From positions 1 through 43,346 of IMG/VR virus record IMGVR_UViG_3300006749_000026: a DNA stretch of 43,346 bases; one strand, written 5' to 3'. Source of the DNA: a virus. The translations under genes and the position numbers were made by a program. The notes under the pieces are model-generated. The model saw nothing but the letters and a program-made list of their open reading frames with translations. It was not told the DNA's origin and searched no databases. This document shows, one piece after another, positions 1 to 43,346 of this stretch (the stretch's first letter is position 1; each line of letters starts with the position of its first letter).

Positions 1-3
1 ATT

Positions 4-144
4 ATGACCGACAAAGAAAAAATAATAAGCGCTATCGCGACAATCGATTCAATGCTAACACTTGATTTTATGACAGATCCTGTAAGAGAAGATCTTAATA
101 GAATTAAAACTGAGCTCGAAGAAGTAAAAGATAATCTTAGCTAA
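4..144 (+). CDS. Small acidic helical protein, possibly N-terminally partial
   Basis: A 46-residue frame from an ATG at position 4 to a TAA that shares one base with the next ATG. The product is charged and helical (many Glu, Lys, Asp; ends EEVKDNLS), with no signal peptide or membrane segment. The frame is open to the window edge, so the true start may lie outside. It is not recognised as a family. The one-base overlap with the following structural gene suggests the same tail operon; small charged proteins in this position may assist tail assembly, but nothing here proves it. Confidence 0.6.
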   Translation: MTDKEKIISAIATIDSMLTLDFMTDPVREDLNRIKTELEEVKDNLS

Positions 145-935
145 TGAGTAATAATACTCTTACAGGTTGGGGTAGAGGATCCTGGGGTGAAGCATCCTGG
201 GGTACACCATTACCTGTAGAGGTCACAACAGTAGGCGCTATTACCTCTGGGGTTGGTAGTGTTACTGTCGTTGCTGAGGCTAACGTCATACCAACGGGCC
301 AAACTGCAACTGCAAGTGTTGGCGCACCGACAGTCATTGCAGCAGCTATTGTCCAGGTAACAGGTGTCGCAGCAACCTCATCTTTAGGAGCACCGACCGT
401 AGCCGCAGCCGCAGATGTATCAGTCACTGGCCAAGCGGCCACCGCAGGAGTTGGATCTCTTACAATTACAGGTAAAGCCAATATCATACCGACAGGTCAA
501 GAGGCTACCAGTGCTGTAGGATCTATAGCACCGACAGCTGACGCAAATGTTTCTGTCACTACTGTTGGGTCTTTATCATCTGCTGTAGGATCTGTTACTA
601 ACACCGCAGCTGCAAATGTGACTCCAGATGGCCAGGCTGCAACTTCTGCTGTGGGCACACCAACAATTACTTTTGGTATTACCGTACAACTAACTGGCCA
701 GGCAATAACAAGTGCTAATGGATCTATTGCACCAACGGCAGCAGCTGGTGTAGACATAGCTGGATTATCTATTACAGCCGCTCCAGGCTTTATTTTAGTC
801 TACGGTGAAATAGATACTGACCAAACACCTGGCTATGGCGAGGTTACAACATCACAAACCCCTGGCTATGGAGAGGTTGCGACAAGTCAATCTCCAAACT
901 ATACTACAATAGATGCTGGTAGAGACGCGGCATGA
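144..935 (+). CDS. Ala/Thr/Val/Gly-rich repeat structural protein (tail appendage-like)
   Basis: 263 residues. The N-terminus is Trp/Gly-rich (GWGRGSWGEASWG). It is followed by about eight degenerate repeats of 22-25 residues built around TGQxATxxVG and T-x-A-A-A-x-V, then a tail with GYGEV repeats. Alternating small and hydrophobic residues suggest stacked beta structure, as in phage fibres or surface domains. It ends just before the S74 fibre gene, which supports a role in the tail appendage. There is no signal peptide or catalytic motif. Similar repeat proteins are, as I recall, frequent in marine phage tail regions. Function is inferred from composition and position only. Confidence 0.7.
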   Translation: MSNNTLTGWGRGSWGEASWGTPLPVEVTTVGAITSGVGSVTVVAEANVIPTGQTATASVGAPTVIAAAIVQVTGVAATSSLGAPTVAAAADVSVTGQAATAGVGSLTITGKANIIPTGQEATSAVGSIAPTADANVSVTTVGSLSSAVGSVTNTAAANVTPDGQAATSAVGTPTITFGITVQLTGQAITSANGSIAPTAAAGVDIAGLSITAAPGFILVYGEIDTDQTPGYGEVTTSQTPGYGEVATSQSPNYTTIDAGRDAA

Positions 936-955
936 TAACTTAGAGGACATAAAGT

Positions 956-3205
956 ATGGCAACCTATGTAAATGATTTAAGATTAAAAGAAATTGGCACT
1001 GGTGAATCCAGTGGAACTTGGGGTACGGAAACCAACACCAATTTAGAATTAATCGCAGAGGCATTTAGTTTTGGCACCGAGGCCATAACAACTAATGCTG
1101 ATACACACACAACAACAATAGCTGACGGATCTACAGATCCAGGCAGATCTTTATATTTAAAATATACAGGAACACTTGACTCAGCTTGCACTATAACAAT
1201 TGGTCCAAACACTGTTTCTAAACTTTGGTTTATAGAAAACGGTACTAGCGGATCTCAAAACATAATTATTTCACAAGGTAGTGGTGCTAATGTAACCATA
1301 CCTGCTGGTCATGTAAAAGCTATTTATTCTGATGGCGCTGGTTCTGGTGCAGCTATGGTTGATGCCTTTACTGATTTGAATTTAGCTGGAACGACCACCG
1401 TATCTGTTTTAAGTGTGAGTAGCACAACAACATTTAGTGATGATGTTACTTTTACTGGTGCATCTAATAACCTTGTCTGGGATAAATCAGATAATTGTTT
1501 GGAATTTGCAGATAATGCTAAAGCTAAATTTGGCACTGGTGGTGATTTAGAACTTTATCACGATGGTTCAAGTAGTTATTTAGTAAATACTACTGGAGAT
1601 TTATATTTAAGAGATTCTAATGGAGATATTTATATCCAAGGAAAATCTGGAGAAAGCAGTATTAATGTTTTAAACGATGGTGCTGTTGAACTTTTTTTTG
1701 ATAACTCTAAAAAACTAGAAACAGTTAGTGGTGGTATAACTGTAACAGGTGCTATAAATGATATGACAATAGCCGCAGGTAATATACAAACAAATACAAG
1801 TAATAACTTATCTATTAATACGCCTAACTCTTTAAGAATAAATATAGATTCTAATAATGATGGAACTTCTGAAAACTTTATTATCGGACATAACCAAACA
1901 GCAGTAGATGCAAGTAATAATGTTTTACTTTTAGTACAAGAAAGTGGAAAAGTCTCTATTGGAGGAACAAATCCAAACGCAACTTTACAAGTTGGTGAAG
2001 GCACAACATCTGGTGATGCAACTAATCCTGCAATACAAATAGGTAGAACTTCTAGTTATAGATTTGGTATGTACGCATCTACAGAAGGTGCTGTAATAGA
2101 AAATAAAAATGGTGATGATGGCATACAGTTTAGAGTAAAAACTGCTGGTGAAGCCATGAGAATAGATGGTGGAACAGGACATTGTGGAATCGGAGTTTCG
2201 GATCCTGCTGATAGACTTCATGTAGCTCTTGATTCTGGTACAACCAATGCAGAAGTAGAGGTTGTTAGAATAGAAGCTACATCTTCAGGAACACCTGCTG
2301 TTGGATTTGGACCTTTTATTGATTTTAGAGGTGACAGAATAAATGGCGGTCCAGACAGTTATGGAAGATTAGGTTTTGAAGCAGATAACATGCCTTCAAC
2401 AACTGTTGATGGTGCTTTTATTGTACAAACTGCAATAGATGGTTCCTATTCAGAGAGGGTCCGTGTAAGTTCGACAGGAAATGTCAGTATCAATAATACT
2501 TCTGCTAGTAGTATGTCTGCAAACGCTAATGAATTAGTTGTTGGGACAGGTTCGGGTGATCAAGGTATGTCAATTTATGCAGGAACTTCTACTGGTAGAT
2601 ATGCTTTTGCAAGAGCAGTTGGTAATAATACCGATGCTTATGATGGTGGCTTGGCATACGATGGATCAAGAAATCTAACATTCCGTACTAATGCAGATAC
2701 GGAGAGAATGAGAATAGATGGCTCGGGCAGAATATTAATTGCTACTACTGTATCAAACCCAGTAAGTATTGCAGACCATAGATTAGTAGTAGAATTAAAT
2801 TCAAGTTTTGCAGGTATTGCTGTTGGTGGTGATGGACTTGTAGATACTAGAGCAGTTATGAATTTTTATAATGATAATGGTGGTGTTGGTTCTATTACCA
2901 CAAACGGTTCATCAACTGCTTATAATACATCTTCAGACTATAGATTAAAAGAAAATGTAGATTACACTTGGGATGCAACAACAAGACTAAAACAATTAAA
3001 ACCAGCTAGATTTAATTTTATAGCTGATAAAGATACAACTTTAGATGGTTTCTTAGCACACGAAGTTTCAAGTATAGTTCCAGAATCCGTAACAGGTGAA
3101 AAGGATGGTGCAGAGATGCAAGGTATAGACCAAAGTAAATTAGTGCCTTTATTGGTAAAAACAATACAAGAACTAGAGGCAAGAATAACAGCTTTAGAAA
3201 GCTAA
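956..3205 (+). CDS. Tail fibre/spike with C-terminal S74 intramolecular chaperone
   Basis: 749 residues. The first ~140 residues look like a virion-attachment region. The middle is a long Ser/Thr/Gly/Asn-rich beta-repeat stretch with phrases such as GDLYLRDSNGDIYI and SGRILIATT, common in trimeric fibres. The last ~95 residues match the Peptidase_S74 (endosialidase-type) chaperone: SSDYRLKENV around residues 659-668, then RLKQLKPARFNF and GFLAHEVSSIVPE, and a C-terminal helix. In this family the chaperone drives trimerisation and cleaves itself off at the conserved Ser before DYRLKEN. The start follows a GAGGA Shine-Dalgarno. It is probably the receptor-binding protein. Confidence 0.9.
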   Translation: MATYVNDLRLKEIGTGESSGTWGTETNTNLELIAEAFSFGTEAITTNADTHTTTIADGSTDPGRSLYLKYTGTLDSACTITIGPNTVSKLWFIENGTSGSQNIIISQGSGANVTIPAGHVKAIYSDGAGSGAAMVDAFTDLNLAGTTTVSVLSVSSTTTFSDDVTFTGASNNLVWDKSDNCLEFADNAKAKFGTGGDLELYHDGSSSYLVNTTGDLYLRDSNGDIYIQGKSGESSINVLNDGAVELFFDNSKKLETVSGGITVTGAINDMTIAAGNIQTNTSNNLSINTPNSLRINIDSNNDGTSENFIIGHNQTAVDASNNVLLLVQESGKVSIGGTNPNATLQVGEGTTSGDATNPAIQIGRTSSYRFGMYASTEGAVIENKNGDDGIQFRVKTAGEAMRIDGGTGHCGIGVSDPADRLHVALDSGTTNAEVEVVRIEATSSGTPAVGFGPFIDFRGDRINGGPDSYGRLGFEADNMPSTTVDGAFIVQTAIDGSYSERVRVSSTGNVSINNTSASSMSANANELVVGTGSGDQGMSIYAGTSTGRYAFARAVGNNTDAYDGGLAYDGSRNLTFRTNADTERMRIDGSGRILIATTVSNPVSIADHRLVVELNSSFAGIAVGGDGLVDTRAVMNFYNDNGGVGSITTNGSSTAYNTSSDYRLKENVDYTWDATTRLKQLKPARFNFIADKDTTLDGFLAHEVSSIVPESVTGEKDGAEMQGIDQSKLVPLLVKTIQELEARITALES

Positions 3206-3223
3206 TTAAAAAGGAGAATAAAT

Positions 3224-3568
3224 ATGGCAATAGGATACACTTGGGATTGTAAAAAATGTGATACATATCCCTCTAAAAGTGGTAAATCTAATGTAGTGCA
3301 TAACGTACATTGGAGGCTTACTGCAACAGACGATACTAATAAAGATAGTGACGGTAACAACTGGACAGCTACTAGCTATGGTTCACAAGCTGTAAGCACA
3401 GATGATTTATCTAGTTTTATTAATTGGTCAAGTTTGAAAGAAAGTGATGTACAAGGCTGGGTTGAAACAGCATTAACTGCTGATACAGTTACAGCTATGA
3501 AAGCATCATTAGATGCACAGATAGCTGAAAAAGTATCACCTACAAGCGTAACTAAAACTTTAAGTTAA
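3224..3568 (+). CDS. Small conserved phage protein (DUF7936-like)
   Basis: 114 residues after a good AAGGAG site. It has a beta-rich N-terminal part with a CKKC pair at residues 9-12 and a VHWRLTATD motif. A helical C-terminal part includes VQGWVETAL and LDAQIAEKVSP. The architecture resembles small proteins found beside fibre genes in marine phages (I recall DUF7936; not verifiable here). The CxxC could bind metal but there is no second pair. It lies directly downstream of the fibre gene, suggesting an accessory role in tail or fibre assembly. Function unknown. Confidence 0.75.
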   Translation: MAIGYTWDCKKCDTYPSKSGKSNVVHNVHWRLTATDDTNKDSDGNNWTATSYGSQAVSTDDLSSFINWSSLKESDVQGWVETALTADTVTAMKASLDAQIAEKVSPTSVTKTLS

Positions 3569-3579
3569 TAAGGTAAAAA

Positions 3580-3834
3580 ATGATAAAAGAAAATAAAGAA
3601 TCAGTAGTAATATTAGATGATAAAGAAATGAAGGTTGCTGATCTGTCAGCAGAACAACAATACTTACATACACAAATATTAGATTTAACCAATAAACAAA
3701 AACGCATACAGTTTGAACTTGACCAAGTTAATGCCAGTTTAAGTGTGTTTAAAAACGCATTTATAGATTCTGCAAAACAAAAAGCAGATGAAGTTTTAAA
3801 TAATCCAGAGGAGGATGATAATGACAATTCTTAA
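3580..3834 (+). CDS. Small coiled-coil protein (DUF6447-like)
   Basis: 84 residues. A short N-terminal beta hairpin (VVILDDKEMKVADLS) precedes a long amphipathic helix with heptad-like spacing (QILDLTNKQKRIQFELDQV) and an acidic C-terminal tail. I recall similar proteins as DUF6447 in marine phages, usually near fibre and lysis genes. Its end overlaps the next gene by 14 bases, and the next gene's Shine-Dalgarno (GAGGA) lies within its acidic tail codons. Function unknown; the coiled coil suggests oligomerisation. Confidence 0.75.
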   Translation: MIKENKESVVILDDKEMKVADLSAEQQYLHTQILDLTNKQKRIQFELDQVNASLSVFKNAFIDSAKQKADEVLNNPEEDDNDNS

Positions 3835-3991
3835 TATATTTTCATGGATAACAACCATAATAGCGATTGCATCATTTGTTGCAGCCGTCACACCAACACC
3901 CCAGGGTAATTGGTGGTTAGGCAAACTTTACCGCATCATTGATTGGTGTGCCCTTAATGTTCTAAAAGCCAAGGAGAAGCACAATGAGTAG
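3821..3991 (+). CDS. Small membrane protein, holin-like candidate
   Basis: 56 residues, preceded by GAGGATGATA. An N-terminal hydrophobic segment (IFSWITTIIAIASFVAAV, about residues 6-23) is followed by TPTPQG and an amphipathic stretch WWLGKLYRIIDWCALNVLKAK. It overlaps the upstream gene by 14 nt and the downstream gene by 8 nt, which supports it as a real translated gene. I recall short proteins with the pattern AVTPTP then LYKIID in several marine phages. Membrane insertion is clear; holin function is inferred from its size and from the neighbouring series of membrane proteins. Confidence 0.75.
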   Translation: MTILNIFSWITTIIAIASFVAAVTPTPQGNWWLGKLYRIIDWCALNVLKAKEKHNE

Positions 3992-4175
3992 CTGGTGGTC
4001 AAATTTTTGGGATAAAGTAACAGGCACTGAACGAGTCCAGGTCAGATCAAGAAATAAAAAAGGCCATTATGTTGCAGATGATAAATCTACTCCAGATGTA
4101 AACGAGGCTTACACAACAGTAAGAAAAAAAAGAGGTAGGCCTGCAAAGGTAACTACCGATAACATAGACGAATAA
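3984..4175 (+). CDS. Small basic protein with an AT-hook-like RGRP motif
   Basis: 63 residues. A Trp-rich amphipathic N-terminus (SSWWSNFWDKVTG) is followed by a basic middle and a C-terminal KKRGRPAK with the R50-G51-R52-P53 core typical of AT-hooks. AT-hooks insert into the minor groove of AT-rich DNA. A short basic motif can also arise by chance, so DNA binding is unproven. It is linked by overlaps to membrane-protein genes on both sides (ATGAGTAG upstream, TAATG downstream), so it belongs to the same transcript. Confidence 0.65.
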   Translation: MSSWWSNFWDKVTGTERVQVRSRNKKGHYVADDKSTPDVNEAYTTVRKKRGRPAKVTTDNIDE

Positions 4176-4357
4176 TGGCAACAGTTAAAGACGCTTTAAA
4201 TGCAATAGAGTCACACGAAAGAGAGTGTAGAGCTTTGTACAAAAGCATTGATAAAAGATTAGAAGACGGATCTAAGCGTTTTGATAAATTAGAAAACATG
4301 ATATGGGCAGTCTACCCATTTATTGTAGGAGCAGTAATACTAGCGAGGTTTATATAA
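4175..4357 (+). CDS. XhlA-like single-TM coiled-coil protein (holin-associated candidate)
   Basis: 60 residues. A charged helical N-terminal half (IESHERECRALYKSIDKRLE) leads into a C-terminal transmembrane helix (MIWAVYPFIVGAVILARFI). This cytoplasmic helix plus C-terminal anchor is the XhlA-like plan seen in phage lysis cassettes. TAATG overlaps join it to both neighbours. The assignment rests on topology and context, not sequence motifs. Confidence 0.7.
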   Translation: MATVKDALNAIESHERECRALYKSIDKRLEDGSKRFDKLENMIWAVYPFIVGAVILARFI

Positions 4358-4743
4358 TGCACGAAGGAAGCGGAAGATTTGGCGGAGACATGGATCGTAA
4401 TGAAGTAGAAATGGATCTTAATAAGTTTATGTCTATGATTCAAGAGATCGGTGAACTTAAAGAAAAAATTAGAGATTTGGAAGACGAAACAAATGTAAAC
4501 CCCTGGCAAAAAGTAATTCACTTAGCTAGAGCAATAGATGCCTGGAGAATATTTCCCAGAATATTTGTTGTGGTTTATATCTACCTTATGTATGAGTCTG
4601 TTATTTGGTTTATGAACCTACCAGATCCTAACCTAGAACAATCAGCATTAGTCTCAGTTGTTGTAGGTGCTATGGGTGTTGTCTTTGGAGTTTATTCTGG
4701 TAAGTCTGGACAAAGTAAAGGGTTTAAAGGCGAAGATAAATAA
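4357..4743 (+). CDS. Holin-like membrane protein with two TM segments
   Basis: 128 residues. The ATG at 4357 is chosen because it overlaps the upstream TAA; a longer in-frame start at 4303 would run deep into the upstream gene. A helical N-terminal domain (MIQEIGELKEKIRDLED) precedes an amphipathic linker and two hydrophobic helices (FVVVYIYLMYESVIWFM and ALVSVVVGAMGVVFGVY), then a basic Gly-rich tail. I recall proteins of this form annotated as holins in marine phages. It is the best holin candidate in the run of small membrane proteins, in the same operon as the spanins and endolysin further downstream. Confidence 0.75.
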   Translation: MHEGSGRFGGDMDRNEVEMDLNKFMSMIQEIGELKEKIRDLEDETNVNPWQKVIHLARAIDAWRIFPRIFVVVYIYLMYESVIWFMNLPDPNLEQSALVSVVVGAMGVVFGVYSGKSGQSKGFKGEDK

Positions 4744-5039
4744 TGAACCAAGCCATAGGCTTGATCGGCGACGTAGGCCTACCAATCGCAAGCGGCTTGA
4801 TTATGGGATATTTTATATTTCTTATAATCAGACAGCTTATGAATAATCTAGTATCTGACATTAAATCTATCCAGGGCATTACAAAAATGCTTATTACTAG
4901 AGCCTCAATAATGAACAACGACATTATTAGAATCGATACAGTAGTGTCAAGCGCACTTGACATACCTCCAGATCTTGAACGAATCGCTAGAGCAGAAAAC
5001 TTTGTTGAAGACGGCAAGATTGATGCTAGACGCGATTAA
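4743..5039 (+). CDS. Small membrane protein, paralogous architecture to the next gene
   Basis: 98 residues. The N-terminal half is hydrophobic (GLPIASGLIMGYFIFLIIRQL, about residues 12-32) and the C-terminal half is a charged helix (ITKMLITRASIMNNDIIRI ... LERIARAEN). The next gene has the same plan and a similar opening (G-x-P-hydrophobic-G-Y-F), suggesting an old duplication. Both may be holin, antiholin or envelope scaffold proteins. TAATG overlaps at both ends. Function unknown. Confidence 0.7.
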   Translation: MNQAIGLIGDVGLPIASGLIMGYFIFLIIRQLMNNLVSDIKSIQGITKMLITRASIMNNDIIRIDTVVSSALDIPPDLERIARAENFVEDGKIDARRD

Positions 5040-5296
5040 TGGATATAGTTGACTTAATACAAAAATTTGGTTTTCCAACTGTAATGGTAATTGGCTTAGG
5101 ATATTTTGTGTTCTATGTCTGGCAAACTATTAACAACACTATAGATCCGTCTATAAGTGAAATGAAAAAGACTATTATTAGGTTGACGGACCAACTACGA
5201 CTTTTAGACCAAGATATGATACGATTAAAAGAGAAGGTTGATACTGTAACAAAAATAAGACAACAAAAAAAAGATGATATTCAAAGAAAAAAATAA
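5039..5296 (+). CDS. Small single-TM coiled-coil protein
   Basis: 85 residues. One membrane helix near the N-terminus (FPTVMVIGLGYFVFYVWQTI) is followed by a coiled coil (MKKTIIRLTDQLRLLDQDM, then IRLKEKVDTV) and a Lys-rich end. Its topology resembles the preceding gene and phage proteins tied to holin function. The last 23 bases overlap the csgF-like gene, joining the membrane cluster to the curli-like block. Confidence 0.7.
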   Translation: MDIVDLIQKFGFPTVMVIGLGYFVFYVWQTINNTIDPSISEMKKTIIRLTDQLRLLDQDMIRLKEKVDTVTKIRQQKKDDIQRKK

Positions 5297-5780
5297 AAAA
5301 GAAGATACGACTTACATTTATAGAGGCGTAGTTCTAATAGGTTTTATTTTGTTTTTTGGAATATTAGTCCAAAACCTTGCAGCTGACGAAATTAAATTTG
5401 GCTTTAAAAGTCCATCATTTAACGGAGTGGGTATTTCCTCACATTATCTTACAGTGGAGTCGCAGGAGTATTCTAGGAAAGAAAAACTCAGAGCAGATCT
5501 GCGCGCCTTGGAAGAACAAAGAAAAAGAGACGAAGAAAACTCGGTTATAAGCAGGTTTACCAAAAATCTTGAATCACGCATATTCGCACAAATTTCAAGA
5601 CAAATCGTTGATCAATTATTTGGTGAAAATCCAGCTACAACTGGTTCTTTTACTTTGTTTGACAACATCATAACCTGGACCTCCGACGGGACATACATAA
5701 CATTAACCATTTATAATACTTTAGATGAAACAACTACTGAGATCACTATTCCTATTGGCGACTTCGGCTTTGGTGGCTAG
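5274..5780 (+). CDS. csgF: CsgF-like curli assembly factor
   Basis: 168 residues. A basic N-terminus and hydrophobic helix (VVLIGFILFFGILVQNLAA) look like a Sec signal, probably cleaved before DEIKFGF. The mature start carries FGFKSPSFNG at residues 42-51, matching the F-x-F-[RK]-x-P-x-F-x-G peptide that in Escherichia coli CsgF plugs the CsgG barrel. A helical section (RADLRALEEQRKRDEEN, LESRIFAQISRQIVDQLF) and a C-terminal beta region (YITLTIYN, TTEITIPIGDFGF) follow, as in the family. In bacteria CsgF couples curlin subunits to the CsgG pore at the cell surface. Adjacent csgG confirms the call. It overlaps csgG by 56 nt. Confidence 0.92.
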   Translation: MIFKEKNKKEDTTYIYRGVVLIGFILFFGILVQNLAADEIKFGFKSPSFNGVGISSHYLTVESQEYSRKEKLRADLRALEEQRKRDEENSVISRFTKNLESRIFAQISRQIVDQLFGENPATTGSFTLFDNIITWTSDGTYITLTIYNTLDETTTEITIPIGDFGFGG

Positions 5781-6567
5781 TTGTGTTTCGCATGTCAAAC
5801 TAATATCACCCTGCTTAACTAATCCAGAAGGCGACTACAAAGACGTAGTTTCTATTATCGGTAAAGCTCAATGTTTTTCAAAAGACGCTTTTAATAACAA
5901 GCCAATAACTGAAGAAATACAAAATTTACCAGCACCGAAATTAAAGCCTGTTGTAGCAGTATATAAGTTTGCTGATTATACAGGCCAAAGAAAATCTGTT
6001 GACGGTTATGCAAACTTCAGTACAGCTATGACACAAGCTCCAGAAACTTACTTAATAAGAGCTTTGAAACAATCTGGTTTTTTTCGTGTAGTTGAACGTG
6101 TTGGAATAGATCACATAAATAAAGAAAGACAAATTATTAGATCTACCAGAGAAAAATTTGATGAAAAAACAAAACAGATGCCTTTGCTTTTTGCAGGTCT
6201 GATTATGGAAGGTGGCATTATTGATTACAACACAAATTTAAAAACTGGAGGCGTAGGAGGTCGTACATTGGGCGTGGGCAGCTCAAAACAGTATAGAGAA
6301 GATACTGTTTTAGTAGCCATAAGAGTTGTATCCGTTAGCACTGGCGAAATTTTGCTTGAAAATTTGACCACTAAAACAATATTGTCAGTCGGCTTATCAA
6401 GCGATGTATTTAGGTTTGTGTATGACGACACTCAACTTATAGAATTTGAGACAGGAAATGCCATGAACGAAAGTAAGTCCATTGCTTTGCAAAGCGCTAT
6501 AGAAATTGGTATTGTAGATATTATTAAACAAGGCAGCGAGCGGAAATTTTGGGAGTATGATGAATAG
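5725..6567 (+). CDS. csgG: CsgG-like outer-membrane curli secretion channel lipoprotein
   Basis: 280 residues. The signal peptide MKQLLRSLFLLATSALVASC ends in a lipobox, with lipidated Cys at residue 20. KPVVAVYKFADYTGQRK and NFSTAMTQAPETYLIRAL match the CsgG family. N97 and F98 correspond to the constriction residues Asn55 and Phe56 of E. coli CsgG. The ERVGIDHINKERQIIRSTRE segment aligns with the conserved helix after the constriction loop. Family members assemble a nonameric 36-strand barrel in the outer membrane that exports unfolded curlins. Length fits the family (about 260-280). No truncation is seen. In a phage it could secrete the next gene's product or act as an outer-membrane pore at lysis. 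Confidence 0.95.
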   Translation: MKQLLRSLFLLATSALVASCVSHVKLISPCLTNPEGDYKDVVSIIGKAQCFSKDAFNNKPITEEIQNLPAPKLKPVVAVYKFADYTGQRKSVDGYANFSTAMTQAPETYLIRALKQSGFFRVVERVGIDHINKERQIIRSTREKFDEKTKQMPLLFAGLIMEGGIIDYNTNLKTGGVGGRTLGVGSSKQYREDTVLVAIRVVSVSTGEILLENLTTKTILSVGLSSDVFRFVYDDTQLIEFETGNAMNESKSIALQSAIEIGIVDIIKQGSERKFWEYDE

Positions 6568-7282
6568 GTACTTAATTTTGCTATTGGCCACAGGCTTTGT
6601 TTATGCAGACAATGAAATTTATGTAGATCAAAGCGGTAATGCTGCTGCAATCGATTTAGAGCAGCTTGGATCATCTAACCTTATAGGTGGAAACTCAGCC
6701 ACAACTGGAACAATGACCGTTTTAGATCTTGACGGTGTTAGTATGACACTTGACATAAATCAAATAGGATCTTCTAACCAATTCAAATCTGACGCTATTG
6801 ACGGCGACAATTTTACTGGATTTTTTGAGTACGACGGTGATAGTAATGTGTGGGATTTATTAATGAACTCTACAGGATTAATTACAGCTGACTATGTAGA
6901 TCTTAATATTGATGTTACAGGATCCAGCAATGAAGCAGATATAAAAATTGCAGAGAACGCAGACTCCTCATATCTTAACCTTGACTGGATTATTACTGGC
7001 GATTCTAACCAATTTGACTTTGATATTGATTATGAAAATGCAGTGAACTATATGGATGTAAACGGCAGTAGTAATACAATTAACTTTACAGCTAGTGGAT
7101 ACTCTGGGACCTCGTCTTCGGATGCTGGTTATTTTAATTTAGACCTAGACGGCAGTAGCAATACATTAAACATCATTCAATCTTCAACATTAGCGCGTGA
7201 CTGGTTATCAATCATATCCAACACTTCTCACTCTAATATTTGTGTTGTTCAAAATGACGGTGGTACCACCACTTCATGCTGA
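6557..7282 (+). CDS. Secreted curlin-like GSSN-repeat protein
   Basis: 241 residues. A short Sec signal (NRYLILLLATGFVYA, cut near residue 17) precedes an acidic, Gly/Ser/Asn/Ile-rich mature part. Repeats are centred on GSSN or GDSN at residues 38, 71, 94, 122, 148, 170 and 199, spaced 22-33 residues, preceded by alternating hydrophobics such as LDINQIGSSN. E. coli CsgA/CsgB repeats have the same logic (x-I-x-Q-x-G-x-x-N, ~22 residues, stacked beta strands forming amyloid). The position directly after csgF-csgG makes it the obvious cargo. Cys229 and Cys241 could form a disulphide. It is not a close match to classical curlins, hence the moderate certainty. Confidence 0.72.
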   Translation: MMNRYLILLLATGFVYADNEIYVDQSGNAAAIDLEQLGSSNLIGGNSATTGTMTVLDLDGVSMTLDINQIGSSNQFKSDAIDGDNFTGFFEYDGDSNVWDLLMNSTGLITADYVDLNIDVTGSSNEADIKIAENADSSYLNLDWIITGDSNQFDFDIDYENAVNYMDVNGSSNTINFTASGYSGTSSSDAGYFNLDLDGSSNTLNIIQSSTLARDWLSIISNTSHSNICVVQNDGGTTTSC

Positions 7283-8321
7283 TACAATAGGTGATATTAC
7301 AGAGTTACAAGGTTTTGGCAGAGTAGTTAGAGATCAGCCGTACAACGCTGAGATTGACTTTGACATAAATTCCCTGGATAACGTGCAAACTGCTGCTGGC
7401 CGTATTGCAATTACTTTTTTAGACGAATCAACAGTAAAGCTAACAGAAAACTCTGAATTACTCATAAACGAATATGTTTATAATCCTAATCCAGATAAGT
7501 CAAAAATGGCTCTACAATTTGCAAGTGGAACTATTAGGTTTATAAGTGGTAATGCAAACAAGCTCAACAAAAAAAATATAACCCTTTCAACACCTACTTC
7601 ACAAATTTTTGTGCAAGGAACTGATTTTGTTTGCACGGTTGATCTTTTTGGTAAATCTTTAATTATTTTGTTACCAGATGAATTTGGTAATGCAAGTGGA
7701 GAAATAGTTGTACAAACAGCTGTTGGACAAACAATACTTAATAAACCATACCAAGCTACAACCACATCTTTGTACGAAAACCCACCAAGCAAACCAGTCA
7801 CCTTAGATATTACGTTGGATCTTATTGACAACATGTTAATTGTCACACCTCCCAAGGAACAGATAGCAAACCAAGAACAACAACAAACTGCCCAGGCTGA
7901 TTATTTAGAGTTTAACGATTTAGATGTTGATTTGTTAAATGAAGATTTTTTTGAAGAAGAAGAAGATGTATCTTTTGACGAGCTCGACATAGATCTATTA
8001 AGTACAAATTTTTTAGAAGATCTATTAGATGTATTAGACGAACTTGATGTTGGAGACACAGAAGAAGAAAACCTTACAAACTTTTCAAGCGGTATTAAAG
8101 TGACTGGCACAAAAATAGGCCAGGACACAGAAACACAAATAACAACTTTAGTACAAGGAACACAAGTAAAGTTAATGAGGCTGGTAAACCAAAATGCACA
8201 AGTCATTGTCAATGGTGATCAATCTTATACAGTCATTTTTATACAGGATGGTGTTTCAAGGACAGTTCAAATAAACGGCGCGGCCACCTCTAGTATTACA
8301 ATTAGGCAATCTTCTGGATGA
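7197..8321 (+). CDS. Periplasmic FecR-domain protein
   Basis: 374 residues from a GTG at 7197; an internal ATG at 7254 would remove most of the signal peptide (LLTLIFVLFKMTVVPPLHA), so the GTG is preferred. Residues ~35-160 read as a FecR beta domain: GRVVRDQPYNAEI, then DNVQTAAGRIAITFLDESTV and LQFASGTIRFISG. An acidic low-complexity segment (about residues 240-300) and a beta-rich C-terminus follow. FecR domains in the periplasm or on the surface bind partners or ligands; I recall such genes next to CHASE2-cyclase genes in bacteria. It overlaps the curlin-like gene by 86 nt and the cyclase by ATGA. Its partner is probably the cyclase or the curli-like complex. Confidence 0.85.
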   Translation: MTGYQSYPTLLTLIFVLFKMTVVPPLHADTIGDITELQGFGRVVRDQPYNAEIDFDINSLDNVQTAAGRIAITFLDESTVKLTENSELLINEYVYNPNPDKSKMALQFASGTIRFISGNANKLNKKNITLSTPTSQIFVQGTDFVCTVDLFGKSLIILLPDEFGNASGEIVVQTAVGQTILNKPYQATTTSLYENPPSKPVTLDITLDLIDNMLIVTPPKEQIANQEQQQTAQADYLEFNDLDVDLLNEDFFEEEEDVSFDELDIDLLSTNFLEDLLDVLDELDVGDTEEENLTNFSSGIKVTGTKIGQDTETQITTLVQGTQVKLMRLVNQNAQVIVNGDQSYTVIFIQDGVSRTVQINGAATSSITIRQSSG

Positions 8322-10063
8322 AAAAAATAATATTTACAACATTTTTATTACTTGGCTTACCATTACTGTTTCAGCTATATCCCTTACAAATTCTAAAACT
8401 ACAAACTTTTGATACTTTTGTAAAAGAATACGAGCCTAGCGGTAATTTTGTAATTCTCAATATTACCCAGGAGGACATACAAAAATCTGGTGGCTGGCCC
8501 TTCCCACGCCAAGAGTTAGCACAAATACATGTAGATCTGTTAAATGCAGGAGCTATTGGAGTTGGTTGGGTGGTTTCTTTTCCACAAGCCGATAGGTTTG
8601 GCGGCGATGATGTCTTTGTTGAAGCGCTCGGATATAGTCCAAGTGTTCTGGCCATGTTTGAATATGACAATGGTATTTATCCTCCGACAAGTGGCACAGT
8701 TTTACTTGGTGAAAATATTAGTGGTATTATGTCAAAGGGAGTCGTTCAGAACAGCCACACTTTTCAACAAACCCCCCAAGGCTTGTCATCGGCTCCCACT
8801 GAAATAGATAATTTAGTAAGACGTATTCCTTTGCTTATGCAAACACCAGATGGTTTTGTTTCATCTTATGGTACCGAAGTGTTAAAAGTTCTTGCTGGAT
8901 CTAAAACTTATATTATTAAAGGCGACGAAAATGGCATGCAACAAATTACAGTCCAGGGACTTCCTCCTGTTGACGTAGATCGTCTAGGCCGCAAATGGAT
9001 CTCTTGGGTAAAAACTCCAGAAACTAATTTACAAGATATGGAAGTAGAAAATAAATTTGTATTTATTTCGGTTGATGCTCCAGGAGTTATGCCACAAGTT
9101 GCAACACCAGTCGGATTACTTGGCCCACACAAAGTTCAAGCAGCTCTAGCTGAGTCAATATTGATTGAAAACTCTCCAAAAATACCAGATTGGGCCTTAG
9201 CAGCCGAAATATTGATTTTTGCGATTTTCGTGCTCACCATATCGCTTGTATTCGCATATTTGACTACGACCAAGGCACTTGCTTTCGGCGTGATTTTTAT
9301 GGCGCTGACAGGCCTCTTAGGCGTTTTTAGCATCCAAAAAGGCATTTTATTGGATTTTTCATGGACTTTAGTATCAGAATTTGTCATTGGCAGCGTAATT
9401 TTCTATTTACGGTTCAGAACAGAGTATTTATTACGTCAACAGATCAAAAAACAATTTGAACATTATTTAGATCCGAGACAAGTAAAACAACTCCAAGACA
9501 ATCCAGATCTACTTAAACTCGGTGGTGAAAAAAAATATTGCAGTTACCTCTTTACAGATTTACGCGGCTTCACTTCACTCAGTGAAAAATTATCGCCAGA
9601 AGAAGTTACTGAGATAATGAACAAAACCTTAACTGTCCAGGTAAACGCTGTGCAAAAATTAGGTGGAATGACGGACAAATTTATCGGGGACGCAGGCATG
9701 TTTATTTTTGGAGCGCCCTTAGATTGTGAAGACCATGAAACCAAAGTGGTGCAAGCTGCAATAAATATACAAGAAGGTATAGCTGAATTAAATAAAACAC
9801 TTTCCACTCCAGTCCAAGTAGGCGTGGGTTGTCAGTCTGGCTACGCAGTAATTGGAAACATGGGATCCGATACTCGGTTTGATTATTCAGCAATCGGTGA
9901 TCCAGTAAATACAGCTGCAAGATTAGAGTCGGCAACCAAAGATGTTGGTGTCGATATTCTAATCGGGCAAGAAACTGCAAAAAATTGCAAACTTGTGTTA
10001 AAGTCTCTAAAACCTATTAAAGTAAAAGGTAAAAAAGACGAGTTAAAAGTATGGACCATCTAA
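8318..10063 (+). CDS. CHASE2-sensor class III adenylate/guanylate cyclase
   Basis: 581 residues. Order: N-terminal membrane anchor (~2-20), periplasmic CHASE2 domain (~25-285), three hydrophobic helices (~290-380), then a cytoplasmic cyclase domain. Catalytic residues are intact: metal aspartates D414 (FTDLRGFTS) and D458 (DKFIGDAG), purine-selecting K454, and transition-state N531 and R535 (GDPVNTAAR). Ser524 sits where class IIIa enzymes have Asp and many IIIb enzymes have Thr, fitting a IIIb-type cyclase, probably making cAMP. Length fits bacterial CHASE2 cyclases (~600-700). Joined by ATGA to the FecR gene. A phage copy with all catalytic residues suggests active second-messenger synthesis in the infected host. 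Confidence 0.95.
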   Translation: MKKIIFTTFLLLGLPLLFQLYPLQILKLQTFDTFVKEYEPSGNFVILNITQEDIQKSGGWPFPRQELAQIHVDLLNAGAIGVGWVVSFPQADRFGGDDVFVEALGYSPSVLAMFEYDNGIYPPTSGTVLLGENISGIMSKGVVQNSHTFQQTPQGLSSAPTEIDNLVRRIPLLMQTPDGFVSSYGTEVLKVLAGSKTYIIKGDENGMQQITVQGLPPVDVDRLGRKWISWVKTPETNLQDMEVENKFVFISVDAPGVMPQVATPVGLLGPHKVQAALAESILIENSPKIPDWALAAEILIFAIFVLTISLVFAYLTTTKALAFGVIFMALTGLLGVFSIQKGILLDFSWTLVSEFVIGSVIFYLRFRTEYLLRQQIKKQFEHYLDPRQVKQLQDNPDLLKLGGEKKYCSYLFTDLRGFTSLSEKLSPEEVTEIMNKTLTVQVNAVQKLGGMTDKFIGDAGMFIFGAPLDCEDHETKVVQAAINIQEGIAELNKTLSTPVQVGVGCQSGYAVIGNMGSDTRFDYSAIGDPVNTAARLESATKDVGVDILIGQETAKNCKLVLKSLKPIKVKGKKDELKVWTI

Positions 10064-10290
10064 AGAAATACAGTAAATTGTTTTTATTGTGGTTTGTAAG
10101 TCTTTTTAGGCAAAGATATAAAGTCACCGTTTCTTTTAATAAAGAGTACGGTGATTCAGATGACAGAACTTTTGTTACAAAAAAAATTTTAGTGCAAAAA
10201 GAAAAACACTTAAAGTTTAGAGACGAAAATGATTATATTATTGAATACAGAAGTGCTGGCGGACTTAATTACATAATAGAGGAAATTTAA
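10051..10290 (+). CDS. Small conserved phage protein
   Basis: 79 residues. A hydrophobic, basic N-terminus (KLFLLWFVSLFRQRY) may associate with the membrane. The remainder is a compact alpha/beta segment with YKVTVSFNKEYGD, FVTKKILVQKEKHLKF and AGGLNYIIEEI. I recall close relatives as unnamed proteins in marine phage lysis regions. It overlaps the cyclase by 13 nt and meets the spanin gene with TAATG. Function unknown; context suggests lysis or envelope. Confidence 0.75.
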   Translation: MDHLKKYSKLFLLWFVSLFRQRYKVTVSFNKEYGDSDDRTFVTKKILVQKEKHLKFRDENDYIIEYRSAGGLNYIIEEI

Positions 10291-10685
10291 TGCAACAAGT
10301 GTTTATAGGAATAATATTACTTTTAGGGTTAACTACCTATTTTTTATTTAATGAAAACAAAACATTAACAGCTAACAATCTAGTATTAGAAGTTGCTATA
10401 GCTTCACAAGAAGAGGCAATAGCGTCATTACAAAATGACTTTGCTCTACAAACTACAGAGCTACAAAATATGACCGTAAAGAGCCAAGCAGCACAGAAAG
10501 AATTAAATAGATATTCAGAATTTATTAAAAACTACGAACTGAGTGACAAGATTATGGGTGATCCAGTTGACATGCAAAGGAAGATAAATAATGGTACTAA
10601 GCACATTATGGAAGACATCGAGAAAATTAGCATCACTGTTGATGATCTTGATGATGGCTTGCAGTTGCAGCCTAATTCCGACTAA
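10290..10685 (+). CDS. Putative inner-membrane spanin (Rz-like)
   Basis: 131 residues. One N-terminal membrane helix (MQQVFIGIILLLGLTTYFLF) is followed by a long periplasmic coiled coil (IASQEEAIASLQNDF, KSQAAQKELNRYSEF). This is the i-spanin plan. The next gene starts inside this one in another frame and encodes a lipoprotein, the usual Rz/Rz1 arrangement. Spanins join inner and outer membranes and fuse them in the last step of lysis. The call rests on topology and on the embedded lipoprotein frame. Confidence 0.8.
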   Translation: MQQVFIGIILLLGLTTYFLFNENKTLTANNLVLEVAIASQEEAIASLQNDFALQTTELQNMTVKSQAAQKELNRYSEFIKNYELSDKIMGDPVDMQRKINNGTKHIMEDIEKISITVDDLDDGLQLQPNSD

Positions 10686-10980
10686 ACAAATAAAAGTAAC
10701 TGCAAAACCTATGGACCGAACCATAGTACAGCCAGTTATGCCTAGAGAAATAGATCTTAAAGAAGTTAGGTGGCTTACTATAACTCCAGAAAACTTTGAA
10801 GAACAGTTTGCTATTATAGAAGAACAGGAAGGAGAGTTAGTCTTTTTAGCTATGACCGTACCAGATTACGAGACTATGGCCTACAACATGCAAGAAATTA
10901 AAAGGTACATAACAGAACTTAAAGATGTTGTGGTGTATTATAGAAAAGTGACAACAAAACAGGATAAAGAAAATGAGTAA
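10591..10980 (+). CDS. Putative outer-membrane spanin lipoprotein (Rz1-like)
   Basis: 129 residues, beginning 95 nt inside the i-spanin gene in a different frame. The N-terminus has basic residues (KTSRK), a hydrophobic core (LASLLMILMMA) and Cys at a weak lipobox (LMMAC), consistent with lipoprotein export. The mature part has VRWLTITPENFEEQF, LVFLAMTVPDYETMAYN and VVVYYRKVT. It is longer than classical Rz1, and the conserved C-terminal domain resembles proteins I recall beside Rz-like genes in marine phages. It ends in an overlap with the nuclease gene. Confidence 0.7.
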   Translation: MVLSTLWKTSRKLASLLMILMMACSCSLIPTKQIKVTAKPMDRTIVQPVMPREIDLKEVRWLTITPENFEEQFAIIEEQEGELVFLAMTVPDYETMAYNMQEIKRYITELKDVVVYYRKVTTKQDKENE

Positions 10981-11368
10981 AACTCCAGACGCTTTTGTAT
11001 ATAATTGTGAACTGAAAAAAGTTATAGATGGAGATACCGTTCGGTTAGCAACCATAGATCTAGGCTTTAGTGTTAAATTACATAATAAGTCTGTAAGGGT
11101 GGCTAAGATTGACACTCCAGAATCTAGGATTAACATAAAAAAATATCCAGAACGTGCAAAAGAAAAGGAGCTAGGATTATTAGCAAAACAAAAAATGAAA
11201 GAATGGTTGGTAGGCGACATTACATTAAAGTCTTATGGCACAGACAAATATGGGAGAGTATTAGGTGATATTTTCTGTAGTAAAGGAAATGTTGCTGACT
11301 TGCTTAAAAAAGAAAATCTTGCTGTTGACTATGATGGCGGGAAAAAAACTAAAGTATGGGGAGAATAA
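10973..11368 (+). CDS. Staphylococcal-nuclease-like (thermonuclease family) protein
   Basis: 131 residues with the SNase OB-fold core: KKVIDGDTVRL (D21), VRVAKIDTPES (R42, D47, E50) and DKYGRVLGDIF (R95). These correspond to the calcium ligands, the general base Glu and the two phosphate-binding Arg of staphylococcal nuclease, so it is probably active. There is no signal peptide, so it should act in the cytoplasm. SNase-like genes in phages may degrade host nucleic acid. Length is slightly short but complete. It overlaps the o-spanin by 8 nt and lies one base before the endolysin. Confidence 0.88.
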   Translation: MSKTPDAFVYNCELKKVIDGDTVRLATIDLGFSVKLHNKSVRVAKIDTPESRINIKKYPERAKEKELGLLAKQKMKEWLVGDITLKSYGTDKYGRVLGDIFCSKGNVADLLKKENLAVDYDGGKKTKVWGE

Positions 11369-11369
11369 C

Positions 11370-11819
11370 ATGCAAATATCACAAGAAGGTTTATCGTTAA
11401 TTAAAAAATTTGAAGGGTGTGAGCTAGAAGCCTATAAATGCAGTGCAGGCGTTTGGACAATAGGCTATGGATCCACAAAAGGTGTAAAAAGTGGAGATAC
11501 CATAACTCAAGAAGAGGCAGACCAACTATTGCTGCATGAAATGGCAGAATATGAAAGCTATATAAATGATATGGTTGAAAATAATTTAAAACAGAACGAA
11601 TTTGACGCGATGGTATCGTGGGTTTTTAATCTTGGTCCAGCTAGTTTAAAAAAATCAACTTTATTAAAAGTTTTAAATAGTTCGCATCCAGATTGGAATG
11701 ATATTCCTGCACAAATAAAAAGATGGAATAAAGCTGGAGGAAAGGTTCTCCAGGGGTTAGTTAGAAGAAGAGAGGCGGAGGCTTTACTATTCGAGGGTAA
11801 AGAATGGCACGAAGTATAA
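11370..11819 (+). CDS. Endolysin, T4/P22-type GH24 lysozyme
   Basis: 149 residues. The start at 11370 gives MQISQEGLSLIKKFEG, the normal N-terminus of the family; an earlier in-frame start at 11265 would lie inside the nuclease gene. Catalytic residues have the T4 lysozyme spacing: E15, then Cys24 in place of Asp, then T30 (KFEGCELEAYKC, GVWTIGYGS); Cys at the second position is common in related endolysins. MVSWVFNLG and WNKAGGKVLQGLVRRREAE are the usual later motifs. It cleaves peptidoglycan glycan strands. There is no signal-anchor sequence, so release should depend on a holin. Confidence 0.95.
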   Translation: MQISQEGLSLIKKFEGCELEAYKCSAGVWTIGYGSTKGVKSGDTITQEEADQLLLHEMAEYESYINDMVENNLKQNEFDAMVSWVFNLGPASLKKSTLLKVLNSSHPDWNDIPAQIKRWNKAGGKVLQGLVRRREAEALLFEGKEWHEV

Positions 11820-11904
11820 GTGTGTGTAATACTACGCTTAGGCGTTTATCGCTTAGAGCTGAGTTGCATAATTTATCGTCGCTACCTTGTTTCTCAGCTC
11901 GCTT
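11820..11904 (+). promoter_or_regulatory. Intergenic with inverted repeat before terL
   Basis: This 85-nt gap separates the lysis and packaging genes. It holds a perfect 8-bp inverted repeat, GAGCTGAG (11856-11863) and CTCAGCTC (11893-11900), with a 29-nt loop. CGCTTAG occurs twice (11835 and 11850). A TTGCAT at 11864 resembles the -35 motifs at the later cassettes but lacks a good -10. There is no T-run, so no classical terminator. No Shine-Dalgarno precedes the terL ATG. A regulatory or processing role is inference. Confidence 0.4.
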
Positions 11905-13389
11905 ATGAGTGAAGTATCTTTCAAAGATTTTGATATTTTATCTGAGCAAGACAAAGCTGAGACTGTCGCCTTATTGCAAAGATATGACCAGCTTAAAAAA
12001 CAAGATGGTTGTCAACAAGATTTTATAACTTTTATAAAACATATGTGGCCCGACTTTATTGAGGGCGCACATCATAAAATTATTGCAGAAAAGTTTAATA
12101 AAATTGCTGATAATAAATTAAAAAGACTAATAGTTTGTTTGCCACCAAGACACTCAAAGTCTGAGTTTGCATCAACATTTTTTCCTGCTTGGATGATGGG
12201 CAGACGCGGTAATTTAAAAATAATTCAAACAACTCACACAGCTGAACTAGCTGTAAGATTTGGTCGTAAGGTTAGAAACATAATAGACAGTGAAGATTAT
12301 CAGCATGTTTTTCCAGATCTACAGCTACAAGCAGATAACAAATCAGCTGGCCGTTGGACAAGTAACCAGGAGGGTGAATTTTTCGCTGCTGGTGTCGGTG
12401 GTGCCATTACAGGTCGTGGTGCAGATCTATTAATTATTGATGATCCACACTCCGAACAAGATGCACTGTCACCGAAAGCATTAGAATCAGCGTACGAGTG
12501 GTACACATCTGGCCCGAGACAGCGTTTACAGCCTGGCGGAATTATTGTGATAGTAATGACTAGGTGGAGTACAAAAGACCTGGTTGGTAAAGTTTTAAGC
12601 AAACAAGGTGATGAAAATGCAGATCAATGGGAGGTAGTAGAGTTTCCTGCTATTTTACCAGATTCAGAAAAACCTTTATGGCCAGAGTTTTGGAAAAAAG
12701 AAGAATTGCTTGGCGTAAAAGCCTCGTTACCAATATCTAAGTGGAACAGTCAGTGGATGCAAAATCCTACAGCTGAGGAAGGATCTATAGTAAAAAGAGA
12801 ATGGTGGAATAGATGGGAAGACCATGATGTACCTTCTTATTCTTATGTAATACAAAGTTATGATACGGCTTTTTCTAAAAAAGAAACAGCCGACTATTCA
12901 GCCATAACTACCTGGGCAATTTTTAACAGAGGTGACGAACAAAACGATGAAATTATACTTTTAGATGCAAAAAGGGTACGTTTTGACTTTCCAGAACTAA
13001 AAAAACTTGCTTTAGATGAATACAGATACTGGGAGCCAGATTGTGTGTTAATTGAGGCAAAAGCATCTGGAACACCGCTTACACACGAACTCAGACGTAT
13101 GGGCATACCTGTCACCTCATATACACCAAGCAGAGGACAGGACAAAGTAGCCAGGATGAATAGTGTTGCACCTATATTTGAATCTGGCATGGTGTGGGCA
13201 CCAGAAGATGATTTTGCCGAAGAGGTCATTGAAGAAATGGCATCATTTCCATTTGGTGATTATGACGACTTTTGCGATAGTGCTACAATGGCTCTAATGC
13301 GTTTCCGTCAAGGTGGTTTTATATCACTACAAGAAGACTACCAAGATGAAATAAAGTTATTAAAGAAAAATAGGACGGTTTATTATTAA
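11905..13389 (+). CDS. terL: Terminase large subunit
   Basis: 494 residues from the ATG at 11905 (an in-frame TTG at 11887 is less likely). N-terminal ATPase: Walker A-like CLPPRHSKSEF with K85 and Walker B LLIIDDP with D179-D180, then MTRWSTKDL. C-terminal RNase H-like nuclease: first acidic residue D320 in SYDTAFSK, later acids around VLIEAKASG and DDFCDSATMAL. It packages DNA into proheads and cuts concatemers. No small subunit was recognised nearby. It starts the head operon and overlaps the next small gene by 5 nt. Confidence 0.96.
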   Translation: MSEVSFKDFDILSEQDKAETVALLQRYDQLKKQDGCQQDFITFIKHMWPDFIEGAHHKIIAEKFNKIADNKLKRLIVCLPPRHSKSEFASTFFPAWMMGRRGNLKIIQTTHTAELAVRFGRKVRNIIDSEDYQHVFPDLQLQADNKSAGRWTSNQEGEFFAAGVGGAITGRGADLLIIDDPHSEQDALSPKALESAYEWYTSGPRQRLQPGGIIVIVMTRWSTKDLVGKVLSKQGDENADQWEVVEFPAILPDSEKPLWPEFWKKEELLGVKASLPISKWNSQWMQNPTAEEGSIVKREWWNRWEDHDVPSYSYVIQSYDTAFSKKETADYSAITTWAIFNRGDEQNDEIILLDAKRVRFDFPELKKLALDEYRYWEPDCVLIEAKASGTPLTHELRRMGIPVTSYTPSRGQDKVARMNSVAPIFESGMVWAPEDDFAEEVIEEMASFPFGDYDDFCDSATMALMRFRQGGFISLQEDYQDEIKLLKKNRTVYY

Positions 13390-13576
13390 GACATACGCAA
13401 CAACTTTTGAATGGGATGGAGTAAAATATTCTGGCCCTTTAATACATGCAGAAAGTTTTACACAGGCTAAAATAATAGCAGAGTACCATGGCCTTTTGAT
13501 TGATGGTGAATTAGAGGCTATCATAGGAACAGAAGTGGAACTTACAGAAGATCCACGCAACAGGGTTTTACATTAA
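13385..13576 (+). CDS. Small conserved protein, probable ATT start
   Basis: 63 residues in the frame KTYATTFEWDGVKYSG ... EDPRNRVLH, filling the gap between terL and the portal. There is no ATG, GTG or usable TTG near the expected start: the frame opens after a stop at 13361 and has ATA at 13370 and ATT at 13382 and 13385. An AGGA at 13372-13375 lies at plausible distance from ATT 13385, giving M-K-T-Y. I recall relatives between terL and portal in marine phages. The whole frame reads as coding (WDG, hydrophobic alternation). Function unknown. Confidence 0.6.
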   Translation: MKTYATTFEWDGVKYSGPLIHAESFTQAKIIAEYHGLLIDGELEAIIGTEVELTEDPRNRVLH

Positions 13577-13578
13577 TT

Positions 13579-16065
13579 ATGGCTATAGATAAATTAGGAA
13601 CGAACGAAGATCCAGATATAAAAGTCCAGGGATCCTCTGTAGAAATCGTACCAGATACTACAAGAGACGAACAAATTGCAGCAGCAGCTCAGATATTAGT
13701 TGATGATGAAGAAATACTTTTAGACCAAGAAATACAACAAGAGTTGGCACCACAAATGAGTTTTGATGCTAATTTAGTAGACTTTATAGATGAAATTACA
13801 CTCGAAAAAATAGCAAGCGATTTACTCAGTTCTATTAGAGGCGATAAACAATCAAGATCTGAGTGGGAAAAAACTTATACCGATGGCCTTAAATATCTTG
13901 GTATGAAGTTTGATGAAACCAGGTCGCAGCCATTTGAAGGATCATCTGGTGTGGTGCATCCCATTCTTGCTGAGGCTGTAACTCAGTTTCAAGCTCAAGC
14001 CTATAAAGAAATGCTACCCGCAAAAGGTCCAGTAAAAACAGAAATTGTTGGTGCTCGAACTATAGAGACTGAAAATCAAGCTGAACGTGTCCAGGAGTTT
14101 ATGAATTATTACATAATGAATGAAATGGACGAATATGATCCAGAGCTGGATCAAATGCTGTTTTATCTACCATTAGCTGGATCTTGTTTTAAGAAAGTTT
14201 ATTTTGATAATGTGTTAAACAGAGCTGTAGCTAAGTTTATTGCGCCAGAAGATCTTATTGTGCCTTATGAAGCAGCTGACATGAGTTCAGCTGAAAGAAT
14301 TACACACTCAATAACCATGTCTGCCAATGAAATTAAAAAACAGCAAGTATCTGGGTTTTATGCAAATGTCGACATAGGATCTGGCGGCATATCAGAAGAT
14401 ATGAACGATATAGATGAAGCGATAGATGAAATACAAGGCATATCACCCTCTTATAAAGAAAACAGAAACAGAACCGTTTATGAAGTACATACGGTATTAG
14501 ACATAGAAGGTTTTGAAGACATGGACCAAGGCGGTGTACCAACTGGCCTTAAATTACCTTACATAGTGACTATTGAAGAAGACTCGGAACAGGTTTTATC
14601 AATAAGAAGAAATTATATAGAAACAGATCCGTTTAAAAACAAAATCAATTATTTTGTACAATATAAATTTTTACCTGGACTTGGTTTTTATGGCTTAGGC
14701 TTATCACACATGATCGGCGGCCTTTCAAAAGCATCAACATCTATATTAAGACAGCTTATTGATGCTGGTACTCTTGCTAATTTACCTGCTGGTTTTAAAG
14801 CAAGAGGTATGAGGATCCGAGACGAGGACGATCCATTACAACCAGGTGAATTTAGAGATATTGACACTACAGGTGGATCTTTAAGAGAAAATTTAATACC
14901 GCTACCAATAAAAGAGCCAAGTAATGTTTTAATGCAATTACTCGGTATTTTAGTAGATTCTGGTAAGCGTTTTGCCGCTATAGCAGACATGAATGTAGGT
15001 GACATGAACCAAGCAATGCCTGTTGGTACAACTGTTGCTTTACTTGAGCGTGGCACTAAGGTAATGAGCGCAATTCATAAAAGATTGCATTATGCACAAA
15101 GAATTGAGTTTGGATTACTTGCAAAAGTATTTAGTGAGTATTTACCTCCTGTTTATACTTATCAAGTTGGTTCTGGACCAGGTGAAGTAAAACAACAAGA
15201 CTTTGACGATAGAGTAGATATAGTACCAATCTCAGATCCTAATATTTTTTCACAAAGCCAAAGAGTGACCTTAGCTCAAGAACTTTTACAAATGGTTCAA
15301 TCAAACCCAGAAATACACGGCCCTTTAGGAATTTATGAGGCTTACAGAAGAATGTATGCAGCTCTTGGTGTAGATAATGTTGATGCTTTGTTACAGCCAC
15401 CGCCAGACAATACACCTAAACCACAGGATGCAGGTTTAGAAAATGCTGGGTTATTAATGGGCCAACCTGCCCAGGCTTTTCCAGAACAAAATCATCAAGC
15501 GCATTTAGATACGCACAAAAGTTTATTTTTAACTACTATTGTAAAAGAAAGTCCCCAGGTACAAGCTCTTATAATTTCTCACTGCATGCAGCATTTACAA
15601 TTTATGGCAATGCAGCAAGCGCAAGAACAAATGCCACCAGAAATACAACAACAAATACAGCAAATTCAAGGACAAATGCAACAAGTTTCTCCAGAAGAAG
15701 CGCAACAAATCCAACAACAAATACAAATGATTACAGAACAATTTAGTGCCCAGATTATGGCTCAACTAGCTAACGAGTTCTTGCAATCTATTGGTATGGG
15801 GTCTGGTGAAGATCCGTTAGTGGATATAAGAAACCGTGAATTAGATCTAAAAGATAAAGAACTAAACATGGAATCTGAGCAGTTTATGGTAAAACAAGGC
15901 CAAAGACAGCAAGAAAAAATGATGGACGGGCAATTGCAACAAACAAGGATAAATGTGCAAAAAGAAATTGCGGATGATAAACTTGGAGTCGCTTTAGATA
16001 GACTTAAACAAAATGCTGATTTAAAGTTATTTGAATTAGAGAATAAAATTCGAGGAATATTATGA
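13579..16065 (+). CDS. Portal protein (P22-like)
   Basis: 828 residues. An acidic N-terminal extension precedes the portal core: RSEWEKTYTDGLKYLGMKFD, FEGSSGVVHPILAEAVTQFQAQAYKEMLPAKGPVKTEI, then LPLAGSCFKKVYFD and FLPGLGFYGLGLSHMIG. The C-terminus (after ~residue 640) is very Gln-rich and helical (IQQQIQMITEQ), like the extended barrel of P22-type portals. It forms the dodecameric head-tail connector and DNA channel. Its size (P22 portal is 725) and following gene order support a podovirus-like neck. It overlaps the next gene by 4 nt. Confidence 0.93.
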   Translation: MAIDKLGTNEDPDIKVQGSSVEIVPDTTRDEQIAAAAQILVDDEEILLDQEIQQELAPQMSFDANLVDFIDEITLEKIASDLLSSIRGDKQSRSEWEKTYTDGLKYLGMKFDETRSQPFEGSSGVVHPILAEAVTQFQAQAYKEMLPAKGPVKTEIVGARTIETENQAERVQEFMNYYIMNEMDEYDPELDQMLFYLPLAGSCFKKVYFDNVLNRAVAKFIAPEDLIVPYEAADMSSAERITHSITMSANEIKKQQVSGFYANVDIGSGGISEDMNDIDEAIDEIQGISPSYKENRNRTVYEVHTVLDIEGFEDMDQGGVPTGLKLPYIVTIEEDSEQVLSIRRNYIETDPFKNKINYFVQYKFLPGLGFYGLGLSHMIGGLSKASTSILRQLIDAGTLANLPAGFKARGMRIRDEDDPLQPGEFRDIDTTGGSLRENLIPLPIKEPSNVLMQLLGILVDSGKRFAAIADMNVGDMNQAMPVGTTVALLERGTKVMSAIHKRLHYAQRIEFGLLAKVFSEYLPPVYTYQVGSGPGEVKQQDFDDRVDIVPISDPNIFSQSQRVTLAQELLQMVQSNPEIHGPLGIYEAYRRMYAALGVDNVDALLQPPPDNTPKPQDAGLENAGLLMGQPAQAFPEQNHQAHLDTHKSLFLTTIVKESPQVQALIISHCMQHLQFMAMQQAQEQMPPEIQQQIQQIQGQMQQVSPEEAQQIQQQIQMITEQFSAQIMAQLANEFLQSIGMGSGEDPLVDIRNRELDLKDKELNMESEQFMVKQGQRQQEKMMDGQLQQTRINVQKEIADDKLGVALDRLKQNADLKLFELENKIRGIL

Positions 16066-16352
16066 CAACATCTTACAAACTAGAAGCACAGAAAAAATTA
16101 AAAGCTGAAAAAAAACTAATGCGTGAGCAAGAGGCTATGGAGTTAAAACAACAACAAGAAATAGAAGATAAAGCGCATCAAGAAAATATGGCTAGAATAG
16201 CTGCAAAGATGGCAATTATTAATGGTGCAGTGCCAGTAGAGGAGAAAAAAGTTGTTAAAAAAACAACAACAAAGAAAAAATCTACAGCAAAAAAGCCAGC
16301 AGTAAAGAAAAAAACTACGGTTAAAAAAGCAACAAAGAAAAAGACTAAATAA
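16062..16352 (+). CDS. Lys-rich protein with histone-H1-like tail
   Basis: 96 residues. The N-terminal half is a charged helix (KAEKKLMREQEAMELKQQQEI). The C-terminal ~35 residues are almost only Lys, Thr, Ala and Val with KKxTxKK and AKKP phrases, like histone H1 tails and bacterial H1-like proteins. It overlaps the portal by ATGA. It may bind DNA or RNA, or aid head assembly. Low complexity makes homology unreliable, so function is inferred from composition only. Confidence 0.7.
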   Translation: MTTSYKLEAQKKLKAEKKLMREQEAMELKQQQEIEDKAHQENMARIAAKMAIINGAVPVEEKKVVKKTTTKKKSTAKKPAVKKKTTVKKATKKKTK

Positions 16353-16355
16353 ATT

Positions 16356-16538
16356 ATGGATGAAATAGCTGTTTTAGACAGTATTAAAAAATCAATTGCA
16401 CAAAGAGAACAGCAAATACAAGAAACTTTGATGTCTGGTGGACTAAAAGATATTGAACATTATAAATATTTGCAAGGAGAGCTCAGTGCTTTATACTATA
16501 TTGCAAACGAGATAAGTGATATGGGAAAAAATATATGA
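16356..16538 (+). CDS. Small helical protein
   Basis: 60 residues, all helical in appearance (VLDSIKKSIAQREQQIQETL, ELSALYYIANEISDMG). It overlaps the next start by ATGA. I recall similar short proteins between portal and scaffold genes in marine phages. No motif is recognised; a structural or assembly accessory role is suggested by location only. Confidence 0.7.
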   Translation: MDEIAVLDSIKKSIAQREQQIQETLMSGGLKDIEHYKYLQGELSALYYIANEISDMGKNI

Positions 16539-16975
16539 CGAATATTAAAGAAAATAACGTAATGGCCAAAAAGGTAGCAGAGGCATACGTTGAACCAGAT
16601 TCTGTGGTTTTAGATCCAGAAAAGCTAGATCAATCAATTTTAGATCGCATGCCGCAACCAACTGGATGGAGAATGTTAGTGCTACCATACGCAGGAAAAG
16701 CCAAAACAGAAGGTGGTATTATTCTTACAAAACAAACAACGGACAGAGAGGCTTTGTCAACAGTTGTAGCTTATGTGGTTAAAAAAGGACCACTAGCTTA
16801 CAACAACAAAGAGAGATACGGAGATTCACCCTGGTGTGAAGAAAAACAATGGGTTTTAATCGGACGCTACTCTGGTTCGAGATTTAAACTTGAGGACGGT
16901 GCAGAGGTTCGCATTATCAATGATGATGAAGTGATTGCCACCATACTTAATCCAGATGATATAGTGAGCTTATGA
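16535..16975 (+). CDS. GroES-like co-chaperonin (Cpn10)
   Basis: 146 residues from the ATG overlapping the upstream stop (a second ATG at 16562 is possible). A ~45-residue N-terminal extension precedes the Cpn10 fold: GWRMLVLPYAGKAKTEGG, the mobile-loop GGIIL motif (residues 60-64) that in GroES contacts GroEL, then STVVAYVVKKGP and YSGSRFKLEDGAEVRII. GroES caps GroEL for protein folding; phage versions such as T4 gp31 let host GroEL fold the capsid protein. Placement among head genes fits that. No phage GroEL is seen, so host GroEL is the implied partner. Confidence 0.9.
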   Translation: MTNIKENNVMAKKVAEAYVEPDSVVLDPEKLDQSILDRMPQPTGWRMLVLPYAGKAKTEGGIILTKQTTDREALSTVVAYVVKKGPLAYNNKERYGDSPWCEEKQWVLIGRYSGSRFKLEDGAEVRIINDDEVIATILNPDDIVSL

Positions 16976-17880
16976 CGATAGAAGAACAAAATCAAATACA
17001 ACCAGAGGTTGAAGATATTGAGGTAGAAGTTACTGAATCACAAGAAGTTTCTAAAGAGGCTTCAAGCGACGACGAGCTAGAAAATTACACAAAAGGTGTA
17101 TCAAAAAGAATAAACAAACTAAATGAAAGAAAAAGAGCTGCCGAAGAAAAAGCAGCTGCATTAGAAGCTGCATTACAGCAAAGAGAACAAGAAGTCCATG
17201 CTTATTATAACCAAGCATTACAATCTCAAAATAGTTTGTTAGCAAAAGAAGAAGAAACGATTAATTTAAAAGAGCGCGAAGCTAATGAGCTGTATAAAAA
17301 AGCTCATGGTGCAGGCGATGCTGAACTTATGTCAAAAGCTGACAGTTTAAAAAATGAAGTTTCTATACAAAAAGAAAAGGTAAGAATTGCAAAACAGAGA
17401 CAAGAACAAACATATGCTCAGTCACAGCAAAATTACTATCAACAACCTGCACAAGAACAAAAAGTCCAGGTGCAGCCAACTCAAGAGGCTTTAGAATGGA
17501 AGTCAAAAAATAGTTGGTTTGGTGAAGAACCAGAAGCTACACAATACGCTCAATATACACATGTAAATTTGGTTAATGAGGGTTTTGAACCAGATTCAAC
17601 TGAATATTATAATGAGTTAAATAATAGAGTTTATAAAGTTTATCCAGATCTAAGATCTGATAATGCTGATCAAAGTGAGGGCAGGCCCGCTGTGCAAAGA
17701 GTCGCCTCCACTTCCCCAGGAAGTCGGCAAAAAACACAAGGCAAAAAGAACGGTGTGCAATTTTCAAAAAATGAAGTTGACAGACTCCGTGGACTAAAGC
17801 CGCATGGCATGACAGAAGATGCCTGGCTAAAATCCGTTGCTAAAGAAAAACAACGAATTGCATCTAGGGAGGCAAAATGA
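16972..17880 (+). CDS. Putative scaffolding protein
   Basis: 302 residues. Acidic N-terminus (EDIEVEVTESQEV), a long charged coiled coil (INKLNERKRAAEEKAAALEA, LKNEVSIQKEKVRIAKQRQ), a Gln/Tyr-rich linker, and a basic C-terminal helical region (VDRLRGLKPHG, WLKSVAKEKQRIASREAK). This layout and its place before the decoration and capsid genes match scaffolds, whose C-terminal basic helix binds coat protein. No protease gene is recognised, so a P22-like reusable scaffold is possible. It overlaps neighbours by ATGA at both ends. Confidence 0.75.
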   Translation: MTIEEQNQIQPEVEDIEVEVTESQEVSKEASSDDELENYTKGVSKRINKLNERKRAAEEKAAALEAALQQREQEVHAYYNQALQSQNSLLAKEEETINLKEREANELYKKAHGAGDAELMSKADSLKNEVSIQKEKVRIAKQRQEQTYAQSQQNYYQQPAQEQKVQVQPTQEALEWKSKNSWFGEEPEATQYAQYTHVNLVNEGFEPDSTEYYNELNNRVYKVYPDLRSDNADQSEGRPAVQRVASTSPGSRQKTQGKKNGVQFSKNEVDRLRGLKPHGMTEDAWLKSVAKEKQRIASREAK

Positions 17881-18353
17881 CAACTGAAAAAGAAATAACA
17901 CAAACCAGAAATTCTCGTGAATCCGAGCAGCACGCTAAAAATACTCGTAGACAACCATGGCGACCAGTAAGAAAACTTGAAACTCCTCCACCACCAGAAG
18001 GATACGAATATCGTTGGATAAGAGAATCCATGCTTGGTCAAGAGGATAAAGCTAATGTAAGTAGAAGAATTAGAGAAGGATGGGAACTCGTAAGAGGAAC
18101 CGATCTCCCTAGTGAATTTTCTTACCCTACAGCTGACGAAGGAAGACATGCTGGTCTTGTTTATAGTGAAGGCTTGCTATTGGCAAAAATACCTATTGAA
18201 ACCAAAGAAGAACGTAATGCTTATTACGAAGATCAAACCCGTCTTAAAAAAGAGGCTTTAGACAATAATATGTTTACAGAATCCAGAAAAGATGGCAGGT
18301 ACGTTAAGTATGATGCAGATAGAAAGTCTAATGTTACTTTTGGAAAAAAGTAA
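17877..18353 (+). CDS. Conserved head-region protein
   Basis: 158 residues. The basic N-terminus is probably disordered (RNSRESEQHAKNTRRQPW); PPPEGYEYRWIRESM, VSRRIREGWELVRG and LLAKIPIETKEERNAYYEDQ follow, ending in SNVTFGKK. I recall this family (RWIRE ... REGWE ... ARIP ... VTFG) just before the capsid gene in many marine podovirus-like genomes, without a known function. It overlaps the scaffold gene by ATGA. It may be a capsid assembly or minor head protein. Confidence 0.8.
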   Translation: MTTEKEITQTRNSRESEQHAKNTRRQPWRPVRKLETPPPPEGYEYRWIRESMLGQEDKANVSRRIREGWELVRGTDLPSEFSYPTADEGRHAGLVYSEGLLLAKIPIETKEERNAYYEDQTRLKKEALDNNMFTESRKDGRYVKYDADRKSNVTFGKK

Positions 18354-18374
18354 TTAAAATAGGAGAATATAAAA

Positions 18375-18962
18375 ATGGCTAATAAAGATAGCGCATTTGG
18401 ATGTAAACCTGTTCGTATGATGAGCGGAGCACCCTATTCTGGTGGACAATCCAGATATAGAATTGCTAGTGGAGCAACAACACCAATATTCCAAGGCGAC
18501 TTGGTAACACAGCTAACTGGCGGTGTAATTGGTAGACATGCAGCTTCTGGTACTGTTCCAATTGTCGGAGTGTTTAACGGTGTTCAATACACTGATCCAA
18601 CATCTGGCGAACAAGTGTTTAGTAACTATTATCCTGGAAGCATCGCTGCTTCTGATATAATAGCAAGCGTCGTTGATGATCCCAACGTAGTTTTTGAAAT
18701 TCAAGGAGACGCAGCAATGCCTGTGGCCGACTTGTTTGGAAACTTTGAAATCGTTGATGGTTCACCAGTTGGCGATACTTCATCTGGGATTTCTAACACT
18801 GAGATTGCTGTGAGCACTGGTAATACCACTGCTACACTGCCTTTGAAAGCGTTAGACATATCACAGGATCCAGAAAACGATGATGTTTCATCATCAAATA
18901 CTAACGTACTTTGTGTCATACAGAATCATATCTGCGGACAAAAAAGTGCTGGTTTAGCATAA
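18375..18962 (+). CDS. Putative head decoration/structural protein
   Basis: 195 residues after an AGGAGA site. Gly/Ser/Thr/Val-rich and beta-predicted, with SAFGCKPVRMMSGAPYSG at the N-terminus, FQGDLVTQLTGGVIGR, VPIVGVFNGVQYTDP and a Cys pair near the end. Position immediately before the major capsid protein, with its own Shine-Dalgarno, suggests a decoration or stabilising head protein. No signal peptide. The family function is not certain. Confidence 0.75.
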   Translation: MANKDSAFGCKPVRMMSGAPYSGGQSRYRIASGATTPIFQGDLVTQLTGGVIGRHAASGTVPIVGVFNGVQYTDPTSGEQVFSNYYPGSIAASDIIASVVDDPNVVFEIQGDAAMPVADLFGNFEIVDGSPVGDTSSGISNTEIAVSTGNTTATLPLKALDISQDPENDDVSSSNTNVLCVIQNHICGQKSAGLA

Positions 18963-18977
18963 GGAGGCTAAAATAAA

Positions 18978-19895
18978 ATGGCAATTTCAAGAGCACAATT
19001 AGCGAAAGAGCTAGAGCCTGGTCTAAACGCACTTTTTGGAATGTCCTATGATTCCTACGAGAGAGAATATGAAGATATTTTTGTTATCGAGGATTCAAAT
19101 AGAGCATTTGAAGAAGAGGTTTTAGTAACTGGATTCGGTTCTGCACCACTTAAGTCCGAAGGACAGGGTGTACAATTTGACAACGCATCTGAAAGTTACA
19201 GTGCACGTTATACGCATGATACGATTGCGTTAGCGTTTGCTTTAACAGAAGAAGCAGTAGAGGACAATTTATATGACAGTCTCGGGAAGAGATACGTCAA
19301 AGCATTAGCAAAATCTATGGCTAACACCAAAGAGGTTAAAGGCGCTGATGTTTTAAATAATGCTTTCTCTTCTAGCTTTACAGGAGGCGATGGAGTATCA
19401 CTTATTAACACTGCCCACACACTATCTGGTGGTGGAACAGCTGCGAACAGAGCTACTACTATGGCTGACTTAAATGAGGCTTCATTAGAAGACGCATTGA
19501 TTGATATTTCAACTTTCACGGATGATAGAGGTTTAACTATTTCTGTCCAAGCTGACAAACTTGTGGTCCCACCACAGTTAGTGTTTGTTGCTGACAGAAT
19601 CTTAAACTCTCAGCAAAGATCTGGTACAGCTGATAATGACCTTAACGCAATTAAAAACACTGGGGTTTTACCTGGTGGCTATAGCGTCAACCATTATCTT
19701 ACTGATCCAGATGCTTTCTTCATCCTTACATCTGTAAATAGTGCAGGCGAAGGTCTAAAAATGTTCCAAAGATCTCCAATGGAGACTTCAATGGAACCAG
19801 ACTTTTCTACTGGCAATATCAGATATAAAGCGAGAGAGAGATATTCATTCGGTTTCTCTGATTGGAGAGGAATTTACGGATCTCAAGGTGCATAA
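18978..19895 (+). CDS. Major capsid protein
   Basis: 305 residues, after AAGGAGG. Features consistent with an HK97-type coat: helical N-terminus (AISRAQLAKELEPGLNALFG), FGSAPLKSEGQGV, a long helix with FALTEEAVEDNLYDSLGKRY and AKSMANTKEVKGADVLNNAF, ISVQADKLVVPPQLVFVADRIL, and a C-terminal P-domain-like strand with YSFGFSDWRGIYGS. Gene order (portal, GroES, scaffold, decoration, this) supports it. It is followed directly by a strong terminator, so the head operon ends here and high expression is likely. Confidence 0.9.
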   Translation: MAISRAQLAKELEPGLNALFGMSYDSYEREYEDIFVIEDSNRAFEEEVLVTGFGSAPLKSEGQGVQFDNASESYSARYTHDTIALAFALTEEAVEDNLYDSLGKRYVKALAKSMANTKEVKGADVLNNAFSSSFTGGDGVSLINTAHTLSGGGTAANRATTMADLNEASLEDALIDISTFTDDRGLTISVQADKLVVPPQLVFVADRILNSQQRSGTADNDLNAIKNTGVLPGGYSVNHYLTDPDAFFILTSVNSAGEGLKMFQRSPMETSMEPDFSTGNIRYKARERYSFGFSDWRGIYGSQGA

Positions 19896-19938
19896 ATGAA
19901 CGATTAGAAATACCGTTTATAACTCAAGTATTTCAAAC

Positions 19939-19966
19939 AAAGGGCCTCAAAAGGGCCCTTTTTTTT
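19939..19966 (+). terminator. Rho-independent terminator after the capsid gene
   Basis: An 8-bp stem (AAAGGGCC at 19939-19946 with GGCCCTTT at 19954-19961) encloses a 7-nt loop and runs into eight T. It is the clearest terminator in the window. It closes the head operon and insulates the accessory cassette that follows. Confidence 0.92.
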
Positions 19967-19989
19967 GCCTAAAATAAATCAATATATTA

Positions 19990-20044
19990 TGTGTAAATAG
20001 TTGCAATTAGTTGCATATTTTAGTATATTAGTTATGTGGGAATT
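19990..20044 (+). promoter_or_regulatory. Promoter/operator block A, duplicated at 40617
   Basis: It contains TGTGTAAATAGTTGCA (19990-20005), a second TTGCA ten bases on (20011), and TATGTGGGAATT (20033-20044). TTGCAA at 20001 with a 17-nt spacer to TATATT (20024-20029) is a good sigma70-like promoter, putting the start near 20036. A second register, TTGCAT (20011) with 16 nt to TATGTG, is also present. The same elements recur at 40617-40671 with identical spacing. It precedes a strong AAGGAGG at 20064. Confidence 0.75.
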
Positions 20045-20074
20045 GAAATTAAAAAGACAAAAAAAGGAGGTCTT

Positions 20075-20341
20075 ATGAAAGAAGGTGCTTTAATCAAAAA
20101 GCTAAACAAACTTTATCCTGGTGTCAAAGCTACTCCGATGGCTGAGTGGGACGACACCAATGATCCAGGCATTTGGTTTAAAGGTAGTGAAGACAGCATG
20201 GCTGTCGATGGCTTACCGCTTTATGACTGCTACGAAGAGTTTGGGTATGAGATCAACCCAGACGTTGAGAAAATTTTGAACGATGCTGGTTGGATGGCAG
20301 AGCCATACGATGCTGGCACTTTAATGGCTTACCCAAATTAA
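20075..20341 (+). CDS. Small acidic protein of accessory cassette A
   Basis: 88 residues. The ATG at 20075 is chosen over an in-frame GTG at 20036 because AAGGAGG lies four bases upstream and the GTG falls in the promoter block. The sequence has KLNKLYPGVKATPMAEWDD, GIWFKGSEDSMAVDG and a C-terminal AEPYDAGTLMAY, reading as a small alpha/beta domain. It is not recognised with confidence. It is the first gene after promoter block A, so probably expressed separately from the head genes, perhaps early. Confidence 0.75.
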   Translation: MKEGALIKKLNKLYPGVKATPMAEWDDTNDPGIWFKGSEDSMAVDGLPLYDCYEEFGYEINPDVEKILNDAGWMAEPYDAGTLMAYPN

Positions 20342-20353
20342 GGAGGTGGCGTA

Positions 20354-20749
20354 GTGAAAAACTATAAAGATGTTACTCATTATACCAATAGGTATGATGA
20401 TCTTATGAACACTGAACTAGAGATAGTGAAAAATGTTTACAATTATGACAAGGATGGTGCTAGGCAAGACGACTACTTGCTTTATCCAAAATACAGTATC
20501 AAATTGCCTAATAAAATGACTGGACTAAGAATGACCAGCACCATGGATGGTGAACAACCTTGTTATGAGAACACAGCATATTTGAATATGCTTGAGGAAT
20601 ACAATGTTTATCACGACATGAGCATTGCGGACTATCCAAGACACGGTGATACTAAAAGGATTTTTTACAAAGATCTTGAAAAAGCACAAGCTGCTTTATA
20701 TTACTTAAAAAAACACAATAACTATATCAACAAAAAGGAGGTTGCGTAG
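20354..20749 (+). CDS. Unknown cassette protein, GTG start
   Basis: 131 residues, GTG start with AAGGAGGTGG eight bases upstream. Tyr- and Asp-rich, mixed alpha/beta (YPKYSIKLPNKMTGLRM, TKRIFYKDLEKAQAALYYLK). No motif recognised. Its last codons (KKEVA then stop) contain the AAGGAGG that serves the next gene, and the next GTG overlaps its stop by one base, so translation is coupled. Function unknown. Confidence 0.72.
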   Translation: MKNYKDVTHYTNRYDDLMNTELEIVKNVYNYDKDGARQDDYLLYPKYSIKLPNKMTGLRMTSTMDGEQPCYENTAYLNMLEEYNVYHDMSIADYPRHGDTKRIFYKDLEKAQAALYYLKKHNNYINKKEVA

Positions 20750-21054
20750 TGAAATACAAATCAAGTGATGATGTGATAAAAGACTTAATGCCAAAGGTTA
20801 TTAAGTTGGTTAGACAAACAGCATACGTTGATCCAAATGATCCAAGAGTAACTGACGCAGATGCTCTTGGAATAATTGTGGCCAAGTATTTGAAATGGGA
20901 TGGTGCAGACATTATGGAAACAATGCACTCAGCTCTGGAAGATGCCAACTACCACACACTAAACGAAAAATTGTTAGAAACATACAAGGATTGGGAGAAC
21001 GAAGATCCTGGTGAACTTGACTGGAATAATACGGCTAGTCCAGCGCATTATTAA
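20749..21054 (+). CDS. Unknown small helical protein, GTG start
   Basis: 101 residues from the GTG that overlaps the previous stop. Its Shine-Dalgarno is inside the upstream gene's final codons. It is helical and acidic (SDDVIKDLMPKVIKLVRQT, IMETMHSALEDANYHTLNEK) and ends ELDWNNTASPAHY. No family recognised. It belongs to the cassette between the capsid terminator and the leader at 21547. Confidence 0.72.
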   Translation: MKYKSSDDVIKDLMPKVIKLVRQTAYVDPNDPRVTDADALGIIVAKYLKWDGADIMETMHSALEDANYHTLNEKLLETYKDWENEDPGELDWNNTASPAHY

Positions 21055-21069
21055 AAGGAGTTATAAATA

Positions 21070-21552
21070 ATGAAACCAATAAATAGAATATTTGTTGATA
21101 TGGACGGAGTCTTAGCTGACTTCGTCCAGGGCGTTCAAGGGCCAAAGTATTTGAATGGCCCTTTGACTGACGACTTGTATGACGACAATAAAATTGCACT
21201 TAGTAACAAAGGCCTATTCAAAGATCTACCGCCTATGACTGATATGCAAGATCTTATTGACGGCATTAAAGATACAGGTATTTACTGGGAGATCCTAACT
21301 TGTACTGGTGAGCTAAACAGAAAAAAAGTAGCACAAGACAAAACCACTTGGATTAGAGAACATGTAGATCCAGGAGTCGTTATTACTTGTACTTTTAAAG
21401 GTGAGCAAAAAGCAGCCTATGCTAAACCTGGTTCTGTACTTATTGACGACAGGCCTAGAAACATAAACGCCTGGACCGACGCAGGTGGTATAGGTATTCT
21501 TCACGCCAACGCAGCTGACACAATGCAACAGTTGCAAGATCTAATAAACTAG
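21070..21552 (+). CDS. HAD-family 5'(3')-deoxyribonucleotidase-like protein
   Basis: 160 residues after AAAAGGAG. Motif I is VDMDGVLADF, with nucleophile D10 and acid/base D12. A later VLIDDRPRNINAWTDAGG gives the motif IV acidic pair, as in NT5C-type deoxynucleotidases. WEILTCTGE probably holds motif II Thr. The family removes phosphate from deoxynucleoside monophosphates. In a phage it could rebalance dNTP pools or salvage host nucleotides. It is the last gene of cassette A; its stop lies within the palindrome at 21547. Confidence 0.85.
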   Translation: MKPINRIFVDMDGVLADFVQGVQGPKYLNGPLTDDLYDDNKIALSNKGLFKDLPPMTDMQDLIDGIKDTGIYWEILTCTGELNRKKVAQDKTTWIREHVDPGVVITCTFKGEQKAAYAKPGSVLIDDRPRNINAWTDAGGIGILHANAADTMQQLQDLIN

Positions 21553-21562
21553 GTTCCTAGTT
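21547..21562. promoter_or_regulatory. 16-bp palindrome, candidate operator
   Basis: AACTAGG and CCTAGTT flank a TT centre. The 2-nt centre is too short for an RNA loop, which suggests a dimeric protein site in DNA. It covers the upstream stop codon and the first two bases of the -35 box at 21561, a classic place for repression. Confidence 0.5.
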
Positions 21563-21589
21563 GCACAAATAACAGCCAAAAGGTATTAT
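21561..21589 (+). promoter_or_regulatory. Sigma70-like promoter for the structural operon
   Basis: TTGCAC (21561-21566), exactly 17 nt, then TATTAT (21584-21589). The predicted start is near 21596, about 59 nt before the first structural gene. It shares TAGTTGCA with the promoter blocks at 19990 and 40617 but not their downstream TATGTGGGAATT. Confidence 0.7.
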
Positions 21590-21602
21590 CGATACTGTAC
21601 TT

Positions 21603-21641
21603 ATGAATGTTGCGGACATGGTGTTCGCAATGGCTAATTAA
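21603..21641 (+). CDS. Possible 12-codon leader peptide
   Basis: An ATG just after the predicted transcription start opens a frame reading MNVADMVFAMAN, then stops 13 nt before the structural gene. The hairpin at 21610-21630 lies wholly inside it, so ribosome passage would open the stem. There is no obvious Shine-Dalgarno before its ATG. This could be chance; kept as a candidate leader. Confidence 0.25.
   Translation: MNVADMVFAMAN
21610..21630 (+). promoter_or_regulatory. RNA hairpin in the 5' leader
   Basis: TTGCGGACA pairs with TGTTCGCAA (9 bp, one G-U) around a three-base TGG loop. No T-run follows, so it is not a terminator. It sits between the promoter and the AAGGAGG at 21642, where it could stabilise a highly expressed mRNA or control translation. 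Confidence 0.6.
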
Positions 21642-21654
21642 AAGGAGGCTGTTT

Positions 21655-22365
21655 ATGACTACGCATTTTACCTCTGGCGTGACTAACGTCAGTTCAACTG
21701 GGTCCGAAGGACTCGTAAAACAACCGAGCAAGCACAAGTATCACGATTACTTTAATGATTTTGATACATACCTAGCTTCGGATTGGACTATTACAACTAC
21801 AGAAGCTGGCACTGGTTCAGCAACCGAGGCTCTTGCAGATGGCGATGGCGGTTTATTATTGCTAACAAACGCTGCTGGAGACAATGATCTGGACTTTTTA
21901 CAACTTGTAAAAGAAGGCTTTAAATATGAAGCTGGAAAACAACTCGGATTCTACTCCAGGTTTAAAACAAACGACGCTACTCAATCTGATATTGTTTGCG
22001 GTTTACAAATAACCGATACAACACCATTAGATGTTTCAGACGGTGTTTTCTTTATTAAAAGTGACGGATCTACAACTATTACTTTTGTAGTAGAAAAAAA
22101 TGGTACGCAATCTACTTTAGATCTACCAAATGCTGTTGCAGATGATACTTTTATGACTGTTGGTTATTTATATAATCCTAAAGATCAAAAGTTTCATGTT
22201 TATCAAAACAATGTATTAGCTGGCACAGTAGTGAACACTAATGCACCAGATGATGAAGAATTAACAGTTAGCTTTGGTATTCAAAATGGAGCAGCAGCTG
22301 CAAAGACTATGACAATAGACTATGTGCACGCTCTAAAAGAACGTACTAGCTCAACTGAACTTTAA
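21655..22365 (+). CDS. Beta-rich structural protein (jelly-roll/concanavalin-like)
   Basis: 236 residues from the ATG after AAAAGGAGG; an in-frame start at 21607 lies within the hairpin leader and lacks a ribosome site. The sequence is a string of strands with DYFNDFDTYLASDWTITTT, QLGFYSRFKTNDATQSD, FFIKSDGSTTITFVVEKNG and KFHVYQNNVLAGTVV, resembling concanavalin-like folds of virion surface or decoration proteins. It starts a large virion operon with its own promoter, so it is likely abundant. Confidence 0.75.
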   Translation: MTTHFTSGVTNVSSTGSEGLVKQPSKHKYHDYFNDFDTYLASDWTITTTEAGTGSATEALADGDGGLLLLTNAAGDNDLDFLQLVKEGFKYEAGKQLGFYSRFKTNDATQSDIVCGLQITDTTPLDVSDGVFFIKSDGSTTITFVVEKNGTQSTLDLPNAVADDTFMTVGYLYNPKDQKFHVYQNNVLAGTVVNTNAPDDEELTVSFGIQNGAAAAKTMTIDYVHALKERTSSTEL

Positions 22366-22375
22366 GGAGTAAAAA

Positions 22376-22777
22376 ATGGCTGACGCAGTAACTTCACAAA
22401 CCATTCAAGATGGTGAAAGAACCGCAATTTTAAAATTTACCAATGTGTCTGACGGCACTGGTGAGTCGGCTGTAAAAAAAGTAGATGTCTCTGCGCTTGC
22501 TAAAAATAGCGCAGGGCAAACTTGTACTTCTGTATCGGTAGCAAGAATATATTGGGCAACAGTTGGAATGAGCGTCAAATTAGAGTTTGATGCGTCTACC
22601 AATGTCCTGCTTCTTGGTTTGCCTGCTGATAGTACAGGTGATGAATTTTACGATCTATTTACTGGTATCCCTAATAACGCTGGATCTGGCGTTACTGGTG
22701 ATATTGATTTTACAACGACTGGCCATTCAAGCGGCGATAGCTACTCGATTATATTGGTACTTAATAAAAACTATTAA
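22376..22777 (+). CDS. Beta-rich structural protein
   Basis: 133 residues after AAGGAG. TILKF-type strands and SVSVARIYWATVGMSVKLEF, then VTGDIDFTTTGHSSGDSYS, suggest a compact beta sandwich. Paired with the previous gene, it may form part of the capsid surface or neck. I recall similar proteins as virion structural proteins in marine phages. No enzyme motif. Confidence 0.75.
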   Translation: MADAVTSQTIQDGERTAILKFTNVSDGTGESAVKKVDVSALAKNSAGQTCTSVSVARIYWATVGMSVKLEFDASTNVLLLGLPADSTGDEFYDLFTGIPNNAGSGVTGDIDFTTTGHSSGDSYSIILVLNKNY

Positions 22778-22779
22778 GT

Positions 22780-23088
22780 ATGGCGGACAAAAAGCCTAAG
22801 AAAAAAGCTAAACCAATAGCTAAGACAGTAGGCAAAGGCGGTAATTACCGCTCTACCAAAAGTGGAGCGGGAATGACCAAAAAGGGTGTTGCTGCTTATC
22901 GTAAGAAGAATCCTGGATCTAAACTTAAAACAGCTGTAACAGGCAAAGTTAAGAAAGGAAGTAAGGCCGCAAAAAGACGTAAATCTTATTGTGCTAGATC
23001 CGCAGGACAATTAAAGAAGAGTTCAGCAAAAACTAGAAACAATCCTAATTCAAGAATTAGGCAAGCAAGACGTAGATGGAAGTGTTAA
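22780..23088 (+). CDS. Very basic small protein (DUF6321-like)
   Basis: 102 residues, about a third Lys and Arg. GMTKKGVAAYRKKNPGSKLK, VTGKVKKGSKAAKRRKSYCA and RQARRRWKC match a family I recall as DUF6321 in marine T7-like and T4-like phages. Two Cys are at KSYCARS and the C-terminus. The charge suggests binding to nucleic acid or an acidic virion partner. First of four consecutive very basic proteins. Confidence 0.82.
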   Translation: MADKKPKKKAKPIAKTVGKGGNYRSTKSGAGMTKKGVAAYRKKNPGSKLKTAVTGKVKKGSKAAKRRKSYCARSAGQLKKSSAKTRNNPNSRIRQARRRWKC

Positions 23089-23577
23089 ATGATTGTAAAA
23101 AGAAATACAAAAAAGAAAGTTAATAAAGTTATTAAAGGTTTAAAAAAAGCAAGTAATCTACATGCAAAACAGGCAAAAACCTTAGAGTCGTTAAAATTAA
23201 AAAAAGGCGGTGCTGCTAAAAAGAAATCAAAAACACCAAGCAATGTATCTAATCCTAGTTTGTACTCTAGGGTTAAGTCTGAGGCTAAACGTAAATTTGA
23301 CGTTTATCCTAGTGCTTATGCAAATGCCTGGTTAGTAAAAACATATAAAAAACGCGGCGGTGGCTACAAAGGTGCCAAAAAAGCTGCCGAGGGTGGAGAA
23401 ATGAGTAAATTAAAACCAATACCTTCTGACAATAAAGGATTAAGAAAACTACCTACCAAAGTAAGAAACAAAATGGGTTTCATGCGTAACGGTGGCGAAG
23501 TAATGATGGTCCAGGGCAGAGGTTGTGGCGCTATGATGCAAAGCAAGCGCAAAAAGACTAAAGTACCTAGAAGTTAA
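23089..23577 (+). CDS. Basic protein with DUF5872-like segment
   Basis: 162 residues, Lys-rich. The core NPSLYSRVKSEAKRKF, DVYPSAYANAWLVKTYKKRG and GGYK resembles the DUF5872-type module seen in marine phages. A Gly/Met-rich end (MMVQGRGCGAMMQSKRKK) follows. No catalytic residues known. It lies between other very basic genes and starts one base after its neighbour's stop. Function unknown; DNA or RNA binding is inferred from charge. Confidence 0.8.
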   Translation: MIVKRNTKKKVNKVIKGLKKASNLHAKQAKTLESLKLKKGGAAKKKSKTPSNVSNPSLYSRVKSEAKRKFDVYPSAYANAWLVKTYKKRGGGYKGAKKAAEGGEMSKLKPIPSDNKGLRKLPTKVRNKMGFMRNGGEVMMVQGRGCGAMMQSKRKKTKVPRS

Positions 23578-23579
23578 AA

Positions 23580-23879
23580 ATGAGTCTGACCAAGTGGTTT
23601 AAAGAAGATTGGGTTGATATTGGATCTCCAAAAAAAGGTGGGGGTTTTAATAAATGTGGTAGGTCTAAGCAAAAAAAAGACGCTAAAAGAAAATACCCAA
23701 AATGTGTGCCAGCTGCTAAAGCTGCAAGCATGACTAAAGCACAAAAAAAATCAGCGGTTCGACGTAAAAGATCTAAAAAACAAGGCGTTGGTGGTAAACC
23801 AACAAATGTAAAAACTTTTGCCGCAAAAGGTGGTAAGATAATAAAAAATTCAAACATGGGATTGTTTGGAAGGAGTTAA
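23580..23879 (+). CDS. Basic conserved phage protein
   Basis: 99 residues. SLTKWFKEDWVDIGSPKKGG, KCGRSK, RKYPKCVPAAKAASMTK and GGKPTNVKTFAAKGG form a recognisable family in marine phages, without assigned function. Two Cys (CGR, KCV) could bind metal. Strongly basic overall (KSAVRRKRSKK). Same operon and same general character as its neighbours. Confidence 0.82.
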   Translation: MSLTKWFKEDWVDIGSPKKGGGFNKCGRSKQKKDAKRKYPKCVPAAKAASMTKAQKKSAVRRKRSKKQGVGGKPTNVKTFAAKGGKIIKNSNMGLFGRS

Positions 23880-23881
23880 AA

Positions 23882-24025
23882 ATGAAAGGAACGAAATATA
23901 AAGCTGGCGGCGGTGCTATGAAAGGTACTAAATATAAAGCTGGTGGCGGTGCTATGAAAGGTACTAAATATAAAGCTGGTGGCGGTGCTATGAAAGGCAC
24001 TAAATACAAAGCAGGTGGGGGTGCT
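23882..24025 (+). repeat. Four 36-bp tandem repeats, coding
   Basis: Units start at 23882, 23918, 23954 and 23990. Units 2 and 3 are identical; 1 and 4 differ mostly at third codon positions. The 36-bp period keeps the frame, so copy-number change would lengthen or shorten the protein without frameshift. A partial, more divergent copy occurs near 24142. Confidence 0.95.
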
Positions 24026-24181
24026 ATGAAAAGCACTAAAGGTTTTTCTAAAGGCGGAGCTGCTTTGCAAAGTGAAATGAAAGCCAATCCTGGTATGGGT
24101 AATATGCCTAAATCAATTATGATGAAACTAGGTGGAGCTGTTAAAGGCACTAAATACAAAGCTAAAGGCGGAAAAAGGTAA
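23882..24181 (+). CDS. Basic Gly/Lys repeat protein
   Basis: 99 residues. Four tandem copies of a 12-residue unit (MKGTKYKAGGGA) start the protein, then a variable middle (LQSEMKANPGMGNMPK), then a fifth partial copy near the end (VKGTKYKAKGG). Each unit begins with Met, so translation could start at any of them. The first ATG follows GGAG and is taken as start. Composition suggests nucleic-acid or polyanion binding. Not otherwise recognised. Confidence 0.72.
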   Translation: MKGTKYKAGGGAMKGTKYKAGGGAMKGTKYKAGGGAMKGTKYKAGGGAMKSTKGFSKGGAALQSEMKANPGMGNMPKSIMMKLGGAVKGTKYKAKGGKR

Positions 24182-24200
24182 ACTTTTTTAATTAAATAAG

Positions 24201-24890
24201 GTGGCGTATTTAATATCAAATATCCCGCAGTTTAAATGCTGGGTACGAAAAGAATTTACAACCAACCATCAACATGGTCACGGTGAATATTTGCATGCTT
24301 TGGCATTTGCAGTTAATACAATCCCAGACAGATCTTTGTCCTTTCAAGTTGTTTTTACTGGTTGTGAAACCGATTTTGAGGGTTATCCCGACGAAAATGT
24401 ACACGGTGGAGCTATGTGGGCCAGGATGCCTATACAAGCTCTTGTTGGCGACATACCTTTACCAGAATGGCCAAAACCAATGGAAGATCATTTAGCACAA
24501 CCTTGGGATTGTTTAAGTCACGATCATAGCGTAGTCATACTTGACAGAGTAAGCTCAAGTCCTTGGTATTGTAAAATAGATGGCGAGTTTTATATGGGTA
24601 AGTATTTATTCACAGTTGATTATACCGAAAATTCTATTGCAGATGATCCTGCACAACATAAACAGTCACATGTGTTATATCTGACTGACGCTGGTGAATA
24701 TACTGGTAATTTTGTAGCTCTACCTAATAATAGAGTAAGAGCAACTAATCCAGCTTTATGGAGAACAGGTGAAGGAGCACCAGATTTTGCACCCTCACAA
24801 TGGGTTCATTCTGCTGAGGCACACGAAAGCTATACAGATCCAGTCAAGACATTTGACAATTTATACGCTCAAGAGGAAGATAGAGAGTAA
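24201..24890 (+). CDS. Conserved marine phage protein, GTG start
   Basis: 229 residues from a GTG (MAYLISNIPQFKCWVRKEF). Conserved-looking phrases: HQHGHGEYLHALAFAVN, SLSFQVVFTGCETDF, PIQALVGD, PWDCLSHDHSVVILD and KYLFTVDYTENSIADDP with HVLYL, resembling a common unnamed family in marine phages near tail and neck genes. Several His and Asp might bind metal, but no known active site is clear. No good Shine-Dalgarno is seen; start chosen by N-terminal conservation as I remember it. Confidence 0.78.
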   Translation: MAYLISNIPQFKCWVRKEFTTNHQHGHGEYLHALAFAVNTIPDRSLSFQVVFTGCETDFEGYPDENVHGGAMWARMPIQALVGDIPLPEWPKPMEDHLAQPWDCLSHDHSVVILDRVSSSPWYCKIDGEFYMGKYLFTVDYTENSIADDPAQHKQSHVLYLTDAGEYTGNFVALPNNRVRATNPALWRTGEGAPDFAPSQWVHSAEAHESYTDPVKTFDNLYAQEEDRE

Positions 24891-24892
24891 TT

Positions 24893-25588
24893 ATGGCATT
24901 ATCTGGAAGTAAACAGTTTGAACTTGACGTAGCTGATTACGTCGAGGAGGCGTTTGAGCGTTGTGGCCTTGAACTTCGCACTGGTTATGATCTTAAAAGT
25001 GCAACCAGAAGCCTTAACCTAATGCTTGCAGAGTGGGCCAACAGAGGTTTAAACCAATGGACTGTCAAAGAAAAAACAGTTGCTATGGTCCAAGGAACTA
25101 GCACATACAATATAGATAGCACCAATGCTACAGCTCCGATTGATGTTTTGGACGTTTACATAAGAGAAACTCAAGGATCTGAAACAACGGATCTTCCAAT
25201 GACCAGATTAAGTAGAGCTGAGTATTCACACATAACAACAAAATCAAGCACAGGTAAGCCAAATCAATTTTTAGTAGATAAACAAACAACACCAACATTA
25301 ACAGTATGGCCCGTACCAGATAAAACTAGCACCTATACGGTTTACATGAATGTTCTTACAAGAATGGATGATGCCGACGCTGGTGCAAATACCATGGATA
25401 TGCCATTTAGATTTTATCCGTGTTTAGCAGCTGGTTTGGCTTATTACATTTCTTTGAAAAGAGCTCCAGAGAGAACCAGTTTGTTAAAAAGTTTATATGA
25501 AGAAGAGTTTCAAAGAGCTTTATCTACAGATGAAGACAGAGCATCCTTTAGGGTATCGCCTAGTCTAAGGAGTTATAACAACGCATAA
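24893..25588 (+). CDS. Head-tail adaptor (P22 gp4-like)
   Basis: 231 residues. ALSGSKQFELDVADYVEEAF, ERCGLELRTGYDLKSATRSL and LMLAEWANRGLNQWTV form the helical opening typical of the P22 gp4-like tail accessory factor. LTVWPVPDKTSTYTVYMNVL and FYPCLAAGLAYYISLKRAPE follow. Such proteins attach below the portal and start the tail. Unlike true P22 gp4 no lysozyme activity is evident. It is followed directly by other neck genes with overlaps. Confidence 0.85.
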   Translation: MALSGSKQFELDVADYVEEAFERCGLELRTGYDLKSATRSLNLMLAEWANRGLNQWTVKEKTVAMVQGTSTYNIDSTNATAPIDVLDVYIRETQGSETTDLPMTRLSRAEYSHITTKSSTGKPNQFLVDKQTTPTLTVWPVPDKTSTYTVYMNVLTRMDDADAGANTMDMPFRFYPCLAAGLAYYISLKRAPERTSLLKSLYEEEFQRALSTDEDRASFRVSPSLRSYNNA

Positions 25589-25899
25589 TGGCTTTTGCAT
25601 CTGGTAAATTTTCTTATGGCATCTGCGATATATCTGGTTTTAGATATAAACTCCAGGACATGCGTAAAACTTGGGATGGCTTATTAGTCGGCCCAGATCA
25701 GTGGGATCCTAAACATCCACAATTAGATCCAAAGCCAGCTCCAGATGATCCTCAAGCTGTAAAAGATGCAAGACCAGATAAAGCCGACGATAATTCCAAA
25801 TTTTTAGTTTATACTAATGTTGGAAACGGCAAGCTAGGAACAGTTCTTACAACTTTTTCGGTTTCAGCAAGCGTAGGCGAGGTTACGGTGACAACATGA
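25588..25899 (+). CDS. Small neck-region protein
   Basis: 103 residues, starting at the upstream stop (TAATG). Sequence features include FSYGICDISGFRYKLQDMRK, LLVGPDQWDPKHPQL and a Pro/Asp-rich middle. An HPQL phrase and an LVYTNVGNG segment recur in phage neck proteins I recall, but function is unassigned. It lies between two adaptor genes and overlaps the next by ATGA. Confidence 0.75.
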   Translation: MAFASGKFSYGICDISGFRYKLQDMRKTWDGLLVGPDQWDPKHPQLDPKPAPDDPQAVKDARPDKADDNSKFLVYTNVGNGKLGTVLTTFSVSASVGEVTVTT

Positions 25900-26540
25900 G
25901 TTTTACATACAGCACACTAAAAACTGCGATACAAGATTACTTAGAAGTATCAGAAACTACATTTACAAATGAATTACCAACCTTTATTCAAGAAGCTGAG
26001 GATCGTATATTCTCATTTGTTCAATTACCAGAACAAAGAAAAAACGTCCAGGGCACAGTAACCACTGGCAACAGATTCTTAGCAACACCAACAGATTTCT
26101 ATGCTCCTATGAGTTTGGCTGTAATAAGCTCAAGCACATACGATTACTTAGACTTTAAACATCCTTCATTTATTAAGGAATATTCGTCTGGCACCACAAG
26201 GGCCAAGCCGAAATATTACTCATTATTTGACGATGCGGCATTTGAAGTTTCACCTATACCCGACGCGGACTATACGATTGAACTTCATTATTTACATAAA
26301 CCAGTCTCATTGACTGCTGGTAGCGACTCTGGCACGACATTCTTATCCACAGACTATTCCGACGCTTTGTTGTATGGTTCTTTGGTTGAGGGTGCAATTT
26401 TTCTTAAAGAGCCATCTGACGTTATTGCACAGTTAGAGGGACGCTTTAAGGAGGCGGTAGCCAGAATGAAAAACACATCCGAAGGTCGTGGAACACGCGA
26501 CGAATACCGATACGATTCAGTCCGCTCTAGCGTAAGCTAA
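25896..26540 (+). CDS. Tail tubular/adaptor protein (T7 gp11-like)
   Basis: 214 residues. FTYSTLKTAIQDYLEV, FIQEAEDRIFSFVQLPEQ, RFLATPTDFYAPMSLAVI and YTIELHYLHKPVSLTA, then a helix (LLYGSLVEGAIFLKEPSDVI) match the fold pattern of gatekeeper/adaptor proteins. They sit between portal and nozzle. Position and length fit. The C-terminal segment is basic and Arg-rich. Confidence 0.82.
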   Translation: MSFTYSTLKTAIQDYLEVSETTFTNELPTFIQEAEDRIFSFVQLPEQRKNVQGTVTTGNRFLATPTDFYAPMSLAVISSSTYDYLDFKHPSFIKEYSSGTTRAKPKYYSLFDDAAFEVSPIPDADYTIELHYLHKPVSLTAGSDSGTTFLSTDYSDALLYGSLVEGAIFLKEPSDVIAQLEGRFKEAVARMKNTSEGRGTRDEYRYDSVRSSVS

Positions 26541-27259
26541 TGAGCGAAATAGGAAATTTAGAGGGCAAAAAAATTGCTCTAATAGGACTTGGCATATCAC
26601 AAGTTGATTTTGCTATTGGTTTACAAAACGGCAGGGAGTGGGACGAGGTTTGGTGTATCAACTCAGCTGCATCAACATATCCATGCGATAGAATATTTAT
26701 GTTAGATCCTGCAAGCAGGTTTTTTGATAGTAATGACGCTGGACATCAAACTTCTGTAATGTGTAGGGTTTTACAAGAAAATGATGCACCTGTATATACT
26801 TGTGAATTAGATCCAAGGATAAAAAACCCAGTAATGTATCCGTTAGAAGATGTTTGCAACTCAACAAAGTGTGCGTATCTTAACAATACAGTAGCCTACG
26901 CTATCGCTTTTGCTCTGCATAATAAAGTTCGACAGTTAGATCTATTTGGTATTGATTTTTCATATAAAGAAAACATGCACTTTGCAGAAGCTGGTAGAGC
27001 TTGCGTAGAGTTTTGGATCAGTAAATGTATGGCAGCTGATATACTGATTGGTATTAGTGGCAGATCTACAGTATTAGATTCAAACGTGCCAGCGACTGAA
27101 AAGCTATATGGTTTTCATAGGTTAGATAAACCACTGGTTGCAATACCGCATGAGGGCAGATTTATTATTGGACCTTATGACGAAATTAATCAAGAATTAG
27201 AACAACATGGCTTGAAAATAAATGAGGATGTAGCTCCGCCAGAGCCGTACAAAGGGTGA
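26540..27259 (+). CDS. Rossmann-like protein, possible sugar/nucleotide-binding enzyme
   Basis: 239 residues. KKIALIGLGISQVDFAIGLQ at the start gives a GxGxS Rossmann-type loop. EVWCINSAASTYPCDRIFML, NNTVAYAIAFALHNKVRQLD and LFGIDFSYKENMHFAEAGRA follow. This resembles the MptE-like/DUF115 and GT42-type group that bind nucleotide-activated groups. A glycosyltransferase or modifying enzyme within the tail genes is plausible, but the key catalytic residues are not clear. TAATG at start, GTGA-type overlap at end. I recall similar unnamed proteins in marine phages. Confidence 0.7.
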   Translation: MSEIGNLEGKKIALIGLGISQVDFAIGLQNGREWDEVWCINSAASTYPCDRIFMLDPASRFFDSNDAGHQTSVMCRVLQENDAPVYTCELDPRIKNPVMYPLEDVCNSTKCAYLNNTVAYAIAFALHNKVRQLDLFGIDFSYKENMHFAEAGRACVEFWISKCMAADILIGISGRSTVLDSNVPATEKLYGFHRLDKPLVAIPHEGRFIIGPYDEINQELEQHGLKINEDVAPPEPYKG

Positions 27260-27543
27260 GTGTAGAAAGCGATTTTGTATTAGGAAAAGTTGGCGTAACA
27301 ACCACTGAAAACAAAGGACATGATCCAGAGTTCTGGGCGGCCCAGGCAACAAAGAAAATATGCGACTATTCTGAGTCAGCTCCAGAGCATATCAAACAGC
27401 AGGCTTTGGCTTTTCAAAACCAAGTTTATACTGTAATCTTACATAGTATGAAAAATGCAATTAAGTCGCAGAATACGACTTATGCAAATTTATTAGAAAA
27501 ACAAGGCCACAGCGACATGGCTAAAATATTAAAGGAGCTATAA
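27256..27543 (+). CDS. Small helical protein, GTG start
   Basis: 95 residues from GTG overlapping the upstream stop by 4 nt. Mostly helical: DPEFWAAQATKKICDYSES, APEHIKQQALAFQNQVYTVI and MAKILKEL. Unnamed relatives are, as I recall, common between neck and tail genes of marine phages. AAGGAG in its last codons serves the following gene. Function unknown. Confidence 0.75.
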   Translation: MSVESDFVLGKVGVTTTENKGHDPEFWAAQATKKICDYSESAPEHIKQQALAFQNQVYTVILHSMKNAIKSQNTTYANLLEKQGHSDMAKILKEL

Positions 27544-27971
27544 TGGCAATAACATCGGCAATATGTACAAGTTTTAAACAAGAGCTTTTAGTGGGCACTC
27601 ACAACTTTACAGCATCAAGTGGCAACTCTTTTAAGTTAGCTTTGTACACCAGCTCGGCTACATTAGGAGCTGGCACAACTGCATTTACAACAACTGGCCA
27701 GGCTAGTGGTACTAACTATAGTTCTGGAGGATCAGCATTAACAAACGTAACACCAGTAACTTCTGGTACTACTGCTTTGTGTGATTTTGCAGATTTAACT
27801 TTTAGTAATGCAACCGTAACAGCAAGAGGGTGTCTAATATATAATGACACAAATTCTGACAAGGCTGTGGCAGCAATAGATTTTGGCGGCGACAAAACAT
27901 CTACAGCTGGCGATTTTACGATTGTTTTCCCAAGTGCTACTGCAACTGGTGCAATTATAAGATTAGCTTAA
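27543..27971 (+). CDS. Tail/neck structural protein, beta-rich
   Basis: 142 residues. SFKQELL-like N-terminus, NSFKLALYTSSATLGAGTTA, GLTNVTP-type and FADLTFSNATVTARGCLIYN strands, then GDFTIVFPSATATGAIIRLA. Such compact beta proteins recur near tail nozzle genes and may decorate the tail. Translation is coupled to the upstream gene (TAATGG). Function inferred only. Confidence 0.78.
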   Translation: MAITSAICTSFKQELLVGTHNFTASSGNSFKLALYTSSATLGAGTTAFTTTGQASGTNYSSGGSALTNVTPVTSGTTALCDFADLTFSNATVTARGCLIYNDTNSDKAVAAIDFGGDKTSTAGDFTIVFPSATATGAIIRLA

Positions 27972-27995
27972 TAGTAGCAATGTTTACATTAAATT

Positions 27996-29894
27996 ATGCC
28001 GCTATCAAAACTAAATTTTAAGCCTGGAATAAATAAGGAAGAAACCGATTACGCAAACGAAGGCGGTTGGGTTGATGGCGATAAAATTAGATTTAGAAAG
28101 GGCCGCGTAGAAAAAATAGGTGGTTGGGAAAAACTTTCATCTGATACTATTGTTGGATCTGTAAGAGGATTACATTCTTGGATTTCTTTAGGCGGTAGCA
28201 AATACCTTGGTTTAGGAACTACAAATAAATACTACATAGAAGAGGGTAATGCCTACAACGACATCACACCCATAAGAAAAACCACTACAAATGCAGCAAC
28301 TTTTGCAGCAACAAACGGATCCTCTACACTGACAGTTACAGATGCTAGTCATGGTGCAGTGTCTGGTGATTTCGTAACTTTTTCAAGCGCTGTTAGTTTA
28401 GGCGGTAATGTTATAGCTGCGGTGTTAAACCAAGAATATCAAATAAATTTAGTGACAGGTACAAACACTTATGAGATAACAGCTAAAGACACTAGCGGTT
28501 CCACAGTAACAGCAAATTCAAGTGACTCTGGTAATGGTGGATCTTCAACAGACGCAGTGTATCAAATTAATTCTGGACTAGATTTTTATGTACGATCAAC
28601 AGGTTGGGGTGTTGGCACTTGGGGTGCAGGCGGGTGGGGTTCGTCAACTGCGCTTTCAAACGCAAACCAGCTGCGCTTATGGACACATGATAATTATGGT
28701 GAAGATTTAATTATTAACCCTAGAGGTGGTGGTATTTACAGGTGGGTTGAAAATGATGGTTTATCAACAAGAGCAACAGAACTAGCCACTACAAGTGGTG
28801 CTAATTTAGTGCCAACACAAGCATTACAAGTTATTACATCTGAAACCGATAGACATTTAATTGTGTTAGGAGCAGATCCTATTAATGATGCTGGAACAGC
28901 AAGAACAGGAACTATAGATCCAATGCTTGTTGCATTTAGTGATCAAGAAAACCCATTGCAATTTGAGCCGTTATCAACAAATACAGCTGGCTCATTAAGA
29001 TTATCTTCTGGCTCTTCTATAGTAGGAGGCATTAAAGCCAGGCAAGAAGTTTTAATATGGACAGATACATCTTTGTATTCAATGAATTTTATTGGCCCAC
29101 CATTAACCTTCGCAATTAATTTAATTAATGAGGGCGCTGGCCTTATCGGTCCTAAAGCTATTTGTAATTCACCAAAAGGTGTTTATTACATGTCCAAAAG
29201 CGGTTTCTACTTTTATAACGGATCGGTACAACAAATACCTTGCAGCGTGCAAGATTATGTTTTTTCAGATCTTGACGAGTCACAGGCCTATAAGTGTTTT
29301 GCTGGACTTAACGAAGAGTTCTCAGAAGTATGGTTCTTTTATCCTTCGGTGACAGACAATACACGAGAAATATCCAGGTATGCAATTTTCAATTACGAAG
29401 AGGGATCCTGGAGCATAGGATCTTTAGAAAGATACAGCTGGCTTGCAGCTGGTGTATTGGATAGGCCTTTAGCAGCTGGCGAGTCTGATTCAGCACAATA
29501 TATATATGAGCACGAAAAAGGATTTAACAACGATCAAAGTGCTATGGATGGAGTTTTTGTAGAATCTGCTGATATAGATATTGCAGATGGCGACAGATAT
29601 GTTTTCTTAAAAAGAATTTTACCAGATATTTTATTTGTAAATGATGCAGGCACAAGCCAAGATCCTGCTATCAATGTAGTAGTTAAAAGAAGAGACTTTA
29701 GTAATCAAACCTTATCTACAGACTCAACCACACAAATTACACCTAGTTCTACTTTTGGCTCTTTGCGATCTCGCGCTAGGCAGTTTGTTTTACGTTTTGA
29801 GTCAGACGATGATAATACCGAAGATGATAAGAAAAATTACAAGTGGAGGCTTGGTAGTACAAGAGTAGAGATTCAACCATCTGGGCGTAGATAA
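27996..29894 (+). CDS. Tail nozzle/stabilisation protein (P22 gp10-like)
   Basis: 632 residues. NFKPGINKEETDYANEGGWV at the N-terminus, then DGDKIRFRKGRVEKIGGWEK, a hallmark of the P22 gp10 / T7 gp12-like tail tube and stabilisation family. Many short beta repeats follow (YLGLGTTNKYY, GWGVGTWGAGGWGS, VLIWTDTSLYSMNFIG, SRYAIFNYEEGSWSIGSL), fitting a beta-propeller plan. It likely closes the tail nozzle and anchors the fibre. No enzymatic site. Confidence 0.88.
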   Translation: MPLSKLNFKPGINKEETDYANEGGWVDGDKIRFRKGRVEKIGGWEKLSSDTIVGSVRGLHSWISLGGSKYLGLGTTNKYYIEEGNAYNDITPIRKTTTNAATFAATNGSSTLTVTDASHGAVSGDFVTFSSAVSLGGNVIAAVLNQEYQINLVTGTNTYEITAKDTSGSTVTANSSDSGNGGSSTDAVYQINSGLDFYVRSTGWGVGTWGAGGWGSSTALSNANQLRLWTHDNYGEDLIINPRGGGIYRWVENDGLSTRATELATTSGANLVPTQALQVITSETDRHLIVLGADPINDAGTARTGTIDPMLVAFSDQENPLQFEPLSTNTAGSLRLSSGSSIVGGIKARQEVLIWTDTSLYSMNFIGPPLTFAINLINEGAGLIGPKAICNSPKGVYYMSKSGFYFYNGSVQQIPCSVQDYVFSDLDESQAYKCFAGLNEEFSEVWFFYPSVTDNTREISRYAIFNYEEGSWSIGSLERYSWLAAGVLDRPLAAGESDSAQYIYEHEKGFNNDQSAMDGVFVESADIDIADGDRYVFLKRILPDILFVNDAGTSQDPAINVVVKRRDFSNQTLSTDSTTQITPSSTFGSLRSRARQFVLRFESDDDNTEDDKKNYKWRLGSTRVEIQPSGRR

Positions 29895-30205
29895 TGAGCA
29901 AATTACTTCCAACTCAGTTGCCGCTTGCTGTAGGTGAAAATATTACAGCTGATACTTTTAATCGTTTGATAAGAATTTTAGAAATAAATTTAGGATCAGT
30001 AGATCCAGACATCGTAAAATCTTTTAACTCCACAGACCTTAGCGAATTGCAATTTGCTACAGGAGCCATTATATTTAACACAACGACAGAGGTTCACCAA
30101 GCCTTTGATGGAACGCAGTTTAGAAACCTGTATGAGCATCAAACTTACTTGACTGGACTCTCTGCAACAACAAGTATAGGAGCAGTGACAGTAAGTACAC
30201 CATGA
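29894..30205 (+). CDS. Small tail structural protein
   Basis: 103 residues starting at TAATG of the nozzle gene. LPLAVGENITADTFNRLIRI and LQFATGAIIFNTTTEVHQAF suggest a beta-rich tail-associated piece, and the final TSIGAVTVSTP echoes the T-x-G-x-V-x-V repeats of the protein at 144-935. That similarity hints at a shared attachment or fibre motif. Overlaps the next gene by ATGA. Confidence 0.72.
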   Translation: MSKLLPTQLPLAVGENITADTFNRLIRILEINLGSVDPDIVKSFNSTDLSELQFATGAIIFNTTTEVHQAFDGTQFRNLYEHQTYLTGLSATTSIGAVTVSTP

Positions 30206-31986
30206 ACGAATTAGAAAACAGTTTAAGAAAAGTATATGGCTTGCAAGAAGGCGGTCCAATAGCTACTGCCTCGACATTTTTACAAAGAGCTCAAGAGCAA
30301 CCAGAACTGCAAAACACACCTGATTTTCAAGTAGCAAAAGCTATGACAGAAATGCCACCACAAGACATGATGCAAAGAGGTGCTGTTTCAGAAGAAGAAG
30401 TCGATATGTTATTAGATGATGCAGCTAAGGACATGACCGAAGAAGAAAAACAAATACTTGAAGATCTATTAGAACGCGGAGCTGCAATACAAGAATCACC
30501 TTTAGCAGCTGAGGTACAAGAGCTGAAACAATACGGCGAAGGTCCAGATACCGAGCTTGCACATTTACAGCCTGGAGAAATGGTTATACCACCAGAGTTT
30601 TTAGAAGATGAAAAGTTTGAATCAGCGTTAGCTAAAAAGTTTGACGAATTTGATATAAACCCAGAACAAGCGATAGTAGGTTCGGGTATTGCTAGTTTGA
30701 ATCCAATTACTGGTTTAGAACAATTTGGGTTCTTCAAAAAAATTGGTAAGGCCCTTAAAAAAGTAGTTAAAAAGGTAGCACCTATAGCTGGACCACTAGC
30801 TAACTTTATTCCAGGAGTCGGCCCAGTATTAGCTGGAGCAATCGGAGCTGCAACCAATGTAGCAGCAGGTAAAGGACTTAAAGGCGCAGTATCTGGAGCA
30901 CTTGGCGGTTATGGTGCTGGTAAATTATTCAGTGGCGTGGGCAGTTTAGGTACAGTCGGCGGCAAAACAGTAGGAGCTGGTAACTTTGGTGGCCTTGGTG
31001 GATTAGATAAGTTTAGAGCTTTAGGCAGTGGTTTAAAATCTGGCAACTTAGCAAGCACATTCTTTAACCCAGCTACTGGTGATAAAGGTATATTTGGTGG
31101 AAGTATTGGTCCATCAATAAGAAGCGGTTTAGGTAGCTTAACTGGTTTTGGTCAAACACCAGGACAACAAACTTATGATACTGGTGATGTTATTGGTACT
31201 TTAGACGGCACACCAGTAACAAGAGCAGATCTTGCAAATATGACACCAGATCAAATAGGTGCAATGCAAATGACACAAGCTGCTGTCAACGATAAATCTT
31301 TAATGCAAAGACTAAGTGCTATGTTCTTACCACAAAGCGTTGAGGACGCACTGGGCACAGGCCCAGGTGGTGGTGGCTTCTTCGGCGGAGGCGGAGGCGG
31401 AGGTTTCGGTGACGCACTTAAGATGGGCGGCATAGGAGCTTTAGCTGCTGGTTTAGGTAAGTTAGCTTACGAAGATGCAAAAAAACAAAAAGGCGTACCT
31501 TTGACTCCATTAACAACCATGAGTCCTACAGGCAGATATAACATAGAAGCTGAAATAGCCAGAAGAATGGGACAAGAAGCTCCGAATCCTGTAGAGTTCG
31601 GTTTATTACCCGAAGGCACATTACCAGAGTTATCTGGTGGAAAGCCAGCAGGTATGATGTATGGCGGTCCTGTAATGGCTTACGCCGAAGGTGGAGCTGT
31701 ACAAATGCAAGAAGGTGGTGAAATGGATCCGAGCATGTTTCCTAGAATGGACGGTGATATAAACGGTCCAGGCACAGAAACCAGTGATGATATACCAGCT
31801 ATGTTAAGCGATGGTGAATTTGTGATGACAGGACAAGCTGTAAGAGGCGCAGGAACTTATGAAATGAAGTCTGAGCCTGGTGGTATCATAAGTCTGGTTC
31901 CGTCTTTAGAAGAGAACAGAGAGCGTGGTATGGATCTTATGTATCAAATGATGGATACCTTCGCCTCACAAGCTAAGGTTAATTAA
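30202..31986 (+). CDS. Internal virion/ejection protein with Gly-rich hydrophobic core
   Basis: 594 residues. Acidic helical first third (SEEEVDMLLDDAAKDMTEEE), then LAHLQPGEMVIPPEFLEDEK, a basic amphipathic stretch (KKIGKALKKVVKKVAPIAGP) and a Gly/Ala-rich hydrophobic region (VGPVLAGAIGAATNVAAGKG) suited to membrane entry. A Gly run and SDGEFVMTGQAVRGAG near the C-terminus follow; the latter motif recurs in phage ejection and tape-measure-like proteins. No lytic domain is recognised. Position after nozzle genes suits a DNA-ejection protein. Confidence 0.78.
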   Translation: MNELENSLRKVYGLQEGGPIATASTFLQRAQEQPELQNTPDFQVAKAMTEMPPQDMMQRGAVSEEEVDMLLDDAAKDMTEEEKQILEDLLERGAAIQESPLAAEVQELKQYGEGPDTELAHLQPGEMVIPPEFLEDEKFESALAKKFDEFDINPEQAIVGSGIASLNPITGLEQFGFFKKIGKALKKVVKKVAPIAGPLANFIPGVGPVLAGAIGAATNVAAGKGLKGAVSGALGGYGAGKLFSGVGSLGTVGGKTVGAGNFGGLGGLDKFRALGSGLKSGNLASTFFNPATGDKGIFGGSIGPSIRSGLGSLTGFGQTPGQQTYDTGDVIGTLDGTPVTRADLANMTPDQIGAMQMTQAAVNDKSLMQRLSAMFLPQSVEDALGTGPGGGGFFGGGGGGGFGDALKMGGIGALAAGLGKLAYEDAKKQKGVPLTPLTTMSPTGRYNIEAEIARRMGQEAPNPVEFGLLPEGTLPELSGGKPAGMMYGGPVMAYAEGGAVQMQEGGEMDPSMFPRMDGDINGPGTETSDDIPAMLSDGEFVMTGQAVRGAGTYEMKSEPGGIISLVPSLEENRERGMDLMYQMMDTFASQAKVN

Positions 31987-31987
31987 T

Positions 31988-34900
31988 ATGAGTTTTTTAA
32001 AAAGAGCGATAAGTAAAGCTAAAGGTAGACTTGGTCCTCCATTACCTATTCGTGGCGGCAAACCGATATTAAATAAAGGACCAGGATCTGGTCCTATGCC
32101 AATAAGACCACCAATGCCAATTTCAATCGGCAGACCACCCTCTATTGGCAGACCTATAAACATTGGTAGACCAGTAGCACCTCCAGGCGGCATACGGCCC
32201 TTACCAATAAGACCACCGAGTATAGGAGGTCCAGGTGGTGGTATGGTTAGACCTTTACCTGTAGGTCCAGGAATACCATTCACACCACCAAATGAAAGAC
32301 CTATGCCCATAAATGTTCCTGGTGGTGGCGGTATTGATTATGGTGGTGGCGAAGGACCTCCGTTATTACCTGTACAACCTCCAGCTGTTGGAATACTCAA
32401 GCCTGGAGGTTTTCAAAAACTTTTGCCGCCAACACCAGAGGAACAAGCAAGAATGGATGCAGCTGCTGCAAGCAGAGCGGAGCGAGATAAATTGAGACAA
32501 CAAAGACAAGCTGGTAGTAGTGCTTTTCGTGAAGCCTTCCCAGACGCACCACAGATGCCTCAAATGCAAACTGCGGATATGCAACCTTATAAAGATCCTT
32601 TTACGGGAGAAATGAAAGTAGGCTCCTCAACGCAAGCTGGATATTTGAGTAGACTTAAAAAATATCTTGATGAAAACCCAGCAGCTATGGAGAGTTATAC
32701 TCAAAATGTTCTAGCTTTTAATCCACCACCAAGCGATCAAGGCCCAGTATTGGGCAAACCAGGGCGAGGCAGGCCTACTCCTCCAATATCAATCGGCGGG
32801 CCAGGCGGAGGTATAACTTCTATAGGTAATCCAGGCGATGATAGGATTAGACCTTTACCAGTTGGCCCAGGGATACCTTTTGATCCTACAAAGCCTTTAG
32901 GCCCAGGTGATCCTGGTTATATAGACACTGGTAGCTTATTACCAAAACTACCAGGTGGACCTAACGCACCTAAACCAGTGGGACTACCAGACTTTGGCTT
33001 TGGCCCAGGCATTAGACCTACAGAAATATTTGATGAACAGGGTAATATTGTTGTTGGCTCTGGAGGCGTAACGCCGCCTGTAGATGAATTTGGTAGACAA
33101 GGAAAACTAGGCTCTAGTCGTGAAGGACTTGTAATAAGTGATGAAGCTCGTAGGCTTGCTGAGATATATGCACCAGACAAAATGAATTTCCAAGGTGGTC
33201 CTGGTAAATTTAATCCAGAGGCTGTGCGTCAAAGCACATTAGAGAATATACAACTGACACTTGATGCTGGTGAAGGAGAGGCTGGTGTGCAACAATTATT
33301 TTCCAATACAGTACAACCTTTTCAAAGTCCATTTAACACGGAAGGACAACAGATTACAGTACCACCCGTAGCTGATATAGCACCAGATCCAGTGGCTACA
33401 CCTGCGCCAGTGATACCACCAGCGCCAGTGACACCACCTGCATCTACAACCGTTGCAGCTAATCAACCTACAGAAACACCAGTTACAGATCCTGCACCTG
33501 TGGTAGAACCAAGTCCTACACAAACAACAGCTGCACCACAAGTTTCTGGAGAAACACCATTCGCAGCAGGTGTAACTCAAATTCAATCTGGTTTAGATCC
33601 ATTAACCGAGCAATTATTATTCGGTCTTGGTGGACAAGGTGGATTTATACCTGGAGCCATGAGAGCCGCTGAGAAGGTTTTTTACGACGACCAAGGCCAA
33701 CCAGTTGTGATAGATGAACAAGTTGCAGGATTCAGTCCAGATCAGCTTGCAGCCATGCAATTGCAAAGACAATCTATAGGTATGCAACAACCTTACCTAG
33801 ATCAAGCAGCACAATCATATTTTAGTGGTTTAGGCGCTTTACAAAGCGGTGTCGGTGAATCACTTGGTACAGCAGCACAAGGCGTAGAAGATATAGCAAG
33901 AGGAGTTGGAGAGTCCAGAGCAATGCGAGAGGCTGGATTACGAGGCCTAGTAGGATCTTTGGATGAAGCTAGAGGCTTATCAAGAGGTGCTACCGATGAA
34001 TTTGGTAGAAGAATATCTGGCGTAGAAACAGGATCTGAAAGAGCTGCAAGACAATTTGCTAGAGGTCTTGGCAGATCTCAGTTTGGTTTAGAGCAAGGTG
34101 TGGATCAATTTGGTAGAAGATTATCAGATGTAGAGGGCCTACAAAGAGGAGCTACAGGACAGTTTGGCGCAAGAACAGCAGGTATTGCTGGCAGAGGCAT
34201 GTCAGATGTTGGTAGGTTTGAACAAGGTTTAAGAGATCCAGAAAGTTTACTCAGAGGCACAGTAGGTGGTTATGACCAAGGAATGACCGAACAATTCTAT
34301 AATCCCTACGAGGATAGAGTAGTTCAACAAACCATAGAAGATATTATGGAGCAAGGCGCTAAATCAGATATTGGTGCGCGAGCTGGAGATATAGCAAGAG
34401 GCGGTGAGTCAGCCTTTGGTTCCAGAGCTCGTTTAGGTGCTGGAGAGCGAACAGAGGCTCTTGGTAGAGGCTTGGCAGAAGCTCTTGGTGGTATTAGGTC
34501 AAGTGGTTTCCAAAGAGCACAGCAAGCAGGTATGAGCGAATTTGCAAGACAAAGACAAGCAGAACGAGCAGCTGCCTCTGGTTTATCAGATCTAGCAAGT
34601 CAAAGACTAGGAGCAGGTCAAAACTTATCTAGCATGCTTGCTAACTTATCTGGACAACAATTAGGAGCGCAACAAGCCTTAGCTAGTGGTTTAGGATCAT
34701 TAGCAGGACAAAGATTGGGCGCAGGTCAAAATTTAGCACAATTCCAAAGAGGAACCGCAGGACAACAGCTGGCCTCACAACAAGCATTACAAAGCATGCT
34801 AAGAGGTACTTCTGCTGAAAGATTAGCAGCACAACAAAACTTAGGATCTACATTAGCTGGCTTAGGTACGACACAACAACAAGCACTATCACAAGCAGGA

Positions 34901-35320
34901 CAACAAGCATTAGCAGGACAACAAGCTCTTGGCGGTGCTAGAACTGGATTAGCTGGTATGCAAATGGGTGCTGGCCAAGCATTACAACAAGGTCAGTTTG
35001 GTTTAGGATCTAGCTTACAAGGTTTAGGAGCTCAAGCAGCAGGAGCATCTGCCTCTGATATAGCTGCTTTATATGGCATGGGTTCACAACAGCAGGGACA
35101 AGCACAACAAATGTTAGATGCACAACGTAGAAACATGCAACAAAGACAAATGACACCGTTGCTACAATATCAAGCTCTGGCACCATTCATTAGTATGGCA
35201 CCAGCTGGTCAGTTCCAAACAACTACACAATTTGCACCAAGGCCTAGCGCTATGCAAACTGGCATTGGTACAGGCCTATCAGCTTTTGGAGCGTTGGGTA
35301 ATTTATATGGTGGGAGCTAA
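31988..35320 (+). CDS. Large Pro/Gly-rich then Gln/Ala/Gly-rich ejection-type protein
   Basis: 1110 residues. Residues 1-110 and patches to ~340 are Pro/Gly-rich (RPPMPISIGRPPSIGRPINI), flexible or collagen-like. A Pro/Thr linker (~450-520) precedes FSPDQLAAMQLQRQSIGMQQ, then a long helical part with repeats such as LGSLAGQRLGAGQNL and GQQLASQQALQSMLRG. Such proteins in podovirus-like genomes follow the nozzle and are probably packaged in the head for ejection. Low complexity limits homology claims. No catalytic motif seen. Ends in TAATG with the next gene. Confidence 0.75.
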   Translation: MSFLKRAISKAKGRLGPPLPIRGGKPILNKGPGSGPMPIRPPMPISIGRPPSIGRPINIGRPVAPPGGIRPLPIRPPSIGGPGGGMVRPLPVGPGIPFTPPNERPMPINVPGGGGIDYGGGEGPPLLPVQPPAVGILKPGGFQKLLPPTPEEQARMDAAAASRAERDKLRQQRQAGSSAFREAFPDAPQMPQMQTADMQPYKDPFTGEMKVGSSTQAGYLSRLKKYLDENPAAMESYTQNVLAFNPPPSDQGPVLGKPGRGRPTPPISIGGPGGGITSIGNPGDDRIRPLPVGPGIPFDPTKPLGPGDPGYIDTGSLLPKLPGGPNAPKPVGLPDFGFGPGIRPTEIFDEQGNIVVGSGGVTPPVDEFGRQGKLGSSREGLVISDEARRLAEIYAPDKMNFQGGPGKFNPEAVRQSTLENIQLTLDAGEGEAGVQQLFSNTVQPFQSPFNTEGQQITVPPVADIAPDPVATPAPVIPPAPVTPPASTTVAANQPTETPVTDPAPVVEPSPTQTTAAPQVSGETPFAAGVTQIQSGLDPLTEQLLFGLGGQGGFIPGAMRAAEKVFYDDQGQPVVIDEQVAGFSPDQLAAMQLQRQSIGMQQPYLDQAAQSYFSGLGALQSGVGESLGTAAQGVEDIARGVGESRAMREAGLRGLVGSLDEARGLSRGATDEFGRRISGVETGSERAARQFARGLGRSQFGLEQGVDQFGRRLSDVEGLQRGATGQFGARTAGIAGRGMSDVGRFEQGLRDPESLLRGTVGGYDQGMTEQFYNPYEDRVVQQTIEDIMEQGAKSDIGARAGDIARGGESAFGSRARLGAGERTEALGRGLAEALGGIRSSGFQRAQQAGMSEFARQRQAERAAASGLSDLASQRLGAGQNLSSMLANLSGQQLGAQQALASGLGSLAGQRLGAGQNLAQFQRGTAGQQLASQQALQSMLRGTSAERLAAQQNLGSTLAGLGTTQQQALSQAGQQALAGQQALGGARTGLAGMQMGAGQALQQGQFGLGSSLQGLGAQAAGASASDIAALYGMGSQQQGQAQQMLDAQRRNMQQRQMTPLLQYQALAPFISMAPAGQFQTTTQFAPRPSAMQTGIGTGLSAFGALGNLYGGS

Positions 35321-36108
35321 TGGCGATAACAAGAGCACAGATACCAGAACAAATTGATGTTTTTAATGAGGGTGGTGATGTTACATCATCATTAACACCA
35401 GAAGATATTATTGCTTTGTATGGAGCACAACAAAGTGCGCCAACAACTGCTGAGGATATACAGGCCCAGGCAAAACAAATAGCTGGTCTTTTTCCACAAA
35501 CGAAAAAACAAAATATTTATGATTTAGCTTCAGCTGTCGGCGCTGGATTAGTTGGAGCTGCCTCAGATCCGCGTGGATTAGGTGCTGGCCTTACTGCTGG
35601 GTTTCAATCATTCAATGAAAGAGCAAAAAAAATACAAGCAGAAAAAGATAAAATTAGACAAGAAATTGCTTTGTTAGCTTATAAACAAGTTGAGGCAAAA
35701 AGAAAAGAACAACTAGATACATCTAACGAAGTATTAAAAATGCAGTTTAAAGCAGCTTTGGAGGGCAAAGGCAATATGTTTTCAGATGGCACTACACAAG
35801 GCGCAGCTTTGAATTATATTTTATCTGCGGAAGCAAATCCTGCTCTAAAAGATACGCCAGAATATAAAATAGCAGTTGCTTTAGTAGAACAGAAAAAAAC
35901 AACTTTTAGAACAACAGAAACGGGAACAATACCTGTTGAAGTGCCTGGTTTAAATATTGAAGAAATATTAGGACCACAAGACACACCAGTTCCCCCCACA
36001 ATAGATATTGGTGAAACAACTTGGACTTTTACACAAAGAAGAGATCAAAATGGTGATCCTATTTATACAGATGGCGAAACAGAAAAAGTAATAAAACCAA
36101 AAACATGA
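35320..36108 (+). CDS. Internal virion protein, helical
   Basis: 262 residues. N-terminal IPEQIDVFNEGGDVTSSLTP and IIALYGAQQ, a Gly/Ala hydrophobic stretch (LASAVGAGLVGAASDPRGLG), then a Lys/Glu coiled coil (RAKKIQAEKDKIRQEIALLA) and a beta C-terminus. This combination resembles ejection-apparatus proteins. It is joined to neighbours by TAATG and ATGA overlaps. No lytic domain. Function inferred from location. Confidence 0.74.
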   Translation: MAITRAQIPEQIDVFNEGGDVTSSLTPEDIIALYGAQQSAPTTAEDIQAQAKQIAGLFPQTKKQNIYDLASAVGAGLVGAASDPRGLGAGLTAGFQSFNERAKKIQAEKDKIRQEIALLAYKQVEAKRKEQLDTSNEVLKMQFKAALEGKGNMFSDGTTQGAALNYILSAEANPALKDTPEYKIAVALVEQKKTTFRTTETGTIPVEVPGLNIEEILGPQDTPVPPTIDIGETTWTFTQRRDQNGDPIYTDGETEKVIKPKT

Positions 36109-36716
36109 CACAAGAAACAGAATACATATTATCTGATCCAATGGAAGTACCACCTCCGCCTATACTACCTGGCACAGAAGTTTCTAAAGATCCTTTTACT
36201 GAGGCTCAAAAAAAACAAGCAGGATTTGCTCTGCGTATGGAAAGCTCGTTAAAACAGCTTGAGGCTTTGGAAAATGCAGGGTTTAATCCAGTCAACTTTC
36301 GTGATTTTTTTGTAAACAATATAATACCTTTTACACCAGAATTTATTGATAATTTTTTAAGTAGTGCTGAATATAAACAATATCAAAGAGCAAGATTAGA
36401 TTTTGCGACCGCACAGTTAAGACAAGAAACTGGTGCTCAAATAAATGCAGGTGAAATTGTGTGGATAGACAAAACTTATTTTCCAGAATTTGGCGATGAC
36501 CAACAAACTATTTTAGATAAAAGACAAGCGAGAAGAGATGCGCTGGCTGCTATGAAAGGACAGGCTGGCAAAGCATACGACAGAACAAAAAAAACAATGA
36601 TGGAAAGTGGCACTGGTTATGAAGAAGAAGAGGCATTGAATGAATTAATAAAAAGAGCTGAAAACGATCAAGAGCTAAAACAAAGATTAATTGAAAAAGG
36701 TTTGATTGATGAGTGA
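36105..36716 (+). CDS. Internal virion protein, helical
   Basis: 203 residues. Pro-rich beginning (SDPMEVPPPPILPG), then helices: QKKQAGFALRMESSLKQLEA, YKQYQRARLDFATAQLRQET and GAQINAGEIVWIDKTYFPEFG. I recall this pattern (FATAQLRQETGAQI...E..WI...YFP..GD) in phage structural proteins near ejection genes. It overlaps the following gene by 8 nt. Probably part of the ejectosome. Confidence 0.78.
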   Translation: MTQETEYILSDPMEVPPPPILPGTEVSKDPFTEAQKKQAGFALRMESSLKQLEALENAGFNPVNFRDFFVNNIIPFTPEFIDNFLSSAEYKQYQRARLDFATAQLRQETGAQINAGEIVWIDKTYFPEFGDDQQTILDKRQARRDALAAMKGQAGKAYDRTKKTMMESGTGYEEEEALNELIKRAENDQELKQRLIEKGLIDE

Positions 36717-39132
36717 TAGTAGAAAAAATACTTACGAAACATTAGAAAACAGCGCTTTAATTGAAATGGCGTTAGGCACTAATGTAGTAGACACACAAGA
36801 TGCGTTTGACGATATGCTCATTGAAAAGCTATCGTTAGAAAAAATAAAAAGCGGTATAGATAGAACCACAGGTGCTCCAGGCAACGTTAGGTTTAGCGTT
36901 GGAGCTGCTCAGAGTCCAGAAGATAAATTAGCTACACTCCAAGTGTTTTATCCAGATGCTATGCGTGTAGAAGACCTAGATCCACAAAGCGGAGCTATGG
37001 AGTTTGGTTATGGCAACTTTGCTTTTACCAATCCCGAAACAGGTAAGCTAACTTTATATGATGAATTTAATCCAAAGTTTTTAGGCATACCTATACCAAC
37101 AGGAAGAGATTTTTTAGATGTTGGTCCAGAGGTGGCAGAAACAGCAGGCGCCATTGGCGGCTTGATTGGTGGTGGTTATGCAGGCGTATATACTACTGGT
37201 CCAACAGGAGGCCTTGCAAATCCTGTCACTATGGCTATAGCTGGAGAGGGTTTAGGATCTGCAACAGCAAGAGAATTATATATAGGCATGGGTGATATTT
37301 TTGGTGAAACAGTTGATTCCAGAAATCTTGGAGAGCGAGCAGTTGACTTTACACAAACAGCTACATTCAATGCTGCGGCTGGACCTTTACTAAGCAAGAC
37401 TTGGCAGGGTATAAAATATGTAGGAGGGCAACCTATAAGATATATGACAGGTGGAGCTTCTCCAAACGCTCAACAAACTTTAGAAGCCTTTGATTCGGTT
37501 GGTATAAGCAATCCAACCGCAGGACAGATTACTAGTAATCCAACTTTAAATTTAATTGAAGGAGGCTTGGCTGCCATGCCTACTTCTACAAAAATTATGC
37601 ACCAAAACGCTGCTCAAACTGTTTCTGAAATAGATATTTTTGCAAAAGAATTAGCAAAAAAATATGGCGGTATAAGAACCACAGATGAAGCTGGGTTAGC
37701 TCTTATGACAGGAGCTAGGCAAGCAAGAGCGAGATATACCAACACAATAGACCAAATGTATAACAAGGTAAACATTGGGTTAAATCAAGACATTTCTTCT
37801 CAAGCGAAAAACACACAAGAATTTGTTAAAAAATATATGGCGCAAGCTAAAACTGCAACTGGTGAAGATACTTTAAAACCTGTTATGGAGATGGCAGCAA
37901 AAGTATTAGCAGATGCCGAAGCAGGTGTTTTAAATTACAACAACCTTAAAAACTTTAGAACTTATCTAAGAGAAAATTTAAGTTCTGCAACAGCAGCTGG
38001 TGCTAAATTAGACGCAACTGGAACTAAGATGAAAGAGCTTTATGGCTATGTATCTTTAGATCTTGGAGACTTAGTAGAAGAGGCTGGCAATGATGTTTCT
38101 AGGCTTGCTTTTAGAGAGGCTAATGAATATGTTGCTAAAATGCAAGGCGACGTTGGTGCTATTACATATTTAGACAATGTGCTTGATAAAGGCAATGTAA
38201 CTGCAAATAAAGCGTTAAAGTATGTTTTAACAGGCGCAAAAGATGGTGGCGATGACTTGTTGAGACTCAAAGAAGTTTTAAAACCAGATGAATACAATGT
38301 CATGTCTGGTTATATGCTTGGTAGGATGGGCATGCCAACTCCAGGTGTATCGCAAGGTGTTGAACTCGGAGCAGAGGGTATTGTAAAAGAAGGTGCTGAG
38401 TATATAGCTGAGCAAGGTTTTTCACCAAAAAGATTTATGACTAACTGGAACTCTTTAAGTAAAGAGGCCAAAGAAGCATTGTTTAAAGGAACTGAGTACG
38501 AAGACTTAATACCAGAATTAGATAATTTGGTGTTTACAGTAGACAAGATTGGTGTTGCAGCACAACAAATGGCTAACCCAAGTCAAACTGCTAGGATTAC
38601 GTCTTCTGTCGCTTTTATAACTGGTGTTGGAGGTGGTAGCGCAGCTAGTTTTGATTTTGGTTTTGGTGCTTTAATAGCACCCTACGCTAGTGCAAAACTT
38701 ATGACTAACAAAAACTTTGTGCGATGGCTAACCGAAGGTTTAGAAAAAACAGCTTACGATCCAGAAAGCTATGGGCAGCACATAAGAAGGCTTTATCAAA
38801 TCTACGAACTAAACCCAGAGATTAGAGAAGAGGTCAGAGCAATACTTGAAGGACAACAATTTGAAACCATTGAGCCAATAGAAGACAGAAATGCAGCTAA
38901 CGTACCTCCAGTAACTACACCAGTAAAAAATGAACAAGCATTTAGAGAAGTTTCAAATGCAGAAGTTTCTGGCAAACTTTTACCAGAGGTTCAATTAGCC
39001 GATCAAATAGTTTCTTTTGAAACACCACAGGTAAGCGATCCAGCGATGCTTATGTCACCGTCTATTCTTCCAAACGAAAAAGACAGAGAGATAGCTATGC
39101 GTGATATGGGCGGTATTGGTAGCTTGGCTTAA
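36709..39132 (+). CDS. Large internal virion/ejection protein
   Basis: 807 residues from ATG 36709 (AAGG eight bases upstream; an in-frame TTG three bases earlier is ignored). A hydrophobic Gly-rich segment (GAIGGLIGGGYAGVYTTGPT, about 145-165) could cross a membrane. The rest is mostly helical (QARARYTNTIDQMYNKV, EFVKKYMAQAKTATGED) with a second Gly/Ala patch (FITGVGGGSAASFDFGFGAL) and an acidic tail. Typical of gp16-like ejection proteins in length and place, but no transglycosylase is recognised. Confidence 0.78.
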   Translation: MSDSRKNTYETLENSALIEMALGTNVVDTQDAFDDMLIEKLSLEKIKSGIDRTTGAPGNVRFSVGAAQSPEDKLATLQVFYPDAMRVEDLDPQSGAMEFGYGNFAFTNPETGKLTLYDEFNPKFLGIPIPTGRDFLDVGPEVAETAGAIGGLIGGGYAGVYTTGPTGGLANPVTMAIAGEGLGSATARELYIGMGDIFGETVDSRNLGERAVDFTQTATFNAAAGPLLSKTWQGIKYVGGQPIRYMTGGASPNAQQTLEAFDSVGISNPTAGQITSNPTLNLIEGGLAAMPTSTKIMHQNAAQTVSEIDIFAKELAKKYGGIRTTDEAGLALMTGARQARARYTNTIDQMYNKVNIGLNQDISSQAKNTQEFVKKYMAQAKTATGEDTLKPVMEMAAKVLADAEAGVLNYNNLKNFRTYLRENLSSATAAGAKLDATGTKMKELYGYVSLDLGDLVEEAGNDVSRLAFREANEYVAKMQGDVGAITYLDNVLDKGNVTANKALKYVLTGAKDGGDDLLRLKEVLKPDEYNVMSGYMLGRMGMPTPGVSQGVELGAEGIVKEGAEYIAEQGFSPKRFMTNWNSLSKEAKEALFKGTEYEDLIPELDNLVFTVDKIGVAAQQMANPSQTARITSSVAFITGVGGGSAASFDFGFGALIAPYASAKLMTNKNFVRWLTEGLEKTAYDPESYGQHIRRLYQIYELNPEIREEVRAILEGQQFETIEPIEDRNAANVPPVTTPVKNEQAFREVSNAEVSGKLLPEVQLADQIVSFETPQVSDPAMLMSPSILPNEKDREIAMRDMGGIGSLA

Positions 39133-39383
39133 TGGCTAGAAACTACGCAAAAGAGTATGCTAACTATCATTCTCGACCAGAACAAATAAAAAAAAGATCC
39201 TCAAGAAATAAAGCCAGGCGACTTGCTGTAGCTAATGGCAAAGCAAAAAAAGGCGATGGCAAAGATATACACCACCGAGACGGCAACCCGTTAAATAATA
39301 AAAATGGTAATTTAAAATCTATGTCAAAAAGCGCAAACAGATCTTTTGCTAGGACTAAAACTGCTAGGAAAAAAAGAGTTTAA
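39132..39383 (+). CDS. Small HNH-endonuclease-like protein
   Basis: 83 residues, very basic. Core KDIHHRDGNPLNNKNGNLK has the HH pair and spaced Asn of the HNH beta-beta-alpha metal finger; the last His is replaced by Asn/Ser-rich sequence (KSMSKSANRSFARTK), so activity is uncertain. Basic flanks (RPEQIKKRSSRNKARRLAV) would bind DNA. HNH proteins may nick DNA, aid packaging or be homing nucleases. It starts at TAATGG of the ejection gene and overlaps the leftward gene by 4 nt. Confidence 0.82.
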   Translation: MARNYAKEYANYHSRPEQIKKRSSRNKARRLAVANGKAKKGDGKDIHHRDGNPLNNKNGNLKSMSKSANRSFARTKTARKKRV

Positions 39384-39598
39384 GACTCTGAGGCCAGGAT
39401 AACAGCTCCGACTACTTCGTAATCAAGATCATATCCCATTACTTTTTCGCCAGCTACTTCTACTTCCAGGTTCCTGGAGATAAGTCTCATAAGAGCAGCT
39501 TGTTGATGTAATGTTAATCTACTGAACAGATCTATAACCTCTTGAGCTTCCAGGACTGGCCTGTAAGATTGTGGTACTTGTTTTTGTTTCTTAACCAT
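39380..39598 (-). CDS. Small helical protein, leftward
   Basis: 72 residues from the ATG at 39598 (in-frame ATG 39616 and GTG 39622 are possible). It is helical (EVIDLFSRLTLHQQAALMRL, ISRNLEVEV) with a C-terminal strand pair ending VVGAVILASES. No family recognised. It sits five bases after the stop of the putative RHH gene, so they form one leftward transcript; its end converges with the HNH gene. Confidence 0.7.
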   Translation of the reverse strand: MVKKQKQVPQSYRPVLEAQEVIDLFSRLTLHQQAALMRLISRNLEVEVAGEKVMGYDLDYEVVGAVILASES

Positions 39599-39602
39599 AG
39601 AA

Positions 39603-39776
39603 TTAAATATCTTCATGTTCACTTATTGCAGCTAATCTTTTGTGTTCTTTTTGTATTAATACTTTTAGCTGATCTATCTTAGATCTGTGCTCGGTCTGGC
39701 AGATCTCATTTAATAGATCATAAGTAGCTGGATCTACCGCTAAACTTTTTCTAATTTCTTTGCCTTCGTTGTTCAT
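39603..39776 (-). CDS. Putative ribbon-helix-helix regulator
   Basis: 57 residues on the minus strand. A short N-terminal strand (EIRKSLAVDPATYDLL) leads into helices NEICQTEHRSKIDQLKVLIQ and KEHKRLAAI. A strand plus two helices with R-K-S-L alternation at the start fits a ribbon-helix-helix DNA-binding dimer; certainty is moderate because the family is very short. It is preceded by a promoter (39820-39848) that faces a rightward oxygenase gene, so it might control that divergent region. Confidence 0.6.
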   Translation of the reverse strand: MNNEGKEIRKSLAVDPATYDLLNEICQTEHRSKIDQLKVLIQKEHKRLAAISEHEDI

Positions 39777-39819
39777 TTTATATTTCCGTTCAATACTCTA
39801 TGTGTGTTTCGTTTGGTAT

Positions 39820-39848
39820 ATTCTATAAAAATTTACACAAATATACAA
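39820..39848 (-). promoter_or_regulatory. Leftward sigma70-like promoter
   Basis: Reading the minus strand, TTGTAT (39843-39848), 17 nt, then TAGAAT (39820-39825). The predicted start near 39813 gives a leader of about 37 nt before the RHH-like ATG at 39776. No strong Shine-Dalgarno follows. Confidence 0.6.
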
Positions 39849-39863
39849 GAAATTATTAGTTTT

Positions 39864-39876
39864 TATCTGATATACT
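39864..39876 (+). promoter_or_regulatory. Extended -10 promoter overlapping a TATCTGATA dyad; probable leaderless start
   Basis: TGATATACT (39868-39876) forms an extended -10 and the ATG of the oxygenase is at 39884, only 7 nt later, with no Shine-Dalgarno. TATCTGATA (39864-39872) is a 9-bp dyad over the -10. The mRNA is probably leaderless, and a repressor at the dyad would block it. Confidence 0.5.
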
Positions 39877-39883
39877 AAAAACC

Positions 39884-40597
39884 ATGTACAAACTTAGAGA
39901 TTACCTCTTAAGCATGCAGTCCAACTGGATGATCAATCACAAGACTCAACAAGCGGTTGAGGACAGTATGCCGCAGATTATTAAGTATCGTTCTGCAAAT
40001 GGCCTGGAAGATATGGGCAAAACACCTGTGCATGACGTTGTAAAGAAGATCTATCCAGAGATCTACAGGTTTCCATTATTTCGCCGACACTTCTGCACAC
40101 TCTTGATCAGAGAGATCGAACACATGAAAAAAGAAATAGGGTTCCAGGGCAATGAGAGTGAAGATGTTTACCGCCAGATCCCAGAGATTGTACTCAAAGA
40201 ACAAGTACCAGAGCTGTATCGAACTATGTGGTTTGTGGTCCAGACCGTTCTCAATCCTATCTTTAATGCAATCTGGCAAAGAGACTGTAGTGATCCTGCA
40301 AGCATACAGATTGCTAACTATAATTTAAGAGACAAGAAACAAGGTGCCTGGCATCACGACGAATCGGCAGATATATCAGTCGTGGTTCCATTGAATACTG
40401 GCAAGTATAAAGGTGGCGGCACTGAATTTCATAATTACGGTAAGGTCCCACCTTTACCTACTGGCCATGCGCTTATGTTTCCAAGTTTTAGTAACTTGCA
40501 TAAAGGTCTGCCCGTTGAAAGCGGTGATAGATACCTTTTGGTTTTCTGGCTTTGCGACAAGCAAAGAACTGTCGATTTATTCCATTATTTAGACTAA
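39884..40597 (+). CDS. 2-oxoglutarate/Fe(II) dioxygenase-like protein
   Basis: 237 residues. The C-terminal double-stranded beta-helix holds the iron ligands: H157 and D159 in GAWHHDESAD, H206 in NLHKGLPVESGDRY, and R216 for 2-oxoglutarate, with normal spacing. IANYNLRDKKQG precedes the triad. The N-terminal half is helical (LFRRHFCTLLIREIEHMKKE). The prolyl-4-hydroxylase-like fold suggests hydroxylation of protein or other substrate; in marine phages such genes are frequent and targets unknown. Promoter directly upstream. Confidence 0.88.
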   Translation: MYKLRDYLLSMQSNWMINHKTQQAVEDSMPQIIKYRSANGLEDMGKTPVHDVVKKIYPEIYRFPLFRRHFCTLLIREIEHMKKEIGFQGNESEDVYRQIPEIVLKEQVPELYRTMWFVVQTVLNPIFNAIWQRDCSDPASIQIANYNLRDKKQGAWHHDESADISVVVPLNTGKYKGGGTEFHNYGKVPPLPTGHALMFPSFSNLHKGLPVESGDRYLLVFWLCDKQRTVDLFHYLD

Positions 40598-40616
40598 AAA
40601 ATAACTGTTATTATTG

Positions 40617-40671
40617 TGTGTAAATAGTTGCACAGAGTTGCAACTTGTGGCATTATATCTATGTGGGAATT
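40617..40671 (+). promoter_or_regulatory. Promoter/operator block B, copy of the 19990 block
   Basis: TGTGTAAATAGTTGCA (40617-40632), second TTGCA ten bases on (40638), and TATGTGGGAATT (40660-40671), the same elements and spacing as block A. The 17-nt register gives TTGCAC with CATTAT (40651-40656), a weaker -10; the 16-nt register gives TTGCAA with TATGTG. Followed by A-rich DNA and AAGGAGG at 40690. Confidence 0.75.
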
Positions 40672-40701
40672 TTAATTAATAACAAAAAAAAGGAGGTTGG
40701 T

Positions 40702-40920
40702 ATGAGAGAGTTACCAAAGAATGTGGTGGTTGTTGATACTGAGCCTGTTTGGGTTAAGAACCCTTACACTGGTGCTGGTGTAATGCTTGATCCAGACGCG
40801 GTTGCGGTTTACGACTTTGTAAAAGGTTGTGAAATGTTCAGAGATTACGACAACGTGAGAAAGGGTTGCGACTGGTTCAAAAAAAACGAGCCAGAGGCAT
40901 ACATGGTTTTATTAGACTAA
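40702..40920 (+). CDS. Small protein, first gene of cassette B
   Basis: 72 residues from the ATG after AAGGAGG; an in-frame start at 40645 is inside the promoter block. VVVVDTEPVWVKNPYTGAGV and AVAVYDFVKGCEMFRDYDNV, KGCDWFKKNEPEAYMVLL. It resembles small phage proteins with alternating strands and helix. No motif recognised. Strong ribosome site and promoter suggest high expression. Confidence 0.75.
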   Translation: MRELPKNVVVVDTEPVWVKNPYTGAGVMLDPDAVAVYDFVKGCEMFRDYDNVRKGCDWFKKNEPEAYMVLLD

Positions 40921-40929
40921 GGAGGTGGC

Positions 40930-41103
40930 ATGATGGATTATGAATTTGACCAAAAGGTAAAAGTAGAATTGACACTAGGCGAGGTATTTGAAATCGTTGG
41001 TCATTTAAAAGATGTGATCAAAGCTAATGGTGGCACAGATAATACTGACAACGATGTTGTTAATGCTTTCAATAAACTAAAAGATATAAATGGGGGTAAA
41101 TAA
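40930..41103 (+). CDS. Small helical protein
   Basis: 57 residues (ATGATG; the second ATG gives 56). AAGGAGGTGGC precedes it. EFDQKVKVELTLGEVFEIVG and HLKDVIKANGG, then VVNAFNKLKDING. It is a strand plus helices; no family recognised. It overlaps the clamp-like gene by one base (TAATG), so translation is coupled. Confidence 0.72.
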   Translation: MMDYEFDQKVKVELTLGEVFEIVGHLKDVIKANGGTDNTDNDVVNAFNKLKDINGGK

Positions 41104-41714
41104 TGATTGATATTAAAAATGTTAATCCAGCCATGTTGGGAAAAGCTGTTGCTTTTGCTGGCAAGGGTGATTGGAGATATTACTTAAATGGTGTTTGGAT
41201 TGTAAAAAGACCAGAGGGTGGTGTTTATATTGTGGCCACTAACGCACATATTATGTGTGTTTATGCTGATAAAAAAGCAGTGGTTGAGAATGACTTTGAT
41301 CCAGTGATATTAAAATGTCACGATGATAAAAAAGATGGTAAGCCTGGTGGCAAGGTTAAAACTTTGTTTACTGATCTTAAAAAGGCCAACTGTGGTCTAG
41401 TTGACATTTATGAGATAGGCGGAAACTTAACGATTGACGGCAACGTGGTTGAAACAATAGACGGAAAAATACCAGATTGGAAACAAGTAATACCAAAGGT
41501 TGAGGATCTTAACTTGGATCAACAGTTTTACGATACCAAGTATTTAAAATTGTTAAATGAGTTTCCAACAAACAAGAAGTTCCCAAGCATGGCCTTTGTT
41601 GGTGGTGACAATCAAAAGGCTAGTGTTTGGACTAACGTGGACGGCTTGGTGTTGATAATGCCAATGAGGTGTGACATAGATATTAATACTGAAATACTTA
41701 AGGAGGTGGCGTAA
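41103..41714 (+). CDS. Sliding-clamp (DnaN-like) domain protein
   Basis: 203 residues. GGVYIVATNAHIMCVYADKK, LTIDGNVVETIDGKIPDWKQ and a C-terminal LVLIMPMRCDIDI resemble the last two domains of bacterial beta clamps, whose C-terminal strand reads MPMR. A full DnaN has three domains and about 366 residues, so this is a shorter version and might form a trimer or higher ring, or be a regulator of the host clamp. Stop encoded through LKEVA, which also contains the next gene's AAGGAGG. Confidence 0.7.
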   Translation: MIDIKNVNPAMLGKAVAFAGKGDWRYYLNGVWIVKRPEGGVYIVATNAHIMCVYADKKAVVENDFDPVILKCHDDKKDGKPGGKVKTLFTDLKKANCGLVDIYEIGGNLTIDGNVVETIDGKIPDWKQVIPKVEDLNLDQQFYDTKYLKLLNEFPTNKKFPSMAFVGGDNQKASVWTNVDGLVLIMPMRCDIDINTEILKEVA

Positions 41715-41938
41715 TGATTGACGCAAAAGTGACGGGATACTGGGGAGCTGGTATTCCGATCGACAAAGGAAGAGTGATCACTAATCATAACGACGGTTAT
41801 GTGACGATCAAGTGGGACGATGGCAGAGAGGTTATGCACTTAGAGCACAATATCAGAGACGGTGCCTGGCATAACCACGATACGAAAAAGTATGGTTTAA
41901 GCGCTATCGGTATTTACTGGGGAGCTCACTTATATTAA
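41714..41938 (+). CDS. Small beta-rich protein
   Basis: 74 residues after AAGGAGGTGG that lies in the upstream gene's last codons. VTGYWGAGIPIDKGRVITNH, GYVTIKWDDGREVMHLEH and a Trp/Tyr-rich end (IYWGAHLY) suggest an SH3-like or Tudor-like barrel. Function unknown. It converges on the exonuclease gene with a 4-nt overlap of stops. Confidence 0.72.
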   Translation: MIDAKVTGYWGAGIPIDKGRVITNHNDGYVTIKWDDGREVMHLEHNIRDGAWHNHDTKKYGLSAIGIYWGAHLY

Positions 41939-42702
41939 TAAAGATCTGATAACTCTACAGTCTGGATTCCTTCCAGGTTGTAGGGTTTAAAATCATCCTG
42001 CTCTTTACATCTGAGCAATAGTTCCAAGGCCTGTTCATTCCTAGCTTGTGCATAAGCAAGCGCCTCATCTGATAAACGATACACACCATAAGGATAAGGG
42101 AATTGTTTTTCCTGGGCCAAGAAGTTGAATCCGTCAGCTCGCAAGCCAGAGGCTCTACAGCCGTCAACATATAGTGCTGCTTGCATGTGATAGTTGAAAC
42201 CATTGATCGCTTGTCTAAAGCCACGAGGTGAGGCGTCACGACATGTTTTAAGATCCCAAACGTCCTGGTTATCATACCAATCCAATCTGCATTTAAAGGG
42301 ATGGCCGTGTAATTCAAAAACTAAAGTTAGCTCGGCCCTGTGATCTTCTTTAGGAATATAGTCGGCAACGACTTCTCGACGTTCCATACAAACGTCGTAC
42401 ATGTCCTGGGTGATCGCAGTCTTATCTTCAGCAGTGGCCATAAAATCTTCGTACTCAGCTTTACCAGCTTTGGTTCTGCGATCAAACTTTGGCATGATCA
42501 CAAACTCTTCATCAAACTTATGATGTTCCAGAAACACCGTATGTTGCACTCGGCCCTCCAGGAGTGCTGGAGTCTGGACCATTTCTTTTCTATTCTTCCA
42601 GCTGTACGGGCATTTTATGACCGCGGTAAGATCGTGAGATCTAAAGGCTGGTATTTCTGCATACTCTTCATAAGGTATGTCTTCATATATTCCTGGTTTC
42701 AT
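41935..42702 (-). CDS. PD-(D/E)XK exonuclease-like (RecE/DUF3799-type)
   Basis: 255 residues, leftward. FRSHDLTAVIKCPYSWKNRK, then LLEGRVQHTVFLEH (H54), and the nuclease core CRLDWYDNQDVWDLKTC with D141, D150 and K152, a classic D-(D/E)xK. A Gln near RQAINGFNYHMQAALYVDG completes the active-site helix. The family includes RecE-type exonucleases for recombination with an annealing protein; the SSB-like gene upstream fits a replication/recombination operon. A good AAGGAG precedes its start. Confidence 0.88.
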   Translation of the reverse strand: MKPGIYEDIPYEEYAEIPAFRSHDLTAVIKCPYSWKNRKEMVQTPALLEGRVQHTVFLEHHKFDEEFVIMPKFDRRTKAGKAEYEDFMATAEDKTAITQDMYDVCMERREVVADYIPKEDHRAELTLVFELHGHPFKCRLDWYDNQDVWDLKTCRDASPRGFRQAINGFNYHMQAALYVDGCRASGLRADGFNFLAQEKQFPYPYGVYRLSDEALAYAQARNEQALELLLRCKEQDDFKPYNLEGIQTVELSDLY

Positions 42703-42711
42703 TGTCGCTCC

Positions 42712-42981
42712 TTAAAATAAATGTTCGTCTTTGGTCAGCTCAGTCATTATCAAACTATAGCCGACCAGATCATCTGCTGAATCCTCATGCCCTGGATTGT
42801 TGACAATACGGCATGATTTAAACGCGATCATCATAGCGCAGCATTGCGACGGTGTTAGTTCCATGCCAAGCAGTGCGCTCCAAGTTTTGGACAGCTGATT
42901 AAAGAAGGCCTCTGGACTATTGTAGGCATTGCCTTTGATGTCCAGGAGGTCTGCTATTTCGTTTGCTTTGTCTTTATACAT
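42712..42981 (-). CDS. DUF6378-like small protein
   Basis: 89 residues, leftward. SPEAFFNQLSKTWSALLGME, LTPSQCCAMMIAFKSCRIVN and NPGHEDSADDLVGYSLIMTE follow the DUF6378 pattern (W-S-x-L-G ... M-M ... K-x-x-R ... N-x-x-H-x-D-S ... D-x-x-G-Y). Such proteins are frequent in phage nucleotide and replication regions; I know no proven role. No Shine-Dalgarno is evident; an inverted repeat ends about 8 nt upstream of the ATG. Confidence 0.78.
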   Translation of the reverse strand: MYKDKANEIADLLDIKGNAYNSPEAFFNQLSKTWSALLGMELTPSQCCAMMIAFKSCRIVNNPGHEDSADDLVGYSLIMTELTKDEHLF

Positions 42982-42989
42982 AATATGAG

Positions 42990-43060
42990 TTGATGGGTAG
43001 CTGTCTCAACCTTTTAGGGGGGGTTAAGATCGTGAGAAGTACGGAGGTGCTACCCATCAA
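42990..43060 (-). promoter_or_regulatory. 12-bp inverted repeat between leftward genes
   Basis: TTGATGGGTAGC (42990-43001) and GCTACCCATCAA (43049-43060) are a perfect 12-bp inverted repeat around 47 nt that includes a run of seven G, an AACC/GGTT pair and GTGAG. On the leftward mRNA it lies between the SSB-like stop and the next ATG, with no following T-run. It could form an RNA switch or a DNA cruciform. Function unknown. Confidence 0.6.
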
Positions 43061-43066
43061 AAATTG

Positions 43067-43346
43067 TTAAAAGGGAATGTCGTCTTCGGTGATAGTTTTC
43101 TTCTCGTCGTCGTCAAAACCAGGACTATTCATTTCCGCTGCTGCTTGATCATTCAATGCAGATAAGTTTTCAGACTCAGATGTATCTGTAGAATTGCCGA
43201 CTGCTGCTTTGTATTCATAACTGGATTCAATATCCGTTTGTTGCCAAGGCGGTAGTGAATCAAAGATGTCACACATAGCTTTGGTTTCTGGTGAAGACTT
43301 GCCTTTGTATTCGTCACAATATAGATCCATGTCAAACGATTGTTTG
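43067..43346 (-). CDS. SSB-like protein, C-terminal part (runs off the window)
   Basis: At least 87 residues, open to the right edge (codons before Met43330 read KQSFD), so the true start is outside. The C-terminus is acidic and ends TEDDIPF, the form of single-stranded DNA-binding protein tails (D-D-[IL]-P-F) that recruit partner proteins. The middle is low complexity (STDTSESENLSALNDQ). The OB fold, if present, is beyond the window. It precedes an exonuclease, supporting replication or recombination. Another ssDNA-binding family (such as gp2.5-like) is possible. Confidence 0.6.
   Translation of the reverse strand, partial: KQSFDMDLYCDEYKGKSSPETKAMCDIFDSLPPWQQTDIESSYEYKAAVGNSTDTSESENLSALNDQAAAEMNSPGFDDDEKKTITEDDIPF

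Follow-up and report, generated by a model that had tools for sequence, protein, structure and literature searches.

A predicted sigma70-type promoter, repeated in a marine phage, heads bounded slots of variable cargo genes

The 43,346-bp virus record analysed here over its full length (the window) carries two copies of what appears, from the sequence, to be one sigma70-type promoter with its leader, and behind each copy lies a bounded slot of small cargo genes joined by a standard gene-gene junction. We give this reading of both copies a probability of roughly 0.8. The bounded slots of swappable cargo are the main biological point, and they had been missed by the first-pass annotation, which had described a duplicated promoter/operator block.

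Portal and capsid relate the window to the pelagiphages HTVC027P and HTVC023P and to roseophages. Judged against a 56.8-kb relative (G006), the window is incomplete by roughly 13 kb. A host assignment through MAG contigs was rejected: although the capsid gene has a 100% match in a Candidatus Pelagibacter bin, its other MAG matches fall in unrelated phyla, so MAG binning is unreliable as host evidence. Elsewhere in the window, a gene for a Cpn10/GroES-like protein (16535-16975; PF00166, E = 9.7e-7) lies just 5' of the capsid genes, and a small gene of the virion region contains an in-frame 36-bp tandem repeat (MKGTKYKAGGGA units; 23882-24061).

Block A (19990-20044) and block B (40617-40671) start 20,627 bp apart, matching the 20.6 kb given earlier, and are identical at 43 of 55 positions and different at 12. 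As the first-pass annotation had stated, both contain TGTGTAAATAGTTGCA, a second TTGCA exactly 10 bases past the first (20001 and 20011 in A, 40628 and 40638 in B) and TATGTGGGAATT 43 bases from the block start (20033 and 40660). The similarity reaches past the blocks, at 72% over 112 nt, and includes the leader and the ribosome-binding site (family D3). The spaced pattern TTGCA-N5-TTGCA-N17-TATGTGGGAATT has two matches in the window, solely blocks A and B, and further copies do exist in relatives: its exact form is found in 40 more IMG/VR stretches. This is above the chance level for 22 specified bases, which by our own arithmetic would be expected about 1e-8 times in 43 kb. With 2 mismatches allowed, TATGTGGGAATT alone is not enriched in the window (5 found against 5.0 expected), so that it is the combination and the spacing that carry the evidence. 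The spaced pattern is absent from HTVC027P and HTVC023P, and cultured phages searched by blastn with each block gave only short pieces at chance level. A looser scan, TTGCA-N14-20-TATGTGGGAA, listed matches that are probably mostly chance and was left unused.

The suggestion that the blocks look like promoters is borne out by sigma70 -35/-10 geometry in both copies and in divergent sites from relatives. In copy A (all features on the plus strand, as in B), the upstream part TGTGTAAATAG (19990-20000) places a TGTA 10 bp before the TTGCA repeat of the predicted -35 TTGCAA (20001-20006). The second direct repeat, TTGCA (20011-20015), lies one helical turn downstream within the spacer, and is followed by the predicted -10 TATATT (20024-20029), the start region TATGTGGGAATT (20033-20044) with predicted start G20036, from which the transcript would begin GTGGG, and the ribosome-binding site GGAGG (20066-20070). 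Copy B has the same upstream part TGTGTAAATAG (40617-40627), then, from the sequence and the alignment of divergent sites, a -35 TTGCAC (40628-40633), a second repeat TTGCA (40638-40642) and an extended -10 TGG-CATTAT (40648-40656); its start region TATGTGGGAATT (40660-40671) has predicted start G40663 and its leader a GGAGG at 40692-40696. The spacer is 17 bp in both copies, and the predicted start G falls 7 nt past the -10. A promoter scanner also reports TTGCAA-17-TATATT at 20001, a kind of match that alone is not enriched over shuffles. Neither leader gave a stable RNA fold, and a short ATGT-GAG-ACAT hairpin is possible in the leaders of some relatives only.

Promoter sites from relatives number 95, which were cut to 18 divergent representatives for alignment. 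Across these 18, the geometry is TTGYAN, 16 or 17 bp, (T/C)ANNNT (18/18, with A and T at -10 positions 2 and 6 in every site), six bases and a start G (17/18), although column conservation overstates independence because the sites are related by descent. Upstream, AAATA is conserved among the promoter sites. A TG one base ahead of the -10, the extended -10, is present in just over half of the 95 sites, and the first transcribed bases are mostly GTGRG (GTGAG in 53/95 sites, GTGGG in 42/95).

The early survey patterns imposed TTGYA and the start motif and left the -10 and the +10 repeat free. Among filled slots fetched by homology of a neighbouring gene, with no motif in the search, a full promoter (defined as TTGYAN, 16-17 bp, YANNNT, 6 nt, GTGRG) stands in 19 of 22 A slots and 33 of 36 B slots, the other three A and three B slots having close variants. 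The search-pattern bias is thereby lessened, though still present.

Starts near 20036 and 40663, as proposed earlier, are the positions favoured by the comparative data, and transcription probably begins at G20036 and G40663. The sequence at +1 had been called unlike a normal promoter, and GTGRG is indeed conserved beyond what an ordinary sigma70 promoter needs. Promoters are not mentioned in the HTVC023P/HTVC027P-type phage literature that we searched, and neither start sites nor promoters are given in the main text of the paper on the HTVC027P infection transcriptome.

Slot A is bordered on the left by the major capsid protein gene (18978-19895, plus strand; PHROG 371), which is 87-96% identical in the relatives holding it. 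An intrinsic terminator after this gene (19939-19967, plus strand; 9-pair stem and T run), the terminator-like site that the scan lists first on this strand, lies directly 5' of promoter A, and equivalents follow the capsid gene in relatives. The cargo (20075-21054, plus strand) consists of three small genes at 20075-20341, 20354-20749 and 20749-21054. Most relatives lack it in the equivalent slot and conserve the flanking genes, and all three families are also found in slot B of relatives. The right border is an NT5C-like 5' nucleotidase gene (21070-21552, plus strand; PF06941, E = 1.5e-9); in 42/42 A slots with the promoter, it is the first conserved gene past the cargo. A terminator stands upstream, after the capsid gene, and none was found past the slot A cargo, so promoter A may also feed the 20-kb virion operon. 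Three relatives without slot A cargo (L154, L156, L171) have a different small gene (..DVGVGF.MAFPVALAVIS..) after the capsid gene; its ATG lies near or within a TATAAT-like -10, so that its mRNA may be leaderless.

Slot B begins behind a 2OG-Fe(II) oxygenase gene (39884-40597, plus strand; PHROG 61; 75-87% identical in the relatives holding it). Its cargo (40702-41938, plus strand), which varies between relatives, comprises genes at 40702-40920, 40930-41103, 41103-41714 (RusA-like) and 41714-41938. A conserved, convergent DUF3799 PDDEXK nuclease gene (41935-42702, minus strand; PF12684) forms the right border; a relative's homologue belongs to PHROG 412, and the gene is exonuclease VIII-like in relatives. 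The last cargo gene of slot B in some relatives (L256, L280, L282) can end GGTGGC-GTAA-GCCACC, in which the junction sequence seems to form one arm of a likely terminator hairpin facing the convergent nuclease.

The slot borders are sharp when all window genes are compared with 12 relatives: border genes are conserved, and cargo is mostly absent or different. Six of the contigs scanned show both slots on the same strand, some 20 kb from each other. Promoter-bearing slots have a median length of about 1.1-1.2 kb, and 97 distinct promoter-and-gene combinations lead to 53 different first-gene families. Single linkage on short proteins gave 112 cargo families in all, 16 of them present in both slots.

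Promoter and cargo occur together. Counted over distinct zones, slots with the promoter hold cargo in 42/42 A and 51/51 B cases, while 14 of 16 promoterless B slots hold 5-163 bp and no cargo, the other 2 carrying a close promoter variant. Fisher tests of the association give p about 1e-19 and 1e-12, with relatedness uncorrected and independence therefore overstated. The empty slots of L249 and L268 keep promoter stumps, the scar expected if the promoter there had served cargo.

Within the slots, one gene is connected to the next by a standard linker, AAGGAGGTNGCNTAATG, which packs a ribosome-binding site, a stop and the next start within 17 bp. With at most 1 mismatch, the window has four copies of it, always on the plus strand and always in the slots: as AAGGAGGTGGCGTAGTG (20340-20356) and AAGGAGGTTGCGTAGTG (20735-20751) in slot A, and as AAGGAGGTGGCATGATG (40919-40935) and, in exact form, AAGGAGGTGGCGTAATG (41700-41716) in slot B. 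Across 13 genomes it is confined to the slots in 17/17 cases, the slots making up about 10% of the scanned sequence. KEVA or EEVA is a frequent C-terminus among unrelated cargo proteins, and 32 of the 112 families end in EVA or EVV; these shared C-termini arise because the common linker is built into the 3' ends of the cargo genes. The exact 17-mer is also found in many other viral contigs among the matches listed, about a quarter of them with the promoter nearby in the stretch covered. Accordingly, we claim slot-specificity for this clade only, and the junction may be a commoner SD or broader translation-coupling arrangement.

Several relatives have a third promoter copy about 11-12 kb beyond B. 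At these slot C sites (L350-L382, for example L351 near 2177-2450), a -10 is also present on the opposite strand in 20/20 cases, with the palindromic -35 TTGCAA standing 16 bp from the plus-strand -10 and 17 bp from the minus-strand -10 (20/20). Since all 20 have an opposite-strand -10, promoter C is predicted to be bidirectional, its two divergent starts sharing a single -35. The plus-side genes belong to 18 families in 20 sites, and the divergent side encodes a small protein of 57-62 aa (L351:2177-2353, minus strand, and homologues; alignment A1) at 11/19 sites. The divergent transcripts lack GTGRG, so the polymerase does not require the start motif at these promoters. A small serine recombinase gene (PF00239; L322:13551-14339, plus strand) lies near promoter C in G006 and has homologues in several relatives.

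Together, these observations suggest a mechanism in which host RNA polymerase would read both cassettes through a -35 (TTGCAA or TTGCAC), a 17-bp spacer and a -10 (TATATT or CATTAT), starting at G20036 or G40663; an AT-rich leader and a strong ribosome-binding site would then open a string of small variable genes coupled by the stop-SD-start junction. Cassette A, behind the capsid gene, and cassette B, behind the oxygenase gene, each head a cargo slot and are gained and lost along with its cargo, and cargo families appear in one or the other slot among relatives; the homology for recombination is presumably supplied by the promoter/leader and the junction that the slots have in common. Promoter geometry, repeat conservation, slot borders, cargo turnover, promoter-cargo association and junction confinement come out of sequence comparison itself; recombination as the exchange mechanism is what we infer from it. 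Ordinary illegitimate recombination could also move cargo between slots.

Beyond the core promoter, a TGYA repeat recurs in 10-bp steps. It stands exactly 10 bp downstream of the -35 repeat in 14 of the 18 divergent sites (shuffle mean 0.19), a feature that the search did not impose, and 10 bp upstream in 7/18 (shuffle mean 0.14), with 5/18 more having it two bases further upstream. We thus ruled out that the second TTGCA is unconserved in relatives, which retain a TGYA at exactly +10 while the filler varies; this agrees with the earlier view of conserved pieces with free filler. The repeats at -45/-35/-25 and the GTGRG start are conserved beyond the needs of a simple promoter, and they probably tie the copies into one regulon.

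The repeats could be an operator, with a phage regulator binding TGYA-N6-TGYA-N6-TGYA over the -35 and switching all copies together, which would extend the promoter-leader reading without contradicting it. We regard this as a real possibility, short of even odds. Its support lies in the excess of phased TGYA over shuffles and in promoter C, whose first divergent gene is of one family in 11/19 cases. The encoded 57-62 aa protein is ribbon-helix-helix-like and a natural candidate reader of the repeats: sub-threshold profile matches point to RelB (E = 0.0014) and RHH_1 (E = 0.012), and a fold search ranks the ribbon-helix-helix structures of PutA, MatP, AmrZ, CopG, Arc and ParD at the top, none significantly. 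However, its structure model is of moderate confidence (pLDDT 75), and neither tblastn nor a profile detects it in G006, whose 56.8-kb contig has all three promoter sites, which is why it stays a lead. The -35 and extended -10 also look strong enough to act unaided, and the region in which promoter C would lie is missing from the window. Pfam gave no clear transcription factor among the conserved small window proteins. Of the earlier label of promoter/operator and regulon, the promoter and regulon half stands, with 2-3 sites per genome, and the operator half is plausible only, its candidate being undetected in one near-complete relative.

The same repeats with their AT-rich filler might instead form phased bendable DNA or an UP-like element, read by no dedicated protein. 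The TG/CA steps phased at 10 bp, the A/T runs between them and the conserved upstream AAATA fit this account, but the filler switches between A-rich and T-rich while TGYA is kept, and C/T alternation is mainly at one position; we consider it rather doubtful. A more ambitious proposal is that of a standardised cargo system, in which recombination would act at the promoter/leader and the junction, and a phage regulator reading the TGYA repeats, possibly a ribbon-helix-helix protein made from the bidirectional promoter with the shared palindromic -35, would switch the slots together. This we judge unlikely in full.

It is less probable again that the block serves mainly as a recombination anchor, as PeSLs of T4-type phages do, and only incidentally as a promoter. 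Constant sequence across variable cargo, exchange between slots and the terminator-promoter composite at A would suit such an anchor, and the cross-slot families and promoter stumps would be indirect signs of recombination at the element. Yet conservation tracks promoter geometry and leaves the spacer filler free, whereas exact homology would serve recombination better, and no stem-loop was found before B.

Two promoter registers had been thought possible. The one with the first TTGCA as -35, 17 bp and TATATT or CATTAT fits, matching the -10 in 18/18 sites. The other, with the second TTGCA as -35 and TATGTG as -10, has a 16-bp spacing in its favour but is a poor fit, since TATGTG is missing the important last T and relatives have degenerate forms of the second TTGCA (GTGTA, CTACA, TAGCA); it is very improbable. 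T7-family promoters start with sequences resembling GGGA, and the GGGA at the start here recalls them, which is what speaks for a promoter read by a phage single-subunit RNA polymerase, with TATGTGGGA at +1. Against it stand the sigma70-spaced -35 and -10; much of -17 to -1 is unconserved, and the polymerase (PF00940) was not found in the window and 12 relatives, several of these records being incomplete, with a positive T7 control (1e-110). We find this reading scarcely credible, and the failure to find the enzyme supports use of the host RNA polymerase. A recent duplication or assembly artefact, suggested by a long direct repeat in one contig, is refuted for practical purposes by the 12 of 55 positions that differ and by the recurrence of the two-site layout, about 20 kb apart, in independent contigs.

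The promoter and junction give a direct sequence handle on the places where this marine phage group carries small genes that change fast, many of them possibly directed against the host. Small genes lying behind the promoter and between its junctions could be collected in number from metagenomes. With one promoter at the head of short rows of interchangeable genes, related phages can exchange genes and retain the switch in front of them. The arrangement is also a testable example, outside the T4 group, of promoter-plus-linker modularity in phages.

Lambdoid morons are cargo genes between virion genes, with their own sigma70-type promoter, gained and lost as a unit. The window cargo likewise lies between conserved genes behind its own promoter and is present or absent as a unit, with stumps seen; unlike morons, it reuses one promoter in several slots and strings several genes by a standard linker. 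As for a terminator of its own, the remaining moron feature, none was seen after slot A, and some slot B cargo in relatives ends in GGTGGC-GTAA-GCCACC, a likely hairpin.

CII-dependent promoters of lambda carry TTGC-N6-TTGC, which is literally present in both window copies and degenerates to TGYA in relatives. The CII repeats straddle the -35 (PMC3335776), whereas here the first repeat is the -35, and the CII protein (PF05269) is absent from 12 relatives, with positive controls from the E. coli and Caulobacter genomes. Bacterial bidirectional promoters share a near-symmetric -10 (PMC10268837); the slot C promoter is also predicted to be bidirectional, but its common element is the palindromic -35 TTGCAA.

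In cluster K mycobacteriophages, the SAS and ESAS are short conserved elements just 5' of the start codons of unrelated families (PMC3203893). The SAS, GGGATAGGAGCCC, is spread over many genes and the ESAS consists of inverted repeats, whereas the window elements are confined to slots, and GGGATAGGAGCCC is not matched, as both leaders and the junction read differently.

The closest parallel is offered by the PeSLs (promoter early stem-loops) of T4-type phages (Arbiol 2010, Comeau 2014), described in PMC4503421 and PMC3950731, along with a similar HGTV-1 motif, as repeated host-type promoter elements that head variable genes and are proposed to mediate gene shuffling. As far as these accounts go, the window shares with PeSLs a host-type promoter heading hypervariable genes and, at copy A, a terminator-promoter composite. 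It differs in its relatives, which are of the HTVC023P/HTVC027P type and not of the T4 superfamily (portal 46-48% identical), in its two to three fixed slots against many PeSL sites, in copy B, at which no stem-loop was found, and in its extra 10-bp repeats, conserved start sequence and standard gene-gene junction. Promoter elements heading shuffled genes (PeSLs, HGTV-1) and start-associated repeats (cluster K) are thus already known; what we rate as new is one promoter in several fixed slots, the standard junction, the conserved start and the bidirectional copy with a shared -35.
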